The notes below the pieces were generated by a model, which saw only the letters and a list, made by a program, of their open reading frames with translations, was not told the DNA's origin and searched no databases. Of a DNA stretch of 64,000 nucleotides, positions 1 to 64,000 are shown piece after piece (the stretch's first letter is position 1; each line of letters starts with the position of its first letter). Location: the NCBI GenBank assembly GCA_030949565.1, contig JAUZSK010000027.1, positions 1 to 64,000 of the forward strand, written 5' to 3'. Origin of the DNA: Enterobacterales bacterium. Its GTDB lineage: Bacteria > Pseudomonadota > Gammaproteobacteria > Enterobacterales > Kangiellaceae. The position numbers and the translations under genes are program-made.

Positions 1-1382
1 TCGCATTTATCGTGTTCAACCCCAGCGCCGCCGTCTTTACCACCAATAGTCATAGGACCATAGATCCAGAATAATACGGTGCTCGCACCCACCACAATCC
101 CAGCTAAGGCACCGGCAAAGGTCATGCGCTTCCAGTAAAGACCAAAAATAATCAAGGGTCCAAAAGCCGCACCAAAACCAGCCCATGCATTGCTAACGAG
201 CGATAAGATAGAGCTATCTCGGTTATAGGCTAAGCCAATGGCCACTAAAGCCACAACCAGTACCGATAAACGACCAACCAAAACTAACTGTTTTTCGCTA
301 GCGTCTTTATTTAAAAAGGCTTTGTAAAAATCTTCGGTTAAAGAACTTGATGTCACTAAAAGTTGAGAAGAAACGGTACTCATAATCGCTGCTAAAATTG
401 CCGCTAACATAAAACCGCCAATTAACGGATGAAATAACACTTGCGATAAAACAATAAAAATCGTTTCAGGATCATCCAATTGAATCGAATGTGCCGAAAC
501 ATAGGCGATACCAAAAAAGCCGGTCGCCATCGCGCCAATCAAGGCTATAATCATCCAGCTCATACCGATTCGTCGAGCAACTTTTAGATCCTTAACTGAT
601 CGAATTGCCATAAAACGAACGATGATATGTGGCTGACCAAAATAACCCAAGCCCCAAGCCAAAGCGGAAATAATACCCACGGCGCCACTGGCCGATACCC
701 AATCAAATCGTTTAGGGTCAATGGTTTCAATCACATCGGATATCTGTTCGAAACTGGAAAAGTCCATCCAGATAACCAGAGGCACCAGCACCATCGCAAT
801 AAACATAATACAGCCCTGTACAAAGTCGGTCATACTGACCGCCATAAAACCACCAAATAGGGTATAAACCACGACCACCCCAGCCGTCACGTAGAGTCCA
901 AGTTCATAGCTTAATCCAAAGGATGATTCAAATAACTTACCGCCACCGACCACGCCAGAAGAGGTATAAACGGTAAAGAAAATAATAATCACGATGGATG
1001 AAATAATCCGCAGCAATCGAGTTTTATCTTCAAAACGATTTTCAAAAAATTCTGGCAAAGTGATCGAATCCGATGCCAATTGGGTATACATTCTTAACCG
1101 AGGTGCAACAATTAAATAGTTAATATAAGCGCCCACGATCAAACCAACCGCTATCCAAATATTAGCTAAACCACTAGCGTACAAAGCGCCCGGCAAACCC
1201 ATCACCATCCAACCACTCATATCAGAGGCGCCAGCAGATAAGGCTGTCACCGCCGGTCCTAATTGACGACCGCCGAGCAAATAGCCAGCCGAATCCTCCG
1301 AGGATTGTTTAAAAGCATAAAGCCCGATGCCTAACATGACTAAAAAATAAGCGGATAAAGAGATAATGGTTCCGAGTTCCAT
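1..1382 (-). CDS. putP: Sodium/proline symporter (PutP-like), C-terminal end cut by window edge
   Basis: Manual minus-strand translation begins MELGTIISLSAYFLVMLGIGLYAFKQSSEDSAGYLLGGRQLGPAVTALSAGASDMSGWM, characteristic of SSS-family PutP; frame is open to the window edge. Confidence 0.9.
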   Translation of the reverse strand, partial: MELGTIISLSAYFLVMLGIGLYAFKQSSEDSAGYLLGGRQLGPAVTALSAGASDMSGWMVMGLPGALYASGLANIWIAVGLIVGAYINYLIVAPRLRMYTQLASDSITLPEFFENRFEDKTRLLRIISSIVIIIFFTVYTSSGVVGGGKLFESSFGLSYELGLYVTAGVVVVYTLFGGFMAVSMTDFVQGCIMFIAMVLVPLVIWMDFSSFEQISDVIETIDPKRFDWVSASGAVGIISALAWGLGYFGQPHIIVRFMAIRSVKDLKVARRIGMSWMIIALIGAMATGFFGIAYVSAHSIQLDDPETIFIVLSQVLFHPLIGGFMLAAILAAIMSTVSSQLLVTSSSLTEDFYKAFLNKDASEKQLVLVGRLSVLVVALVAIGLAYNRDSSILSLVSNAWAGFGAAFGPLIIFGLYWKRMTFAGALAGIVVGASTVLFWIYGPMTIGGKDGGAGVEHDKC

Positions 1383-1492
1383 AGATGCCTCGTTTTAATT
1401 GTTATGAGAAACTGACTAATCTTCTGACTAATTGTCTGACTAATCGATTAATTATTTGATTTAGCGGCTATTATTGAATAATCCGGCTCAAG

Positions 1493-2620
1493 CTACAAGG
1501 GAAAATCCGAATCTTCGCTAAACTGCCAACCGCTATAATCCCTTCGAGTCATTCCATTAGCGAGTTGCGTGGCATTTTTGCGTGCTTGATCGAAACTTGA
1601 TGACACTTGATGATGATCTACCTGTTTTAATGCTTTAGAATCAAGCTCAATCGGATAAATATGCAACAGCATCTGTTCTAAGCTCATGTTTTTAGCGCTA
1701 AAATTAGCCTGATTAGCTTGGGGATAGAGTGAATTTTGCTCAAGTGCTACTTTTAAACCAAAATGCTCACAAAAAGCCTTATAGATTAACCATGTTCCCC
1801 GCACTTTCCCCTCTAAGCTATGGCCCGCGATATGCGGTGTGCTTAATAGACAGTTTTTCACTATATCAGGATCGATTGCAGGTTCATTTTCATACACATC
1901 GAGTACCACTTGTGCGTGATCCTGTTGCTTTAAATACACCGCTAACGCCTGATTATTCACTACGGCACCGCGAGAAGCATTAATCAGCAGTTGACTGTCT
2001 ACTAATTGACCTAACCGTTTTTTGTCGATCAGATGATAAGTGTTATGAGCTTTCTTAAAGCCCAGATCTGAAGTTTTGGTTAACGGAACATGCAAGGTCA
2101 CAACATCGGCTTGAAAAACCTGTTCAAACGAAGAAAATGAACGCGGATCGCCCTGCTCTGCCAGCGGTGGATCACATAAAAGATAAGCTATTCCAAGTTT
2201 TTCTAAACAACCAACCAAGGCACTTCCAACGTGACCCGCTCCAACAATTCCCACCCTTAACTGATGAATATCACGCTCAAATTTATTACACCAAAAGGCA
2301 ATCGCACTTAGGACATACTGCGCCACCGCATCAGCATTACAACCCGCTGCATTTTGCCAGACGATGCCTTTTGAATTCAACCAAGGCGTATCCAAATGAT
2401 CAATGCCGATGGTCGCGGTACCGACAAACTTGACCGAACTGCCTTTTAACAAACTTTGATTCACCGGAGTGACCGAACGACAAAGCAAAGCATCAGCATT
2501 TTTCACATCGATAGGGGCAATCTCTCGACCGCTAACTTTTATGACTTCAGCAACGGTTGAGAAAAGCTTATCCACACAAGGCATATCCTGATCTACAACA
2601 ACTTTTAAGGGTGGACTCAT
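1493..2620 (-). CDS. pdxB: Erythronate-4-phosphate dehydrogenase
   Basis: 375 aa; D-2-hydroxyacid dehydrogenase motifs (VGIVGAGHVGSALV, LINASRGAVVNNQAL, TPHIAGHSLEGKVRGT). Confidence 0.9.
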   Translation of the reverse strand: MSPPLKVVVDQDMPCVDKLFSTVAEVIKVSGREIAPIDVKNADALLCRSVTPVNQSLLKGSSVKFVGTATIGIDHLDTPWLNSKGIVWQNAAGCNADAVAQYVLSAIAFWCNKFERDIHQLRVGIVGAGHVGSALVGCLEKLGIAYLLCDPPLAEQGDPRSFSSFEQVFQADVVTLHVPLTKTSDLGFKKAHNTYHLIDKKRLGQLVDSQLLINASRGAVVNNQALAVYLKQQDHAQVVLDVYENEPAIDPDIVKNCLLSTPHIAGHSLEGKVRGTWLIYKAFCEHFGLKVALEQNSLYPQANQANFSAKNMSLEQMLLHIYPIELDSKALKQVDHHQVSSSFDQARKNATQLANGMTRRDYSGWQFSEDSDFPL

Positions 2621-2717
2621 ACTAATCGTTTTAAACTCGTGATTACTCAGTGCATGCAGTATAATCAGCTTTCAACCAACATCCTAGTCTTTCAATGCTA
2701 ATCTAGAAACCTCTCCT

Positions 2718-3392
2718 ATGATTGATTACGCTTTACTATCAGCATTTATCCCAACCTTTATGCTGGTTTCCGCCACGCCCGGAATGTGTATGACTCTCTC
2801 TTTAAGTCTCGGCATGAGCATAGGAGTTAGGAAAACGCTATGGATGATGCTCGGAGAGCTAGTAGGTGTGGGGCTGGTGGCACTACTGGCGGTATTGGGT
2901 GTCGCACAAATTATGCTTAATTATCCACTGCTTTTCAGCCTGCTAAAATACCTCGGCGGCGCCTATTTAATCTATTCCGGGATTGAACAATGGCGTCATA
3001 ATCGTCCCGTCAAGCTAAGCATACCGCCAGAATTTAGCAATAATCAGCGCAACACTTCGAATGCCCTCAATCAACAACAAAGGAGTCTCGCCTCTCCTAC
3101 TCGGTTAAAACTCGTTAACCAAGGCTTTATCACCGCTATCGCCAATCCCAAAGGTTGGGCATTTATGATCTCCCTGCTACCTCCTTTTATCAATCCACAA
3201 CTAGCCCTAGCACCTCAATTATCGCTTTTATTATTGATTATTATCATCACTGAATTTAGCTTTCTTCTCATCTATGCCAACGGCGGTCGAAAGTTAAAAC
3301 AGCTATTGCAAAAGCAATCGCAAGTGCATCGGCTGTACCAGTTTTCTGGCGGACTACTCATTATAATCGGCATTTGGCTTATTTTGGGATAA
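2718..3392 (+). CDS. LysE/RhtB family amino-acid exporter
   Basis: 224 aa, multiple TM segments, N-terminal FMLVSATPGMCMTLSLSLGMSIGVRKTL typical of LysE family. Confidence 0.8.
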   Translation: MIDYALLSAFIPTFMLVSATPGMCMTLSLSLGMSIGVRKTLWMMLGELVGVGLVALLAVLGVAQIMLNYPLLFSLLKYLGGAYLIYSGIEQWRHNRPVKLSIPPEFSNNQRNTSNALNQQQRSLASPTRLKLVNQGFITAIANPKGWAFMISLLPPFINPQLALAPQLSLLLLIIIITEFSFLLIYANGGRKLKQLLQKQSQVHRLYQFSGGLLIIIGIWLILG

Positions 3393-3414
3393 AAAAGACA
3401 AAACAACTGCTACA

Positions 3415-3444
3415 CAAAATAAAACGAACGTTCGTTTTATTTTG
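3415..3444. promoter_or_regulatory. 30 bp perfect palindrome CAAAATAAAACGAACGTTCGTTTTATTTTG
   Basis: Direct reading; symmetric about CGAACGTTCG; lies just 3' of the LysE ORF. Operator or bidirectional terminator. Confidence 0.7.
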
Positions 3445-3530
3445 ACAAGGGTTAAACGGACAAAACTGGCTTGTAAGAGATCCGCCATAAACCTTGTGCG
3501 AGATCTCTCAAAGCTGGCTGTCTGGTTTTA
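3441..3530 (+). repeat. Divergent partial copy of the dispersed MITE-like repeat
   Basis: CTTGTAAGAGATC...TGTGCGAGATCTCTCAAAGCTGGCTGTCTGG matches the 3' half of the copies near 5.6, 20.6 and 25.3 kb. Confidence 0.6.
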
Positions 3531-3597
3531 GGTTTGCTAGCCTTTGCTAGCCTTTGCTAGCCCTTGATTTAAATGTATATCATGGTAATATACAATA

Positions 3598-3897
3598 ATG
3601 ATTGATTGGAAACAAGTAATAGGCTTTGACTGGGACGCAGGAAACGAGCGAAAAAGTGTAGAAAAACATACTGTTAGCCGTTTTGAGGCCGAACAAGTGT
3701 TTTTTAACCAGCCTCTGCTGGTTTTGGCTGATCAGAAGCATAGTAAAAATGAGGTGCGATATCATGCGCTGGGGATTAGCAATGATGCTAGGTTGTTGCA
3801 TATAACATTCACCTTACGCTCTGATAATACATTAATTCGTGTGATTTCAGTTCGTGATATGCACAGGAAAGAGAGGAATATTTATGAGCAAAGTTAA
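3598..3897 (+). CDS. brnT: BrnT-family toxin
   Basis: FDWDAGNERKSVEKHTVSRFEAEQVFFNQPLLVLAD... and RVISVRDMHRKERNIYE are BrnT signatures; overlaps a BrnA-like ORF. Confidence 0.88.
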   Translation: MIDWKQVIGFDWDAGNERKSVEKHTVSRFEAEQVFFNQPLLVLADQKHSKNEVRYHALGISNDARLLHITFTLRSDNTLIRVISVRDMHRKERNIYEQS

Positions 3898-4156
3898 AAC
3901 TAAACCTAAATTCAAAACAGAAGCTGACGAGAAGGCTTTTTGGGAAATGCATGATTCAAGTGATTATGTAGACTGGAAGCAGGCGTACTCAATTTTACTG
4001 CCCAATTTAAAACCTTCAACTAAGACAATTTCACTCAGGTTACCCGAAGGTTTATTGGATAGTATTAAAATCGAAGCCAATAAACTCGATATGCCCTATC
4101 AGTCTCTTATCAAAGCTTGGCTTGCCGACGATGTTAAACAGAGTCGCAATATTTGA
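3884..4156 (+). CDS. brnA: BrnA-family antitoxin (probable start MSKVKTKPKF inside ORF 3854..4156)
   Basis: Overlaps the end of brnT; KTISLRLPEGLLDSIKIEANKLDMPYQSLIKAWLADDV is an RHH/CopG-type BrnA C-terminus. Confidence 0.85.
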   Translation: MSKVKTKPKFKTEADEKAFWEMHDSSDYVDWKQAYSILLPNLKPSTKTISLRLPEGLLDSIKIEANKLDMPYQSLIKAWLADDVKQSRNI

Positions 4157-4288
4157 TGAGGTGCAAACGTTTTTGTTTGGCAAAAATTGCGCATAAATCA
4201 TGCTCACTTTGCCACAAAACTGAAATACTCAGATTAGTTTCCAGTGATTCTAATGAACGGATGTAAGAAAAAAAAATATACCGGACAG

Positions 4289-5489
4289 CAGGGCAACCGC
4301 ATACTTTGTACTAATTTTGACCAAAAATTAGTTCAGAGCGAAATTTATCACTCCATCCTGCCTGCTTCAATTTACCTCTCATACTATTTTTTTGAGGGTG
4401 TAGTTTCGTTAAGTTCAAAGCAAATCGTCGGATAACAGCAACATTTTCAGCTCCGTCACCATTTCGGATCCGACAGTCATCTTCTTTAAACGTCACATCA
4501 AGGATCCAATGGGTGCTTTCCACTCCCCAATGACTGCGAATGGCTTTACCTATTCTTTCCACATCCGGCGCCAAAGAACTAATGTAATACAAGGTTTCTT
4601 GCTGCACCACTTCACCTTTAAAATGTCGCTCTCGCTCAACCTCAATAACCGTTTGAATATTGGACCAATTACTCGCCTCACTAATCCATTCATTCACTCT
4701 GAGTTGCCTATATTTCCTAACTTCAATGCGACCATGACCACTATCAACTTCCTCAAACTCTTCAATAAACTCAGGTGTTTCTCTTTTGATTTTATGGAAA
4801 TAACCGGCAATTTCATGACGTAATTTCTTATGGTTCAATTTGACACAAAGCACATAGTCCGCTTTCTTTTCAACAATAGTATTGACGATTTTTTCTGTGT
4901 ATTCATCGCATCGGCGCTTATCAACGCACCTTTGATATTCAGCACATTGAGCATGTCAATAACCGAAGCATTTTCATTTTTTTACCCGTCGATTTTAATT
5001 GAGCAAGAACCAATCCTTGTGAGCGACTCCAAGCGGTAATACTGTGTAATGCGGTTTGCCTATCTCCATCAAATGAACGGCGTAATGTTTTTCCATCAAG
5101 CGCTATTTGTTCTTGCCCCTTATCGACCCTCACTTCATTAACCCAATTAATAAATGCCTGGTTTAATTGTGCAGGCTCGATTGCCCTTATGATCCGAGCA
5201 ATGGTGTCATCGACCGGTATTCCGTTTTTAAAGTCTCTATATTGTCTTAGCCAATCGAGCTTGTTATCGCCAAACTCTTTAATGTCCTTCCAGCCTTCTG
5301 CACCTGATAATACAGCACTTACCGTTAAAAATAGCACATCTAAAAGGTCATGTTTAACGTTAATATTCGTTCGTGGATCTTCTATTGAAGTAAAATGGTC
5401 TATAAATGTCATAGCAGTATCTCCTCGTGGTTGATACTGATCTGATCACCAATTTACCTAAAAGTTCAATAAAGTACGATCTTGCCCTG
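4289..5489 (-). mobile_element. ISAs1-family insertion sequence with 10 bp target duplication
   Basis: Ends CAGGGCAA.../...TTGCCCTG; flanked by direct repeats TACCGGACAG (4279-4288 and 5490-5499); contains an ISAs1-type transposase. Confidence 0.85.
4311..5412 (-). pseudogene. ISAs1-family transposase, frameshifted into two ORFs (4939..5412 and 4311..4853)
   Basis: MTFIDHFTSIEDPRTNINVKHDLLDVLFLTVSAVLSGAEGWKDIKEFG... and ...IRSHWGVESTHWILDVTFKEDDCRIRNGDGAENVAVIRRFALNLTK are ISAs1 signatures. Confidence 0.85.
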
Positions 5490-5690
5490 TACCGGACAGT
5501 CACTCTATGGTTAATTTCCTACAAACACTCAGGTCAATGCCCTGTACCGGACAGTCACTCTATGGTTAATTTCCTACAAACACTCAGGTCAATGTCTTAC
5601 AATACCGAGAAGTTTCAGGACTTTTTGTAAGAGATCAACCCGACTTGGTGTGCGAGATATCTCAAAGCTGCCTGTCCATTATTTTTTATT
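5490..5690 (+). repeat. MITE-like repeat copy whose first 55 bp are tandemly duplicated
   Basis: TACCGGACAGTCACTCTATGGTTAATTTCCTACAAACACTCAGGTCAATG occurs at 5490 and 5545; the full unit ends ...AAAGCTGCCTGTCC. Confidence 0.8.
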
Positions 5691-5741
5691 AGCTCTACAG
5701 CGCCATCAAAAATATTGCTTTGTTTTGTTTCCGGTAACTTC

Positions 5742-5801
5742 ACCCTCTCCCTACCCTCTCCCTACCCTCTCCCATCAAGGGAGAGGGATAAAGAAAACGA
5801 T
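5742..5801. repeat. Short repeated palindromic element CCCTCTCCC-atcaa-GGGAGAGGG
   Basis: ACCCTCTCCCTACCCTCTCCCTACCCTCTCCCATCAAGGGAGAGGGATAAAGAAA; nearly identical copy at 21671-21720. Confidence 0.85.
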
Positions 5802-5896
5802 TCAACGCCCAGCCTAAATGGTGGAAAGAATTGGCTTTTTTTTAGGTGTTTATTTCAAAAAACCTGCTGATTTTTGGAATCCTGTTCATGCATTTG

Positions 5897-6211
5897 TTAT
5901 AACGCCGCAATATGAGACAGTGTTTCGGGATGTGATTTAACTAATTTTAATAAAGTAACTGCTTGCTCATTTGGTTTACTCCTACCCTGTTCCCAGTTCT
6001 CTAGTGTACGTGATGATGTATGTAGGTACTTTGCGAAAACACCTCTAGACATATTAAATTTTTCACGAAGATTCACAATTTCTTTAGGTGAGATCTGTAG
6101 ATTGAGAGGAGTTTCTATAACATGAGTTTTTAATGTTAATTTATTTTCTGAGTGTAGCTTTGCATCAGTTAAGGCAGTACTGAGCTCTGCAAAAAGGTTA
6201 CGCTTGCTCAT
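5897..6211 (-). CDS. higA: HigA-like HTH antitoxin
   Basis: 104 aa; SPKEIVNLREKFNMSRGVFAKYLHTSSRTLENWEQGRSKPNEQAVTLLKLV XRE-type HTH; overlaps the upstream RelE-like ORF. Confidence 0.85.
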   Translation of the reverse strand: MSKRNLFAELSTALTDAKLHSENKLTLKTHVIETPLNLQISPKEIVNLREKFNMSRGVFAKYLHTSSRTLENWEQGRSKPNEQAVTLLKLVKSHPETLSHIAAL

Positions 6212-6530
6212 TTTTCCATGCCTCCATAAATGTTTTCAATTGTTGTCTTTCATTTGGTGATAGATCGATTACTTCGTTTTTTGCATAGATAGTTAAAAGG
6301 TAAAACCTTTTGAAATTGTCAAAATAGTAATAGATTACTCTTGCACCACTACGCTTTCCTTTGCCTTTTGCAGCAATCCTAATCTTTCGTAAACCACCAG
6401 TGCCTTGTATAACAGGACTAGCTTTAGGGCTTTCTAGAAGCTCATTTTGCAAATTAATAAATTCGTCATCATTTAAGTATTTCTGACGATGCTTTTCAAA
6501 TATTGGAGATTCTACAAAGATTCCTTTCAT
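6198..6530 (-). CDS. higB: HigB/RelE-family toxin
   Basis: 110 aa; GTGGLRKIRIAAKGKGKRSGARVIYYYFDNFKRFYLLTIYAKNEVIDLSPNER typical of HigB2-like toxins. Confidence 0.88.
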   Translation of the reverse strand: MKGIFVESPIFEKHRQKYLNDDEFINLQNELLESPKASPVIQGTGGLRKIRIAAKGKGKRSGARVIYYYFDNFKRFYLLTIYAKNEVIDLSPNERQQLKTFMEAWKNEQA

Positions 6531-6689
6531 ATCAGATACTGTACGCTAGTTGCGTAGACAAGGCAAGATAATGTTACTAAGCGTTACAACGAGGCTGTAG
6601 AAAAAATCTATTTAAGACAACAGTTTCTCTCAGACAATTAATTGATTAATTTAAACCTATTTGCCAGTATACTTGAATAATTCCAAAAA

Positions 6690-6720
6690 TATCAAAGCTG
6701 ACTGCCTGATTTTAGGTTAT
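6690..6720 (+). repeat. Short fragment of the MITE-like repeat 3' end
   Basis: ATATCAAAGCTGACTGCCTGATTTTAGG resembles the 3' end of the copy at 3.5 kb (CTCTCAAAGCTGGCTGTCTGGTTTTAGG). Confidence 0.45.
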
Positions 6721-6926
6721 GAGCTTGCCCTGAGGTTATCTACTATACTGTTTACTACTTCATATCTAGTAAAGCGTTATTAATGTTACATAATAATACA
6801 TATAACCTGTTAATGCTTTATTATTACAACTTTATATTATTGACAAACACGATATCAATGAATATACTTCTCTTTTCTCGCTAAACTAACCCAAAAATAA
6901 TTTAGGTTCACAATCAAGAGATTATC

Positions 6927-7262
6927 GTGATGAACCAAATCACCAAAACAAGCTTAAAACAACTTGGGCAACGCATTAAGCAAGCTCGGCTTAACCGAAA
7001 CTATACTCAAATGGAACTAGCCGATATCATCGGACGTTCTCGAACAGCGATTGAAGGTGCTGAAAAAGGCAAATGCACACTGGAAACCTTTGTCAGTATT
7101 TTAGTCGCCCTTGATTTAGCTGAAAACTTCGTTCGTTTTTTACCCGAGCAACCTATCTCTCCCATCGCTCTGGCTAAAGCTCAAGGCAAGCAGCGTAAAA
7201 GAGCCTCCGGTATAAAATGCAAAGAAACAAATGCTGAGCAAACTGATAGACTCGATTGGTAA
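6927..7262 (+). CDS. hipB: HipB-like XRE-family transcriptional regulator
   Basis: HTH: LGQRIKQARLNRNYTQMELADIIGRSRTAIEGAEKGKCTLETFVSIL; overlaps hipA. Confidence 0.85.
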   Translation: MMNQITKTSLKQLGQRIKQARLNRNYTQMELADIIGRSRTAIEGAEKGKCTLETFVSILVALDLAENFVRFLPEQPISPIALAKAQGKQRKRASGIKCKETNAEQTDRLDW

Positions 7263-8587
7263 CCGTAATGAAGCAGCAAACGCTATCAGTCTACTATCAA
7301 AATGAAGAAGTTGCAGTGCTCAGTTATGACTTAGAAAAACTCATCGGTTACTTTGAATACACACCCGCCTTCGTTAGTAAACAGATCCAACTCTCTCCAC
7401 TAAAAATGCCGGCAATAGCCAATAAAATCTATCGGTTTCCCAATTTAAACCCTGCCACATTTAAGGGATTGCCGGGTATGGTAGCAGATTCCTTACCCGA
7501 CCGTTTTGGTAACGCCATCCTCGATCAATGGTTTGTAAGACAAGGGCGACAATCCAGCATTACACCGCTGGAACGCTTACAATATACTGGCACAAGAGGT
7601 ATGGGTGCTCTTGAGTACAAACCATCCACCCAACTTAAATCACTCAATGCCTTTCAATCCGTCGAAATAGCAGAATTAGTATCGGTTGCACAGTCGGTTC
7701 TCGATCAACGCAAAGATTTCCAATTGAATATAACTCAAAAACATATCGAAATCGAAGCGATGCGATCCTTGCTTGCAGTCGGAACCAGTGCTGGCGGTGC
7801 TCGCGCCAAAGCGGTGTTGGCATTTAATCAAGATTTTAGTCAGGTTTGCTCTGGTCAAGCCTCTATTAGAGAGGGTTTCACTCACTATTTAATGAAGTTT
7901 GATGGGGTTGTGGAAAATAGCACTAATGAAGAAACTTTTGGCGACCCCCTTGGCTATGGCGTTATGGAATATGTCTATTACCTGATGGCAAAGCAGTGCG
8001 GCATCGATATGATGTTTTGTGACCTTCTGCATGAGTCCAATCGCCGTCATTTTATTACCAAACGATTTGATCGTGAGGGCAATCATAAGATCCATGTTCA
8101 GACACTCACGGCAATGGCTCATGTGGACTACCACACGCCGGGCTCCTTTTCTTATGAACAACTTTTTGCAGTGGCGAGAAAACTTAAACTGCCCATTTCC
8201 GATGCAAAACAGCTTTTTCTTCGAATGGCTTTTAATCTCATGGCGCAGAATAATGATGATCACGCTAAAAACTTCGCTTTTTATCTTAAAGACAACCGCT
8301 GGCGCTTAACGCCGGCTTATGATATTGCCTATTGTTTTAAACCTGGCAATTTGTGGATAGAGCAACATTGGATGTCAGCCAATGGTAAACGCAAGAACCA
8401 TCGCCGAGAGGATATTATATCTGTTGGTCGAAACAGCACCAAATTGCCTATTTCAGAGATGAATAAGATAATCGACCGGGTGATCGAGTCCCTTTCAAAT
8501 TGGGACCGCTTAGCCAACGAATATGAAGTGCCTAGTTTATTAAGAAAAAGCATTTCCAAAAATTTATCCATTATAAATTTCATGTAA
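7256..8587 (+). CDS. hipA: HipA-family serine/threonine kinase toxin
   Basis: 443 aa; GTSAGGARAKAVLAFN, HYLMKFDG, MAFNLMAQNNDDHAKNFAFYL, WRLTPAYDIAY are HipA motifs. Confidence 0.92.
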   Translation: MVTVMKQQTLSVYYQNEEVAVLSYDLEKLIGYFEYTPAFVSKQIQLSPLKMPAIANKIYRFPNLNPATFKGLPGMVADSLPDRFGNAILDQWFVRQGRQSSITPLERLQYTGTRGMGALEYKPSTQLKSLNAFQSVEIAELVSVAQSVLDQRKDFQLNITQKHIEIEAMRSLLAVGTSAGGARAKAVLAFNQDFSQVCSGQASIREGFTHYLMKFDGVVENSTNEETFGDPLGYGVMEYVYYLMAKQCGIDMMFCDLLHESNRRHFITKRFDREGNHKIHVQTLTAMAHVDYHTPGSFSYEQLFAVARKLKLPISDAKQLFLRMAFNLMAQNNDDHAKNFAFYLKDNRWRLTPAYDIAYCFKPGNLWIEQHWMSANGKRKNHRREDIISVGRNSTKLPISEMNKIIDRVIESLSNWDRLANEYEVPSLLRKSISKNLSIINFM

Positions 8588-8676
8588 ATCCAATAACATT
8601 CACTTGGTAATGCCTAGCGATTACCTTACAATAGCGGTTGGTTATTTACATTCATTAACAATAGCGACCTTGAGCC

Positions 8677-9231
8677 ATGAGCAATAAACTAGAGCAACAC
8701 TACAAAGATATTTTGCAAGCAGTCGGCGAAGATATTGAGCGCGATGGTCTAATTGATACACCAAAGCGTGCAGCAAAGGCCATGCAGTTTTTAACTCGCG
8801 GTTATAATCAATGTTTAACGGAAGTGGTGAATGATGCCATCTTTGAGTCGGATAATGATGAGATGGTCATTGTCAAAGACATCGAGCTTTATTCCTTGTG
8901 CGAACACCACATGCTGCCCTTTATCGGCAAATGCCATGTCGCATATTTGCCCACCGGAAAGGTCATTGGTTTATCCAAAATTGCGCGCATTGTTGATATG
9001 TTTGCTAGGCGGCTACAAATTCAAGAAAATATGACTAAGCAGATTGCTGAAGCGATAATGCAAGTCACCGATGCTGCTGGCGTTGGCGTAGTGATTGAGG
9101 CCAAGCATATGTGCATGATGATGCGTGGCGTAGAGAAACAAAACTCCAGTATGATTACTTCGGTCATGCTCGGTGCATTTCGCAAAAAACCAGCTACCCG
9201 AGCGGAATTTCTTCAATTGGTGGGTAAATAA
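8677..9231 (+). CDS. folE: GTP cyclohydrolase I
   Basis: 184 aa; [45 protein letters not shown]. Confidence 0.95.
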
Positions 9232-9273
9232 TATTTGTTTATCTAACCGATTTAATAGACAAAAATTGACGCT

Positions 9274-11386
9274 ATGCCCTGTGCCCAACTAGTTAAATTT
9301 AAAAGGGTTAAACAGGCCAAAATTCAATGGCAAAATGGACTCCCCTACAGCCCCGAATTTGATGATGTGTATTTTTCCATTGATGGTGCGGTTGAAGAAT
9401 CGCAACATGTTTTTATTGAGGGTAATCAACTAGTCAATGATTGGAAAAAAGATCAAAGCTGCTTCAATCTTTTAGAACTTGGTTTTGGTTCTGGACTCAA
9501 TTTTTTTAATACCGCGAGTCACTGGAAAAAACAGCTAAAAGAAAATAGTAACAACGCGCGGCTGAATTATATCGCGATTGAAAAACGACCATTTTCACTA
9601 AAGGATTTCAAACGATGCAGTGAAGAATGGCCACAATTCCAATCTATTTCCGAACACCTAGCACAGCATTATCCAGACGCCTTGTATGGACGAATACAAA
9701 TCGATTTTCCGTGGCTGAATATCACGCTAACACTTATGCTAATGCCGGTAGAAGATGCATTAAATGATCTCATGCAGGAATTTGAACAACAGCGACCAAA
9801 CAACAAGATTGATCATTGGTTTTTAGATGGATTTTCACCCAGTAAAAATCAATCCATGTGGTCTGAGGATAATGCCTTTAAAATAGCAGCTTTACTCGAC
9901 CGGGTTCTCGTTTCGCGACTTATAGTGTGGCAGGCTCGGTGAGACGTTCTTTGGCACAAGCGGGTTTTAAAATTGAAAAAGTCAAAGGGTTCGGTCGAAA
10001 AAATCAAATGCTGATCGGTTGTTTAGAAAAAGAAAGACATAGAAGTAGCCAACGAGTCAATTTAAAATACGAGAAACCATGGTTCAATTGGAGGGCGATA
10101 CCCTATAAAAAGAACGGGGGAAATAGAAAAGTAGCCATAATCGGTTCTGGCATTGCCGGTTGTACAACAGCTTACTTGCTTGCTCAAAGAGATTTTCAGT
10201 GCCACCTATTTGAAGCAAGACAAAATATCACGTCCGATGCTTCCGCCGCTGCCTGCGGCATTTATCATCCGTCTATAACCAGTGATTTTAATTTTAATAG
10301 CCAATTCAATTGGCTGGCATTTCACAAACTCAATGATTTTATAAAAACAAACAAAGATCACTCAACACTCCCTCTTTTTTTCAGACTCAGGGGCTGATTC
10401 GATATTTAAAAGATGCTAAAACTGAGCAGCGCATTATCAAACTAGCGGAACAATTAAAACTCTCGGATCACATAAAAATTCATCCAATGAAAACCGACCT
10501 ATTAATTACGGACAGTCTAAAGGGTATTTATTTTCCACAGGCCGGTGCCATTGATATGGCACACTATTGTCAATGGTTACTATCGGAAATAGCAGAATCC
10601 CAATTGACGGTCTATGCCGAGTCACCTGTTACCAATATTCAATTTTCAGATCACGGTTGGCAAATTGTTTTTGACCCTTCGAGCGGTTTAGATAAAGTAG
10701 TCGATGCTAATTTCCAACACATAATTGATTGCCGTGGCGCGGCAGCAATATCCTTTGGTAAACTCAACAGCGAGCTAGACACCGCGCTCGATCACCTGCA
10801 TACAACGGCTGGACAAACCTGTCAATTTCACTCGCCAAGATTGGCTAAACAAGTCACTCAAGTTTTGTGCGGCAAAGTTTATTTGATCCCGCTTGCCGAT
10901 GATCAATTTATCCTCGGCTCAAGCTTTGAAGACCAAGCATCGAGTGCAAACAGCAACGATTTATTACTAAAGCCAGCGATTCAAGATCAACTTTTAGAGA
11001 AAATGAATCAATTATTGCGTGATTCCCATATTCCACCATTAACTGATAGCGAGCTCCAAGTCATACCACTACAAGGCAAACGCGCTTATCGACTACATGC
11101 TCAAGACAGGCTACCTTTGGTGGGTCCGGCAATCAATGCAATGAAATTAAGCAGGGATTTCAACAAGTTAGGCCAAAAAAGTTTAAATCGAGATGAATTA
11201 AGTCATTACAATCAACCTGGATACTGGCTGAACACCGCTTACGGTTCCCATGGTTTATTATTCTCAATGCTGGCAAGTCAGCACCTTGTTAGCTTAATCT
11301 GTGGTGAAATATCACCTTTAAATACCGATATCAGCCATGCTATTCACCCGGCACGCTTTTTCATTCGACATCTAAAACAGAAATAA
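9274..11386 (+). CDS. mnmC: Bifunctional tRNA (mnm5s2U34) methyltransferase/FAD oxidoreductase MnmC, split by two frameshifts
   Basis: ORFs 9274..9942, 9927..10397 and 10487..11386 read as successive MnmC parts; breaks at a G run (~9903) and a T run (~10375). Confidence 0.88.
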
Positions 11387-11414
11387 CGCTAAATCGCTAA
11401 ACTCAACAAACCTT

Positions 11415-11434
11415 AATGAGAATGATTTGCATTT
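11415..11434 (+). promoter_or_regulatory. Candidate Fur box AATGAGAATGATTTGCATTT
   Basis: Resembles the Fur-box consensus AATGAGAATNATTCTCATT, upstream of a porin/FMN-binding/PepSY gene set. Confidence 0.5.
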
Positions 11435-11509
11435 AGATTGAAAATCAACTATATTTCACCTATCGATAAATTAGCTTTATGTTTTAACTTAGGAAAATTA
11501 CGGAAAGTC

Positions 11510-12712
11510 ATGAAAATCAGTCAATTACCTCTTATTTTAAGTTGCTTACTCATTGTTAAAACTAGTGCTTCTGTACAAAATACAGAATCATCGTCTCCAA
11601 CCAATGCCCAGCTATTGCAACTGATCGAAGACCAACAAAAGCAAATCGATGCATTAAAGTCACTTTTAACGGAAATGGCTGAAAAGGTACAGACCACGGA
11701 TGAAAAAGTCGAAGCAACGGTCGAGGTTATTGAATCAAACCTATCACCGGTGGCACAATCTGAAACCACTATCGGTGGTTATGGCGAACTACACTACACC
11801 CAAGCTCAAAACCAGAAACAACTCGACTTTCATCGTTTTGTACTTTTTATTGGCCATGATTTTAATGACAGCATCCGTTTTTATTCAGAGCTAGAAGTCG
11901 AACATGCCATTGCGGGTGATAACCAACCCGGCGCGATTGAATTGGAGCAGGCATTTATTGAGATGGATCTCACTGAAAATACCCGCCTGAAAACCGGCCT
12001 ATTCCTAATGCCTATAGGTATCATCAGTGAAACCCATGAACCTACAACATTTTATGGTGTGGAAAGAAATGCGGTCGAGAAACATATTATCCCAACAACT
12101 TGGGCAGAAACCGGTGCTTGGTTCTCCTCCGAATTATCACCAGGGCTTAATCTCGATTTTGCCCTTCATTCAGGTTTAAAGGTTCCTATCGATACCGATA
12201 AAGCCTTTCTACCGCGAAGCGGGCGACAAAAAGGTGCGAATGCTATTGCAGACGCCCTAGCCTATACCGGACGAATTAAATATACCGCGATTCCTGGGTT
12301 AGAACTTGCTGCTAGCTATCAGTATCAAGAGGATATTAGCCAATCCTTGGACCCAGCACCAGCCACACTCTGGTCGGCACATGTGGCTTACCAAAAAGAC
12401 ACCTTTGCACTTCGGGCGTTATTCGCTCAATGGGATATTGATAATATCAATGCCACAGCACTAGGAAGAAACAAACAACAAGGTTATTATATTGAACCAA
12501 GTTATAAGCTAACGGAAAAATGGGGTCTGTTCGCCCGAATCAGTCAGTGGGACAACAATGCTGGCAATAATATTGATACCGCTATCGACCAGACCAATTT
12601 AGGCTTAAACTTTTGGCCAACGGAAGATCTTGTGTTTAAAATTGATTATCAAAAAAACACAGGCGCTTTGGATGACCATGGGCTTAATCTTGGCATGGGA
12701 TATCAATTCTAG
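11510..12712 (+). CDS. Outer-membrane porin-like protein with coiled-coil N-terminus
   Basis: Signal peptide MKISQLPLILSCLLIVKTSAS; coiled coil LLQLIEDQQKQIDALKSLLTEMAEKVQ; beta-barrel-like sequence ending ...GLNLGMGYQF. Confidence 0.75.
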   Translation: MKISQLPLILSCLLIVKTSASVQNTESSSPTNAQLLQLIEDQQKQIDALKSLLTEMAEKVQTTDEKVEATVEVIESNLSPVAQSETTIGGYGELHYTQAQNQKQLDFHRFVLFIGHDFNDSIRFYSELEVEHAIAGDNQPGAIELEQAFIEMDLTENTRLKTGLFLMPIGIISETHEPTTFYGVERNAVEKHIIPTTWAETGAWFSSELSPGLNLDFALHSGLKVPIDTDKAFLPRSGRQKGANAIADALAYTGRIKYTAIPGLELAASYQYQEDISQSLDPAPATLWSAHVAYQKDTFALRALFAQWDIDNINATALGRNKQQGYYIEPSYKLTEKWGLFARISQWDNNAGNNIDTAIDQTNLGLNFWPTEDLVFKIDYQKNTGALDDHGLNLGMGYQF

Positions 12713-12726
12713 AATACTGCTAGCCA

Positions 12727-13311
12727 ATGACTATTATGAAAACAGCTTACTTAAACCTAGCCCTTATTAGCCTCTTGCTCTTTAATTGCCAAGGCTTATC
12801 CGCTAAAACTTATCTTTCACAGGATGAGTTTGTTTATCATGTCACTGAGCAACTGAATAGAAACCAAACCAATCAACCTGTCGTTTTTAACAAGAAAGCC
12901 CTGTGGTTAAAATCCGATCTTCAAAAACAAATAAAAATATTACTAGGGCACCCCTACCCTAAAATACGAATCACTTATCGATGGTCAAAGATTGATACTA
13001 GACTGGTTAGCATCTGGTTTTTAGATGAAATTGGTAAAGAACGCCCTATCTCTTTCGCTATTTGGGTGCAAGATAACAAAGTTCAGCAGATGCGGGTTTT
13101 AGCTTTTCGAGAAAGTCGCGGTGGTGAAATAGCAATGCCGGCATTTGAACAACAATTTGATGCTAATTTCTTAAATCAAGATGGCTTTTTTGACAATCAA
13201 ATTGATGGAATTACCGGTGCAACATTATCCGTAAGAGCGATGAAAAAAATGGCTAAACTGGCCATTATGCTTCATCAATGGCAGGCTAAAAAAGAGAAAA
13301 TTATTGAATAA
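12727..13311 (+). CDS. Periplasmic FMN-binding domain protein (covalent flavinylation motif)
   Basis: Signal peptide plus DGITGATLSVRAM, the D-G-x-(S/T)-G-A-T motif of FMN_bind proteins. Confidence 0.82.
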   Translation: MTIMKTAYLNLALISLLLFNCQGLSAKTYLSQDEFVYHVTEQLNRNQTNQPVVFNKKALWLKSDLQKQIKILLGHPYPKIRITYRWSKIDTRLVSIWFLDEIGKERPISFAIWVQDNKVQQMRVLAFRESRGGEIAMPAFEQQFDANFLNQDGFFDNQIDGITGATLSVRAMKKMAKLAIMLHQWQAKKEKIIE

Positions 13312-14113
13312 AAATCAGAAACAATCTAATGGGAAACATCAAACCAAACGTCTCATTCGACGCTGGCATCGAAGAATCGGTGTTGCGGTTTCCTTGTGGT
13401 TAATTTTACTGGCAATTACCGGCATACTTCTCAACCATAGCGATGATTTATCGCTACAAAAAAGCTATGTGGATAGCGATTGGATTATAAATCTATATCG
13501 AATCAAAGCACCACAAAACATCGCTTGTTTTCAACCGCATAAAAATGATCTTTCAGTTTGCCAAATCGGTGACCAAATCTATTTGCAGAATAATTGGTTA
13601 TTGAACACTAAAAGACAACTGATTGGATTTTACCAACTAGCTGATTTTAATTATGTCATTACCCAGCAGGATGTTTTTATTTATACCTCGGATTGGCAAC
13701 TCATTGAACATTTTAATTTAGACAACGGGTTGCCTGGAGCCATTAGTATGGTCGGCACCTACTCATCTAAGACTAACATGGCTTATCAAACGCAGCTTTT
13801 GCAAGTGCCTTTATTATTTAATATCGAAGGAAAAACTTGGCTACTCGATCAAGAATTAATTTGGAAAGTTCTAGACAATAAAACAATCAATCCCCAGTCA
13901 GTCATCAGTCCGACTAAAAACCTAAAAGAGCAACTACAGCAAGCCTATTTATATCGACAGATCACCCTGTTACATTTTTTGCAAGATTTACATTCAGCAC
14001 GAATTTTTTCACTCACGGGTAAATATTTAACCGATCTAGTTGCATTGCTTCTGATTGCTTTAAGTATCAGTGGATTAATCACCTGGATTAAACGCAATCG
14101 CAAAGTGATTTAA
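13304..14113 (+). CDS. PepSY-associated TM protein
   Basis: N-terminal RLIRRWHRRIGVAVSLWLILLAITGILLNHSDDL; C-terminal TM DLVALLLIALSISGLITWIKRNRK. Confidence 0.75.
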   Translation: MNKNQKQSNGKHQTKRLIRRWHRRIGVAVSLWLILLAITGILLNHSDDLSLQKSYVDSDWIINLYRIKAPQNIACFQPHKNDLSVCQIGDQIYLQNNWLLNTKRQLIGFYQLADFNYVITQQDVFIYTSDWQLIEHFNLDNGLPGAISMVGTYSSKTNMAYQTQLLQVPLLFNIEGKTWLLDQELIWKVLDNKTINPQSVISPTKNLKEQLQQAYLYRQITLLHFLQDLHSARIFSLTGKYLTDLVALLLIALSISGLITWIKRNRKVI

Positions 14114-14193
14114 AGCTTCATCCCTTTTTAATAAAGCTTTGCGATGCTGCCGATTTAGAAACCTTAACCGGTGCGCTCTTACTCAGAAGTCGT

Positions 14194-14835
14194 TTAACCG
14201 CAGAACTCAAAGACCAGAATCTCCCGCGCTAGCGTGCCGGAATCATTCCGTTCATAAACTTGCTGCGGCCCCTCGGCGAAAGAGTCCATATAAGCCACAC
14301 GAAAAGTAATTTGGTTTTTTAAGGCTGCTATTTTTGATTCTTTACTGGTTTTTTGCATCACCTCTTCCGATGACTTAACACGCCGTCTCACTCGGTTCCA
14401 AATAATTCGTGCGTTGAGATTCTTATTAAATTTTTGCGCCTTTGAAATAAGCCCTTCAAATTCAGAAAAAGACCATATCTCCACCGAAGAAGGGGCTAAA
14501 GGAATTAATACTAGATGAGATTGTAATAACATCGCACGAACCAAAGGTGTAACGTGGGGCGCCCCATCAATCAAAATATAGTCATAATCAGCCTTATTTT
14601 TATCGATAATCGAAGCTAATTGTGCTGCCGTTGACGCCCTTGTAAGCGTTAAACCGGTCTCCACATAAAGATCATCACGGACCTGATACCAAGCGGACAG
14701 TGAATACTGAGGCGGATCACAGTCAATCATTAACACCTTGTTTGATTGTGATAAAGTTACACAAAGATTGGCGCACAAGGTGCTCTTGCCTACTCCGCCT
14801 TTAGCTTGTGCAACGCAAACGATTTTGGCCGTCAT
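14194..14835 (-). CDS. ParA/MinD-family ATPase
   Basis: Deviant Walker A AQAKGGVGKSTLCANL; VLMIDCDPPQ; YDYILIDGAPHV. Confidence 0.88.
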   Translation of the reverse strand: MTAKIVCVAQAKGGVGKSTLCANLCVTLSQSNKVLMIDCDPPQYSLSAWYQVRDDLYVETGLTLTRASTAAQLASIIDKNKADYDYILIDGAPHVTPLVRAMLLQSHLVLIPLAPSSVEIWSFSEFEGLISKAQKFNKNLNARIIWNRVRRRVKSSEEVMQKTSKESKIAALKNQITFRVAYMDSFAEGPQQVYERNDSGTLAREILVFEFCG

Positions 14836-15116
14836 GCGAAAATACCTCGTTATTCTGGGCTTTGGACGAGCAACTCGCCAGCAAATTTTTGTTATTGACC
14901 GATAATGTAGGATTTTTCCGAGTAAAAATCAACCATTTATGCCTTTTTTCAGCAATCGAAACCTTTGCAGATCACCGCTGTTGAAGGAAAATAGGATAGT
15001 ATTAGACTGTTTGAAACAGAAAACACAATTGATTGGGGGCTATTAGTTCATTTCATAACCAAGGATTGTTGTAGTTTATGGTTTTTTAAGGATAGATGAC
15101 TTTATAATTTTATCCA

Positions 15117-16202
15117 TTACCAATTTCCTGCTCGTTCCAATTCTAAAAGTCGCTGTTTGCGCCACAAGCCACCTGCATAACCCACCAGTTTTCCATCCTT
15201 TCCGATCACTCGGTGACAGGGAATAATTATCGCTATGGCATTATCGCCGTTGGCCTTTGCCACAGCTCTGACACTTTTCGCATTGCCTAGATGGATTGCT
15301 TGTTGTTGATAACTGCGGGTTTCGCCGCAAGGGATCTGTATTAATGATCGCCATACTTTTTTTTGAAATTCCGTTCCGACTAGATCAAGCGGCAGATTAA
15401 AAGAATTTAAGTGACCGTTAAAATAGTGTTGCATTTGCATGGCTAATTGCTTGAAAATAGTTTCATCACCTGGCACAAAGTGCGCATTTAACCGTCGAGT
15501 TAATCGTTGAAATTGTGTTTCTAGCCCTCTTCGGTCGATAAATTCAAGCAGACAAACGCCTCTTTCAGTCGCGGCGGCTATCATCGGTCCCAGCGGCGTT
15601 AGCAATCGAGTCACGCTGATTTTTTGCTGTTGTTTATGCGACTTTGGAGAAACACCGGTTAGCTTTTTAAAAGCCTCAGAAAAACCACTTAATGACTGAT
15701 AACCGACATCTAATGCAACATCTAAAATCGGCTGTTCAGCTTGGATTTGTCCCATCGCTCGATTAAGCCTGAGACCTCTTAGGTAGGCTTGAAAAGTCAT
15801 TGCATGATGTTTTTTAAACCAGCGCCTTAGTTTAGCAGGCTCAATACCGCGTTGTCGTAGATCCTGATCTTTAAGTCTCGGTTGTTCTAGATTTTCTATT
15901 TCCTTTAGCAGATCTTTAATCCATTGAGGTGTATTACCTAAAGGCTCTAATGGATGGCAAATTTTACAAGGACGGTAACCAAAGCTCAGTGCTTGTTGGC
16001 TATTGCCAAAATACTCGACATTTTCTTCTTTCGGTTTTCGGGCAGAGCAGGAAGGTCGACAAAAGATCCCCGTGGTCTTGATCCCCGCGACAAAAATACC
16101 TTCATACTGAGTATCCTTGTTGACCAAAGCTTGGTACATCACTTTATTTGGAGGTAAAGTCGCTTTTGAAAAAACGGTCGATTGTTGATTATTTGATTGC
16201 AT
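15117..16202 (-). CDS. ada: Bifunctional Ada protein (regulator / O6-methylguanine-DNA methyltransferase)
   Basis: GIKTTGIFCRPSCSARKPKEENVEYF; AraC-type HTH; active site IPCHRVIGKDGKLVGYAGGLWRKQRLLELE. Confidence 0.92.
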   Translation of the reverse strand: MQSNNQQSTVFSKATLPPNKVMYQALVNKDTQYEGIFVAGIKTTGIFCRPSCSARKPKEENVEYFGNSQQALSFGYRPCKICHPLEPLGNTPQWIKDLLKEIENLEQPRLKDQDLRQRGIEPAKLRRWFKKHHAMTFQAYLRGLRLNRAMGQIQAEQPILDVALDVGYQSLSGFSEAFKKLTGVSPKSHKQQQKISVTRLLTPLGPMIAAATERGVCLLEFIDRRGLETQFQRLTRRLNAHFVPGDETIFKQLAMQMQHYFNGHLNSFNLPLDLVGTEFQKKVWRSLIQIPCGETRSYQQQAIHLGNAKSVRAVAKANGDNAIAIIIPCHRVIGKDGKLVGYAGGLWRKQRLLELERAGNW

Positions 16203-16510
16203 GACGCAATTATGCCTATCATTGCATTAAATTTCAGCCGAAAAATGAACAACTAATTTTTAATATCCCGCCCTTTTCTATTTATAATTCACTTTTTTTA
16301 TAAACAGCGACGCATAAACCCAATAGGCAATCTTTGAGATGAGGTACGACGCAGTAATATCTTGTTAAAAATCGAAACTTGTTTAGATTAAAGCTTTTGT
16401 ATAAAACCGAGCTCTTTCTAAAATTTGAAACGGTCGCTAGTAATAATATGATGGATTTATTGTTCATAGAGAGTCCTGATCATTGCATACTGGATTAAGC
16501 TAGACGGATA

Positions 16511-16972
16511 CTAGTTGGAGGTTTTTACACTTATTTTGGTTTGCAAAGATTGCGGAGATTGACGATTTATTATCAATTTCATTTGTGGTTGATAATGGCT
16601 ATTACCTTTAACACTTTGATTAAACAATCCAGCTAAGACTAATCCCAACAGTAAACCGAACAAACTGGTTAAAATTAACCAATTTTCTGAAAGATTTAAA
16701 AGGTTGCCGAACAAAGCGCTGATTAACATAAGGGCAATAGGTAGCAAATAGACAATAACAGATGCCTTGGTGAGGTTAGATTTCATTATTTCAATGACCA
16801 GTCGATCGCCTATTTCAGCCTCAAGTGTATTTTTAACTCGCGTCTCAAACATTTTTCCAGAAAAAAATCGCTCAATGATGCCGTTACCGCAACTATCACT
16901 CACGTGACAAGAGGCACAGGTTAACTTGTTTTGGGTTTGTAACAAGGCGCTATCGCCTTCTAAGGCAATCAC
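16511..16972 (-). CDS. rseC: RseC/MucC family SoxR-reducing/sigma-E regulatory protein
   Basis: LTCASCHVSDSCGNGIIERFF cysteine cluster followed by two TM segments; directly downstream of rseA. Confidence 0.85.
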   Translation of the reverse strand: MIALEGDSALLQTQNKLTCASCHVSDSCGNGIIERFFSGKMFETRVKNTLEAEIGDRLVIEIMKSNLTKASVIVYLLPIALMLISALFGNLLNLSENWLILTSLFGLLLGLVLAGLFNQSVKGNSHYQPQMKLIINRQSPQSLQTKISVKTSN

Positions 16973-17048
16973 TAGCGCTTCTTCTTGAATGAATTGTTCT
17001 GGGTGTGGACTATTTGAGAAGGATTGGGCAGAAATAAGATAAATCCTT

Positions 17049-17765
17049 TTATTCTTGTTCTGTTTTGGTCTGCTCTACCGCGTGCTGCTGCGCTTTCTTT
17101 TGGGCCGCTTCTAATTCAGCTTTTTGTAAGACCGCTTTTTGCACAATTTGTTGCCACTGCTCTGCCGAAAAACGAATGGTTTTAACATACTCACCACCCA
17201 CCGGTGCAAAAGCGCCTCGCTCTGAACGTTTGGCTTCCCTAAGAAATAAATCGTTAAAGATTTCAAGCTCTGTTTGTTCTAAGGTGTCAGGAACAGCGCT
17301 ATCTTGCTGAAGAGCAATGGCTGTAGCTGATTCAGAAGGAGTGGTGTGACTAACAGCAACGTTTGATGGCTCAAGTTGATTGCCATAATTAGAATCTAAC
17401 TGGTTGACTGAAAAGAAGGTTGCAAAAGCCACCGATGCCGCTATCGCCATACCACTGGTATATCGACCCAAGCTAAATATGTTGGATGAAGCTGTTGAAC
17501 GACGGTCCTTGGTATTAGATTGACTGGCTTGTGTTGCGGCTGCTTGTGTTGCGACAATGGCAGGTTCTTGTGCGATTTTTGCAGAGAGCGATTGACTAAA
17601 CTCTGTGCTAATGTCGGCTGAAGGCTCATTTTTTAAAATGGCGCTCACCAAACTGTATCGATACCAGCCTTCCGCGGTATTTTTATCATCAAGAAGCTGG
17701 TCAAGTTCATCACAAGAACACTGATCATCAAGCAAGTTTGATAAAAATTCATTTGATTTTGACAT
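17049..17765 (-). CDS. rseA: Anti-sigma-E factor RseA
   Basis: FLSNLLDDQCSCDELDQLLDDKNTAEGWYRYSLVSAILKNE; TM SGMAIAASVAFATFF; follows rpoE. Confidence 0.85.
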   Translation of the reverse strand: MSKSNEFLSNLLDDQCSCDELDQLLDDKNTAEGWYRYSLVSAILKNEPSADISTEFSQSLSAKIAQEPAIVATQAAATQASQSNTKDRRSTASSNIFSLGRYTSGMAIAASVAFATFFSVNQLDSNYGNQLEPSNVAVSHTTPSESATAIALQQDSAVPDTLEQTELEIFNDLFLREAKRSERGAFAPVGGEYVKTIRFSAEQWQQIVQKAVLQKAELEAAQKKAQQHAVEQTKTEQE

Positions 17766-17960
17766 ATTTCATTAACTCCAAATATCACCGCTAGTGGTTT
17801 ATTATTGTTATTGCTAGCTTAATCTCAAATTCTGTCTAAGCCTGTCTTGTACGAAACGCTGTGGTACAAACTAATACAAGGTCAGCAATATTCGAGCATG
17901 ATTCAAGCGATCTTATGACACAAGATATATCAAAAAGTTCACCAATTTTCAAATTTACCA

Positions 17961-18539
17961 CTATTTATTGTCGATCAGTGGTCTAATTTTGTCATCTATC
18001 GCTTCTCGCGCCCTAAAAATACGTGAACGAACTGTTCCCACAGGGCAATCCATTGACTCAGCGATTTCTTCATAACTTAATCCATCCATCTCTCTAAGCG
18101 TAATCGCTGTTTTAAGATCTTCAGGCAATTCATCAATAGTATCAAAAATAACCTTCTTCAGTTGATCCCGCATCATCAAGCTCTCTGGCGAGGCATTTTC
18201 TTGCAATGCAACACCCACCCCAAAACTTTCGGCTTCTTGTGAATCTATGTCTGAAGCCGGTGGACGTCGTCCTTTAGCTGTGAGGTAATTTTTTGCCGTA
18301 TTAATAGCGATTCGATATAGCCAAGTATAAAAAGCGCTTTCGCCACGAAAATTAGGCAGCGCTCGATAGGCTTTAATAAAAGCATCTTGCGCTACATCAT
18401 TAATTTCGGCGTTATCGCTGATAAACCGGCTAACGATTGAAAGTATCTTACTTTGATACTTGATCACTAGCAGGTCAAAAGCGCGCTTATCGCCTCGCTG
18501 TACACGTTCAACTAGCTCGGCATCAGTTGTTTTAGTCAT
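17961..18539 (-). CDS. rpoE: RNA polymerase sigma factor RpoE
   Basis: 192 aa ECF sigma: LVERVQRGDKRAFDLLVIKYQSKI...DVAQDAFIKAYRALPNFRGESAFYTWLYRIAINTAKNYL. Confidence 0.95.
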   Translation of the reverse strand: MTKTTDAELVERVQRGDKRAFDLLVIKYQSKILSIVSRFISDNAEINDVAQDAFIKAYRALPNFRGESAFYTWLYRIAINTAKNYLTAKGRRPPASDIDSQEAESFGVGVALQENASPESLMMRDQLKKVIFDTIDELPEDLKTAITLREMDGLSYEEIAESMDCPVGTVRSRIFRAREAIDDKIRPLIDNK

Positions 18540-18864
18540 TTATTAGTCATTTTATTGTTTGGATCAATGCGACACTTTATCTTGTTATCTTGAATATAGT
18601 ACCGCATACGGAATATATGAATCCCTATTAACCATTTTAAATCCATTGATTGACCATCAAAGTCTGTATTTGGTTCAATTTTGTTTACTATCGAATCGAT
18701 TATCAATTGTAAGCTTTGATGTTTAATTATGGTCGTTTTGTAAGCATTAGTTTAAATTATATCAGATAATTTCACTTAGATTGTCTACAAATAAAATTAA
18801 ATCATTGGTAATTTTGCAAATTATTAAGCAAAATAAAGCTTTATAAAATAAAAGCTTAAAATAA

Positions 18865-20480
18865 ATGACCATCGAACATCGATCTGACGTGTTAATTATC
18901 GGTAGCGGCGCTGCTGGACTAACCTGCGCCTTGCACCTTGCAGACCACTTTAATATCCATCTGATATGTAAAGGAAAACTATCCGAAGGGGCTACCTATT
19001 ATGCTCAAGGCGGAATTGCGGCAGTTTTGGACAATGAGGATACGATCGAATCCCACGTTAATGACACCTTGATTGCCGGTGCTGACCTGTGCAACAAAGA
19101 AAGTGTCGAATTTACCGTTAAGAACAGCAAACAAGCGATTCAATGGCTGATCGACAAAGGCGTCTCTTTTAGTTTGGAAGACCAAGCTAAAAATGAACAA
19201 GACTATCATTTAACTAGAGAAGGTGGACATAGCCATCGACGTATCATCCATGCCGCGGATGCTACCGGTAAAGCCGTACAAACCTCGCTGTCTAATGCTG
19301 TCACCAATCACCCTAACATTAAGCGATTTGAAAATTACAACGCTATTGACTTAGTTTCAACCCACAGCTTAGGAATTATCGGCGAAAGCAATCAATGCCA
19401 TGGCGCTTACGCGCTTAATCGCAGTAGCAAACAAGTCGAATCTTTCGATGCTAAATTTGTAGTGCTAGCCACTGGCGGTGCGAGTAAAGTCTACCTTTAC
19501 ACCAGTAATCCCGATATTTCTAGTGGAGATGGAATAGCCATGGCTTGGCGAAGTGGCTGCCGTGTCGCAAACTTAGAATTTAACCAATTTCATCCTACTT
19601 GCTTATTCCACAGCAAAGCTAATTCCTTTTTAATAACCGAAGCATTAAGAGGTGAAGGGGCACTGCTAAAACTCCCCAATGGTGAACGCTTTATGCAAAA
19701 TTTTGATGAGCGAGCAGAGTTGGCACCGCGCGACATTGTGGCTCGAGCCATTGACCATGAGATTAAGCGCTTAGGTGTGGATTGCGTCTACTTGGATATT
19801 AGTCATAAGGATGATGATTTCATAAAATCACATTTCCCCACCATTTATCAACGGCTGCTAAAGCTCAATATCGATATGACAAAAGAGGCGATCCCAGTGG
19901 TTCCTGCTGCCCACTATACCTGCGGTGGTGTGGTCGTGGATAATAATGCTCGCTGTGATCTTGAGCATCTTTATGCGATTGGTGAAGTCGCTTTTTACCG
20001 GCTTGCATGGTGCTAACCGTATGGCCAGTAATTCTTTGCTCGAATGTTTAGTCTTTGCCAAAGCAGCAGCAGAAGATATTATTCAACGCAAAAAACAGCT
20101 TCCCAGCATCCGACATTCCAATTCCTCAATGGGATGAAAGCCAAGTATCCGATTCTGATGAAGAGGTAGTGGTATCCCATAACTGGCATGAACTACGCCA
20201 TTTAATGTGGAATTATGTGGGTATCGTTAGAACCACCAAGCGACTAGAACGAGCCCAACGACGGATCCAATTGCTCAAGCAAGAAGTAAAAGATTATTAT
20301 TATAATTTCACCGTTACTAGTGATCTATTGGAACTGAGAAACTTAATTACTGTAGCCGAGCTAATAATCGAATGTGCCATGCGGCGTAAGGAAAGTCGGG
20401 GACTACATTATACATTGGATTACCCGAAAGTTGATAATAGCAGTAAACCACAGGATACCATTCTATCTAGAGTTCAGTAG
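18865..20480 (+). CDS. nadB: L-aspartate oxidase, split by two frameshifts
   Basis: ORF 18865..20016 ([27 protein letters not shown]), then [28 protein letters not shown] in a second frame and [43 protein letters not shown] in a third; breaks at T and A homopolymers. Confidence 0.88.
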
Positions 20481-20494
20481 TTCACCAAAACGAT

Positions 20495-20636
20495 ATAAGA
20501 CAGTCACACCATGGTCAATTTCCTACAAAGACTCAGGTCAATGTCTTACAAAACAGAGTGATTTCAGAACTTTTTGTAAGAAAACAACCCAACTCGGTGT
20601 GCGAGATATCTCAAAGGTGGCTGTCCATTATTTTTG
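20495..20636 (+). repeat. MITE-like dispersed repeat copy
   Basis: GACAGTCACACCATGGTCAATTTCCTACAAAGACTCAGGTCAATGTCTTACAAAAC...TTTTTGTAAG...TGTGCGAGATATCTCAAAGGTGGCTGTCC. Confidence 0.8.
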
Positions 20637-20649
20637 TTGAGCTGAGTAT

Positions 20650-20705
20650 TCTAACGCCTAAATCAGCTGCCGATGAAGGAGGTCAGCTAGATTTTTTTGT
20701 TAGCA
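20650..20705 (-). other. attC-like imperfect palindrome at the vapC stop
   Basis: TCTAACGCCTAAATCAGCTG-CCGATGAAGGAGGT-CAGCTAGATTTTTTTGTTAGCA: arms pair with an extrahelical base and end in TAAC/GTTA core-like boxes. Confidence 0.45.
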
Positions 20706-21080
20706 CTTAATTTTTTGAAAATAATTAACCTTGGGGAGCCCCTCAAAATCAATATCCTGTGTCCAAACTGTTGCATCAAAAAACATTGCTGTTGCATAAA
20801 TAATACTATTAGCCATTGGTAATTTGTATTTCAAACTAATTTTTGCGGCTGTAGTCGATAAGGCTGGAGAAAGCTCTACTATCTTTCCTTTTTGTACTGC
20901 AGATAAAGCTTGTAATAAATGATTTTCGTCACTTTCTCTTAAAATTACCTTTGATATTTCATAAATACATATTGTTGGTACTATCAATTTATTCAGTTCT
21001 TTAATTGCGGGTGCAAATTTATGTGAGTTTAATCCCCCTTCAAAATATTCTAACCAACCCGATGTATCTATAACATTCAT
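20700..21080 (-). CDS. vapC: PIN-domain VapC-like toxin
   Basis: MNVIDTSGWLEYF...ISKVILRE...ANSIIYATAMFFDATVWTQDIDFEGL. Confidence 0.88.
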   Translation of the reverse strand: MNVIDTSGWLEYFEGGLNSHKFAPAIKELNKLIVPTICIYEISKVILRESDENHLLQALSAVQKGKIVELSPALSTTAAKISLKYKLPMANSIIYATAMFFDATVWTQDIDFEGLPKVNYFQKIKC

Positions 21081-21283
21081 ATTCTGTCATCATCTCTTTC
21101 AAACGTAGTATTTATTCCTTTTAAAAAACCTTCAAGCTCACTGATGTCTTTTTCAGGTATAAACTCAATTCTATTTTCGTATGCTATAACCTGCATTAAC
21201 TGACCGGGGGATACGTCTAATGATTCTCTGATTTCTTTTGGGATCACCACTTGAAATTTTGGCGATACTTTAACACTTAACAT
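21077..21283 (-). CDS. vapB: AbrB/SpoVT-family VapB-like antitoxin
   Basis: VKVSPKFQVVIPKEIRESLDVSPGQLMQVIAYENRIEFIPEK; overlaps vapC by 4 nt. Confidence 0.88.
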   Translation of the reverse strand: MLSVKVSPKFQVVIPKEIRESLDVSPGQLMQVIAYENRIEFIPEKDISELEGFLKGINTTFERDDDRI

Positions 21284-21670
21284 TCCATAATCTCCTATCG
21301 ATAGCGTAGAGGTATTACGTTATCGGTATCGATACTACTTATCAAGTGTTGTCTGTGCTGTCGTTTAGCGCAGGCTAGCCCGCTGTTGGGCTTCGCGTGA
21401 CGCAACTGGTTAAAATAGCGGTGATGTTTTACTACCACTATTTGGTTTTATGTCCACGGATGGACGGGCCGAAAATTGCTCCTTGCATTATCTTCACTTC
21501 CCACATCCCTGTGGGTCGTATGTCACAAAGAGTCATGGATGACGGTGTGACCTTGAGTTTTACAAAGCCTGATGATGCCATTGATATTTACTTTACTCTA
21601 AATTTTGTTGTTAGAAAATGCTTTGGATGGATTTTGCTTGACCACATCCGTCGTTTTTGTTCCCGCTTAC

Positions 21671-21720
21671 GCCACCCTCTCCCTACCCTCTCCCATCAAG
21701 GGAGAGGGATAAAGAAAGCG
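21671..21720. repeat. Second copy of the CCCTCTCCC/GGGAGAGGG palindromic element
   Basis: CCACCCTCTCCCTACCCTCTCCCATCAAGGGAGAGGGATAAAGAAAGCG; see 5742-5801. Confidence 0.85.
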
Positions 21721-21729
21721 ATTTAATCA

Positions 21730-23641
21730 GGATAGGGAGACACCTCACGATGCCTCTCCCCCCACACCACCGGGCATACGGATCACGTACCACGGCGGTT
21801 CGGTTAATTGAGTTAACTTTAACATTCTACAAGGCTTGGTACACCAAGTTCTTTAAAATACTTGTTGGATAAACCTTTGCGCACCGTAATATGATTACTT
21901 AAACGCCATGGGCCTCGTGCTGATTTGGCGACATTCCATGCACCGCGTCGACCTATTCCCAGCTTTCTTAGGCGTCTGTAACCTGACCTACCCCACTGTT
22001 TCAGTATATAACATCTGAGCTTGCGTCTTATCCATTTATCGAGATCGATCATGGTGGATTTAACTTCGGAGAATCCGAAATACCCTTTCCATCCTAATAG
22101 ATAAGAACGGAGATCAGAAACGATATGATTCAACGTTCTACCTCGTGTCCTTCGCGTGATAGCCCGAATATTATATTTGAATTGTTTGAACGCTTTGTCG
22201 CTTACCTTGATCCGTTTATTGCTTCCCCTTGCGGTGAAAGTGAAACCAAGAAAGCGGCGTTTCCAAGGTCGGTCAACTGCACTTTTATTCGCGTTAACGG
22301 TTAGCTTTAATTGCTTCTTCAACCATTGAGTGATTGAAGATAAAACTCGATGACCCGCACGTTCACTTCTGACATAAATATTACAGTCATCGGCATAACG
22401 AACAAATTTCAAGTCTCTGCTTTCCAGTTCTTTATCCAAATCGTCCAACAATAGATTCGCGAGCAATGGCGATAGCGGTCCGCCTTGCGGCGTACCTTCT
22501 TTGGCTTCAACCCATTGGTCATTAACTAAAGCGCCAGCATTAAGGTATCTATTAATCAGTTTTAGCACTCGTTTATCTTTGACGCGTTGTTTCACTCGGT
22601 GCATCAGCACATCATGATTCACTTTATCAAAGAACTTTTCTAAATCCATGTCGACAACCCAATGACGATTATCATTGACATAGATTTCAGAAAGCTTCAC
22701 CGCTTGGTGGGCTGAGCGTCGTGGTCTAAAACCAAAACTAAAATGGGAAAACGTTTGATCCCATTCTGGTTGTAAAATTTGAAGTAACGCTTGTTGGATA
22801 AGTCGATCGAGAACCGTTGGAATGCCAAGCTTTCGCTTGCTACCATCCGATTTGGGGATCAAGACTCGCTTGACCGCTTTCGGTTGGTAGTTTCCATTAA
22901 TCAACTGCTCTTTAATCGACGGCCAATGCAGCTTGAGAAAAGCAGGCAGATCGTCAGACTGGTCATACCGTCTATTCCTGCGCCGCCTTTTATTACGTTG
23001 CACCTTCTGAAGTGCGCGAAATAAATTCCCTCTTCTAACACGCGTTCCATGAGTAAATGGTGGTTAACCGGAGTGTCGTTTCTTTGCAACCCAGTCAATG
23101 TTTCGTCCCCACTTAAGGGCAGAACCTGCTGTTTGTCTGACGCTATACATTGGCTCATTGTTAAAGTGACTGCTCTCTTTTATTAAGCTCTTTCGAGCAC
23201 CGTTCGGACCTTCCCTTAGACATTCACTTTTAAGAAAATATATTTCTCAACCGAGTAATCACTAGTACTATGTCCTCTGCTGACTTCTCCTGTACGTTCA
23301 AGGCCAATTGCTCGACCTTCAGCGGTTTTCAACTGCACGCAGTTTCCCAGCGCAGTATCAGGAGATCTCCCGGGGTAAGACACTTAACTTTCATCGCGTA
23401 GACGCCGGATTTATAAAACGTAAGCCAATTGCAGATGGAGGGCTTAGTGGTCACGTGCCCACTGGCCCCACTTACGTCACACCTAATATCCGATTCTTGT
23501 CCATCGTCCCGCGATTTCGCGTTGAGCTTCCTTCAGACATTCCCTCACGAGTTTGCCCTTGCCCTTTCGCTAACCTTCGGCTCTGCGAATACCTGGTATC
23601 AGGACTTTCACCTGACTAGTTAAGTGCCATGCCCGGCACAC
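21730..23641 (-). mobile_element. Bacterial group II intron (ends approximate)
   Basis: Minus-strand 5' end GTGTGCCGGGCATGGCAC...GTGAAAGTCCTGATACC; RT ORF; downstream domain V/VI-like AACCGCCGTGGTACGTGATCCGTATGCCCGGTGGTGTGGGGGGAGAGGC...GTCTCCC. Confidence 0.85.
21819..23158 (-). CDS. ltrA: Group II intron reverse transcriptase/maturase, frameshifted near the N-terminus
   Basis: ORFs 22901..23158 and 21819..23003; KRKLGIPTVLDRLIQQALLQIL, GFRPRRSAHQAV, EGTPQGGPLSPLLANLLLDDLD, FVRYADDCNIYV, GWKGYFGF. Confidence 0.9.
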
Positions 23642-23751
23642 ACGCCAGTATTTGCAGCAAATTGAAGCAAAGAGTAAATTTATCTGCAAAATACACTTGT
23701 TAAATGCTACACTATGCGCATGTAGAAGCGCATGAATGTTAAGGTGGAAAT

Positions 23752-23997
23752 ATGCAAACATTATATAACTATAAAGCCCCTAAAAAACCGACAAATCTTA
23801 GTGTAAATAGTGACTTACTTAACAAGTCTAAGGCTCTAAACATCAACCTTTCCGCAACGCTGGAGCAAGCACTTAGAACAAAACTTGCCGAAAATGTGGA
23901 AAGAAAATGGAAAAAAGAAAATAAAAGAGCCATTCGGGCATACAATAACTTTGTTGAAGATAATGGCCTGTTTGCTGACGAATACCGGACTTTTTAA
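23752..23997 (+). CDS. ccdA: CcdA-like antitoxin
   Basis: KKPTNLSVNSDLLNKSKALNINLSATLEQALRTKLAENVERKWKKENKRAIRAYNNFVEDNGLFADEYRTF. Confidence 0.92.
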   Translation: MQTLYNYKAPKKPTNLSVNSDLLNKSKALNINLSATLEQALRTKLAENVERKWKKENKRAIRAYNNFVEDNGLFADEYRTF

Positions 23998-24314
23998 TGC
24001 CTCAGTTTGATATATACTTAAATCCTAACAAGAAAAGCAGAACCGTTTACCCCTTTATCATTGATATGCAAAATAACTTAGTAGATGACTTAGCAACTAG
24101 AATAGTTGCTCCGTTAGCGTTATATAGCAAGTTCAAGGATGAGGAAATTAAGAAGCTAACTCCTCGGGTCAACTATGAAGATCAAGAATTACTAATTCTT
24201 ATACCTCAAATTTCTTCCATGCCTGCTAAATTATTGAAAGAGCCAATTGGCTCACTGTCCCATTTAAGAGATGGAATTATTGCCGCGATGGACTTTGCTA
24301 TTATTGGCATTTAA
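23997..24314 (+). CDS. ccdB: CcdB-like gyrase toxin
   Basis: MPQFDIYLNPNKKSRTVYPFIIDMQNNLVDDLATRIVAPL...LRDGIIAAMDFAIIGI; 1 nt from ccdA. Confidence 0.92.
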   Translation: MPQFDIYLNPNKKSRTVYPFIIDMQNNLVDDLATRIVAPLALYSKFKDEEIKKLTPRVNYEDQELLILIPQISSMPAKLLKEPIGSLSHLRDGIIAAMDFAIIGI

Positions 24315-24385
24315 CAGTTGATTCTGCGAAACAGATTAGCTTATGCATTCTGTCCTCAGATTTTTTTCAAGCTAGAATTAAAAAA

Positions 24386-24485
24386 TACCAGACAGTCAAA
24401 CTATGGCCAATATCCTACAACAATCCGGGTCAATTACCTACAAACATTGCAGAAATGGCTTACAAAGTGAGTGGCTGATTGCTGT
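24386..24485 (+). repeat. Divergent partial copy of the MITE-like repeat
   Basis: TACCAGACAGTCAAACTATGGCCAATATCCTACAACAATCCGGGTCAATTACC matches the 5' half of other copies. Confidence 0.6.
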
Positions 24486-24639
24486 TATTATTGGCTTTAT
24501 GGAATTTTCTTCAAGGATGAAGCATGGCAACCAAGCGCAGTGAATTAATAGATGATGTAAACGCGGGTTATTATCACCTGATGAGCCGTTGCGTTCGGCG
24601 AACTTTTCTGTGCGGTAAAGATAAAGAAACGGGCAGAAG

Positions 24640-24696
24640 TTACGGCAGTTTTTTGCGTCCTGCAAAATCTGCATACAATACATCCCTGTATATGAA
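24640..24696. repeat. Short two-hairpin module, copy 1 (inside RAYT remnant)
   Basis: GGCAGTTTTTTGCGTCCTGCAAAATCTGCATACAATACATCCCTGTATAT. Confidence 0.7.
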
Positions 24697-24778
24697 CATC
24701 GTTGCCAATGGATTGAAAACCGTATATTGGAGCTGGCGAATGTATTTGCCATTGAGGTTTATGCTTATGCGGTTATGT

Positions 24779-24832
24779 CCACCGGTTTTCGCTCCTGCAA
24801 AACCGGCATACATTACATCCCTGTAAATAACA
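24779..24832. repeat. Short two-hairpin module, copy 2 (inside RAYT remnant)
   Basis: CACCGGTTTTCGCTCCTGCAAAACCGGCATACATTACATCCCTGTAAAT; CCGGTTTT/AAAACCGG stem. Confidence 0.7.
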
Positions 24833-25238
24833 GGAAAATCCATAGCCTACCCAACAAATCAAAAATGCCCGCCACGATTGAATCCACCCTTGCTCATCTC
24901 AATCTACAACCCAATCAATGGCTCGGACAAGTGGAACACTTTGGTACGCATCAAGGTTATTTCGTTGGTAAACTGATTTTATTGCAGCAAAAAGCCGAAG
25001 AATTAAAGAAAAAATGGTTGAAAGGCTTTAAAACCTGCCGGAAATTAATGATTTAACAACACAAAAAGTAAAATCCATCATCGTAATGCCTTTCTTAGCT
25101 CTTAGGAGATAGAGCCTCACTTGAGATTCGGATAATTAAGCGATATTCAAACAAAACAGATCCCTTCCTAAAAAGATAATTAACTTCATCACCAAACTTC
25201 AAAAAAAACGCTATTCAAGGAAGATATCATCTGATTTC

Positions 25239-25398
25239 TGCCTGTCTATTATTATTTTTCAGGCACCCATTCTATGAGCTAGATCTTGCAAAGACTCAGG
25301 GCAATGTCTTACAAAACCGAGAAGTTTAAGGGCTTTTTGTAAGAGAACAACCCGACTTGGTGTGCGAGATATCTCAAAGCTGCCTGTCTATTATTATT
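25239..25398 (+). repeat. MITE-like repeat copy, bracketed by two copies of its own 3' end
   Basis: CTGCCTGTCTATTATTATTT at ~25239 and again at ~25380; interior AAGACTCAGGGCAATGTCTTACAAAACCGAGAAGTTTAAGGGCTTTTTGTAAGAG...GTGCGAGATATCTC. Confidence 0.75.
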
Positions 25399-25615
25399 TC
25401 ATCGTATAAAATATTGAAAATGGAAAACGTCTGATCACACAACCTCTGAAATTCGAATATTTCACTTGGTACTTCTCGGGGGTTTCCAAAATAGAATTCA
25501 AACCGTTCTCTACGCAACCTAAAAACTCAAAGCCCAATCCTCGCCTTTGTTTTTCATACCAAGCAAAAGCCAACTCTACATCAGCTTTTGAACTGTCGGT
25601 ATACCGTAAATTCAT
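25394..25615 (-). CDS. ParE/RelE-superfamily toxin, C-terminus truncated at the adjacent repeat
   Basis: MNLRYTDSSKADVELAFAWYEKQRRGLGFEFLGCVENGLNSILETPEKYQVKYSNFRGCVIRRFPFSIFYTMK*; stop lies at the repeat boundary. Confidence 0.8.
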   Translation of the reverse strand: MNLRYTDSSKADVELAFAWYEKQRRGLGFEFLGCVENGLNSILETPEKYQVKYSNFRGCVIRRFPFSIFYTMK

Positions 25616-25839
25616 TTCTGACTTTCACGAAGATTTCTATGAACATCATCCCATTTGTGAAGTTTTAGATCTCCATTTTTGTATTCCGAGTATCTCTCAT
25701 CTAATTCTTTTTTTTGCCAATCGTGTAACGGTAGCTCAGAATTTCCTAGTGCAATAGAATCCCAAATATCTTCGACGAGTATCAATTTTTCGGACAAATT
25801 GAGCCTACAGGCTTCTTGTTTAATTTGCTCAGCTCTCAT
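25612..25839 (-). CDS. Addiction-module antitoxin component family protein
   Basis: LNLSEKLILVEDIWDSIALGNSELPLHDWQKKELDERYSEYKNGDLKLHKWDDV; overlaps the ParE-like ORF by 4 nt. Confidence 0.85.
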   Translation of the reverse strand: MRAEQIKQEACRLNLSEKLILVEDIWDSIALGNSELPLHDWQKKELDERYSEYKNGDLKLHKWDDVHRNLRESQK

Positions 25840-25876
25840 TTTAGTACCTCTATCTCGAGTTCATTATTTAATTGAC

Positions 25877-25951
25877 CATAACGTCGCCAAATAACCGGAA
25901 TTTGCGGAGCGACAGCGTAGCAAATGTCCGTGTTGATTTGACTTGTTAGGC
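25877..25951 (-). other. attC-like site between two minus-strand cassette-like genes
   Basis: Minus strand GCCTAACAAGTCAAATCAACACGGACATTTGC-tacgctgtcgctcc-GCAAATTCCGGTTATTTGGCGACGTTATGG: long imperfect palindrome with extrahelical bases, GCCTAAC core box. Confidence 0.55.
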
Positions 25952-25952
25952 T

Positions 25953-26465
25953 TTATTTTAACCATGGTAATTTAGGGGGAGTAGTTAACTCTGTAAGTAT
26001 TTTACTTTCTTTTTTAATTGACCGAAGTTCGCTTTCTCTAGAGATTGCATATATTTCTTGAATATAATTATCACGCTTAGGAAGTGGCTCTGGAAAACCA
26101 CCAATTATCTCCTGAGGAATTTCGTTTAGAAAATACTTCCTATCTTGTGGAGAATCTAGCTCAGTTATGATTTGTTTAGTTTTCAAATGGATAGCTTCTT
26201 TATTAATTGAGCCTTGTTTTGAATCAATTGCTTTATATAGTCTTTGAATTTTCCCGGGGGTACACAATCGTCTTTCAGTGCGGTAATACGTTTCCTTGGG
26301 AAGTTTTGCTTCACTTTTAAATGTTTTTAAAACATATTCAGAAAAGTCTTTTGAGTCTTCAGCCAAATAATCTATTCCTGACCTAAATGATCCATATGAA
26401 GCTATTCCAGCATAAATTGTCCCAACGACTGTTAACCATGCTTTAACAGATCCTTCTTCAACCAA
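25953..26465 (-). CDS. Hypothetical protein; 5' end interrupted by an IS3-type element (frame open to ~26541)
   Basis: Frame extends upstream as YFEYLAAISAKEYFGFDPDIDILVEEGSVKAWLTVVGTIYAGIASYGSF with no ATG before the IS boundary. Confidence 0.5.
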   Translation of the reverse strand: MVEEGSVKAWLTVVGTIYAGIASYGSFRSGIDYLAEDSKDFSEYVLKTFKSEAKLPKETYYRTERRLCTPGKIQRLYKAIDSKQGSINKEAIHLKTKQIITELDSPQDRKYFLNEIPQEIIGGFPEPLPKRDNYIQEIYAISRESELRSIKKESKILTELTTPPKLPWLK

Positions 26466-26540
26466 AATATCAATATCAGGGTCAAAGCCAAAATACTCTT
26501 TAGCCGAAATGGCAGCAAGATATTCGAAGTAGTACCCCCT

Positions 26541-28191
26541 GTGTCAGACTAGTTGTCGCCTCTAATATTTTACTTAGAGGTACAAAAAATGAGAGCAAAA
26601 TTTAGTCAATCGTTTAAAATACAAGCCGTAGAGAAGGTATTGAGTCGTTCCAATGGGACAACGATGTCACAAGTAGCCAATGATTTACAGGTAAGCCTAT
26701 CCTCATTGAATAAGTGGATAGTACAGTCACGAGAGCAAGCATTAGAGCCGGGAACAGAAGTTGGATTAATGAGTCAATCAAAAGAAAAAAAGACCTCAAG
26801 ATTGGAGTTTACAAGAACGCCTTCAAATTATCATTCAATGTGATGGGTTAAGCGATGAAGAGGCCAGTTCAATTTGTCGCGAGCAAGGTCTCCATCGACA
26901 TCATTTGAGCCAGTGGAAAAGGATTTCACCTCTAGCCAAGTCGTTCAGTCCCCAACAGAAAAAGCGAAGCTGAAAGCGTTGAAAAATGAAAACAAATCGC
27001 TTAAAAGAGAAGTTCATCGCAAGGATAAAGCGCTCGCTGAAACGGCGGCCTTGTTAGTCCTCCAAAAAAAAGTCAATGCGATTTGGGGAAACGACGAGGA
27101 CAACTTACAATGAGCAGTGAGCGAGAGGCGATCCTATCATTAATAACCGAAGCGTGTGACGCTGGTGCTCGACAATCTAAAGCGTGTGATATCATTGGTA
27201 TTAGTGCCAAAACATTCCAACGTTGGCGCCAATCAGCAAACCAGATTGATGGACGACTAGAGCGCAATCACGAGCCCAAAAACAAGCTAAATGAGTTAGA
27301 GCGACAGCAAATTTTAGCCATTGCGAATGAAGATAAGTATGCGGATTTACCTCCGAGTAAAATCGTACCATTGCTAGCGGACGAAGGGTGCTATATCGCT
27401 TCCGAGAGCACATTTTATCGGGTGCTTAAAGCCGCTAAACAGTTAAAGCACCGAGAAAAAGTAAACAAAAAAACCGCCGAAGCAAGCCCCGGGCTCTCAC
27501 GGCAACGAAGCCGAATCAAATCTATAGTTGGGATATCACCTACTTGCCAACTCAAGTGCGAGGCGTGTTCTTGTACCTCTATCTGGTACTGGATATTTAT
27601 AGCCGGAAAATTGTTGGCTGGCAGGTTTATCAGAATGAATCGAGCGCCTTAGCGGCAGACTTAATGACGGCTATTTGTGAGCAAGAAAACATCCAGAAAA
27701 ATCAAGTGGTATTGCACTCAGATAACGGCAGTCCGATGAAAGGAGCAACCCTGCTGGCAACGCTGCAAGAGTTAGGGATCATTCCATCATTTAGTCGTCC
27801 ATCGGTGAGCAATGATAACCCCTATTCAGAATCTGCATTTCGAACATTAAAATACCGACCGAACTATCCAGAGAGCCCCTTCGATGGCTTACTCTCTGCA
27901 AGATGCTGGGTGGCTGAATTTATCGCTTGGTATAACAAAGAGCACTTGCATAGTGCGATCAAATTTGTGACACCGGAGCAGCGTCACAATGGCGAGGATA
28001 TTAAGATACTAAAAGCCAGACATGAAGTTTATCAACGAGCTAAGAAAAACAATCCGATCCGTTGGAGTGGTGAGACAAGAAACTGGCAACCTGTCGGTGA
28101 GGTCTACTTAAATCCAGATAAGCCAAAATTAGTGGAACAAATCAACAGGGCGGCATAAATTTATAACTTTAGGCGACAACTAGCTTGAAAA
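26541..28191 (+). mobile_element. IS3-family-like insertion sequence
   Basis: Inverted ends CTAGTTGTCGCCT (26549-26561) / AGGCGACAACTAG (28171-28183) with weaker flanking similarity; OrfA HTH and OrfB rve integrase inside. Confidence 0.82.
26589..28158 (+). pseudogene. IS3-type transposase OrfA/OrfB, multiply frameshifted
   Basis: OrfA MRAKFSQSFKIQAVEKVLSRS...; OrfB fragments 27083..27652 and 27544..28158 (VVLHSDNGSPMKGATLLATLQELGIIPSFSRPSVSNDNPYSESAFRTLKYRP). Confidence 0.85.
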
Positions 28192-28534
28192 ACACCGAAT
28201 GGCTGCTGTTTTCACCAGCTCAAAATTAATGGCTATGTATAAAGAACATATCAAAGGGCATATGGCATTGAATGGAGGTGCTCTGCTCTCTCGATCCGCC
28301 CCGGGATTTGGCATAGTCATAAACCCTGGTTATACCTTAGGTTTAGAATTACAGGAGTACGGGATAGAAAGAATTGTTGAGAAATTTGTAGTTGGAAAAT
28401 AAACTTTTTTAACAAACCAGGCTAGGTTTGAATAATTCTTACCCTACTTTATTTTTAGCAAGAGCGGGTAAATGATCAGCGCCAGAATTACTCGGTTACA
28501 TCTCACAAACTAAAATCCAATTGGAAAAAATAAA

Positions 28535-28906
28535 ATGCTATTCGATAAACCAACGCCAATATTAAGAAGTTTTGATGAAGCTAAAACCAAAGAGTTTTAT
28601 ATCGATTTTCTTGAGTTTAAAATAGAATGGGAGCATCGTTTTGAAGAAAATACGCCCTTGTATATGCAGATATCAAAAGGTGACTGCATATTACATATTT
28701 CTGAGCATCACGGCGATAGTAGTCCAGGCGCGACTCTTAGGATAAATGTTTCTGATTTAGATGCTTTTCAAAAACAACTTTCAGAAAAAAATTACCAATA
28801 TTCCAGACCTGGTATACAAGACCAATCATGGGGAACAAGAGATATGACTATAGCCGATCCATTTGGAAATAAACTAATATTTACCGAAGAAACTAACGTT
28901 CAATAA
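28535..28906 (+). CDS. Glyoxalase/bleomycin-resistance superfamily protein
   Basis: 123 aa; PILRSFDEAKTKEFYIDFLEFKIEWEHRFEENTPLYMQISKGDCILHISEHHGD...DMTIADPFGNKLIFTE. Confidence 0.85.
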   Translation: MLFDKPTPILRSFDEAKTKEFYIDFLEFKIEWEHRFEENTPLYMQISKGDCILHISEHHGDSSPGATLRINVSDLDAFQKQLSEKNYQYSRPGIQDQSWGTRDMTIADPFGNKLIFTEETNVQ

Positions 28907-29018
28907 TTTGTCGCTACAGCATTGACTAAATTAATAAATGATTATATCTATATAGTGGCTGACCATTTTAAAAAGTCGCTTTTAAAAGTCCATTTCCAAA
29001 AAATATGGAGACTAAAGG

Positions 29019-29582
29019 ATGCTAGATGTTATTTTTTTCAACAATCAAGATGAGTTTCAGCATTGGTTAGAAGGGCATACCGAAGCAACAGAACTCTGGG
29101 TTGGTTATTTTAAAAAAAGTACAGGCCGCGCAAGCCTAACCTGGTCTGAATCAGTCGATGTAGCACTCTGTTTTGGGTGGATTGACGGAATACGAAAGTC
29201 CATTGATAATCAACGCTATAAAATACGATTTACTCCACGGAAAGTAACGAGCATATGGAGTGCTTTGAACGTAAAGAAGGTAAAAGCACTGATAAAGCTT
29301 GGAAAAATGAAACCAGCAGGAATGCAAGTCTTTAATATCAGAACGGATGTAGACGGCTATTCCTCCGCACAAAGAAATGTATCTTTTGCCAAAGAGTATG
29401 AACAACAGATCAAGGCAAATCAACCCGCTTGGCAATTCTTTACTAATTTAGCAGCATCCTATAAACGAGATTCTATCTGGTGGATAATGAGCGCTAAAAA
29501 ACAAGCAACACAGTTAAAAAGGCTTGATATATTGATAGCGTCGTCGGCAGCTGGGCTAAAAATACCCACATTACGAAAGTAA
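29019..29582 (+). CDS. YdeI/OmpD-associated family protein
   Basis: 187 aa; ELWVGYFKKSTGRASLTWSESVDVALCFGWIDGIRKSIDNQRYKIRFTPRK. Confidence 0.82.
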   Translation: MLDVIFFNNQDEFQHWLEGHTEATELWVGYFKKSTGRASLTWSESVDVALCFGWIDGIRKSIDNQRYKIRFTPRKVTSIWSALNVKKVKALIKLGKMKPAGMQVFNIRTDVDGYSSAQRNVSFAKEYEQQIKANQPAWQFFTNLAASYKRDSIWWIMSAKKQATQLKRLDILIASSAAGLKIPTLRK

Positions 29583-29704
29583 TCATTAATTTTACAAAAT
29601 AAATCAAACGCTAGACGCCCACAAAATGAGCTTATGACACAAAACAATAGCTTTATGTTGACTGACCGCTAACAGCTTGCAATAACCACTAGAATTGAGG
29701 TTCT

Positions 29705-30172
29705 ATGAGAAATTTTTACTTAATTATACCCCTTACACTCGCATCTCTAATACCCACATCAATGGCCGGAGAAATTTCGTTGTTTGAAGAAATGAAATCG
29801 CTGGATAATGCGCTTTTCGAATCATTTAATCATTGTCAGAACCCTAGCCAATTAAAAAGGCACGCTAGCTTTTTTTCTTCAAACGTTGAGTTTTATCATG
29901 ATAACGGCGGCGTCACTTGGGATCGTGGCACTATGATTAAAAGAACTAAAAAAAATGTATGCGGTCACTATGCTCGCAAACTCGTTGCGGATTAATTTAA
30001 AGCCTATCCCATTAAAAATTTTGGTGCAATTACTCAAGGCATCCACATCTTCTGTAATTCTAATACGGGAAAATGTGAAGGGAAAGCTAATTTTGTAATG
30101 ATTTGGCAGCATATAGACAGTCATTGGCAAGTGACTCGTGTATTGAGTTACGGGCATAGTGAAAACAACTAG
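29705..30172 (+). pseudogene. Secreted SnoaL/NTF2-like protein interrupted by an in-frame stop
   Basis: ORF ends ...RKLVAD* at 29993-29995 but the same frame continues FKAYPIKNFGAITQGIHIFCNSNTGKCEGKANFVMIWQHIDSHWQVTRVLSYGHSENN*. Confidence 0.65.
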
Positions 30173-30182
30173 AATGCTAAAA

Positions 30183-30947
30183 CTATTTTTTAGGATGTTG
30201 AACTATCTGATATTTTAATAGCCAGTAGGTGCCGATGGCTGCCACAATATGTTTCAGCGAGTGGCCGCTGATAAAATGTAGTTCTTGATAAATACTTGCA
30301 TCAAAATATTCTAAAAACTTCGCCAGAACGTAGGCTAAAATTAACATCCAATAACCTCTTGATTGAACCGATTCCTTTGCAAAGAAAATTAAAATAATCG
30401 GTATAAGTATCAAAGGGACAAATTGAACCAGAACATAGAGCCTTAAATCGCCGTGACCTTGTATTTCACCAAACCACCAGTAAAATACAGAGATCCCACC
30501 GCACACTATAAGAGGCAACAACAGAGCTTGACCGACTTTTGATGAAAGGTACTCCCCAATAACCATCGAAAAAAGCGCCATAAATGAAATTGTCATTGGT
30601 AATCGATCCCAAACCAGTGTTAGGTTGCTTGGCTCTAAGTGATAATATGCCGATCCAAAAGCTACCAAGAAAACACCTATATAGAAGATTTGATAAGCTC
30701 TTTTTTCCGCAAATTTATATCCGAGTTTTAATCTAAAAAGGAAGATATAGCTGCCGTAAAATCCAACCACTAAAAATGCCAAATTAGAAATAACATTATA
30801 ATAATTAGCAATCGAATAGAGATTTCGTTGGTCAGCAAAATGATGATAGCTAGAATCTTGGGTGATAGGATCAACAAAGGAATATAAAGCGATTGCACCC
30901 AGCACCACCAGCCAAATCAATAGATAACCTAGTTTTTGCTTAAACAT
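30183..30947 (-). CDS. Ceramidase-like multi-pass membrane protein
   Basis: 254 aa; YYNVISNLAFLVVGFYGSYIF, GSAYYHLEPSNLTLVWDRLPMTI, HFISGHSLKHIVAAIGTYWLL. Confidence 0.65.
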   Translation of the reverse strand: MFKQKLGYLLIWLVVLGAIALYSFVDPITQDSSYHHFADQRNLYSIANYYNVISNLAFLVVGFYGSYIFLFRLKLGYKFAEKRAYQIFYIGVFLVAFGSAYYHLEPSNLTLVWDRLPMTISFMALFSMVIGEYLSSKVGQALLLPLIVCGGISVFYWWFGEIQGHGDLRLYVLVQFVPLILIPIILIFFAKESVQSRGYWMLILAYVLAKFLEYFDASIYQELHFISGHSLKHIVAAIGTYWLLKYQIVQHPKK

Positions 30948-31367
30948 CTGAACACGCCCTTCTTTATTATTTTAATTTAATAGCTTTATTTAAATTATTT
31001 TATAAATCGAAAAATAAAAGACTCATGACTTTTACTGCTAGCTCCTTGTTTAGATACTCCGTTAAAATCCTTATAATAATAGTAGCAAAAAACACCTTTT
31101 GCCACCAACAATTACGATCCCTGAATATCACCCGCTTGCGGTTGCTAGCCATGCACTAGCTATAACAACGCCAAATTGAGTCCGAAGCTAGCCTAAGTAT
31201 ACTCAATCGCAAAATGCGAACTGGTCTATTATTTGCCAAAAACTTAACCTTAGACTCTGGTTTTAATAATCGGCCTACTTTTTCGGTGCTATAATAGATG
31301 GAATATTACCGCTTTAACTTCGTTAAATTATGGTAACATCTGTTAAACGCAAAAATGAGGAACAAAC

Positions 31368-31955
31368 ATGGAATTCTGGATTTTTATTATAGTAGTCGGT
31401 GGCATTATATTTTATCTAGTCGGTGTCTACAACCAACTAGTTACCCTAAAAAATCGATTTAAAAATGCCTTCTCCCAAATCGATGTGCAACTTACAAGAC
31501 GTTATGACTTGATCCCTAATTTAGTCAATACCGCCAAAGGCTATATGAAGCATGAAAAAGAGACCTTACAAGCGGTCATTCAAGCTAGAAATGTCGCGGT
31601 CAACGCCAATAAAGCTGCAGCAGGTAATCCAGGTAATCCAGTCACAATGGAAGAGTTAGCTGCCGCCGAAACCGCTTTAACCGGTTCGCTCGGTAAGCTA
31701 TTTGCATTATCTGAAAGCTACCCTGACTTAAAAGCCAATGAAACCATGTTATCGCTCATGGAAGAACTTACATCGACTGAAAATAAAGTCTCCTTTTCTC
31801 GTCAGTCATTTAACGATAGCGTTATGCAATACAACACTTATCGCGAGCAGTTCCCTAATTCATTTATTGCCGATCGTTATCATTTTGACCCGGCAGAATT
31901 ATTAAAGCTTGCAGAACCTGCGGCCAGACAAGCGATCAAAGTATCCTTTGACTAA
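31368..31955 (+). CDS. lemA: LemA family protein
   Basis: 195 aa; N-terminal TM then YNQLVTLKNRFKNAFSQIDVQLTRRYDLIPNLVNTAKGYMKHEKETL. Confidence 0.92.
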   Translation: MEFWIFIIVVGGIIFYLVGVYNQLVTLKNRFKNAFSQIDVQLTRRYDLIPNLVNTAKGYMKHEKETLQAVIQARNVAVNANKAAAGNPGNPVTMEELAAAETALTGSLGKLFALSESYPDLKANETMLSLMEELTSTENKVSFSRQSFNDSVMQYNTYREQFPNSFIADRYHFDPAELLKLAEPAARQAIKVSFD

Positions 31956-31974
31956 AGTCGTTGGCGGGTAATTC

Positions 31975-33999
31975 ATGGATTTTTTTAAGCTACAGGCTAA
32001 CGCGCGCAAACAAACTAAAAAGCTGGTATTTTATTTAATACTAGCGGTGTTTTTTATTACCGTGGCAATTAATTTTGTTTTCTTTTTGCTTATAGGTCTG
32101 CCTACGTCGATAGCATGGAATCCTATCCTGCTTGGTTTAGTCAACCCTATTGGATTTACATTACCGCTGCTACATTGGGCGTTATTGTATTAACTAGTTT
32201 GTTTCGTAGTTGGCAAATTAATTCCAACCCAGAGGCCATTATTAAAATGGTCAATGCCACGCCTGTTTCTGGCAAAGCCCAGACCCGCCAAGAAAAACAA
32301 TTAGTTAACATTGTAGAAGAAATGGCGCTGGCATCGGGTTTACCTATCCCTGCCACCTATATCATGAAGCAAGAACAAGGCATTAATGCCTTTGTTTCTG
32401 GACTAACCTCTTCCAATGCCATTTTGGTGGTTACACAAGGACTACTAGATAGCCTTAATCGTTCTCAATTACAGGGGGTGATTGGGCACGAATATAGCCA
32501 TATACTCAATGGTGATATGAGGCTTAACTTAAGGCTGATGGGCATCATTGCAGGTATTTTAGTGATCGGGCAAATTGGTCAAACGCTGCTACGTAGCACC
32601 TATCATTCCGGACGTTCACGGTCGAGCAGCAAACGCTCAGGAGGTGGTGGTCTAGTTGCTGTTGCCATCGGTATCTTTGTAGTGGGTTATATCGGTTTGT
32701 TTTTTGGTCGCATCATTAAAGCCGCCGTTTCTCGGCAAAGAGAGTATTTAGCCGACGCTTCTGCCATTCAATTTACCCGCGACAGAGAAGGTATTGCCGG
32801 CGCCCTGTTGTGTATAAGAAATTCATCCTCAGGATCACAGCTTGATTCCGATAAGGCTGAAGAAATGAGCCATATGTGTTTTGGTGCGAGCACCAAAATC
32901 AGCCATTTTTTTTCTGGTATGCTGGCTTCCCACCCACCTTTAGAAGATCGTATTCAAGCGGTTTATCCAGGCTATCTCAGACATCATAAATCGACGGCAG
33001 AGGCATCAACCTCCAACAAAAAAACACATAAACAAGGTCAGCAACAAAATTTTTCATCACCCTTAGCCGAAGGGATTAATCAATTTGCTGAGAGCTTTGG
33101 TTTGGAGGTCAATTTAGCTGGATCGAGTCAATCGGCACCTAGTCCAACAACACCGTCAAGCCATTTAGACAAGGGACACAGCCAGGTATCACAGGCTATG
33201 TCAGAAAATATTGGACAACTAAATCCAGATCACCTGCACAAGGCTGAAGCCTTATTGCAAAAGCTTAACCCAAAGGTCTTACAAAAAGTGCGCGGCGAAG
33301 AAAATAGCAATGATTCAGTGCTTAGTTTAATCATTCTTTTTGCTTTAGCCAACCGCTTATCGCTGCTGCAAGTTGAACATGCTCTTGGCAAACAGGCTTT
33401 ATCTTTTAGCGCTATCCAATTACAGGACATAGAAACTATTTATTCCGATTTTGAAAAACTTAATTTTATCCAGCGCCATGCGCTGTTTAATATTGCGCTG
33501 TCCAAACTAGTTTATTTTTCTAAACAAGATCAGCAAGCCATTTTAAAGGATCTTAAAAAAACTGCTTCCGGCCACCAGCAGTTTAAGTGTGATGGGCTTG
33601 GCCAGTTATGCGGCCATTATGAAACGCCTAGAACAAAGAAAGCCCTATGAAAATGATATCAATAGCTACAGCAAGGTAGCCAAAGAACTCAACCTGGTTT
33701 TTAAGCAGCTACTAACCGATAACGATTATCAAAATTCCAATTGGGATGATGCAGACCAGCATCTACAGCAACTTCTTAAAGGTTTTGGTGTAGCCGTGTC
33801 AAAAGAATCGAAGGCCTTTGAGCCACAAGGTTATCATCGGATCCTCAATAAACTAGCAAGACTTAAACCGATGCTAAAAAAACAACTCATTTTAACCGTA
33901 ACTGATGCCATTCAGGTTGATAATAAAATTGATCGTAATGAATATGCTTATCTAAGAGTACTTTGTGAATACCTTGACTGCCCTATTCCTCTCAATTAA
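31975..33999 (+). CDS. M48-family membrane metallopeptidase, split by two frameshifts
   Basis: ORFs 31975..32193, 32115..33650, 33589..33999; GVIGHEYSHILNGDMRLN (HExxH), SRQREYLADASAIQFTRD. Confidence 0.88.
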
Positions 34000-34010
34000 C
34001 GTCTACCAGC

Positions 34011-34042
34011 AAAGACCGCTAGCATACACCAGCGGTCCTTTC
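34011..34042. terminator. Hairpin between convergent genes
   Basis: AAAGACCGCTAGCATACACCAGCGGTCCTTT. Confidence 0.6.
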
Positions 34043-34050
34043 ATCAAACC

Positions 34051-34662
34051 TTAACTGGCTTCTAAATGAAACTCCAAAGTGACCTGCTGTCCAGGTTGAG
34101 CAACGGGTCTTTCATTGATGACTCTCGGCGAATATTTCCATTTTTTTAACGCCCGACGGGCTTCTCTATCAAAGATCCCACGAGGTTCGGCATTAACCAC
34201 CCGAATATTTTGGGTGGTGCCTAATTCCGTAATATCAAATATTAGGGTAACAAAACCTTCAATCCCATTCATCGCCGCATCTCTAGGATAACGTGGATGA
34301 ATCCTCACTTTTGGGCCTGGCGCACCACTGGTGCCACCCATTAGATTTGGCAAATGCAAGGTTCCAAATTTACCCGCGTCATGCAGTTTAGGCATTTCCC
34401 AACGAACCGCTACGTCAGGTTTGTCTGTCTCAGTCGCAGTCTCGGTCACAACTCTAGGCATTTCTTTGGGTGGTTCTGGCTGTTTTATTATTCTATCTCG
34501 ATCATTTGGTGGATCATCAACGTCTTCAAATATAAAATCGATGGAAGGATTGGCAGGCTGCTCTACAATATTTTGGCTTTTGGGCTTGACTAGATAAGTC
34601 ATACCAACAAAAATTAAAAATGAAAAACTAGCCGCCATCAATAGGGAAATTAGTTTTGACAT
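34051..34662 (-). CDS. Energy transducer TonB-family protein
   Basis: N-terminal TM; Pro-rich DDPPNDRDRIIKQPEPPKEMP; C-terminal PRYPRDAAMNGIEGFVTLIFDITELGTTQNIRVVNAEPRGIFDREARRALKKWKYSP. Confidence 0.88.
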   Translation of the reverse strand: MSKLISLLMAASFSFLIFVGMTYLVKPKSQNIVEQPANPSIDFIFEDVDDPPNDRDRIIKQPEPPKEMPRVVTETATETDKPDVAVRWEMPKLHDAGKFGTLHLPNLMGGTSGAPGPKVRIHPRYPRDAAMNGIEGFVTLIFDITELGTTQNIRVVNAEPRGIFDREARRALKKWKYSPRVINERPVAQPGQQVTLEFHLEAS

Positions 34663-34873
34663 GGTTTTCTCCTTAGGTTGATTGAATCATGGAAAGACGG
34701 ATGACTTTATATACCCAAAATCAATTAAGCTGCAGGATTTCAGAGCTGCTTGAATGATTATGGGAATATTTATCAGATTCGCACAATGCAAAACCTATAA
34801 ATATCATTTGTCTTTCACCTATTACAAACGTAACACAATGGAGAAAAGGGTTAATCGATTGAAGCAATTTAGA

Positions 34874-35947
34874 TTAAAATTTTTGCTGAGTAAGATAGTC
34901 GGTTTTAATCAGCTGATTAAACCGCTGAATTAACCTGTCTTTATAATAACTATCCTTATGTGCATTAATGCTTTTAACCGCGCTAAAAAGCCTCTGTTTA
35001 TAGTCAATGCCATTGGTTTTAACGATGTTATAGGAGAAATCAAAGGCCAGCCTTACCACTTGCGCTGCTGGTAAAATTTGACTTGCGGCTAAGCCATTTG
35101 GCAAACCTGAGCCATCATGACATTCCATTGCTTGAATGCAGAGTTCAGAAGCATTCGACCAGCCGGCCATACGGGATAAAATTCCGGATGCCATGATGCA
35201 CTGTTGTACGTTTAGTTCAGAGAAATCAGACTGAGAAACATTTTTTCTAGACAAATATAAAAAAATAATCGCCGCTTTTAACTGATCAGGATCGGCTTGA
35301 TTAGTTAGCATTTGGTTTAGTTTTTGTGCAATCGCCAAGCAAATAGGATAGAAATCTTGGCAAGAATCATTTTGTTGACGACCACTCGAAATAAATTCAA
35401 AAAACTCAATATCGGTGGCATCCATAAAACTAAAAGCATGCCCAGAGTCACCTTGTTGAACAATTAAACTGGTGCTGAAATGCCCAGCATCAATGGCCGC
35501 TATCGCCTTTTTTGCCAGCGACTCCCGTTCTTTATTATCGGCTTGTAATAATTGGGTAATCAAGTGTTTACATTGATCTAAAATCTCACCATCTGCATGA
35601 GTCGTTTCAATCAATTGTTTAAGTTGAACGCGAATTAACACCACTATTTTTTCAGCAAATTGTCCATAAACTGCATGGTAATCGATGTTTCCCGAACGAA
35701 TTTCAGAAAAGAAATCTTCCAGTTGGTGCATGGATTCCACAAACTGGCCTAAAAAGACCATGTTGCAATTGCCTTTAACCGTGTGAATAGCACGGAACAT
35801 CCGGTCAATAACCTCACTGTCTACAGTTTGATCGAGTTCCTGCGCGCACAGCATGACATCATCCACTGCGGATGATATATCTTCATAGAACTCTTGTTTT
35901 ACATCACTTTCGAGCTCTGTAAATGCTTCACAAGCAATTTGGTTCAT
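34874..35947 (-). CDS. HPt-domain plus HD-type signalling protein
   Basis: N-term MFRAIHTVKGNCNMVFLGQFVESMHQLEDFF is an HPt phosphoacceptor motif; C-term CIQAMECHDGSGLPNGLAASQILPAAQVVRLAFDFSY resembles HD-GYP. Confidence 0.72.
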   Translation of the reverse strand: MNQIACEAFTELESDVKQEFYEDISSAVDDVMLCAQELDQTVDSEVIDRMFRAIHTVKGNCNMVFLGQFVESMHQLEDFFSEIRSGNIDYHAVYGQFAEKIVVLIRVQLKQLIETTHADGEILDQCKHLITQLLQADNKERESLAKKAIAAIDAGHFSTSLIVQQGDSGHAFSFMDATDIEFFEFISSGRQQNDSCQDFYPICLAIAQKLNQMLTNQADPDQLKAAIIFLYLSRKNVSQSDFSELNVQQCIMASGILSRMAGWSNASELCIQAMECHDGSGLPNGLAASQILPAAQVVRLAFDFSYNIVKTNGIDYKQRLFSAVKSINAHKDSYYKDRLIQRFNQLIKTDYLTQQKF

Positions 35948-36033
35948 TTACATACCTTTCACTTAATCCATTAATTTTATTATTTTGTTTCTATAAGTAT
36001 GGCAAAGAAATCCTCTCTTTGTGAGATATTCCA

Positions 36034-36063
36034 AAAAAAAGAGCCTAATCGGCTCTTTTTTTA
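36034..36063 (-). terminator. Rho-independent terminator downstream of hppA
   Basis: AAAAAAAAGAGCCTAATCGGCTCTTTTTTTAT. Confidence 0.75.
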
Positions 36064-36176
36064 TCGACAAGATACAAACCAGCACCTTAAACAAAATGCT
36101 TAACGGCTTTGAAACAACATCGGAAGCACTGGCTTCCAATGTTTTTATTCAATCCATAAGCCTATAACAATCTTAA

Positions 36177-38198
36177 TTAGAAAGTTAATAGAGGCGCAAT
36201 AACTAGGCTTACGATAGCCATAACGTTGATTAAGATGTTCATTGCAGGACCCGAGGTATCTTTAAAAGGGTCACCAACAGTATCACCAACAACCACAGCG
36301 GCGTGAGTATCAGATCCCTTTCCACCAAAATTGCCTTTTTCAACGTGCTTTTTAGCGTTGTCCCATGCACCACCAGCATTCGCCATCATTAGCGCCATTA
36401 ACACACAAGTAATCAATGCGCCGGATAACATACCACCTAAAGCGGCTGCACCTAGTGTGAAACCAACCACGGCAGGAGCGGCAATAGCCAAAGCGCCAGG
36501 AAGCATCATCTTACGTAACGCCGCTTGAGTTGCGATATCAATGCATTTTGCACTATCAGGTTCAGCGGTACCTTCCATCAAACCAGGAATTTCCTTAAAC
36601 TGGCGACGAATTTCTTTAATCATATCAAAGGCTGCTGTTCCAACCGCTCGCATGGTAATAGCCGAGACTAAGAATGGGAAAATACCACCAATAAACATTC
36701 CCATAAGCACCAAAGGATCGCTTATTTCAAGAGAGAAACCATGAATAGAAACCGATACAATTTCGATGTAGGCAGCAATAATCGCTAAAGCAGCAAGTCC
36801 TGCAGCACCTATTGCAAAACCTTTACCAATTGCAGCGGTAGTATTACCCACCTCATCTAAACCATCAGTAATTTTACGAACCTCTTCACCTAAACCAGCC
36901 ATTTCAGCGATCCCACCAGCATTATCGGCTACCGGGCCGTAAGCATCAATCGCCATCGTAATACCGACTGTGGCTAGCATGCCAACGGCGGCGATACCAA
37001 CACCATAAACGCCTGCATCACCAAGTAGCTGGGCACTTGCCCAAATAATGGCAGCGATAGTGAGAACTGGAACCACAACTGATTCCATGCCTAGAGCTAA
37101 ACCGCTAATCATAACAGTCGCAGGACCAGTTTCGCCTTCACGAGCTAAATCTCGAACCGGCTTGCCACCCGTATAATATTCGGTTACCAGTCCGATGATG
37201 CTTCCACCAACCGCTCCGACAATGACACAGTACCAAATATTGATATTCAGCCCCATACCGGCAACAATGAAATGAGCAACGATAATCAATAATATAGTCG
37301 CTCCCAAGGTTCCGCTACGCAAAGCTTTGGCTGGGTTCATTGAGGATAGGATTTTTACTAAAATAATTCCCAAAATCGAACAAATAAGTCCGGCAGACGC
37401 TAAAATAAGTGGCAACATCATTAGTTGCTCTTTACCAACCTCAGACAAACTATTAACCGTGGCTAAACTCATAGTAGAAGCAATTGCAATAGTCGCAATC
37501 ATGGCACCACAATAGGATTCAAAGATATCCGAGCCCATACCAGCAACATCACCTACGTTATCACCGACATTATCCGCGATAACCCCAGGGTTACGTGGGT
37601 CATCTTCTGGGATACCGGCTTCAAGCTTACCGACCAAATCAGCGCCGACATCAGCGCTTTTAGTAAAAATACCGCCACCAACTCGCGAGAATAAGGCGAC
37701 CGTTGAACCACCCATACCAAAACCATGAATGGCTTCTGCATGCTCTGCACCGAAGAAGTAATACAAACCGCCTAATCCGAGTAAGCCCATGGAGGCCACA
37801 GCAAGTCCCATCACCGATCCACCGTAAAAGGCAACTGTTAGAGCCTTAGACTCACCTTTTTCCGCCGCGGCAACCGTTGTTCTCACATTGGCTTTAGTCG
37901 CTGTTAGCATGCCAATATAGCCTGCGATAGCCGAACTAGCTGCACCGATAACAAATGCACCGGAAGTATGCCAAGATTCAAACCCCACATATAAAAGTAT
38001 GGTTATAACCACTAAAAAAGCAGACAGCAGAGTGTATTCACGACGCATAAAGACCATTGCACCATCATGAATATCAGCCGCTATTTTAGCCGTTTTACCC
38101 TCGCCTCCCGGGTATCTTTGAATTAGAACGTAAATGAAAAGAGCTACGATGAGCCCCACAACACCAAAAATTGGCGGTAATTGAATCAAATCAATCAT
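36177..38198 (-). CDS. hppA: Membrane ion-translocating pyrophosphatase, K+-dependent type by motif
   Basis: 673 aa; [61 protein letters not shown] (Ala at the K+-determining position). Confidence 0.95.
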
Positions 38199-38555
38199 AC
38201 TTCCCTCTCATATTTAAAATTATTATAATGAGCGTAAATATCTCATTATCTGAATATTTAGCGAATTTTTCTGGACTAATAGTCGCACTACCTTTATAAA
38301 CTTTATCCAACTAAATCCACCTCTACGTCTTACAATAAAAGGGCTTTAGCACCAATGAAAAGTAATATTTAAGGTCCACTACTCAAAACCAAGACCCTGT
38401 ATAACAATTATTAGGATTAAGAACAATCGGCCAGAAAAAAATATTTTAACATACTGATAGATCAACGAGTTATTTTATTTAACCTGAGTGTTTATTTTGC
38501 ACTGCACTATGGCTATAATACGCGGCCAAATGAGCCATCGAGTCAACCCAAACCC

Positions 38556-39104
38556 ATGAGTTTAAATAAAGTCCCTGCCGGTAACGATTTACCGGAAGAA
38601 ATCAACGTCGTTATTGAAATTCCTGCCCATGCTGATCCGGTAAAATATGAGGTTGATAAAGCTTCCGGTGCTATTTTTGTGGACCGTTTTATGTCAACCT
38701 GTATGCATTATCCCACTAACTACGGTTATGTTCCGCATACCTTGTCCGACGATGGTGACCCTGTTGATGTATTAGTACCGACTCCTTTTCCATTATTAGC
38801 AGGTAGCGTCATCACTTGTCGCCCCATTGGCGTGCTGATGATGACGGATGAGTCAGGTATTGATGCCAAGATTTTAGCCGTACCCTTGCGTAAATTGTCC
38901 CCTATCTACCAAGGGATTAAAGAGACTAGCGATATGCCAGAGCTTTTACTCAACCAGATTCAACACTTTTTTGAGCATTATAAAGATTTAGAAGCAGGAA
39001 AATGGGTACGAATCGATGGTTGGAAAGACGCCAGCACGGCAAAGCAAGAAATATTAGATAGTGTTTCTCGCTACGAAAATGCCTCAGACAAACCGGCATT
39101 CTAA
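38556..39104 (+). CDS. ppa: Soluble inorganic pyrophosphatase (class I)
   Basis: 182 aa; [39 protein letters not shown]. Confidence 0.95.
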
Positions 39105-39115
39105 CCAACAAATTA

Positions 39116-40033
39116 CTACTTTCTGTTGACCATGAGTTTACCATTTTGCGTGATCATATGAATTTTACCCTTGGAATTACCCACCGAATAAATAAGCTTT
39201 TCATCACCCACCATTCCGCTAGTGGGTTTATCCTTGGTGAATTGATTCAAAATATCACCGCCGGGACCAGTCTCCAACCATATCCGAGCATTTAGATCAT
39301 CACTCGCAAAGTAGCTAGTATCACCGGTAGAGTTACTAATCGATATTTCCCCATTGTTAGCGAGCGGTCCGCGCAGATTAATATTGCCACTGATATTTGA
39401 AATTTTACAAAATGTTATTAGATTCAATGCAATATCAATATTGGAGTAGACGCTTTTCACAAATAATTTTGATGACTGGCCTTTTACGATTATTTTACCG
39501 CTTACACTATCAATATCCACTGTGGCATTGATGTCAATTAAATTGATATTAGTGCCGACGCTTGAAATATTAACACTCTTTTTAATTTTTTTAGCAACCA
39601 GCGTCCCACTGTCTAAACTGAGCACAATACCTCCATTGATTTCTGAAATATTGATACTTCCGGTAACCGCTGTTATTTGAACCAATAACTCTTTTGGCAC
39701 TCGAATCGTCAGCTTAGAACTTTTACCTGAAGCAATATAGCTATCTTTTTCAAGCAAAGTGATAGTGATGCGAATGGTTTTCCCTTCTTTTTTAAGCTCT
39801 AAATGTTTTGCTTTATCATCCAACTCGCCTTTAATTTGAATTTTATTTTGATCCCAACCAATTACGCTTATGTTGCCCCGTTGATAGTTGATTTTAATAC
39901 TAGATTCACCTTCGAGGGCTAGACTTTTGTTGATTTTTTCTCCTGCAATTAGAGATCGAGAGGCTAGTGCTAAAACCATCATCCCGATAAATGCACCAAT
40001 ATAGTTTTTTTTGTTGACTCTAACCATTTGCAA
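39116..40033 (-). CDS. DUF4097-type beta-helical repeat protein
   Basis: Signal-anchored; SIKINYQRGNISVIGWDQNKIQIKGELDDKAKHLELKKEGKTIRI... with repeating GNI/GSI strands. Confidence 0.65.
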   Translation of the reverse strand: MQMVRVNKKNYIGAFIGMMVLALASRSLIAGEKINKSLALEGESSIKINYQRGNISVIGWDQNKIQIKGELDDKAKHLELKKEGKTIRITITLLEKDSYIASGKSSKLTIRVPKELLVQITAVTGSINISEINGGIVLSLDSGTLVAKKIKKSVNISSVGTNINLIDINATVDIDSVSGKIIVKGQSSKLFVKSVYSNIDIALNLITFCKISNISGNINLRGPLANNGEISISNSTGDTSYFASDDLNARIWLETGPGGDILNQFTKDKPTSGMVGDEKLIYSVGNSKGKIHMITQNGKLMVNRK

Positions 40034-41110
40034 CTATCCTTTGGTTAGCAATTCGCGCAAATCAATTAATCCCGCATTAGCTCGACTAATATAATTAGCC
40101 ATGACTAGCGAATGATTAGCCAATAATCCAAAACCACTACCATTTAAAATCACTGGGCTCCAAACATTGGCTTGCGACGCTTCCAGCTCTCTGATGACTT
40201 GAGCCAAGCTGGCTGATGCATTTTTTTTCTTTAACACTTGTTCAAAATCAACTTGCGCGGCTTTTAACAAATGAATCAGCGCCCAACAGGAGCCTCTGGC
40301 TTCATAAAAAGTATTATCAATTTGCAACCAAGGCGTTTTCACTCTTAAACTTGAATGGGTTTGGGTGGATTGAGTCGCTACGCTGTCACCCGCTAAGTCG
40401 GTATTCTCACGTTCCTGCGCAACGGAGGCTGACAGTCTTTGCGAAAGGCCGCCAAGTCGCTTGTTAACTGTTTCTAGCCAAGTGTTGAGGTTGTCGGCCC
40501 GCGCAAAAAATTGAACATTCGGTTTATCAGAACGGGATAAGTCTTGTCTAAAATTAGCTAGTTTTTCAACCGCCTGTTTGTACTTACTTTCCGCTGACGG
40601 TAAAATCCATTTGGCATGGTCATTATTAAATAAGGGTTCAGACTGTTTAAGGTCCACATTTTCTAATGATTGCGATTGAGAACGACTCATATCATTTCTG
40701 AGTGAAGAAACAATATCTCTCACCTGCACCAAAACGCCAAACTCCCAAGATGGCATATTATCTAAAAAGACGGAAGGCGGTAAAATGTCATTGCTTAGGT
40801 AGCCACCATTTTTTTCTAACAGTGTTGTGGCAACTTTTTCTGTGGTTGCTAGAAGGGTATAACCAACAATGAGTTTTTTATCGCTTGAAGCGTTACTAAC
40901 CCGATAAGCATTGCTATCTTTAACATCAAAAAGATCGGGCTCAACACTCCAATAAACGCCCAATAAATAGAATGCAAAGAATAAAAATAGACAAACAAAC
41001 ACAATGCGTTTACCAAGCGAGTTTTCATCGATAGCTTGCGCTGCATTCAGCTCGATCTTTGGCTCTTCAATGGTGTCGGCTTGTGAATCTTTTTTCCCAA
41101 ATTTCCACAT
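40034..41110 (-). CDS. DUF2333 family protein
   Basis: 358 aa with N-terminal TM; NGGYLSNDILPPSVFLDNMPSWEFGVLVQVRDIVSSLRNDMSRSQSQS. Confidence 0.75.
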   Translation of the reverse strand: MWKFGKKDSQADTIEEPKIELNAAQAIDENSLGKRIVFVCLFLFFAFYLLGVYWSVEPDLFDVKDSNAYRVSNASSDKKLIVGYTLLATTEKVATTLLEKNGGYLSNDILPPSVFLDNMPSWEFGVLVQVRDIVSSLRNDMSRSQSQSLENVDLKQSEPLFNNDHAKWILPSAESKYKQAVEKLANFRQDLSRSDKPNVQFFARADNLNTWLETVNKRLGGLSQRLSASVAQERENTDLAGDSVATQSTQTHSSLRVKTPWLQIDNTFYEARGSCWALIHLLKAAQVDFEQVLKKKNASASLAQVIRELEASQANVWSPVILNGSGFGLLANHSLVMANYISRANAGLIDLRELLTKG

Positions 41111-41183
41111 GGAAATCTCCCTATAAAATTACTAAAATAAATTAATCAGCAAGGTTTCTAACAAGCTTAGTTTCATGGCTTTC

Positions 41184-41729
41184 TCAATCAGACTTGGCCG
41201 TTCGTACATTGACTTTAACAACCAATGTTTCACCATCAATCAAAAGCGAGATCAAAAATGATTGACCCATTTTATCCCGATTTAATCCCATCATCATAAT
41301 ATGTAGACCACCGGGCTTAAATTCAAGGCTAGCACCCGCTTTAATATCTAATGCCATCATGTGTTTCATCTTAGATACACCCTGGGATACAAGAGTTTTA
41401 TGCATCATAATATGCCGCGCAACTGGCGATGTAATTTTGCTTAACCTAACGCTCTTTTTGGAGTGATTTTCTAGCGTTAGATAAACCGCTGCAACATTAC
41501 TAACCGGCGAAACTTCCGGCATATAAGCATCGACAACTAAAACCTCTGAAGATTCGTTTGATTCTACCAACTTGTCGACCAAGTCAACTTGTTTGGCGCT
41601 AAGCGAGCTGCTAGTACAAAAAACAATCAATGACAAAAACCCTAGCGGATGTTTAATCAATATCTTCAACGCGCGTTGGTTTTTATGGTGATAAAATTTT
41701 ATGAGCTGAGTCATGGTCCAAAAAATCAC
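41184..41729 (-). CDS. Periplasmic copper chaperone PCu(A)C-like protein
   Basis: VARHIMMHKTLVSQGVSKMKHMMALDIKAGASLEFKPGGLHIMMMGL (H/M copper-ligand pattern). Confidence 0.85.
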   Translation of the reverse strand: MIFWTMTQLIKFYHHKNQRALKILIKHPLGFLSLIVFCTSSSLSAKQVDLVDKLVESNESSEVLVVDAYMPEVSPVSNVAAVYLTLENHSKKSVRLSKITSPVARHIMMHKTLVSQGVSKMKHMMALDIKAGASLEFKPGGLHIMMMGLNRDKMGQSFLISLLIDGETLVVKVNVRTAKSD

Positions 41730-41946
41730 TGTTGGCCTCTGTCATTAATAAAAATATTTTCGAGCCCCATAGTAGCAGTATTCAGGCAACGATCAAATCA
41801 TCATGGATAGTTGCTGTATTATGAGACAATATCTATTATCAACAAATGAGCAAGGCAAGTAATCGCAATTTGAACTTATAAACAGAGAAAATCATCCTTG
41901 ATGTATGATTTTTGTCGCCTTTTCCGGAACCCTAGCTGGCTAAATT

Positions 41947-42168
41947 CTAGAAAAATAGGGCTCTAAGCACTATATAGATAACCAATGTTGGTAAAGTTAC
42001 GAAAAATAACCCCAATAATGCTATCCCTCTCAAGGTATAAATGTCCCAGCCAAATTGATTGGCCAATCCGGCGCAAACTCCCATAATTTTCTTGCTGGCT
42101 TTGCGCCCATCATCCACGCCACAATCAGATTGGTGCTTTGAATAGCGATATTTGGTGTAACGAGACAT
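41947..42168 (-). CDS. pspC: PspC-domain protein
   Basis: KKIMGVCAGLANQFGWDIYTLRGIALLGLFFVTLPTLVIYIVL. Confidence 0.88.
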   Translation of the reverse strand: MSRYTKYRYSKHQSDCGVDDGRKASKKIMGVCAGLANQFGWDIYTLRGIALLGLFFVTLPTLVIYIVLRALFF

Positions 42169-42221
42169 AAATACTCCTATAAATTGACCGGCTTTTCTAC
42201 TTAAACCATAAACCCGTTAAG

Positions 42222-42887
42222 CTAAGAGGCCTTCTTTAGCTTCTGTTTAAGCTGTTCGAGTTCTTTATCCAGACTTTCATCGCAAGCAAGCGACTCAATT
42301 TGATGACTTAGACTGGCATTGCGTCCTAAATCCATAGCTTCAACCTCTGCTTCCATGACATCTAGCCGCTTTTCAAAGCGCTCAAACCGATCAAGTGCCT
42401 CCTCAATGGGACGGCTGTCCAGTTTCGCTCTCAGATGCAAACTAGATTTAACGGTAACCTGTCTAGCAAGCAACATCTTTCTTCTGGCTAATGCCTGGTC
42501 AAGTTGCGATTGTAATCGAGTGAGATCATGATCTAATCGATCTAGGGCTGTAGCCAGAAGGTCCAATTCCTTGCGCTGAGCGTCAATAGACTGCTCAATT
42601 CGACGTTTTTCGGACAAGGCTTGTTTGGCTAGATCTTCTCGACCTTTGGCAATGGCTAATTCTGCTCGTTGCTGCCATTGTTCAACTTCCTGATTAAATT
42701 TTTCAAGCTGGCGCTGCATTTCCTTTTGATCCGCAATGGTTTTAGCTGACTCTTTTCTGACTTCAAATAAAGTTGACTCCATTTCGGTGACAATCAATTT
42801 AACTAATTTCTGCGGATCTTCCGCTTTATCGAGCATGGCGTTGATATTACTATTCAAAATATCAGAAAACCGTTTAAAAATACTCAT
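42222..42887 (-). CDS. pspA: Phage shock protein A (start corrected from ORF 43034)
   Basis: MSIFKRFSDILNSNINAMLDKAEDPQKLVKLIVTEMESTLFEVRKESAKTIADQKEMQRQLEK. Confidence 0.92.
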   Translation of the reverse strand: MSIFKRFSDILNSNINAMLDKAEDPQKLVKLIVTEMESTLFEVRKESAKTIADQKEMQRQLEKFNQEVEQWQQRAELAIAKGREDLAKQALSEKRRIEQSIDAQRKELDLLATALDRLDHDLTRLQSQLDQALARRKMLLARQVTVKSSLHLRAKLDSRPIEEALDRFERFEKRLDVMEAEVEAMDLGRNASLSHQIESLACDESLDKELEQLKQKLKKAS

Positions 42888-43144
42888 TTTACCTCTCCAG
42901 ATTTGTTTGCATAAAAGTGGGATTAAAGCACCATCCCTACAGACTGAGACCCTTAAATGGTTATCAGATATCAAACTATTCGCGGGTTTAACACAATACA
43001 ATTCACTTTTTGTGCCAGTTTTATTTAAAACCATCTAAACAACTGTTTTATAAGTAATATTTAGTCAAATGATAAGGTAAATTAATCGAATTATGATAAC
43101 AAAAGAAAAGGAGGTATAAGCAAACTGGCTAATAAATAGTGAAA

Positions 43145-44119
43145 TTAACGAACTCGGTCAAGAGCATCAAGAATCACTTTTGTATTGGCGTCTGGATGGC
43201 TAGCAGCTTCACTTAAATGACGTCGCCACAGCTTTCCATTGGGTTGTGCATGAAATAACCCAAGCATATGCCGACTAATGTGCTGTAGTTTTCCACCAGA
43301 GGCGAGGTAGCCTTCAATATAATCAAGCATTTCCTCTACCACCTGAATGCGAGTGAGGTCTCGCGGTGGCTGTTCAAAAATGGACCGGTCAACCTGCGCT
43401 AACATAAAAGGATTGTGATAGGCTTCCCGCCCAATCATCACACCATCAACATGAGCCAAGTGCAATAATGACTCTTGAATGCTTTTGATGCCTCCATTGA
43501 TTGAAATACTAAGTTCCGGTAGATCTTTTTTGAGTTGGTAGACTCGCGGATAATCCAATGGCGGAACGTCTCTATTTTGCTTAGGGCTTAAACCGCAAAG
43601 GATGGCTTTTCGTGCATGCACTATAAATCCATCACAAGCGGACTGCATGACAGTTTGTACAAACTCCTTCATAAACAGATAGCTATCTTGGTCATCGATC
43701 CCGGTTCGATGCTTCACTGTCACCGGAATAGTAACCGCCTGCTTCATCTGCGCCAGCAATTCTGCCACTAGCTCAGCATCAGCCATTAAACAAGCGCCAA
43801 TTTTGCCGGACTGAACGCGGTCCGATGGACAACCAACATTCAGATTAATTTCAGCATAGCCATAGTCTTCACCAATTTTGGCACAGATTGCTAAATCCTT
43901 TGGGTTACTACCGCCGAGTTGTAAGACCACCGGGCCTTCTTGTGGGCTAAAGGCCAACAGTTTGTCACGATCACCATTGAGTACCGCGCCGCTGGTGACC
44001 ATTTCGCTATATAACAGACTCTGTTGAGTGATTAACCTAATAAAATAGCGATAATGGCGATCCGTCCAATCCATCATCGGGGCGATAGAAAATCGGCTGC
44101 GGTTGAGTTGTTTAGGCAT
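43145..44119 (-). CDS. dusA: tRNA-dihydrouridine synthase A
   Basis: SRFSIAPMMDWTDRHYRYFIRLI; INLNVGCPSDRVQSGKIGACLMA; HARKAILCGLSPKQNRDVPPLDY. Confidence 0.93.
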   Translation of the reverse strand: MPKQLNRSRFSIAPMMDWTDRHYRYFIRLITQQSLLYSEMVTSGAVLNGDRDKLLAFSPQEGPVVLQLGGSNPKDLAICAKIGEDYGYAEINLNVGCPSDRVQSGKIGACLMADAELVAELLAQMKQAVTIPVTVKHRTGIDDQDSYLFMKEFVQTVMQSACDGFIVHARKAILCGLSPKQNRDVPPLDYPRVYQLKKDLPELSISINGGIKSIQESLLHLAHVDGVMIGREAYHNPFMLAQVDRSIFEQPPRDLTRIQVVEEMLDYIEGYLASGGKLQHISRHMLGLFHAQPNGKLWRRHLSEAASHPDANTKVILDALDRVR

Positions 44120-44214
44120 GGGATAAAATGAAGTGTTGAGTTAAGCTAAAGTATGGGATAGTTAATTATACACTCACTAAGGCTAAGGCAAGAAGTACTA
44201 TTTAACAGGTCATA

Positions 44215-44250
44215 AAAAAGCGATGTTCTCGCAAAAAAACATCGCTTTTA
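44215..44250 (-). terminator. Terminator-like hairpin downstream of MCP gene
   Basis: AAAAAGCGATGTTCTCGCAAAAAAACATCGCTTTT. Confidence 0.65.
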
Positions 44251-44265
44251 AATCGACTGTTTTAA

Positions 44266-46270
44266 CTAAAACTGAAATCGCCCTACTAGATGCTGGAGAT
44301 TTTCCGCTAACTTAGCCATTTCTTGGCTAGCCGACAAGTTCTCTCTTGCGCCTTGCGCTGTGCGATCTGCCGCTTGGGATATTGAAAGCACATTCTCATG
44401 GATCTCCCTTGAAACTGAAGACTGTTCATAAGCGGCATTAGCGATGTGACTGCTCATATCATTAATAACGCTAACCGCCAGTGTGATTTTTAGTCAAAGA
44501 CTCGCCCGCTTTAGCCGTCTCATTGACACTATTTTGTGCTTCACGAGTGCTGGTCTTCATGACTTTAACCGCTTCCTGAGTTCCGCTTTGCAAGCGCTCG
44601 ATCATTTCTTGAATCTCGGAGGTTGATTCCTGCGTCTTACTGGCCAGCGTTCGCACTTCATCCGCCACTACCGCAAACCCTCGTCCTTGCTCCCCAGCTC
44701 TGGCCGCTTCAATCGCTGCATTAAGCGCCAGAAGATTGGTTTGGTCGGCAATTCCTCGGATAACATCTAATACCGCGCCAATATTGGTAGAATATTGATC
44801 CAGCTTGTCAATCACCTGAGCCGCATTTTGAATTTCGTCTGCAAGCCCGTTAATGGTAGCAATATTATTTTGCACAATCGTTTGACCTTCAATGGCTTCC
44901 TTATCAGCCTTGCCGACTTCGGTTGAGGTACTTTTTGCACTATTGGCAACCTCGTCAACGGTGGCTGTCATTTCCGTCATGGCTGTCGCCATCATATCGG
45001 TTTGAACCTTCTGTTGATTGATGTTTTCATGGCTCTGGCTAGAGATGGCAGAAGTTTCTTCTGCTGCCGCGGATAGTTGTTGTGAACTGCCAGATATCTC
45101 ATTGAGCATACTACTGAGCTGATTAATCAATTGATTAAATCCCTCGGATAATTTGCCGATTTCATCCGAGCTAGTCACTTTGACAGTTTCGCGCAAGTCC
45201 CCTGAGGATACCTTGCTCATAACCCTTAATACTTCAGCTAAAGGCGTACGAATACTTTGTAGCACCCATAAATTGATGCCTATAGCAACAATAATGGCCA
45301 CGATTGCAAAACCAATAATCAAAGCTCGACTAGAGGAGACATTTTCATTGGCTTCTTGTTTAATCTTATTGGTAAGGATTTTGACTTCTTCGGTTACGCT
45401 TCTCAAATGACCTAGTGCTTCCGCTGCAACCTTGCCGGACTGAACCAATAATTGCTTTGCAAGCAGCTTAGATTCTAATTGTTTTTGCAAAGCATCGAGT
45501 ATGTTGTCATCCCCAATAACCAAATGTTCAAATTTAGCGATAGCGGCGGCAGTGTCCGCATAATATTCATTGGCTCTTGCACTGCTACTATTAGATACAG
45601 ATTTGAACTTCTTCTCAAATTCAGTAATTAAAGAACTAATGTCGTTAGCTGCCACTTGAACGTGGCTCACTTCTGAACTTGAAAGCGTATCAGTTACGGT
45701 TATGGTCGCCTCTCTCACCATAGCAGAAAGATCTTTTAAGGTTGCAGACAGTTTTGCATTACTCACTTCATCGGCAAAATCAAACAATAAAGAATCAAGT
45801 TCATCCGCTACGTCTTCAAAATCCGAGCGCTTTTCGGAAATTTCTTGCTTGAGTTGAACATCAACTTGATGCGCGTCAAATGATTTAGGAACCACCTCAA
45901 AATAGGATTGAATCGACTTTTCACCGGCTTTTAGGTTGCTATAAATATCTGGAAAACCATCGGCTAAGGCCAGCATATTTTGTAGAGCATGCTTATTTTC
46001 ATTGACTAAACCTTGATACTTCGATTCAATTTTATCCAGTGCTTCAGAATTATAGCTTTGATGATAGAAATTAACCTCGGCGGCAGCATGCAGCAGTGTT
46101 TGGACTATTTCACCTTCTTCCACTAGCATGGGAGTAGACTTTTCGGTGACACTCACCAAACCATCATTAATGCTGTTGACACCTGATAATCCATTAAAAA
46201 CCAACAAGGCTAAAAGGAGGATGACCACTCCGGCCCCTCCGGCGATTCTTGCTGTAACCGTTAAATTCAT
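44266..46270 (-). CDS. Methyl-accepting chemotaxis protein, frameshifted near the 3' end
   Basis: ORF 44471..46270 ([44 protein letters not shown]) continues in ORF 44266..44457 ([41 protein letters not shown]); break at an A5 run. Confidence 0.93.
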
Positions 46271-46509
46271 ATAAAACCTCTGGTATTTATTTTTTCAGCT
46301 CAAGATCAAGGCCACGATGTGTGGCACATTAAATACGACTCTTTAGAGACCTATTAGAAGAATAGTCAAAATTAAAGGGGCTTGCCTAATTTATTTGTTA
46401 TTGAGTTATCGCCGAGATATAAATAACAAAAAGCGAGACGCTCACCGTAAAACTGACTGAGGCTATTGATAAAACAAGCTTTTGCTGGAGTATTTGACCT
46501 TTAGCTAAG

Positions 46510-48721
46510 CTAATCGCCCTGTAGAGTCGCAATTAGCCGTCTAGGACCACCATGATTACGGTGCTCACAAAGATAAATACCTTGCCATGTGCCGAGGCTT
46601 AGCGCACCTTGAGTGATAGGCAAGGTTATTTGACAGCCAATCAGTACCGACTTGATATGTGCAGGCATATCGTCTGAACCTTCGTCATTATGTTGGAAAT
46701 AAGGCTGGTTTTCAGCGACGGCTTGGCTAAAGTAATTTTCAAGATCAATCCTTACGCTAGGATCGGCATTTTCATTAACCGCTAAGGATGCCGATGTATG
46801 TTGGATAAAAAGATGCAGTAATCCTATTTCTAACCGACATTCCGCACCCAGTTTTAGGAATAAATCTGCTGATAAATATCTCCTAGGCAGTTAATAATCG
46901 TCTGGTGTCTAGGCTGTAAATTAACCACATGTCGTTCGCTATCATCAATGGTCAAGACATGAATTCCCTGAAAACAAAAGAACACCCAACGAGCGGTGGG
47001 GCGTTGGCTGGGCTTCTTCTTCATGTCAGGAAAATACACTTTTTTTGTTTTTAACTCTTCTCTGATCTTATGCTCCAATGCCGCATAAATCATCAAGCAG
47101 CAAGTCATGATCATTAATAACGCTTCAATTCGCTCTGGCTTTTTAGGTAAAGTGATGAGGTTAAAAAGTCGGGGCTTTTTAAGAAACGAAAGCCTTTTTC
47201 AACACTTTGTTGCGATTTGTAAAGGCTCAACATTTTGTTCATAGTGAGTGTTTTTGAGCAGTCATTCGTGGCAAGAATAAACAGACCTTTTTGGGCGAGT
47301 AATGTTGCTCTTTTTTGTAAGTCACAAGCCAGATCCCCGCTGATCTGGTAATCTATTCGAATGGGCGTTTGCTCGCGTTTGGGGCGACCGCTATTTTTAT
47401 ACACATCGATACTGATGATCGCTGAGTTATGAACCGTGATCATGTTTTGTTGTTTTTCCCAGTCGTTTAACGCTTTGTTTGCATCGGTGGTGCAGGCAAA
47501 ACGTTGCTGGCAGAGTTTTTAAAAGCTTTGATTGATTGCTCGGTGGTTTTTAGTATTTTTTTGTCGAGTGTTTTTTGCTCTCGTTTAGTGGCTTGTTCAC
47601 TGCGAATGAGTAGCCAGCGTTGTTGAACTCCGCCATAATCTGAGTCAAACCATTTGCCGCTGTAGCCTTCGCTGATCGGTTCGAATGTGGCGGGATCATG
47701 TTCGGCAATTAACTGTTTGGCTTGGGTGATCTTTTTGTGGCACACGGGTGATAAACAATTGCTTTTTGTTGCTCTAACGATTGAATGGTTTCTGCCACAT
47801 AAAGGGCTGCGTCTGCAATAAAGTATCGACTTTTCTGAGCGGCTTTTAGGCTTTTAATATGTGATTTAACGATTTTTTTGAAGCCCTCTGCATCATTAAC
47901 ATTACCGCTGGCAGCTTGCATATAAACCGGAATACCCGCTTGATTTTCAGTGATCAAATTGAGCACCACTTGGTTAAGCTCAGGACGATGATCGCGGCTA
48001 TAGCCTCGGACAAGTTTGATAGCATTGATCTCTGAGCCGTCGGTATGATATTGACCGTCTACATGTAAGCTAGTGGAGTCAAGATTAACCCCTCGCAAGG
48101 TAAGCCGAGGTAAGTGACGACTTTCTCCGACAATCCCTGATAGAGTTTTGATACACCGGTTTCATAGAGCTGATCAAGACAACGTCCAAGCGCATCATCA
48201 TTAATATGCTCAGCCTTGATCCCCTTTCTAATCAACCGCTCAACCGGTTTTTCTGCAAAATATTCGGGATACATATGCAGTGTTCGACCAACAAATCCCA
48301 AGCCATTTAACAGCATAGAAACGACCAATTCTCCGCAAGAGATATTGCGGTATTCGCTTTGATTAGGATGAGCTTGATCGAAGAATTGGGCAACCCCTAA
48401 CTCTTTGCACATACCAGCGACGAGACCTAAATGATCGAGTCCTTTTTGTTGAATAAGACGTTGACATAGTGTTTCCGACGTTCAAAAGAAACAATAGATC
48501 AAATCAAGCAGGCTGTGTCAATAACTATTTGATTTAATTGGCATTATATCGCAAATCGAGATCCTTTAAGGGTATTTTTGATGGGACTTATTCGATTAAC
48601 TAGGTGCGGAATGACAGATTTCTAAAGATTTAATCTGCGGTAATTGAGCAAGAATTTCTTGGGAAATTAGATGGAATCCACGGGATTTAGCCGACAATTG
48701 TATTTCAACTTGATGCCACAT
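46510..48721 (-). pseudogene. yjbQ: YjbQ/UPF0047-family gene interrupted by an IS
   Basis: 5' part (48721->48618) MWHQVEIQLSAKSRGFHLISQEILAQLPQIKSLEI; 3' part (46833->46510) GLLHLFIQHTSASLAVNENADPSVRIDLENYF...HRNHGGPRRLIATLQGD*; removing IS plus one TSD restores KSLEIGLLHLF. Confidence 0.88.
46834..48617 (-). mobile_element. Insertion sequence with DUF4277-type (IS1634-like) transposase
   Basis: 17/20 inverted ends CCGACATTCCGCACCCAGTT / CTGTCATTCCGCACCTAGTT; 8 bp TSD ATTTCTAA at 46826-46833 and 48618-48625; transposase split over five ORFs (46854..48412). Confidence 0.88.
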
Positions 48722-48839
48722 AAATAATTGATGCCTCTATTCTATCCTTGGTGTCTTGGATAACAACAAAAATACCCAAATCGCTTTCTAGCTTTTAACC
48801 TAGAACCTAGAACCTAGTACTTAAAAACCATAACCAAAC

Positions 48840-50208
48840 CTAATAACTATCCTCATAAGCCGGAGCATAATTCACAAAGCGGTTAAAATGCCCTTGAAAA
48901 GTCACTTTTACGGTTCCGATAGGACCATTTCTCTGCTTGCCAATAATTATCTCAGCTAAACCCTTGTGTTCAGTTTCTGGGTTATACACTTCATCCCGAT
49001 AGATAAAGCAAATAAGATCAGCATCCTGCTCAATCGCACCTGATTCACGCAAATCAGACATTACCGGGCGACGGTCGGCTCGTTGTTCGAGAACGATTCA
49101 GTTGAGACAGTGCGACGACAGGACAATTAAGCTCTTTTGCTAGGGCCTTTAATGAGCGGGAAATTTCCGAGACTTCTTGGGTTCGATTCTCAGACATTCC
49201 GGGTACGCGCATCAGCTGTAAATAATCAATTAATATCAGTGAAAGTTGCCCGTGTTCACGGGTTAATCGACGAGCACGAGTACGAACTTCGGTGGGTGAT
49301 AAGCCGGCCGAATCATCAATAAAAAGTTTGCAGTTATTCTTAATAATATTACTGGCAACGGAAAGATTATCCCAATCACGATCATCCAGAGCGCCAGTTC
49401 TTAATTTGGTGGCATCAATGCCGCCAATGGAGGCAAATGAACGCATTAACAAGGACTGAGAAGGCATTTCCATACTAAAGATTACCACCGGTTTATCGCC
49501 ATGAATGGCTGCATATTCGGCCATATTCATTGCCACGGTGGTCTTACCCATTGAAGGTCGACCAGCCACAATGACTAAATCGGCGGGTTGCAAGCCAGAA
49601 GTCATTTGATCAAAATCTGTAAATCCGGTTGCCAGCCCTGTTATACCGCCCTTCGACGCCTGAATTTCTTCTAATCGATCCAGTGCTTTGGGTAAAATGG
49701 CAGACACAGCTTCTGGTCCTGTGCCCTTACTTTCGCGCTCTTCGGCAATTTTAAATACTTTGCTTTCAGCTAAATCGAGCAGTTCATCAGGTTTGCGACC
49801 TTTTGGCTCATAAGCCGCATCAGCTATTTCATTGGCGACTCCGATGAGCGAGCGCAATACCGCTCGTTCTCTTACGATATCGGCATAAGCACCAATATTA
49901 GAAGCACTCGGCGTATTTTTGGCGAGATCAGCAATGTAGGCTAATCCTCCTATTTCATCGGCTTCACCTTCTTGTTCTAAAAATTCAAACAGGGTCACCA
50001 CATCCATCGGACGAGAATTTTCTGCTAGATAATGCAGTGCACGAAAGATTAGACGATGCTCATTGCGGTAAAAGTCTTCCGAAACAATTTTTTCCGATAT
50101 TTTTTCCCAAGCATCATTGTCAAGAATCAAACCACCTAAAACCGACTGCTCGGCCTCTAGCGAATGAGGTGGCATTTTTAAGTTTTTTACTTGTCTGTCT
50201 TCACTCAT
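48840..50208 (-). CDS. dnaB: Replicative DNA helicase DnaB, one apparent frameshift
   Basis: ORF 49054..50208 ([53 protein letters not shown]) continues in ORF 48840..49061 ([29 protein letters not shown]). Confidence 0.93.
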
Positions 50209-50262
50209 GTCCGATGGTCACTCTTAACCTAATTCTAATTGATTATTGTTGGGGCAAAAAAA

Positions 50263-50288
50263 ACACCCTAAGCTTTCGCTTAAGGTGT
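50263..50288 (-). terminator. Hairpin terminator downstream of rplI
   Basis: ACACCTTAAGCGAAAGCTTAGGGTGTTTTTTTT on the minus strand. Confidence 0.8.
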
Positions 50289-50347
50289 TTTATTCTGTCA
50301 CTTGAAGCGCTTGAGATCAATAGATCAAACGCTTTAACAAAAAGAGA

Positions 50348-50800
50348 TTAGTCTTCTTGTGCAACAACGACCAAATTCAAAGTCGCATTCACTTCCGGAT
50401 GCAAGTGAATCTCAACTTCAAAATCGCCAATCTGTCTTAACGCGCCATTTGGTAATCTCACTTCATGTTTTTCAACCGCAGCGCCGGCTTCTGTTACCGC
50501 ATCAGCGATATCTTTAGTACCCACAGAACCGAATAACTTACCTTCGTCACCACAGTGAGCCGTAATTGAAACCTTTAGCTTGGCGATTTGCTCAGCTCTG
50601 GCGCTTGCCGTAGCTAAAATTTCAGCCGCTTTTGCTTCGAGTTCAGCACGACGTGCTTCAAACTTTTCTATATTGTCTTTTGTTGCTGGTACTGCTTTAC
50701 CCTTAGGCAACAAAAAATTTCGACCGTAACCATTTGCCACCGAAACACTATCGCCCAGCTCGCCCAGATTACGGATATTTTCAAGTAGAATGACTTGCAT
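50348..50800 (-). CDS. rplI: 50S ribosomal protein L9
   Basis: [40 protein letters not shown]. Confidence 0.97.
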
Positions 50801-50834
50801 TAGTCTATCCTCAATAATTGGTTAATGGCTACTG

Positions 50835-51062
50835 TTACTTGTGTGCGTCGGAATATGGCAGTAAAGCCAAAAAACGAGCACGCTTAACAGCGGTGGAAAG
50901 TTGACGCTGGTATTTTGCCTTAGTGCCAGTAATTCGGCTTGGGACAATTTTTCCAGTTTCAGTGACGTAGCTTTTCAAAGTGGCTAAATCTTTATAGTCT
51001 ATTTCAGTGATACCTTCAGCAGTGAAACGACAGTATTTACGGCGTCTAAAAAATCGAGACAT
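50835..51062 (-). CDS. rpsR: 30S ribosomal protein S18
   Basis: [67 protein letters not shown]. Confidence 0.97.
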
Positions 51063-51076
51063 GGTTCATTCCTCCG

Positions 51077-51535
51077 TTATTCAGTTTCAGTGTTAGATTC
51101 AGCGACGACTTCAGCTTCTGGAGCTGTTTCAGTTTCTGCTGATTCTTCTGCTTTTGGGCTTGGCTTTTCATCATCTCGTTTCTTATCCGATGAATCAAAA
51201 CGCTTGGCGGCTTCTTCTTTAGCTTTAACTAAAGGTGAAGCTTCTGTAACGGCGGCTTTAGTCTTGATGATAAGACTCCGTAATACCGCATCGTTAAACT
51301 TAAATAAGGTTTCTAATTCTGCAATAGCCGCATATTCTACTTCAACATTAAGAAGTACATAGTGTGCTTTATGAGAATTGTTAATTGGATAGGCTAACTG
51401 ACGACGCCCCCAATCTTCATTTCTGTGGATGGTACCACCGGCATCGGTAACAACGCTGGTGTATCTTTCTATCATGGCAGGAACCTGATCACTTTGATCA
51501 GGGTGCACTAGAAATACGATTTCATAGTGTCGCAT
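51077..51535 (-). CDS. rpsF: 30S ribosomal protein S6
   Basis: [65 protein letters not shown]; acidic C-terminal tail. Confidence 0.97.
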
Positions 51536-51800
51536 TTAAAAGCTCCTCACGGTTTCCAGTTACTTCAATGCTCTGTATTAAGCCAATCAAGTAACAAGGA
51601 GTTAAGTCAAATTGTGTGTTTTAACCCTAAAACCCCGCAGCTTGACCACGAAATTCTAAGAGCGCGGATTATACGGGGCTTAAATAGGGAATGCAAGGGA
51701 TATTGTCGCCTCGGGTACCTTTTAAATTGTCGTGCTGCGATGCTTCTCGCAATGACCGCTTTAGCGCCTAGCACCTAGACCGAAACCATAGGACTGGTGC

Positions 51801-52418
51801 CTAAAAACTAGCCACTAGCGATTGAACATTTGATTGAATCTTAACCAACTGCATCTGGCTATGCACCGCCTCATAAGCCTGACCATTAACAATCACCTGA
51901 GTACGCACTGGATAAATCCCTTGAGGCATACCTTTAGGCAACTTAAAGGTAAATTCATTAACAAAGGCGCCGCTGGTTTTGGTTTTTTCATTCACCACTT
52001 TGGTTAAGCTTTTAAGCTCTTTGGTGGGATCTTCATTATCAAAGATAATGATTTTCTCCTGAATATTCACTTGACGAGTAGATTCTCCTCGAACAACCTC
52101 TAATCGAGACTGAATGGATATATCCGTTCCAGCACTCACCACGTCGCCAGGTTTAATGCTCGACTCATAATCCACTAACAAAGGTTGCGGTGGCAAATGT
52201 CCATGCAGTTTTTTATAGCGCGTAGCGACTTGCGCTTCATCATTGACTTGCTTTGATTGGTAATCGACGACCATATCATAGATCAGTTTTGCCGCAATCC
52301 CCACGGCAACAATGGTTCCGATTTGACGCAGTCTTTTACTGTTGCAGGCGCTGGTGGTTATAAGAGTCATTGCCAATAGGGTACTGATAAGATATCGATT
52401 GCTGGTTATACTATTCAT
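51801..52418 (-). CDS. Hypothetical lipoprotein
   Basis: Lipobox-like LISTLLAMTLITTSAC; 205 aa; downstream of the kinase gene. Confidence 0.6.
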   Translation of the reverse strand: MNSITSNRYLISTLLAMTLITTSACNSKRLRQIGTIVAVGIAAKLIYDMVVDYQSKQVNDEAQVATRYKKLHGHLPPQPLLVDYESSIKPGDVVSAGTDISIQSRLEVVRGESTRQVNIQEKIIIFDNEDPTKELKSLTKVVNEKTKTSGAFVNEFTFKLPKGMPQGIYPVRTQVIVNGQAYEAVHSQMQLVKIQSNVQSLVASF

Positions 52419-52460
52419 TGGGCTCTCCTCGTTTAAACAGTGCTACCATTCAGTAACAAA

Positions 52461-54415
52461 CTATTCTATTTTGATGTTCTTTTTAACTTTACGCAATGAT
52501 TCTGTGGCATCACGCTTTAACTGTAAAGCTTTTTTATACTGTGGCACAAATTCTAACGCCGATTCAGATTTAGCCAGAGCACAACTAAAATTCAATTTAT
52601 TGAGGCAATTTCGACCATCTTTGATAATTTTATTGGCTTTGCTGATATTGGCGCGATATTTTTTGAGTTCAAATTCCGATTTCATCAACAGGGCATCAGC
52701 TGATTCGTCTTGTGGTTTCGCCTTTAACGCTTTTTTAAATTGCTAATAGCACAAGTATAACGAGCAGCTTGGTAACATTTATTGGCTGACGACATAGCGA
52801 CTAGATAGGCCTTATGCTGTTTAACTGCGGAAACCCGATTACTTTCAAGCGCTTGGTTACTGGCATTGATTAAATCAATAGCCTGTTCATCTTGTGGTTG
52901 CATCGTCAATATCGCATTCGACTCTCTAATAGCACAGGCATAATCCCCGTGCTCAAAACAAGTATTGGCTAAATTCCGATGATTATTGAGCATTAATTCC
53001 CGCTGCTTTTGGTCAAGTTCGTCTTCAATTGCCATTAATTGCGAACTACCGGCAATAAGACCACGTAAACTTTGTAGCGGCTGTTGTGCACAGAGCATTT
53101 CAAATTCATCCTGCTGAATACACTGGTCAATCTGGTCGGCTAATTGTGCCACCAAGGCCTTGTTTTTTATATCTAAAGCAGGCTGATAACCTGAAGACAT
53201 TTCTAATAGTGCGTTGGCACTTTCGATGCTACATTGGAATTGTTGGTTTTGGAAACATCTTTCGGCTTTAGTCAAAGTTTCCTGCATGACTTGGCGTAAC
53301 TGGTTGGCCGCAAAATATTGGTCATAGCCAACCCAAGCCACCGCGCCAATCAGCAACAAACCAGCGGTTTGCAATAGTTTCCACTGTTTTTTACCGGTTA
53401 AAGCTTTAACCAAATCTTTACTCTTAGATAAGCGATCTTGACGCTTAAACTCTAGTGCTTTGGCTAAATAACGCCATTGATAATTGGTCAGCTTTTTGAT
53501 TTTTTGCGGTTTAAGATGATTAGCTAAAGCCACCGCCGCTGGCATTTTTTGATAAGGATGTTTCCCGGTAAGCAATTCATAGGCTATGATTGCCGCGGCA
53601 TAGACATCGTCTCTGGGGTCCGGTGATTGATGCGCTAGCATTTCTAAACTGGCATAGGCAGGAGTAATCGCGCCAATACGACCGGCATCAAAATGATCTT
53701 TAGACTGCGCCTGAAAAGCTAAACGTGCGATGCCAAAATCTAATATTTTGGTGCCTTGATGCTTGGTCACAAAAATATTGCCGGGCTTTAAATCCGAATG
53801 GATAATACCCTTTTGGTGAGCAAAATCCAGCGCAATACCGATATCTTTAATGATTTCCAACGCCTGTTTTTTATCCAACCCTTGATCACGATGTCGGCTT
53901 AATAGACTTTCTAAATCTTCCCCCTCTAACAATTCCATAGTCATATAAATAGTATCGCCGTCACGATCAAAATCGTGCACTGTGACGATGTTAGGATGGG
54001 CTAAAGTGTGTGAACGACTGGTTTCTCTTTGCAGTGCAATAAAGGCATCGGGGTGGTTTTTAAAGTCACTGTTTAAAATCTTAACCGCCACAAAGGGGTT
54101 AGAGTCCTGCGCTTCCACTTTTCTTAAATCTTGCGCTTTATAAACGGTACCCATTCCACCAGCACCAAGGGTTTTAATCAATACAAAACGATTATTTAAA
54201 ATGATCTTGTTTTCCAAAAGGGCTTGGTCAGCGTGCTTTTTGGCTTCAATAAAGCCTGTTTGGGTATCACTACGCTGAAATTGACTATCGATTTCAGTCA
54301 ACGCCTTAAGGTAACCGTGACTGAATTGAGTTTTTTCCTCACTCGTCTGAGGATCGCTTGAAAGACGGGTTTTATCCGGATCAAAAGAGTTATTATTATT
54401 ATTTTTATCAGGCAT
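52461..54415 (-). CDS. PknB-like Ser/Thr protein kinase, frameshifted in its C-terminal repeat region
   Basis: LIKTLGAGGMGTVYKAQDL; GIIHSDLKPGNIFVTKHQGTKILDFGIARL; break at an A6 run (~52735), continuing in ORF 52461..52688. Confidence 0.9.
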
Positions 54416-54418
54416 AAT

Positions 54419-55012
54419 TTATCGTTTCAACGAATGGTTACTGAGTTCATTGTTGGCCGAGGAATCCTTAGACGGTTCAGACTCATCATGAAGCACACTA
54501 TCGGCAAACGGATTGTCGTTGCGAAAAGTCCCTACGGCCATAGCCACCGATAATAATATAATAGAGTTGAAAAAAACCGGAACTATAACAAAATAATAAC
54601 CTAAATCATGCACCGTTGCACCACCAATAACGGCTGTCACTGCGGTAGCCCCACCGGGCGGGTGCATACAACCCGTGTAGTGCATGGCAAACATGGCTAA
54701 GCCGATAGCAAATGATGAGGCTAAAATCGGGTTAGGGGTAAGCTGATAGGAGAAAACTCCAATAATCGCAGAAATAATATGTCCGCCCACTATCGGCCAG
54801 GGTTGTGATACTGGGCTATGCGGAATACCAAAGATCAACATGGCGGAAGCACCGGTTGAGGCCAATATCATAGGTAATCCTTCAGCCTCTAGGATATTAT
54901 TGCTAAAAAAGGATGCCAGCAAGGTCGCAATAAAAGCACCAACAATAGAAAAAGCGACCTCTTGACCTGACATGGATTTCATTGCCATTAACCTATACCA
55001 CTGAATAGACAT
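54419..55012 (-). CDS. HPP family membrane protein
   Basis: ASTGASAMLIFGIPHSPVSQPWPIVGGHIISAIIGV...MHYTGCMHPPGGATAVTAVIGG. Confidence 0.88.
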   Translation of the reverse strand: MSIQWYRLMAMKSMSGQEVAFSIVGAFIATLLASFFSNNILEAEGLPMILASTGASAMLIFGIPHSPVSQPWPIVGGHIISAIIGVFSYQLTPNPILASSFAIGLAMFAMHYTGCMHPPGGATAVTAVIGGATVHDLGYYFVIVPVFFNSIILLSVAMAVGTFRNDNPFADSVLHDESEPSKDSSANNELSNHSLKR

Positions 55013-55231
55013 AAATGAATCCAGCAGAATACCAGTGTTACCTGATCTTTTCCACTAAATGACCCGGCGCCCAGCAATTCTCGGTGAATTAGAATATTCT
55101 AAGCAAAATGTGATATTTCAGTATTTTTTATAGTCAAGGACTCTTTATTGGATTTTTTCCTCCCTTAATACTTTAGTTACAGGTAGGGATCTAGCTACAC
55201 AATCACGTGCAAATAATCCAGACCAGACTTT

Positions 55232-56500
55232 CTACGAACTTTTAAAACCGATCTTGATATCTTCTTGCTCTTCTAATAAATAAGTTAAGAGCGTTTCCCA
55301 CGAGCTAAAAATGAAAAAATAGATTGCGCCTCTCAGCTTTTCCCATAAGTGGCGTTTTGAGCCAAATTTTTTGCGGCAACCTTGATAAACCTTATCCGTC
55401 AATTCAAATATTTGATGAAAGTAAAATGCTCGCAAGGTGATCAGATACAAATTGTAATTCAAATAGTGTTTACCATGACCATAATTGTGCTCTATACAAT
55501 AGCCTTGGTTCTTCAAGGTATTGAAGCATTCATTTTCTATTTTCCACCGGCATCGACCAGCCTTAGCCATTTTAATAATATTTTTTTTGTTTATTTTTAC
55601 GTCTGTCACCCAGCTATTTGTTGAGGTCACTTTTCCTTTCTCGTTAATGATTTTATATTCAAAATAATTAACCTCTACAGCGTCCGCTTGACCATGTAAG
55701 GGAACTTTATTTTTCCAACGATACTGATGAGTGCGACCTTTTGCATCTTTTATTTCCAAGCAAGGCAATTCAGGGAAGTCGTTTAACCATTCAAAAGATA
55801 TTGATGATCGCCAGGTTTACACACGAAAATATAGTGCATGTTGTTATCGAGCACTTTTTCAATGAGTGGTTGATGAGACATTAAACCGTCACCACAGATC
55901 AAGAACTTTTGACGCGGGTGGGTTGCTTTGAGTCTATCTATAAAGCGTTTAGCGGCATTTGTTTCACAATCTTGTTTTTTACTTCCATCTGTATTTTGGA
56001 TCGCTTCAGGCATAACAGGAATAACTTGTTTTTTATCGGGATGCATAATGGCTCCTGTAAAACAGCATGGTTATAGGTTTTTCACCTGCCTTATGTTCTT
56101 TATGCAAGCAGTGTTCACAACTTATTTTCTTTGAACTATAGTATTGAGTTCCATCAATACTGCACATTAAAACGTTTGGTAAAATGGCATAGCCTTCCAG
56201 ATGTTTATGGCGTCTTAAACGGCTGAAGAAATCTTTGAAAATGGGTACCATAGCGTCACTTGGGATGTTATCTAGCACGTCTCGAAGTTGAGAACTTTGA
56301 GGTATATTTTCAATACCAAATAAGGAGCGGCAATTATTATTGCCTTGCTGATCTTCCATCTGTTGCTGAAATTTAAGTAAAGAAGGCTCTTGAAAATACA
56401 TGCACGAAAAAGCACTCATAAGAACATCTTTCTGACTGTAATAGCAACTTCCCTTTTTCGAGGATCAGAGATAGCGTTAAAATGAGAGGCCATCCGCTTG
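55232..56500 (-). pseudogene. IS4-like DDE transposase, frameshifted into three ORFs
   Basis: ORFs 56033..56419, 55783..56046, 55232..55768: SQLRDVLDNIPSDAMVPIFKDFFSRLRR; PRQKFLICGDGLMSHQPLIEKVLDNNMHYIFVCKPGDH; RCRWKIENECFNTLKNQGYCIEHNYGHGKHYLNYNLYLITLRAF. Confidence 0.75.
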
Positions 56501-56653
56501 CCTAAGAGCGGTGAAATTGAGATGCTTTTTGTTTTAATGAGGATTTCACGAATAAACCAGCCAAAATATGAGTATCTATTTTGATCAGATCGCTGGATTC
56601 ATAAAAAGTTCAATTTTATTTTAAATAATATTCAGAAGCCTTCCTTTAGTGCG

Positions 56654-56690
56654 AAAGCAATATTTTTGATGGCGCTGTAGAGCTGATAAA
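56654..56690 (-). repeat. Inverted copy of the sequence at 5687-5720
   Basis: AAGCAATATTTTTGATGGCGCTGTAGAGCTGATAA is the reverse complement (one mismatch) of TTATTAGCTCTACAGCGCCATCAAAAATATTGCTT at 5687-5720. Confidence 0.8.
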
Positions 56691-56892
56691 CTGGGCTTTT
56701 TAATTTCACCGAGAATTGCTGGATAATTTAGCCGTTTAAAAACGCTGAGGATCTCATCCGTTTATCTTATTACATACTCCTAACTTGATTGCTACGAATA
56801 TCTCTGGCGTTAGCTAAAGCGATAGCAGTTTCAATAATGATGTCTATTTTCAAGCACCCTATCCGCGACTTCCTGCACTAGCTAACCAGTGA

Positions 56893-57228
56893 CTAATGGG
56901 TTTTAGTTAATAGAGTTTCGCATAATAATATTTTGTACTCCCTCTTCTCACCATATGAGAGAACATAAAGCGGAACTCCACCGTGAAAAAATATTACTCG
57001 TTCGACTAAAAATATATTGTCGTTTATCTTTTCTAGCGTTTCTAAAGGCGGACACCAACTTACAGGGATACCTTCTTCTTCAATTAACTCCATCCATCGA
57101 TTATGTATTCCTATTAACTCATCCCCGACCTTTAATATTAATGAATCACCGACACCAAAAATCGCTGCGTAGGGTTCAAACATTGATTCTTCGTCCAAAA
57201 AATCTTCATTCATCGATTTTTCCGTCAT
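56893..57228 (-). CDS. Hypothetical small acidic protein
   Basis: 111 aa ORF on the cluster strand; no family recognised. Confidence 0.4.
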   Translation of the reverse strand: MTEKSMNEDFLDEESMFEPYAAIFGVGDSLILKVGDELIGIHNRWMELIEEEGIPVSWCPPLETLEKINDNIFLVERVIFFHGGVPLYVLSYGEKREYKILLCETLLTKTH

Positions 57229-57565
57229 TGGATTGTACCTCTGTTTTTATTTCTATCAAAATGGCAGACTAGACCATCTACTTGTTATTAATTGCTATTA
57301 CCGCGGAATGCCTTCAAATAACTGTCGAAATCTTAGTCTTTCGTTTTCAGTAAGTCTTGCATCTTCATCTGCCCAAGCATCCATTTCTTGCATTGTTCGA
57401 GGTATCGAGCATTGGCAAACAGGGATGGCGTGTACCATCTGGTATAATTTATAGCCAATCCTACTTCTCTCCGTAACTCTTAGCTTTACTATTTAGCAAA
57501 GCCACAGCATAAACTTTAATATGGTTTTTTGTTATTTCGCAAGCTTGCGATCTATCAATAAATAA

Positions 57566-58318
57566 TCACTTTCTGATATACCTAAAAGTAAGATTAATTC
57601 TAGAGTCAATAACTTTGGTTCTTTTGGGAACACTATGTTGCCAGTGATGCTGTAACTCCCCCATCATTATCAATAAACTACCATGAGATAAAGGGATAGA
57701 TAATTTCTGTTTGGAATAATTATGTCTTATAATAAAATCACGCTCAGCACCAAAATTTACCGAAGCTATTGTGGGGTTTATCCCTAATTCCTCTTCCTCA
57801 TCAGTATGCCAACCAATGTGGTCGTGCCCATCTCTGTACCAATTAAGTAAAACACTGTTAAACCGATGTTCGAATAATTTTTCTATTTGCATTTTTATGA
57901 AGTTTAGACCATTGTTCCAAGGAGATGGAAAAAGAGTAATCCCTGAATATGTGTATTTCTTATCATTGTCGCCATGCCATGCGGAAATACGAGGCAATAG
58001 CCTAGTTTTCCCATACATTTCTATTTCGTCTTGGTGCCACTTGATATTAGTAAAATTAACCTCATTAATACTTTTAGTAAAAACATTACGCCAGTCAATT
58101 GTAGGTTCTAGAACCTCGCTATTTTCTAGAAAATATTCCATTGAACGTTCAGAAATTTTATAACTAAAAAAACACGGACTAAAAAATAGCTTTCCGTTAG
58201 GAACCGACAACAAAAACCCTTTTCTTTCATCGTCCCACTCACTCGCATAGCCTGGTAAATTAGGCAATCTAAAAGGCAATATGTTTGTTTGTTGATGGCT
58301 AAATAGGTCCATATTCAT
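57566..58318 (-). CDS. AlkB-family 2-oxoglutarate/Fe(II) dioxygenase
   Basis: LLNWYRDGHDHIGWHTDEEEELGINPTIASVNFGAERDFIIRHNYSKQKLSIPLSHGSLLIMMGELQHHWQHSVPKRTKVIDSRINLTFRYI (HxD...H...RxNxxxR pattern). Confidence 0.92.
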   Translation of the reverse strand: MNMDLFSHQQTNILPFRLPNLPGYASEWDDERKGFLLSVPNGKLFFSPCFFSYKISERSMEYFLENSEVLEPTIDWRNVFTKSINEVNFTNIKWHQDEIEMYGKTRLLPRISAWHGDNDKKYTYSGITLFPSPWNNGLNFIKMQIEKLFEHRFNSVLLNWYRDGHDHIGWHTDEEEELGINPTIASVNFGAERDFIIRHNYSKQKLSIPLSHGSLLIMMGELQHHWQHSVPKRTKVIDSRINLTFRYIRK

Positions 58319-59669
58319 TTACCTCAAATACCAATGCCGCCATTTTTATACCATCTTGACTTGTTTCTACTTCACATAGTAGTTTTATGCCATTCTTATG
58401 AAAAACATTTCGGCACATGCAACTATAAAAAGTTTTAATCTGAGAAAAGTTATATGGACTAACGCAAATAAAAATATTATTTCCATTTATCGATTTAACA
58501 ATTAATTGAGAAAGTTGCTGAATATCATTCTTTATACAATTCATATCGAGAACATTCATAAATAAATGCAAGGTCCAATTCTCCTGCGCAGTCTGAATAT
58601 CCCGAGATATTAATTCTGAGAATTTTTTATTTACAGCTATAACATTTCCCCTAAAATTATATTTAGCTTTGTTAAGCGCATTGATTGATGGTTCAATCAA
58701 TGCAAGAGATTTGCATTGCTGCTTCCCTATCAACCCACTTAAACTTTCGAATGAAAACAAAGCCGACAACCCCTGCCCACAAGCATAATCAACAATAGAA
58801 AACGGATTCCCAAAGACTTGCTTTAGATTTATCTTAGTACCTAGCATTTTAAAAATTGCTTTTATTCTTTGTTGATGTTTTACTGCATAGCTTTTCACAT
58901 ACCAATTAAGTTGTTCTTCCGACGTAAGAATCGCAGTACCACGTTCTAACTCTTGTTGCACCATATTTAAATATGCGCCATTAAATTTGGATAGCTTTTT
59001 ATCTGCTTCATTTTTTATGGTCTTAAACTTTCTAGACGGAAAGGCTACAAAACCTTCAATTTTATATCTATTTTTTAATCTTTCAGAATTATAGACAATA
59101 TATTCCCCGCCTCGATCTGCGTTTCGAACTTCCGCATCAACCAAAGATGAATTAATTGACAATTTAAGATTGGTGCCGACTCTATGTATAACTTTATCTT
59201 CAATAAGTCTCTGTTCCAACTCTTCATTAGGGTAGCCCAAATCCCTAGCTATCGAACTAAATGATTTCATTGGTTTATTTACCAATAGTTTACTCGGTAT
59301 TTCTCTAACATCTTCTACAAAATACTTTTTATTAAAAGAATTTTTCTTTTCCCACTCAATAATTTTCTTGCTGCCTAAACTAGTGCTTTTTAACATTTTA
59401 TTGATATCATCAAATAGTGTTGGCATATCATTTTGTAACAAAAGAATTCCATTTAAGTTAGGATCCAATTTCTTCTTATTGTCTACCCTGTAAGAAGGTC
59501 GAATAAAGCGAACATGGCATTTCAAACCAAACAATGCCTTTGCTCTATTTTTGGATTTTTCTATTTTCTCACTGAGGTTGTTATCATAGTTTGAACTTAC
59601 ATTAAAATAATAAAACTCGCCGTTGTTCAATATCCATAGACTTAGCTCGCTAAAACTAACGTCTTCCAA
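58299..59669 (-). CDS. Protein with wHTH-like segment and class I SAM-methyltransferase-like domain; probably the C-terminal part of a larger CARF-containing protein
   Basis: FSIVDYACGQGLSALFSFESL (motif I), SLALIEPSINAL, NWTLHLFMNVLDM; frame is open upstream to ~59795 without ATG/GTG and overlaps ORF 59758..60426. Confidence 0.7.
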   Translation of the reverse strand: MEDVSFSELSLWILNNGEFYYFNVSSNYDNNLSEKIEKSKNRAKALFGLKCHVRFIRPSYRVDNKKKLDPNLNGILLLQNDMPTLFDDINKMLKSTSLGSKKIIEWEKKNSFNKKYFVEDVREIPSKLLVNKPMKSFSSIARDLGYPNEELEQRLIEDKVIHRVGTNLKLSINSSLVDAEVRNADRGGEYIVYNSERLKNRYKIEGFVAFPSRKFKTIKNEADKKLSKFNGAYLNMVQQELERGTAILTSEEQLNWYVKSYAVKHQQRIKAIFKMLGTKINLKQVFGNPFSIVDYACGQGLSALFSFESLSGLIGKQQCKSLALIEPSINALNKAKYNFRGNVIAVNKKFSELISRDIQTAQENWTLHLFMNVLDMNCIKNDIQQLSQLIVKSINGNNIFICVSPYNFSQIKTFYSCMCRNVFHKNGIKLLCEVETSQDGIKMAALVFEVNEYGPI

Positions 59670-59757
59670 TGAATAGTGAGAAAAGATTACATCATCACAA
59701 TCAAAAGCTAGAATACAACTACAAAACCAATGTGAAAAACTAGAAATTCCAGTATTT

Positions 59758-60426
59758 CTATATAAAACATTCCAATCCCACTTTTCTATTTTTTACTTCC
59801 TCAAGTAGATTAACACAGCCACCTTCTACAATCATATTAGGCTCAAACATTTTTGCTTTTTCATCTTGGCCTAAAAACCTTTTAAGACCAACTTCCTTTA
59901 ACCCTGCATTCATCATTTTCTGATCAATTGAAAATCCTTTAGTTTTTACAGTGCAATTATTATTCTCATAATGTGACGAAAACGCAAGCCACCCAGCCTC
60001 GACTTCCTTGTAACATACACTAATTCCAGGCCTACTATTTATTAGGTTAATAGCAGCTAAAAAATGTAATTTGTTACCTCCATTTGCATTAATAATTAAA
60101 TCCTTGGTATTTATTTTACTCTGCCAGCTTGCTATCGCGTTAGTTAACGCTTCCGGAGAAGACCCATCATCGTTTTCCGATGGCTCGTGAAGCTCAATGG
60201 TAATTTTTTTGTCAAATAAATTAACTATTCTTTTAAGTTTAAGTGCCGGTATACCGGACATAGCTTTATGGTTTGTGCAATAAATAAATACCTGTTTTAT
60301 TTTTCTTCCATTGTAACCATGATAAAATAAAAGACTTTCTATATTTGGTATGAGTGCGTTAGGGCTTGCTATCAATACTAGTGATTTTGGGCTGACTTCC
60401 TTATTTTCAATATTCTTATTTTTCAT
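59758..60426 (-). CDS. CARF-like (DUF1887/Card1 N-terminus-like) sensor domain protein
   Basis: SLVLIASPNALIPNIESLLFYHG...KDLIINANGGNKLHFLAAINLINSRPGISVCY: Rossmann start plus N-x-x-G-G-x-K-hhh-x-x-A motif of CARF domains. Confidence 0.65.
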   Translation of the reverse strand: MKNKNIENKEVSPKSLVLIASPNALIPNIESLLFYHGYNGRKIKQVFIYCTNHKAMSGIPALKLKRIVNLFDKKITIELHEPSENDDGSSPEALTNAIASWQSKINTKDLIINANGGNKLHFLAAINLINSRPGISVCYKEVEAGWLAFSSHYENNNCTVKTKGFSIDQKMMNAGLKEVGLKRFLGQDEKAKMFEPNMIVEGGCVNLLEEVKNRKVGLECFI

Positions 60427-60537
60427 GTTATATACCTAAATTAAATATTTTTTATTTTTAATTATGTTAATTGAGTTATATTTTTGATTTCTAATAACCA
60501 ACATTAACCAAATCCCCTCAATTTCCTATCCTGAAAA

Positions 60538-62456
60538 CTATCCTGAATAACTAATAGCAATACTATGATTTGGATCGCCGCTCCATCGGGTTCTGAGTCC
60601 TATTTTTTTCGCTTCATTGACAATATCATTTCCAATATCGATCGCCAATTCACTGGTCTCAGCAAAAAAATAGATACAAACACTTGTTAACGGCGTGCGA
60701 TGACCATCTTCATCGTTTTCACATTCTTTACGATAGAACTTTAAGTCCGTATAGCACATTTTTGCTGTTTCTGGTGATGAAATACCAAAATGTTCCCACA
60801 GTTCTTTGCTTGAATATAGCATCGATTCAACCCTTTCCCACCCATGATCACCAGGCGACCAGCCACCATTATCGATATTGACGGCTACAATACCCATCTC
60901 CAGTAGCTTTTCTAATAACATTTTTACTTTTTTGCAAAGTGATTTAGTGATGTTGTTTACTCTTTGCATATTTCCTTGCCTTGTCATTTCACATTGTTTG
61001 ACAATCAAAGATGCTTCGTTTGGTCCAATAATGGATTGAATGGCTTGTTTAGCAATGAGGCGAGCAGCTGATCGTTTATCCCTTACCAGTATAAATTTCC
61101 ATAATTCAAAAAATACGAGTGAATGAAAAGAGTAAATAAAACGTAATCGCCGAAGGGATATAAAATTTCGCCTTTCAAATTCACTTATTTTATCTCGTAA
61201 TAGCGTAAAATCAAAATTAATAGATTGCGAATGATTAATCAAAGCATTTACCGCTAGTTTATTTTTAAGTCGAATCGCTATAACTAACGCACTCGACAGT
61301 TGTTCTTCCGACCAATGTTTTTTACTAGCCAATAAATGAATAAATTGATCATCATAAATAGAGATAAGCGCTCGACTTAGGTATTTTGTTTTTCACTAAA
61401 TATTTATTTAATTTGATTCGTACGTCTTTTTTCAGTAGCGTCAAATCAAGACCTTTTTTCAACATCAGTAGAATGATTTTTCTTTTTTCAGTTTCTATAC
61501 AGCAATCAAGAACCATATTTATTGGGGTCTTCTTCGTATTTTTCGAATGCACAATATTCGGATCTGCCCCCTTTTCCAATAAAAATATCACAAAAGCAGT
61601 CTCGAAATATATATCCATGAATTCGAGAGCTTGATGGAGCGGAGTTTCACCCTCTTCATTATAGGCATTAATGTCAACATGATAGCTTAAAAGCTGTGAA
61701 AAATAGTCGCGTAATTTCTGATGGTTGCTCATGGCATAGGTAAAAAAGTCTCACCATTATATTTTGCATTAATATCAAATTGGCAATTTAATCCGTTATC
61801 TATAATTTTTGGAAGGCGTAATTCCGGCAAATAATAGCCTTTCTATAGATAAGCCACAGGTTACTAAACACTGAATAATTTGAGCACAATCACCCTTAAT
61901 TAAATCGCTGAGTTCATAATTGAATTGATAATGATATTCATTAATATCCTCTCCAGCATTAGATAAAATTTGAATACTTTCAGAGTAACGCTTATTTAGT
62001 TGTTCTAAATCTGTTTTATTATTACACATTTCTAAACTTCTTTGCCATTGATAGGCAGCGTAACCTACAAATGTATAGTCTGTGTCGATTAACTCGCCTT
62101 TGCCCACATTTAAACCATTCTCTACAAAAAGGTTTAAGATTTTAACATTATCAGTTCTCAACTCTTTACCATCGAAAGCATAAAGAAGTAGGTGCAATGG
62201 TGTATGTTGAGCAAAATTTTCCTCATTAACGTCAGCGCCTTGCTTTACAATTTTCTGAATATCTTCGAAGGGTCTTTGTTCCGCTATCGCCTTGGTTAGT
62301 TCCGTGTGGTCATCAGGGGAATAGTATTCCCTTTTCTGCATACCAACTAGATTCATAGGTTTCCAAACAACCATCACCAAAAGGAGTATCAAGTATTAGC
62401 TCCAATTCATTAATTATTTGTTGTTGTTTTTCGTCAAGTTGTAATTTTTCTTCCAT
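60538..62456 (-). CDS. Large ankyrin-repeat protein (reconstructed from ORFs 61796..62392, 61352..61732, 60538..61332 plus N-terminus MEEKLQLDEKQQQIINELELILD)
   Basis: DDHTELTKAIAEQRPFEDIQKIVKQGADVNEENFAQHTPLHLLLYAF; VDINAYNEEGETPLHQALEFMDIYFETAFVIFLLEKGADPNIVH; four breaks, each at C/A/T homopolymers. Confidence 0.72.
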
Positions 62457-62640
62457 GTTACAAGGCTCCTATTTTCATATAACGATTCGTTCACTTTACT
62501 TAATTCATCATCATTTCGTAAAAAAACGTGATGGTAAATCTGCTGTTCATGTTTTCAATTACGATAAATTATAGTAGAAATATGCAGAAACTAGTTGAAT
62601 CGCAGGCTTGCGGCAATGGCTCGCTCTAACCTAGAATTCC

Positions 62641-63906
62641 TCAAGATATTTCAATTTTATATTCCGTCGGCAATTGCATTGCATTTAAATTAATGTCCTT
62701 GCCAATATTATAAACTTTTATTTGCCGTTGAAACATCGGTACAAAACAGTCAATAATCCAGTTATTAAATTTTCCCCAATCTTTTTCATAAATCGGATCA
62801 AAACCATGGGCCAATAATGAATGATTTCTTATGTTTAGCAAGTCTTTTACTTTTTCCATCTCATTGTCAATAAATATTTTAAGGTCACCCTGCGCATAGC
62901 TTCCTATTAACTGCCAGCTAGCTAAAAGAGCTGTTTGCTTTTGCCCATTTCTGTTGATAGTAACATTCACGCCTGGGATTACAGCCTCATCGGGGAGGTC
63001 GGCTGTTCGCCAACCTTTATCTGTTTCAAGAATCCACTGTGCCGTTAATTCTAGCATTCTATAAACTCTAGCAACCGCATCATCAAAATATCCCTGTGAT
63101 GATTTTCGTTTGGCATTATTCCAAAGGTCAATGATTAAATAAGCTGTGGATTTTGTTTTATCTTTATTGTCTGAAACAAGAATGTCAATCATCTGTAATT
63201 GAGCTAAATAGTGTTTTGCTATTTTAGACCGATAATTATTCAATATTCTACTAGCCAGCAAATAATCCAGTTTATCCCAAGCATCGAAAGCGCGACTTAA
63301 TTGTATAAAGCTGGTTTTCTCAGACTTATTCAAATGACTTGTGGGTAGTTTTTGGGCTTCCAATAATGCCTGAGAATAGGAATAACTACTCCACAATCGA
63401 CAAATATTAGAAAACTTTCTTGTAAAACCTAAATAATCGATATTGACAGGCATGGATTCTTCAGTGCCATCTTCTACCTTAACATGATCGGACCGAGCGC
63501 CCACAACCAGGTTAATATTAATACCTTGGTCCACCGCTGCAAGCGCCAAAGCGGCAGACATCGATTTAGTCCCTCCACTGTAGTCCGCTACTAGATCCTC
63601 ATTTTCATCGATAGATTGGATTACCTTTAGTATTTTAAAATAGATTGATTCTAAGTAATCAGGATCAACTTTGATCACTTCAATTTGGTTATTTGATAAT
63701 TGACACAATGTGGCGATATTAGACTCACTCGGGTTAAAACTCGGATTGACTAAACCTTTTCCAATAACTGAAATATAGCTACCTTTTTTTCCAGTCCCTT
63801 TGCCATCCTGTGAACAGATAAAATAAATTTTTTTCGGTTTTAATTCATTGATTGCTTTAACTATCGGCTGATGAGAGCCTCCAACGGTGCATATTAATGT
63901 TGTCAT
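62641..63906 (-). CDS. TIGR02710 (Cas02710)-like CARF-HEPN protein
   Basis: 421 aa; TLICTVGGSHQPIVKAI; DLVADYSGGTKSMSAALALAAVDQGININLVVG (CARF); C-terminal LLNIRNHSLLAHGFDPI (R-x6-H HEPN-type motif). Confidence 0.82.
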   Translation of the reverse strand: MTTLICTVGGSHQPIVKAINELKPKKIYFICSQDGKGTGKKGSYISVIGKGLVNPSFNPSESNIATLCQLSNNQIEVIKVDPDYLESIYFKILKVIQSIDENEDLVADYSGGTKSMSAALALAAVDQGININLVVGARSDHVKVEDGTEESMPVNIDYLGFTRKFSNICRLWSSYSYSQALLEAQKLPTSHLNKSEKTSFIQLSRAFDAWDKLDYLLASRILNNYRSKIAKHYLAQLQMIDILVSDNKDKTKSTAYLIIDLWNNAKRKSSQGYFDDAVARVYRMLELTAQWILETDKGWRTADLPDEAVIPGVNVTINRNGQKQTALLASWQLIGSYAQGDLKIFIDNEMEKVKDLLNIRNHSLLAHGFDPIYEKDWGKFNNWIIDCFVPMFQRQIKVYNIGKDINLNAMQLPTEYKIEIS

Positions 63907-64000
63907 ATCGAGTCCTTTACAGTTATTAATCCAGATAAAATAAATTTGTTATATTTTAAGTATATCACTTAATTAGTTGAAGTCCTAAACCGTCTTAATC

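Follow-up and report, generated by a model that had tools for sequence, protein, structure and literature searches.

A conserved methyltransferase–AlkB gene pair, possibly a portable immune module, next to a putative CARF gene and a CRISPR array

Known CARF effectors are for the most part nucleases, proteases, deaminases, membrane proteins or regulators, and the Card1/Can2 CARF nucleases are ancillary effectors of type III CRISPR systems. In the 64,000-nucleotide stretch of DNA analysed here (the window), a putative CARF gene closest to Card1 precedes a candidate PD-DExK-like remnant, a resemblance to Card1/Can2 that ends at the output: in the window this appears to be a winged-helix-turn-helix (wHTH) methyltransferase (MTase) with a co-encoded AlkB, with no active PD-DExK nuclease. 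A CARF link for this AlkB subfamily is already catalogued, since the window AlkB belongs with the PADLOC model CARF_2OG (PDLC01964; 9.2e-72 over profile positions 129–350). Unlike that model, however, the AlkB matches nothing in positions 1–128, the model fails to pick up the window CARF, and CARF here goes with the MTase. Full-length CARF_2OG proteins were not found in the gammaproteobacterial, Bacteroidota and cyanobacterial samples searched.

The AlkB shares its fold family and catalytic residues with ALKBH2, ALKBH3 and the bacterial AlkB repair dioxygenases, but differs in having an N-terminal extension and a fixed MTase partner, whereas ordinary gammaproteobacterial AlkB genes are unpaired. 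The same MTase family occurs in 2CompART/2CompARG operons (PF22546/PF22545; hereafter ART/ARG), often with AlkB and DUF1848, though the window and the two-gene cassettes described below lack both ART/ARG and the SF1 helicase of those operons. A further parallel is the DarT/DarG toxin–antitoxin, in which a base modifier and a mark remover make nucleic-acid ADP-ribosylation reversible; we draw it for the logic only, claiming no homology, and the window chemistry would instead be methylation and demethylation. Neither a description of an MTase–AlkB pair nor a mention of DUF1848 was found in the literature covered, and we consider the novelty of the pair provisional. What we describe seems to be a portable module, probably with an immune role: the same predicted pair recurs in bacteria that are not related to one another, each time with other sensor genes.

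Gene organization in the window

The AlkB open reading frame (ORF) matches PF13532 (E=2.8e-29), and its closest solved structures are ALKBH3/ALKBH2 (1.5e-42 against PDB sequences). The HxD...H motif and the 2OG-binding arginines are present, with H171, D173, H228, R240 and R246 showing no variation among paired relatives; the protein is ALKBH2/3-like and has the full catalytic residue set of the nucleic-acid demethylases of that type. The N-terminal extension is about 60 aa long. A second in-frame ATG at 58312, giving a protein that begins MDLFS, is a more likely start than 58318, since most relatives begin there (MDLF) and GAGGT lies 8 nt upstream. As noted earlier, the AlkB start (58318) lies upstream of the MTase stop (58299), and the 20-nt overlap shrinks to 14 nt if translation begins at 58312. 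In most relatives, too, the two genes overlap or nearly touch (−28 to +26 nt), and the ORF overlap suggests translational coupling of the two putative enzymes.

Table 1 Features of the locus and related cyanobacterial loci (window positions unless a locus is named).
Feature	Position	Strand	Evidence or remark
AlkB-type Fe(II)/2OG dioxygenase, 250 aa	57566..58318	−	PF13532, PADLOC CARF_2OG, PDB ALKBH3/ALKBH2, invariant residues
Overlap of MTase and AlkB ORFs	58299..58318	−	20 nt; 14 nt from likely AlkB start 58312
MTase ORF as called, TTG start, 456 aa	58299..59669	−	Stop-to-stop frame open upstream to 59792
Class I SAM-dependent methyltransferase domain	58317..59027	−	DYACGQG; IEPS; HLFMNVLD; AF2, Foldseek, alignment
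Winged-HTH-like segment, shared with L070 MTase	59094..59261	−	Low-confidence AF2 and tblastn
Candidate degenerate PD-DExK-like remnant, strand-strand-helix-strand	59502..59645	−	Suggested by low-confidence AF2 and position behind Card1-like CARF
Overlap of CARF ORF and MTase open frame, A-rich stretch	59758..59792	−	35 nt; probable frame break within one gene
Card1-like CARF ORF, 222 aa, frame differs from MTase	59758..60426	−	phmmer, PADLOC, sub-cut-off Pfam
CARF-HEPN (Csm6/Csx1-like) protein, TIGR02710	62641..63906	−	TIGR02710 3.6e-46; PF09670 6.4e-24; PADLOC CARF_HEPN 1.5e-109
CRISPR array start	63992..64000	+	Repeat of 36 nt in 42 identical copies, spanning 63992-66902 of the contig
AlkB and PF11312-like MTase loci, cyanobacterial plasmids	L171 (pSYSA), L172, L173, L167, L169		

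Although the window MTase alone had no significant Pfam match (its homologs match Methyltransf_31 weakly), its C-terminal 247 residues were confidently modelled as a class I MTase fold (AF2 pLDDT 89, pTM 0.88), and alignment, AF2 and Foldseek together point to a Rossmann fold with the glycine-rich motif I DYACGQG. The motif IV of DNA amino-MTases, (D/N/S)PP(Y/F), is absent from the alignment, where the window MTase has HLFMNVLD and the family HxFSNxLD in its place; lacking this motif, the MTase was ruled out as an N6A or N4C methylase of DNA. Foldseek placed it among generic class I enzymes (including Bud23, CmoA and one chain from assembly intermediates of the human mitochondrial small subunit). 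Fold search could not name a substrate, because MTases for rRNA, tRNA, proteins and small molecules all stand among the best matches. The window protein retains the invariant residues and forms a very long branch in the MTase phylogeny, which suggests that its function may be derived. The MTase at locus L070 matches it from residue 177 onward (tblastn) and has an N-terminus with weak ANT/KilAC and PDC-S69 similarity. Neither the N-terminus of the window MTase nor the CARF ORF had homologs in plasmids, and the MTase was not found in the viral contigs searched.

A CARF domain had been placed inside the MTase; as assembled, it is instead a separate upstream ORF in another frame, overlapping the open MTase frame by 35 nt. 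This ORF is closest to Card1 (6xl1, phmmer 5.4e-4) and matches PADLOC Csx1 (4.3e-6) and CARF_PDDEXK (2.6e-5), with a score of 15.6 bits against Pfam CARF_Card1, under the cut-off of 24.6. All 174 codons preceding Met175 of the MTase frame are open. Dinucleotide shuffling never reproduced this in 20000 trials, whichever frame was read, which marks the stretch as coding now or until recently; low-confidence AF2 models place a strand-strand-helix-strand unit in it and a winged helix ahead of the MTase domain. The single-copy dnaB of the window (48864–50175, minus strand) is likewise split by a frame break, near 49075–49091. This makes indels in the metagenome-assembled genome (MAG) likely and suggests that CARF, PD-DExK-like remnant, wHTH and MTase may be one frame-broken gene; a real frameshift is also possible.

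The surroundings resemble those of a type III ancillary CARF effector in that a CRISPR array adjoins the locus: it begins at the last bases of the window and continues to the contig end at 66926, and its repeat occurs nowhere else in the genome. The CARF-HEPN, CARF, MTase and AlkB genes all share one strand. Searches of the MAG (93% complete, 94 contigs) found no RAMP protein (PF03787), only sub-cut-off matches to Cas10 (PF22335) and no cas interference genes; the array runs off its contig, and cas genes may be absent or may belong to sequence that the assembly lacks. Between the CARF-HEPN and CARF genes lie uncharacterised ORFs (60538–62392, minus strand), one with a weak DUF6891 match and one with ankyrin repeats. 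Beside the CRISPR/MTase region, ORFs at 55232–56419 (minus strand) resemble broken transposase remnants by eye, which suggests an island border.

Conservation of the pair and partners of the wider family

Pairing of the MTase with the N-extended AlkB is not due to chance. Among 369 gammaproteobacterial genomes, the same set being used for both counts, the N-extended AlkB occurred in four and the MTase in five, and all four AlkBs adjoin the MTase; with the window's own genome left out, all three remaining AlkBs fall among the four MTase genomes of 368 (p about 5e-7 by our own arithmetic). In the AlkB tree, the window protein sits in a fully supported clade (100/100) of ten rows, nine of which adjoin the MTase and one of which lies at a contig end. 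The MTase was absent from all 26 ordinary gammaproteobacterial AlkB loci examined, and viral AlkB loci also lacked it.

An MTase gene followed directly by an N-extended AlkB was found in genomes G145 (L042/L068), G300 (L043) and G140 (L044, broken), in Candidatus Thiodubiliella (L058), Flavobacteriales UWMA-0274 (L070), Rudanella (L108) and Saprospiraceae (L125), in a genome from the sample of the Calothrix phylum (G1175, L166), and on Moraxella osloensis plasmids. In Chryseobacterium (L113), Flectobacillus (L120) and Calothrix (L117), the AlkB of the pair is shorter. Same-order pairs span Gammaproteobacteria, Bacteroidota, Cyanobacteria and Moraxella plasmids. Most standalone cassettes lack CARF, and at L042 and L117 the two genes stand alone among housekeeping genes, with no nuclease. 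Elsewhere the cassette follows different putative sensors: CARF and CRISPR in the window, an ART/ARG operon at other loci, and at L070 (1643–6565) genes for a conflict-type histidine kinase (HisKin-conflict) and a receiver protein directly upstream of a wHTH-MTase and AlkB. These data support a real MTase–AlkB cassette that has moved between sensors, a behaviour that would suit an effector module and its matched partner. On one Moraxella osloensis plasmid (L004, 1796–7515), a viperin-family antiviral gene lies about 3 kb upstream of the pair.

A scan of 85,462 genomes for the MTase family gave 207 relatives, of which 80 were kept for locus counts. AlkB and/or DUF1848 lay near the MTase at 70 of these loci: AlkB alone at 8, AlkB with ART/ARG at 7, all three at 7, DUF1848 alone at 41 and DUF1848 with ART/ARG at 7. 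Nine of the ten loci with neither had less than 3.6 kb of contig upstream. DUF1848 is thus the commonest partner of the family (for example L162 5442–6566, L005 4863–5876, L056–L134), present without AlkB at 48 of the 80 loci. This family (PF08902) carries an invariant CxxxCxxC, as radical-SAM enzymes do; no relatives of it were found in the PDB. AlkB and DUF1848 exchange places beside closely related MTases (L058/L068/L070 versus L162, MTase-tree support 100/97), and again between L117 and L165 (99/91, both on long branches). Besides the MTase, a 2CompART-2CompARG protein and an SF1 helicase, ART/ARG operons contain AlkB, DUF1848 or both; at L055 (3265–8663) and about 25 related loci, mainly in Bacteroidota, such an operon is conserved and contains two apparent modify/reverse pairs. 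Fusions to a helicase (DpdF-like, RecQ-like or UvrD-like) or to LRR are seen in other MTase homologs.

Possible functions of the pair

The proposal that MTase and AlkB write and erase one mark is plausible and now better motivated: the two genes form a conserved unit, the ALKBH2/3-type catalytic residues are intact, and a putative CARF gene and a CRISPR array lie alongside. AlkB is no obligatory antidote, since some MTase genes have no AlkB nearby, most of them having DUF1848 instead. Our preferred reading, to which we give roughly an even chance, is one functional cassette in which an MTase writer and an AlkB eraser would act on a common substrate, most likely a nucleic acid. The MTase would be the effector, marking or damaging its target, and AlkB would take off N-methyl groups, so as to shield the host or reset the system; such a cassette could serve immunity. 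In the window it would probably be switched on by CARF sensing cyclic oligoadenylate from a type III CRISPR system, with CARF and MTase probably being one protein whose gene is frame-broken in the assembly. The fullest form of this proposal, a reversible, methylation-based immune effector triggered by cyclic oligoadenylate and representing one instance of a portable writer/eraser cassette plugged into CARF, histidine-kinase and ADP-ribosylation sensors, is in our view less likely than not. Several observations count against a writer and eraser: the fold names no substrate, DUF1848 without AlkB accompanies 48 of the 80 MTases, most standalone cassettes lack CARF, no RAMP protein and no above-cut-off Cas10 was found in the 93% complete MAG, the CARF Pfam score is under its cut-off and the MTase is a long branch.

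AlkB and DUF1848 have the motifs of iron enzymes, interchange beside the MTase and sometimes co-occur with it, a pattern that would also suit sequential modification, in which a methyl group added by the MTase is then oxidised or rebuilt by AlkB, or by the radical-SAM-like DUF1848, to give a hypermodified base, both proteins being writers of one mark. We consider this rather unlikely, as the closest relatives of this AlkB, ALKBH2/3, are known as demethylases, and the two-gene cassette lacks a conserved transferase to extend the mark. The helicase- and nuclease-rich contexts of the wider family are consistent with a division of labour over different methyl groups, the MTase protecting or labelling self nucleic acid and AlkB or DUF1848 stripping or repairing other modifications, such as those of phage DNA; AlkB copies of jumbo phages have been proposed to reset methyl marks (PMC7824862). 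Since the cassettes at L042 and L117 stand without a nuclease, this arrangement appears less probable still. Lower again we place a protein or small-molecule substrate, with AlkB-type chemistry serving the same pathway: Foldseek neighbours do include such MTases and the DNA amino-MTase motif is lacking, but AlkB groups by sequence with the ALKBH2/3 nucleic-acid enzymes, and a wHTH-like segment precedes the MTase in both the window and L070. That AlkB simply repairs alkylation, beside an unrelated MTase, was the original alternative and would fit the mostly unpaired AlkB genes of bacteria; it is very improbable, because every N-extended AlkB found, across a broad taxonomic range, has the MTase as its neighbour, save one copy that lies at the end of a contig, and this fixed partner led us to reject AlkB as an unlinked repair gene.

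If the preferred writer/eraser reading is true, a CARF-linked MTase encoded together with a demethylase would extend the outputs of CARF proteins to reversible base methylation, and some of the many bacterial AlkB genes would have a physiological reason outside alkylation repair. Our data also point to DUF1848 as an alternative partner with a related job, and the MTase, AlkB and DUF1848 families can all be tested by simple expression assays.

A second methyltransferase type beside AlkB in cyanobacterial plasmids

AlkB genes were mostly unpaired in a random cyanobacterial sample. On plasmids of Calothrix brevissima and Nostoc, a short-form AlkB adjoins a class I MTase-like protein of PF11312, and on Synechocystis pSYSA and plasmids of Planktothrix and Picosynechococcus it adjoins a divergent PF11312 relative. 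On pSYSA (L171, 11860–13383), the AlkB and PF11312-like MTase genes lie directly behind a type III-B cas cluster and CRISPR array.
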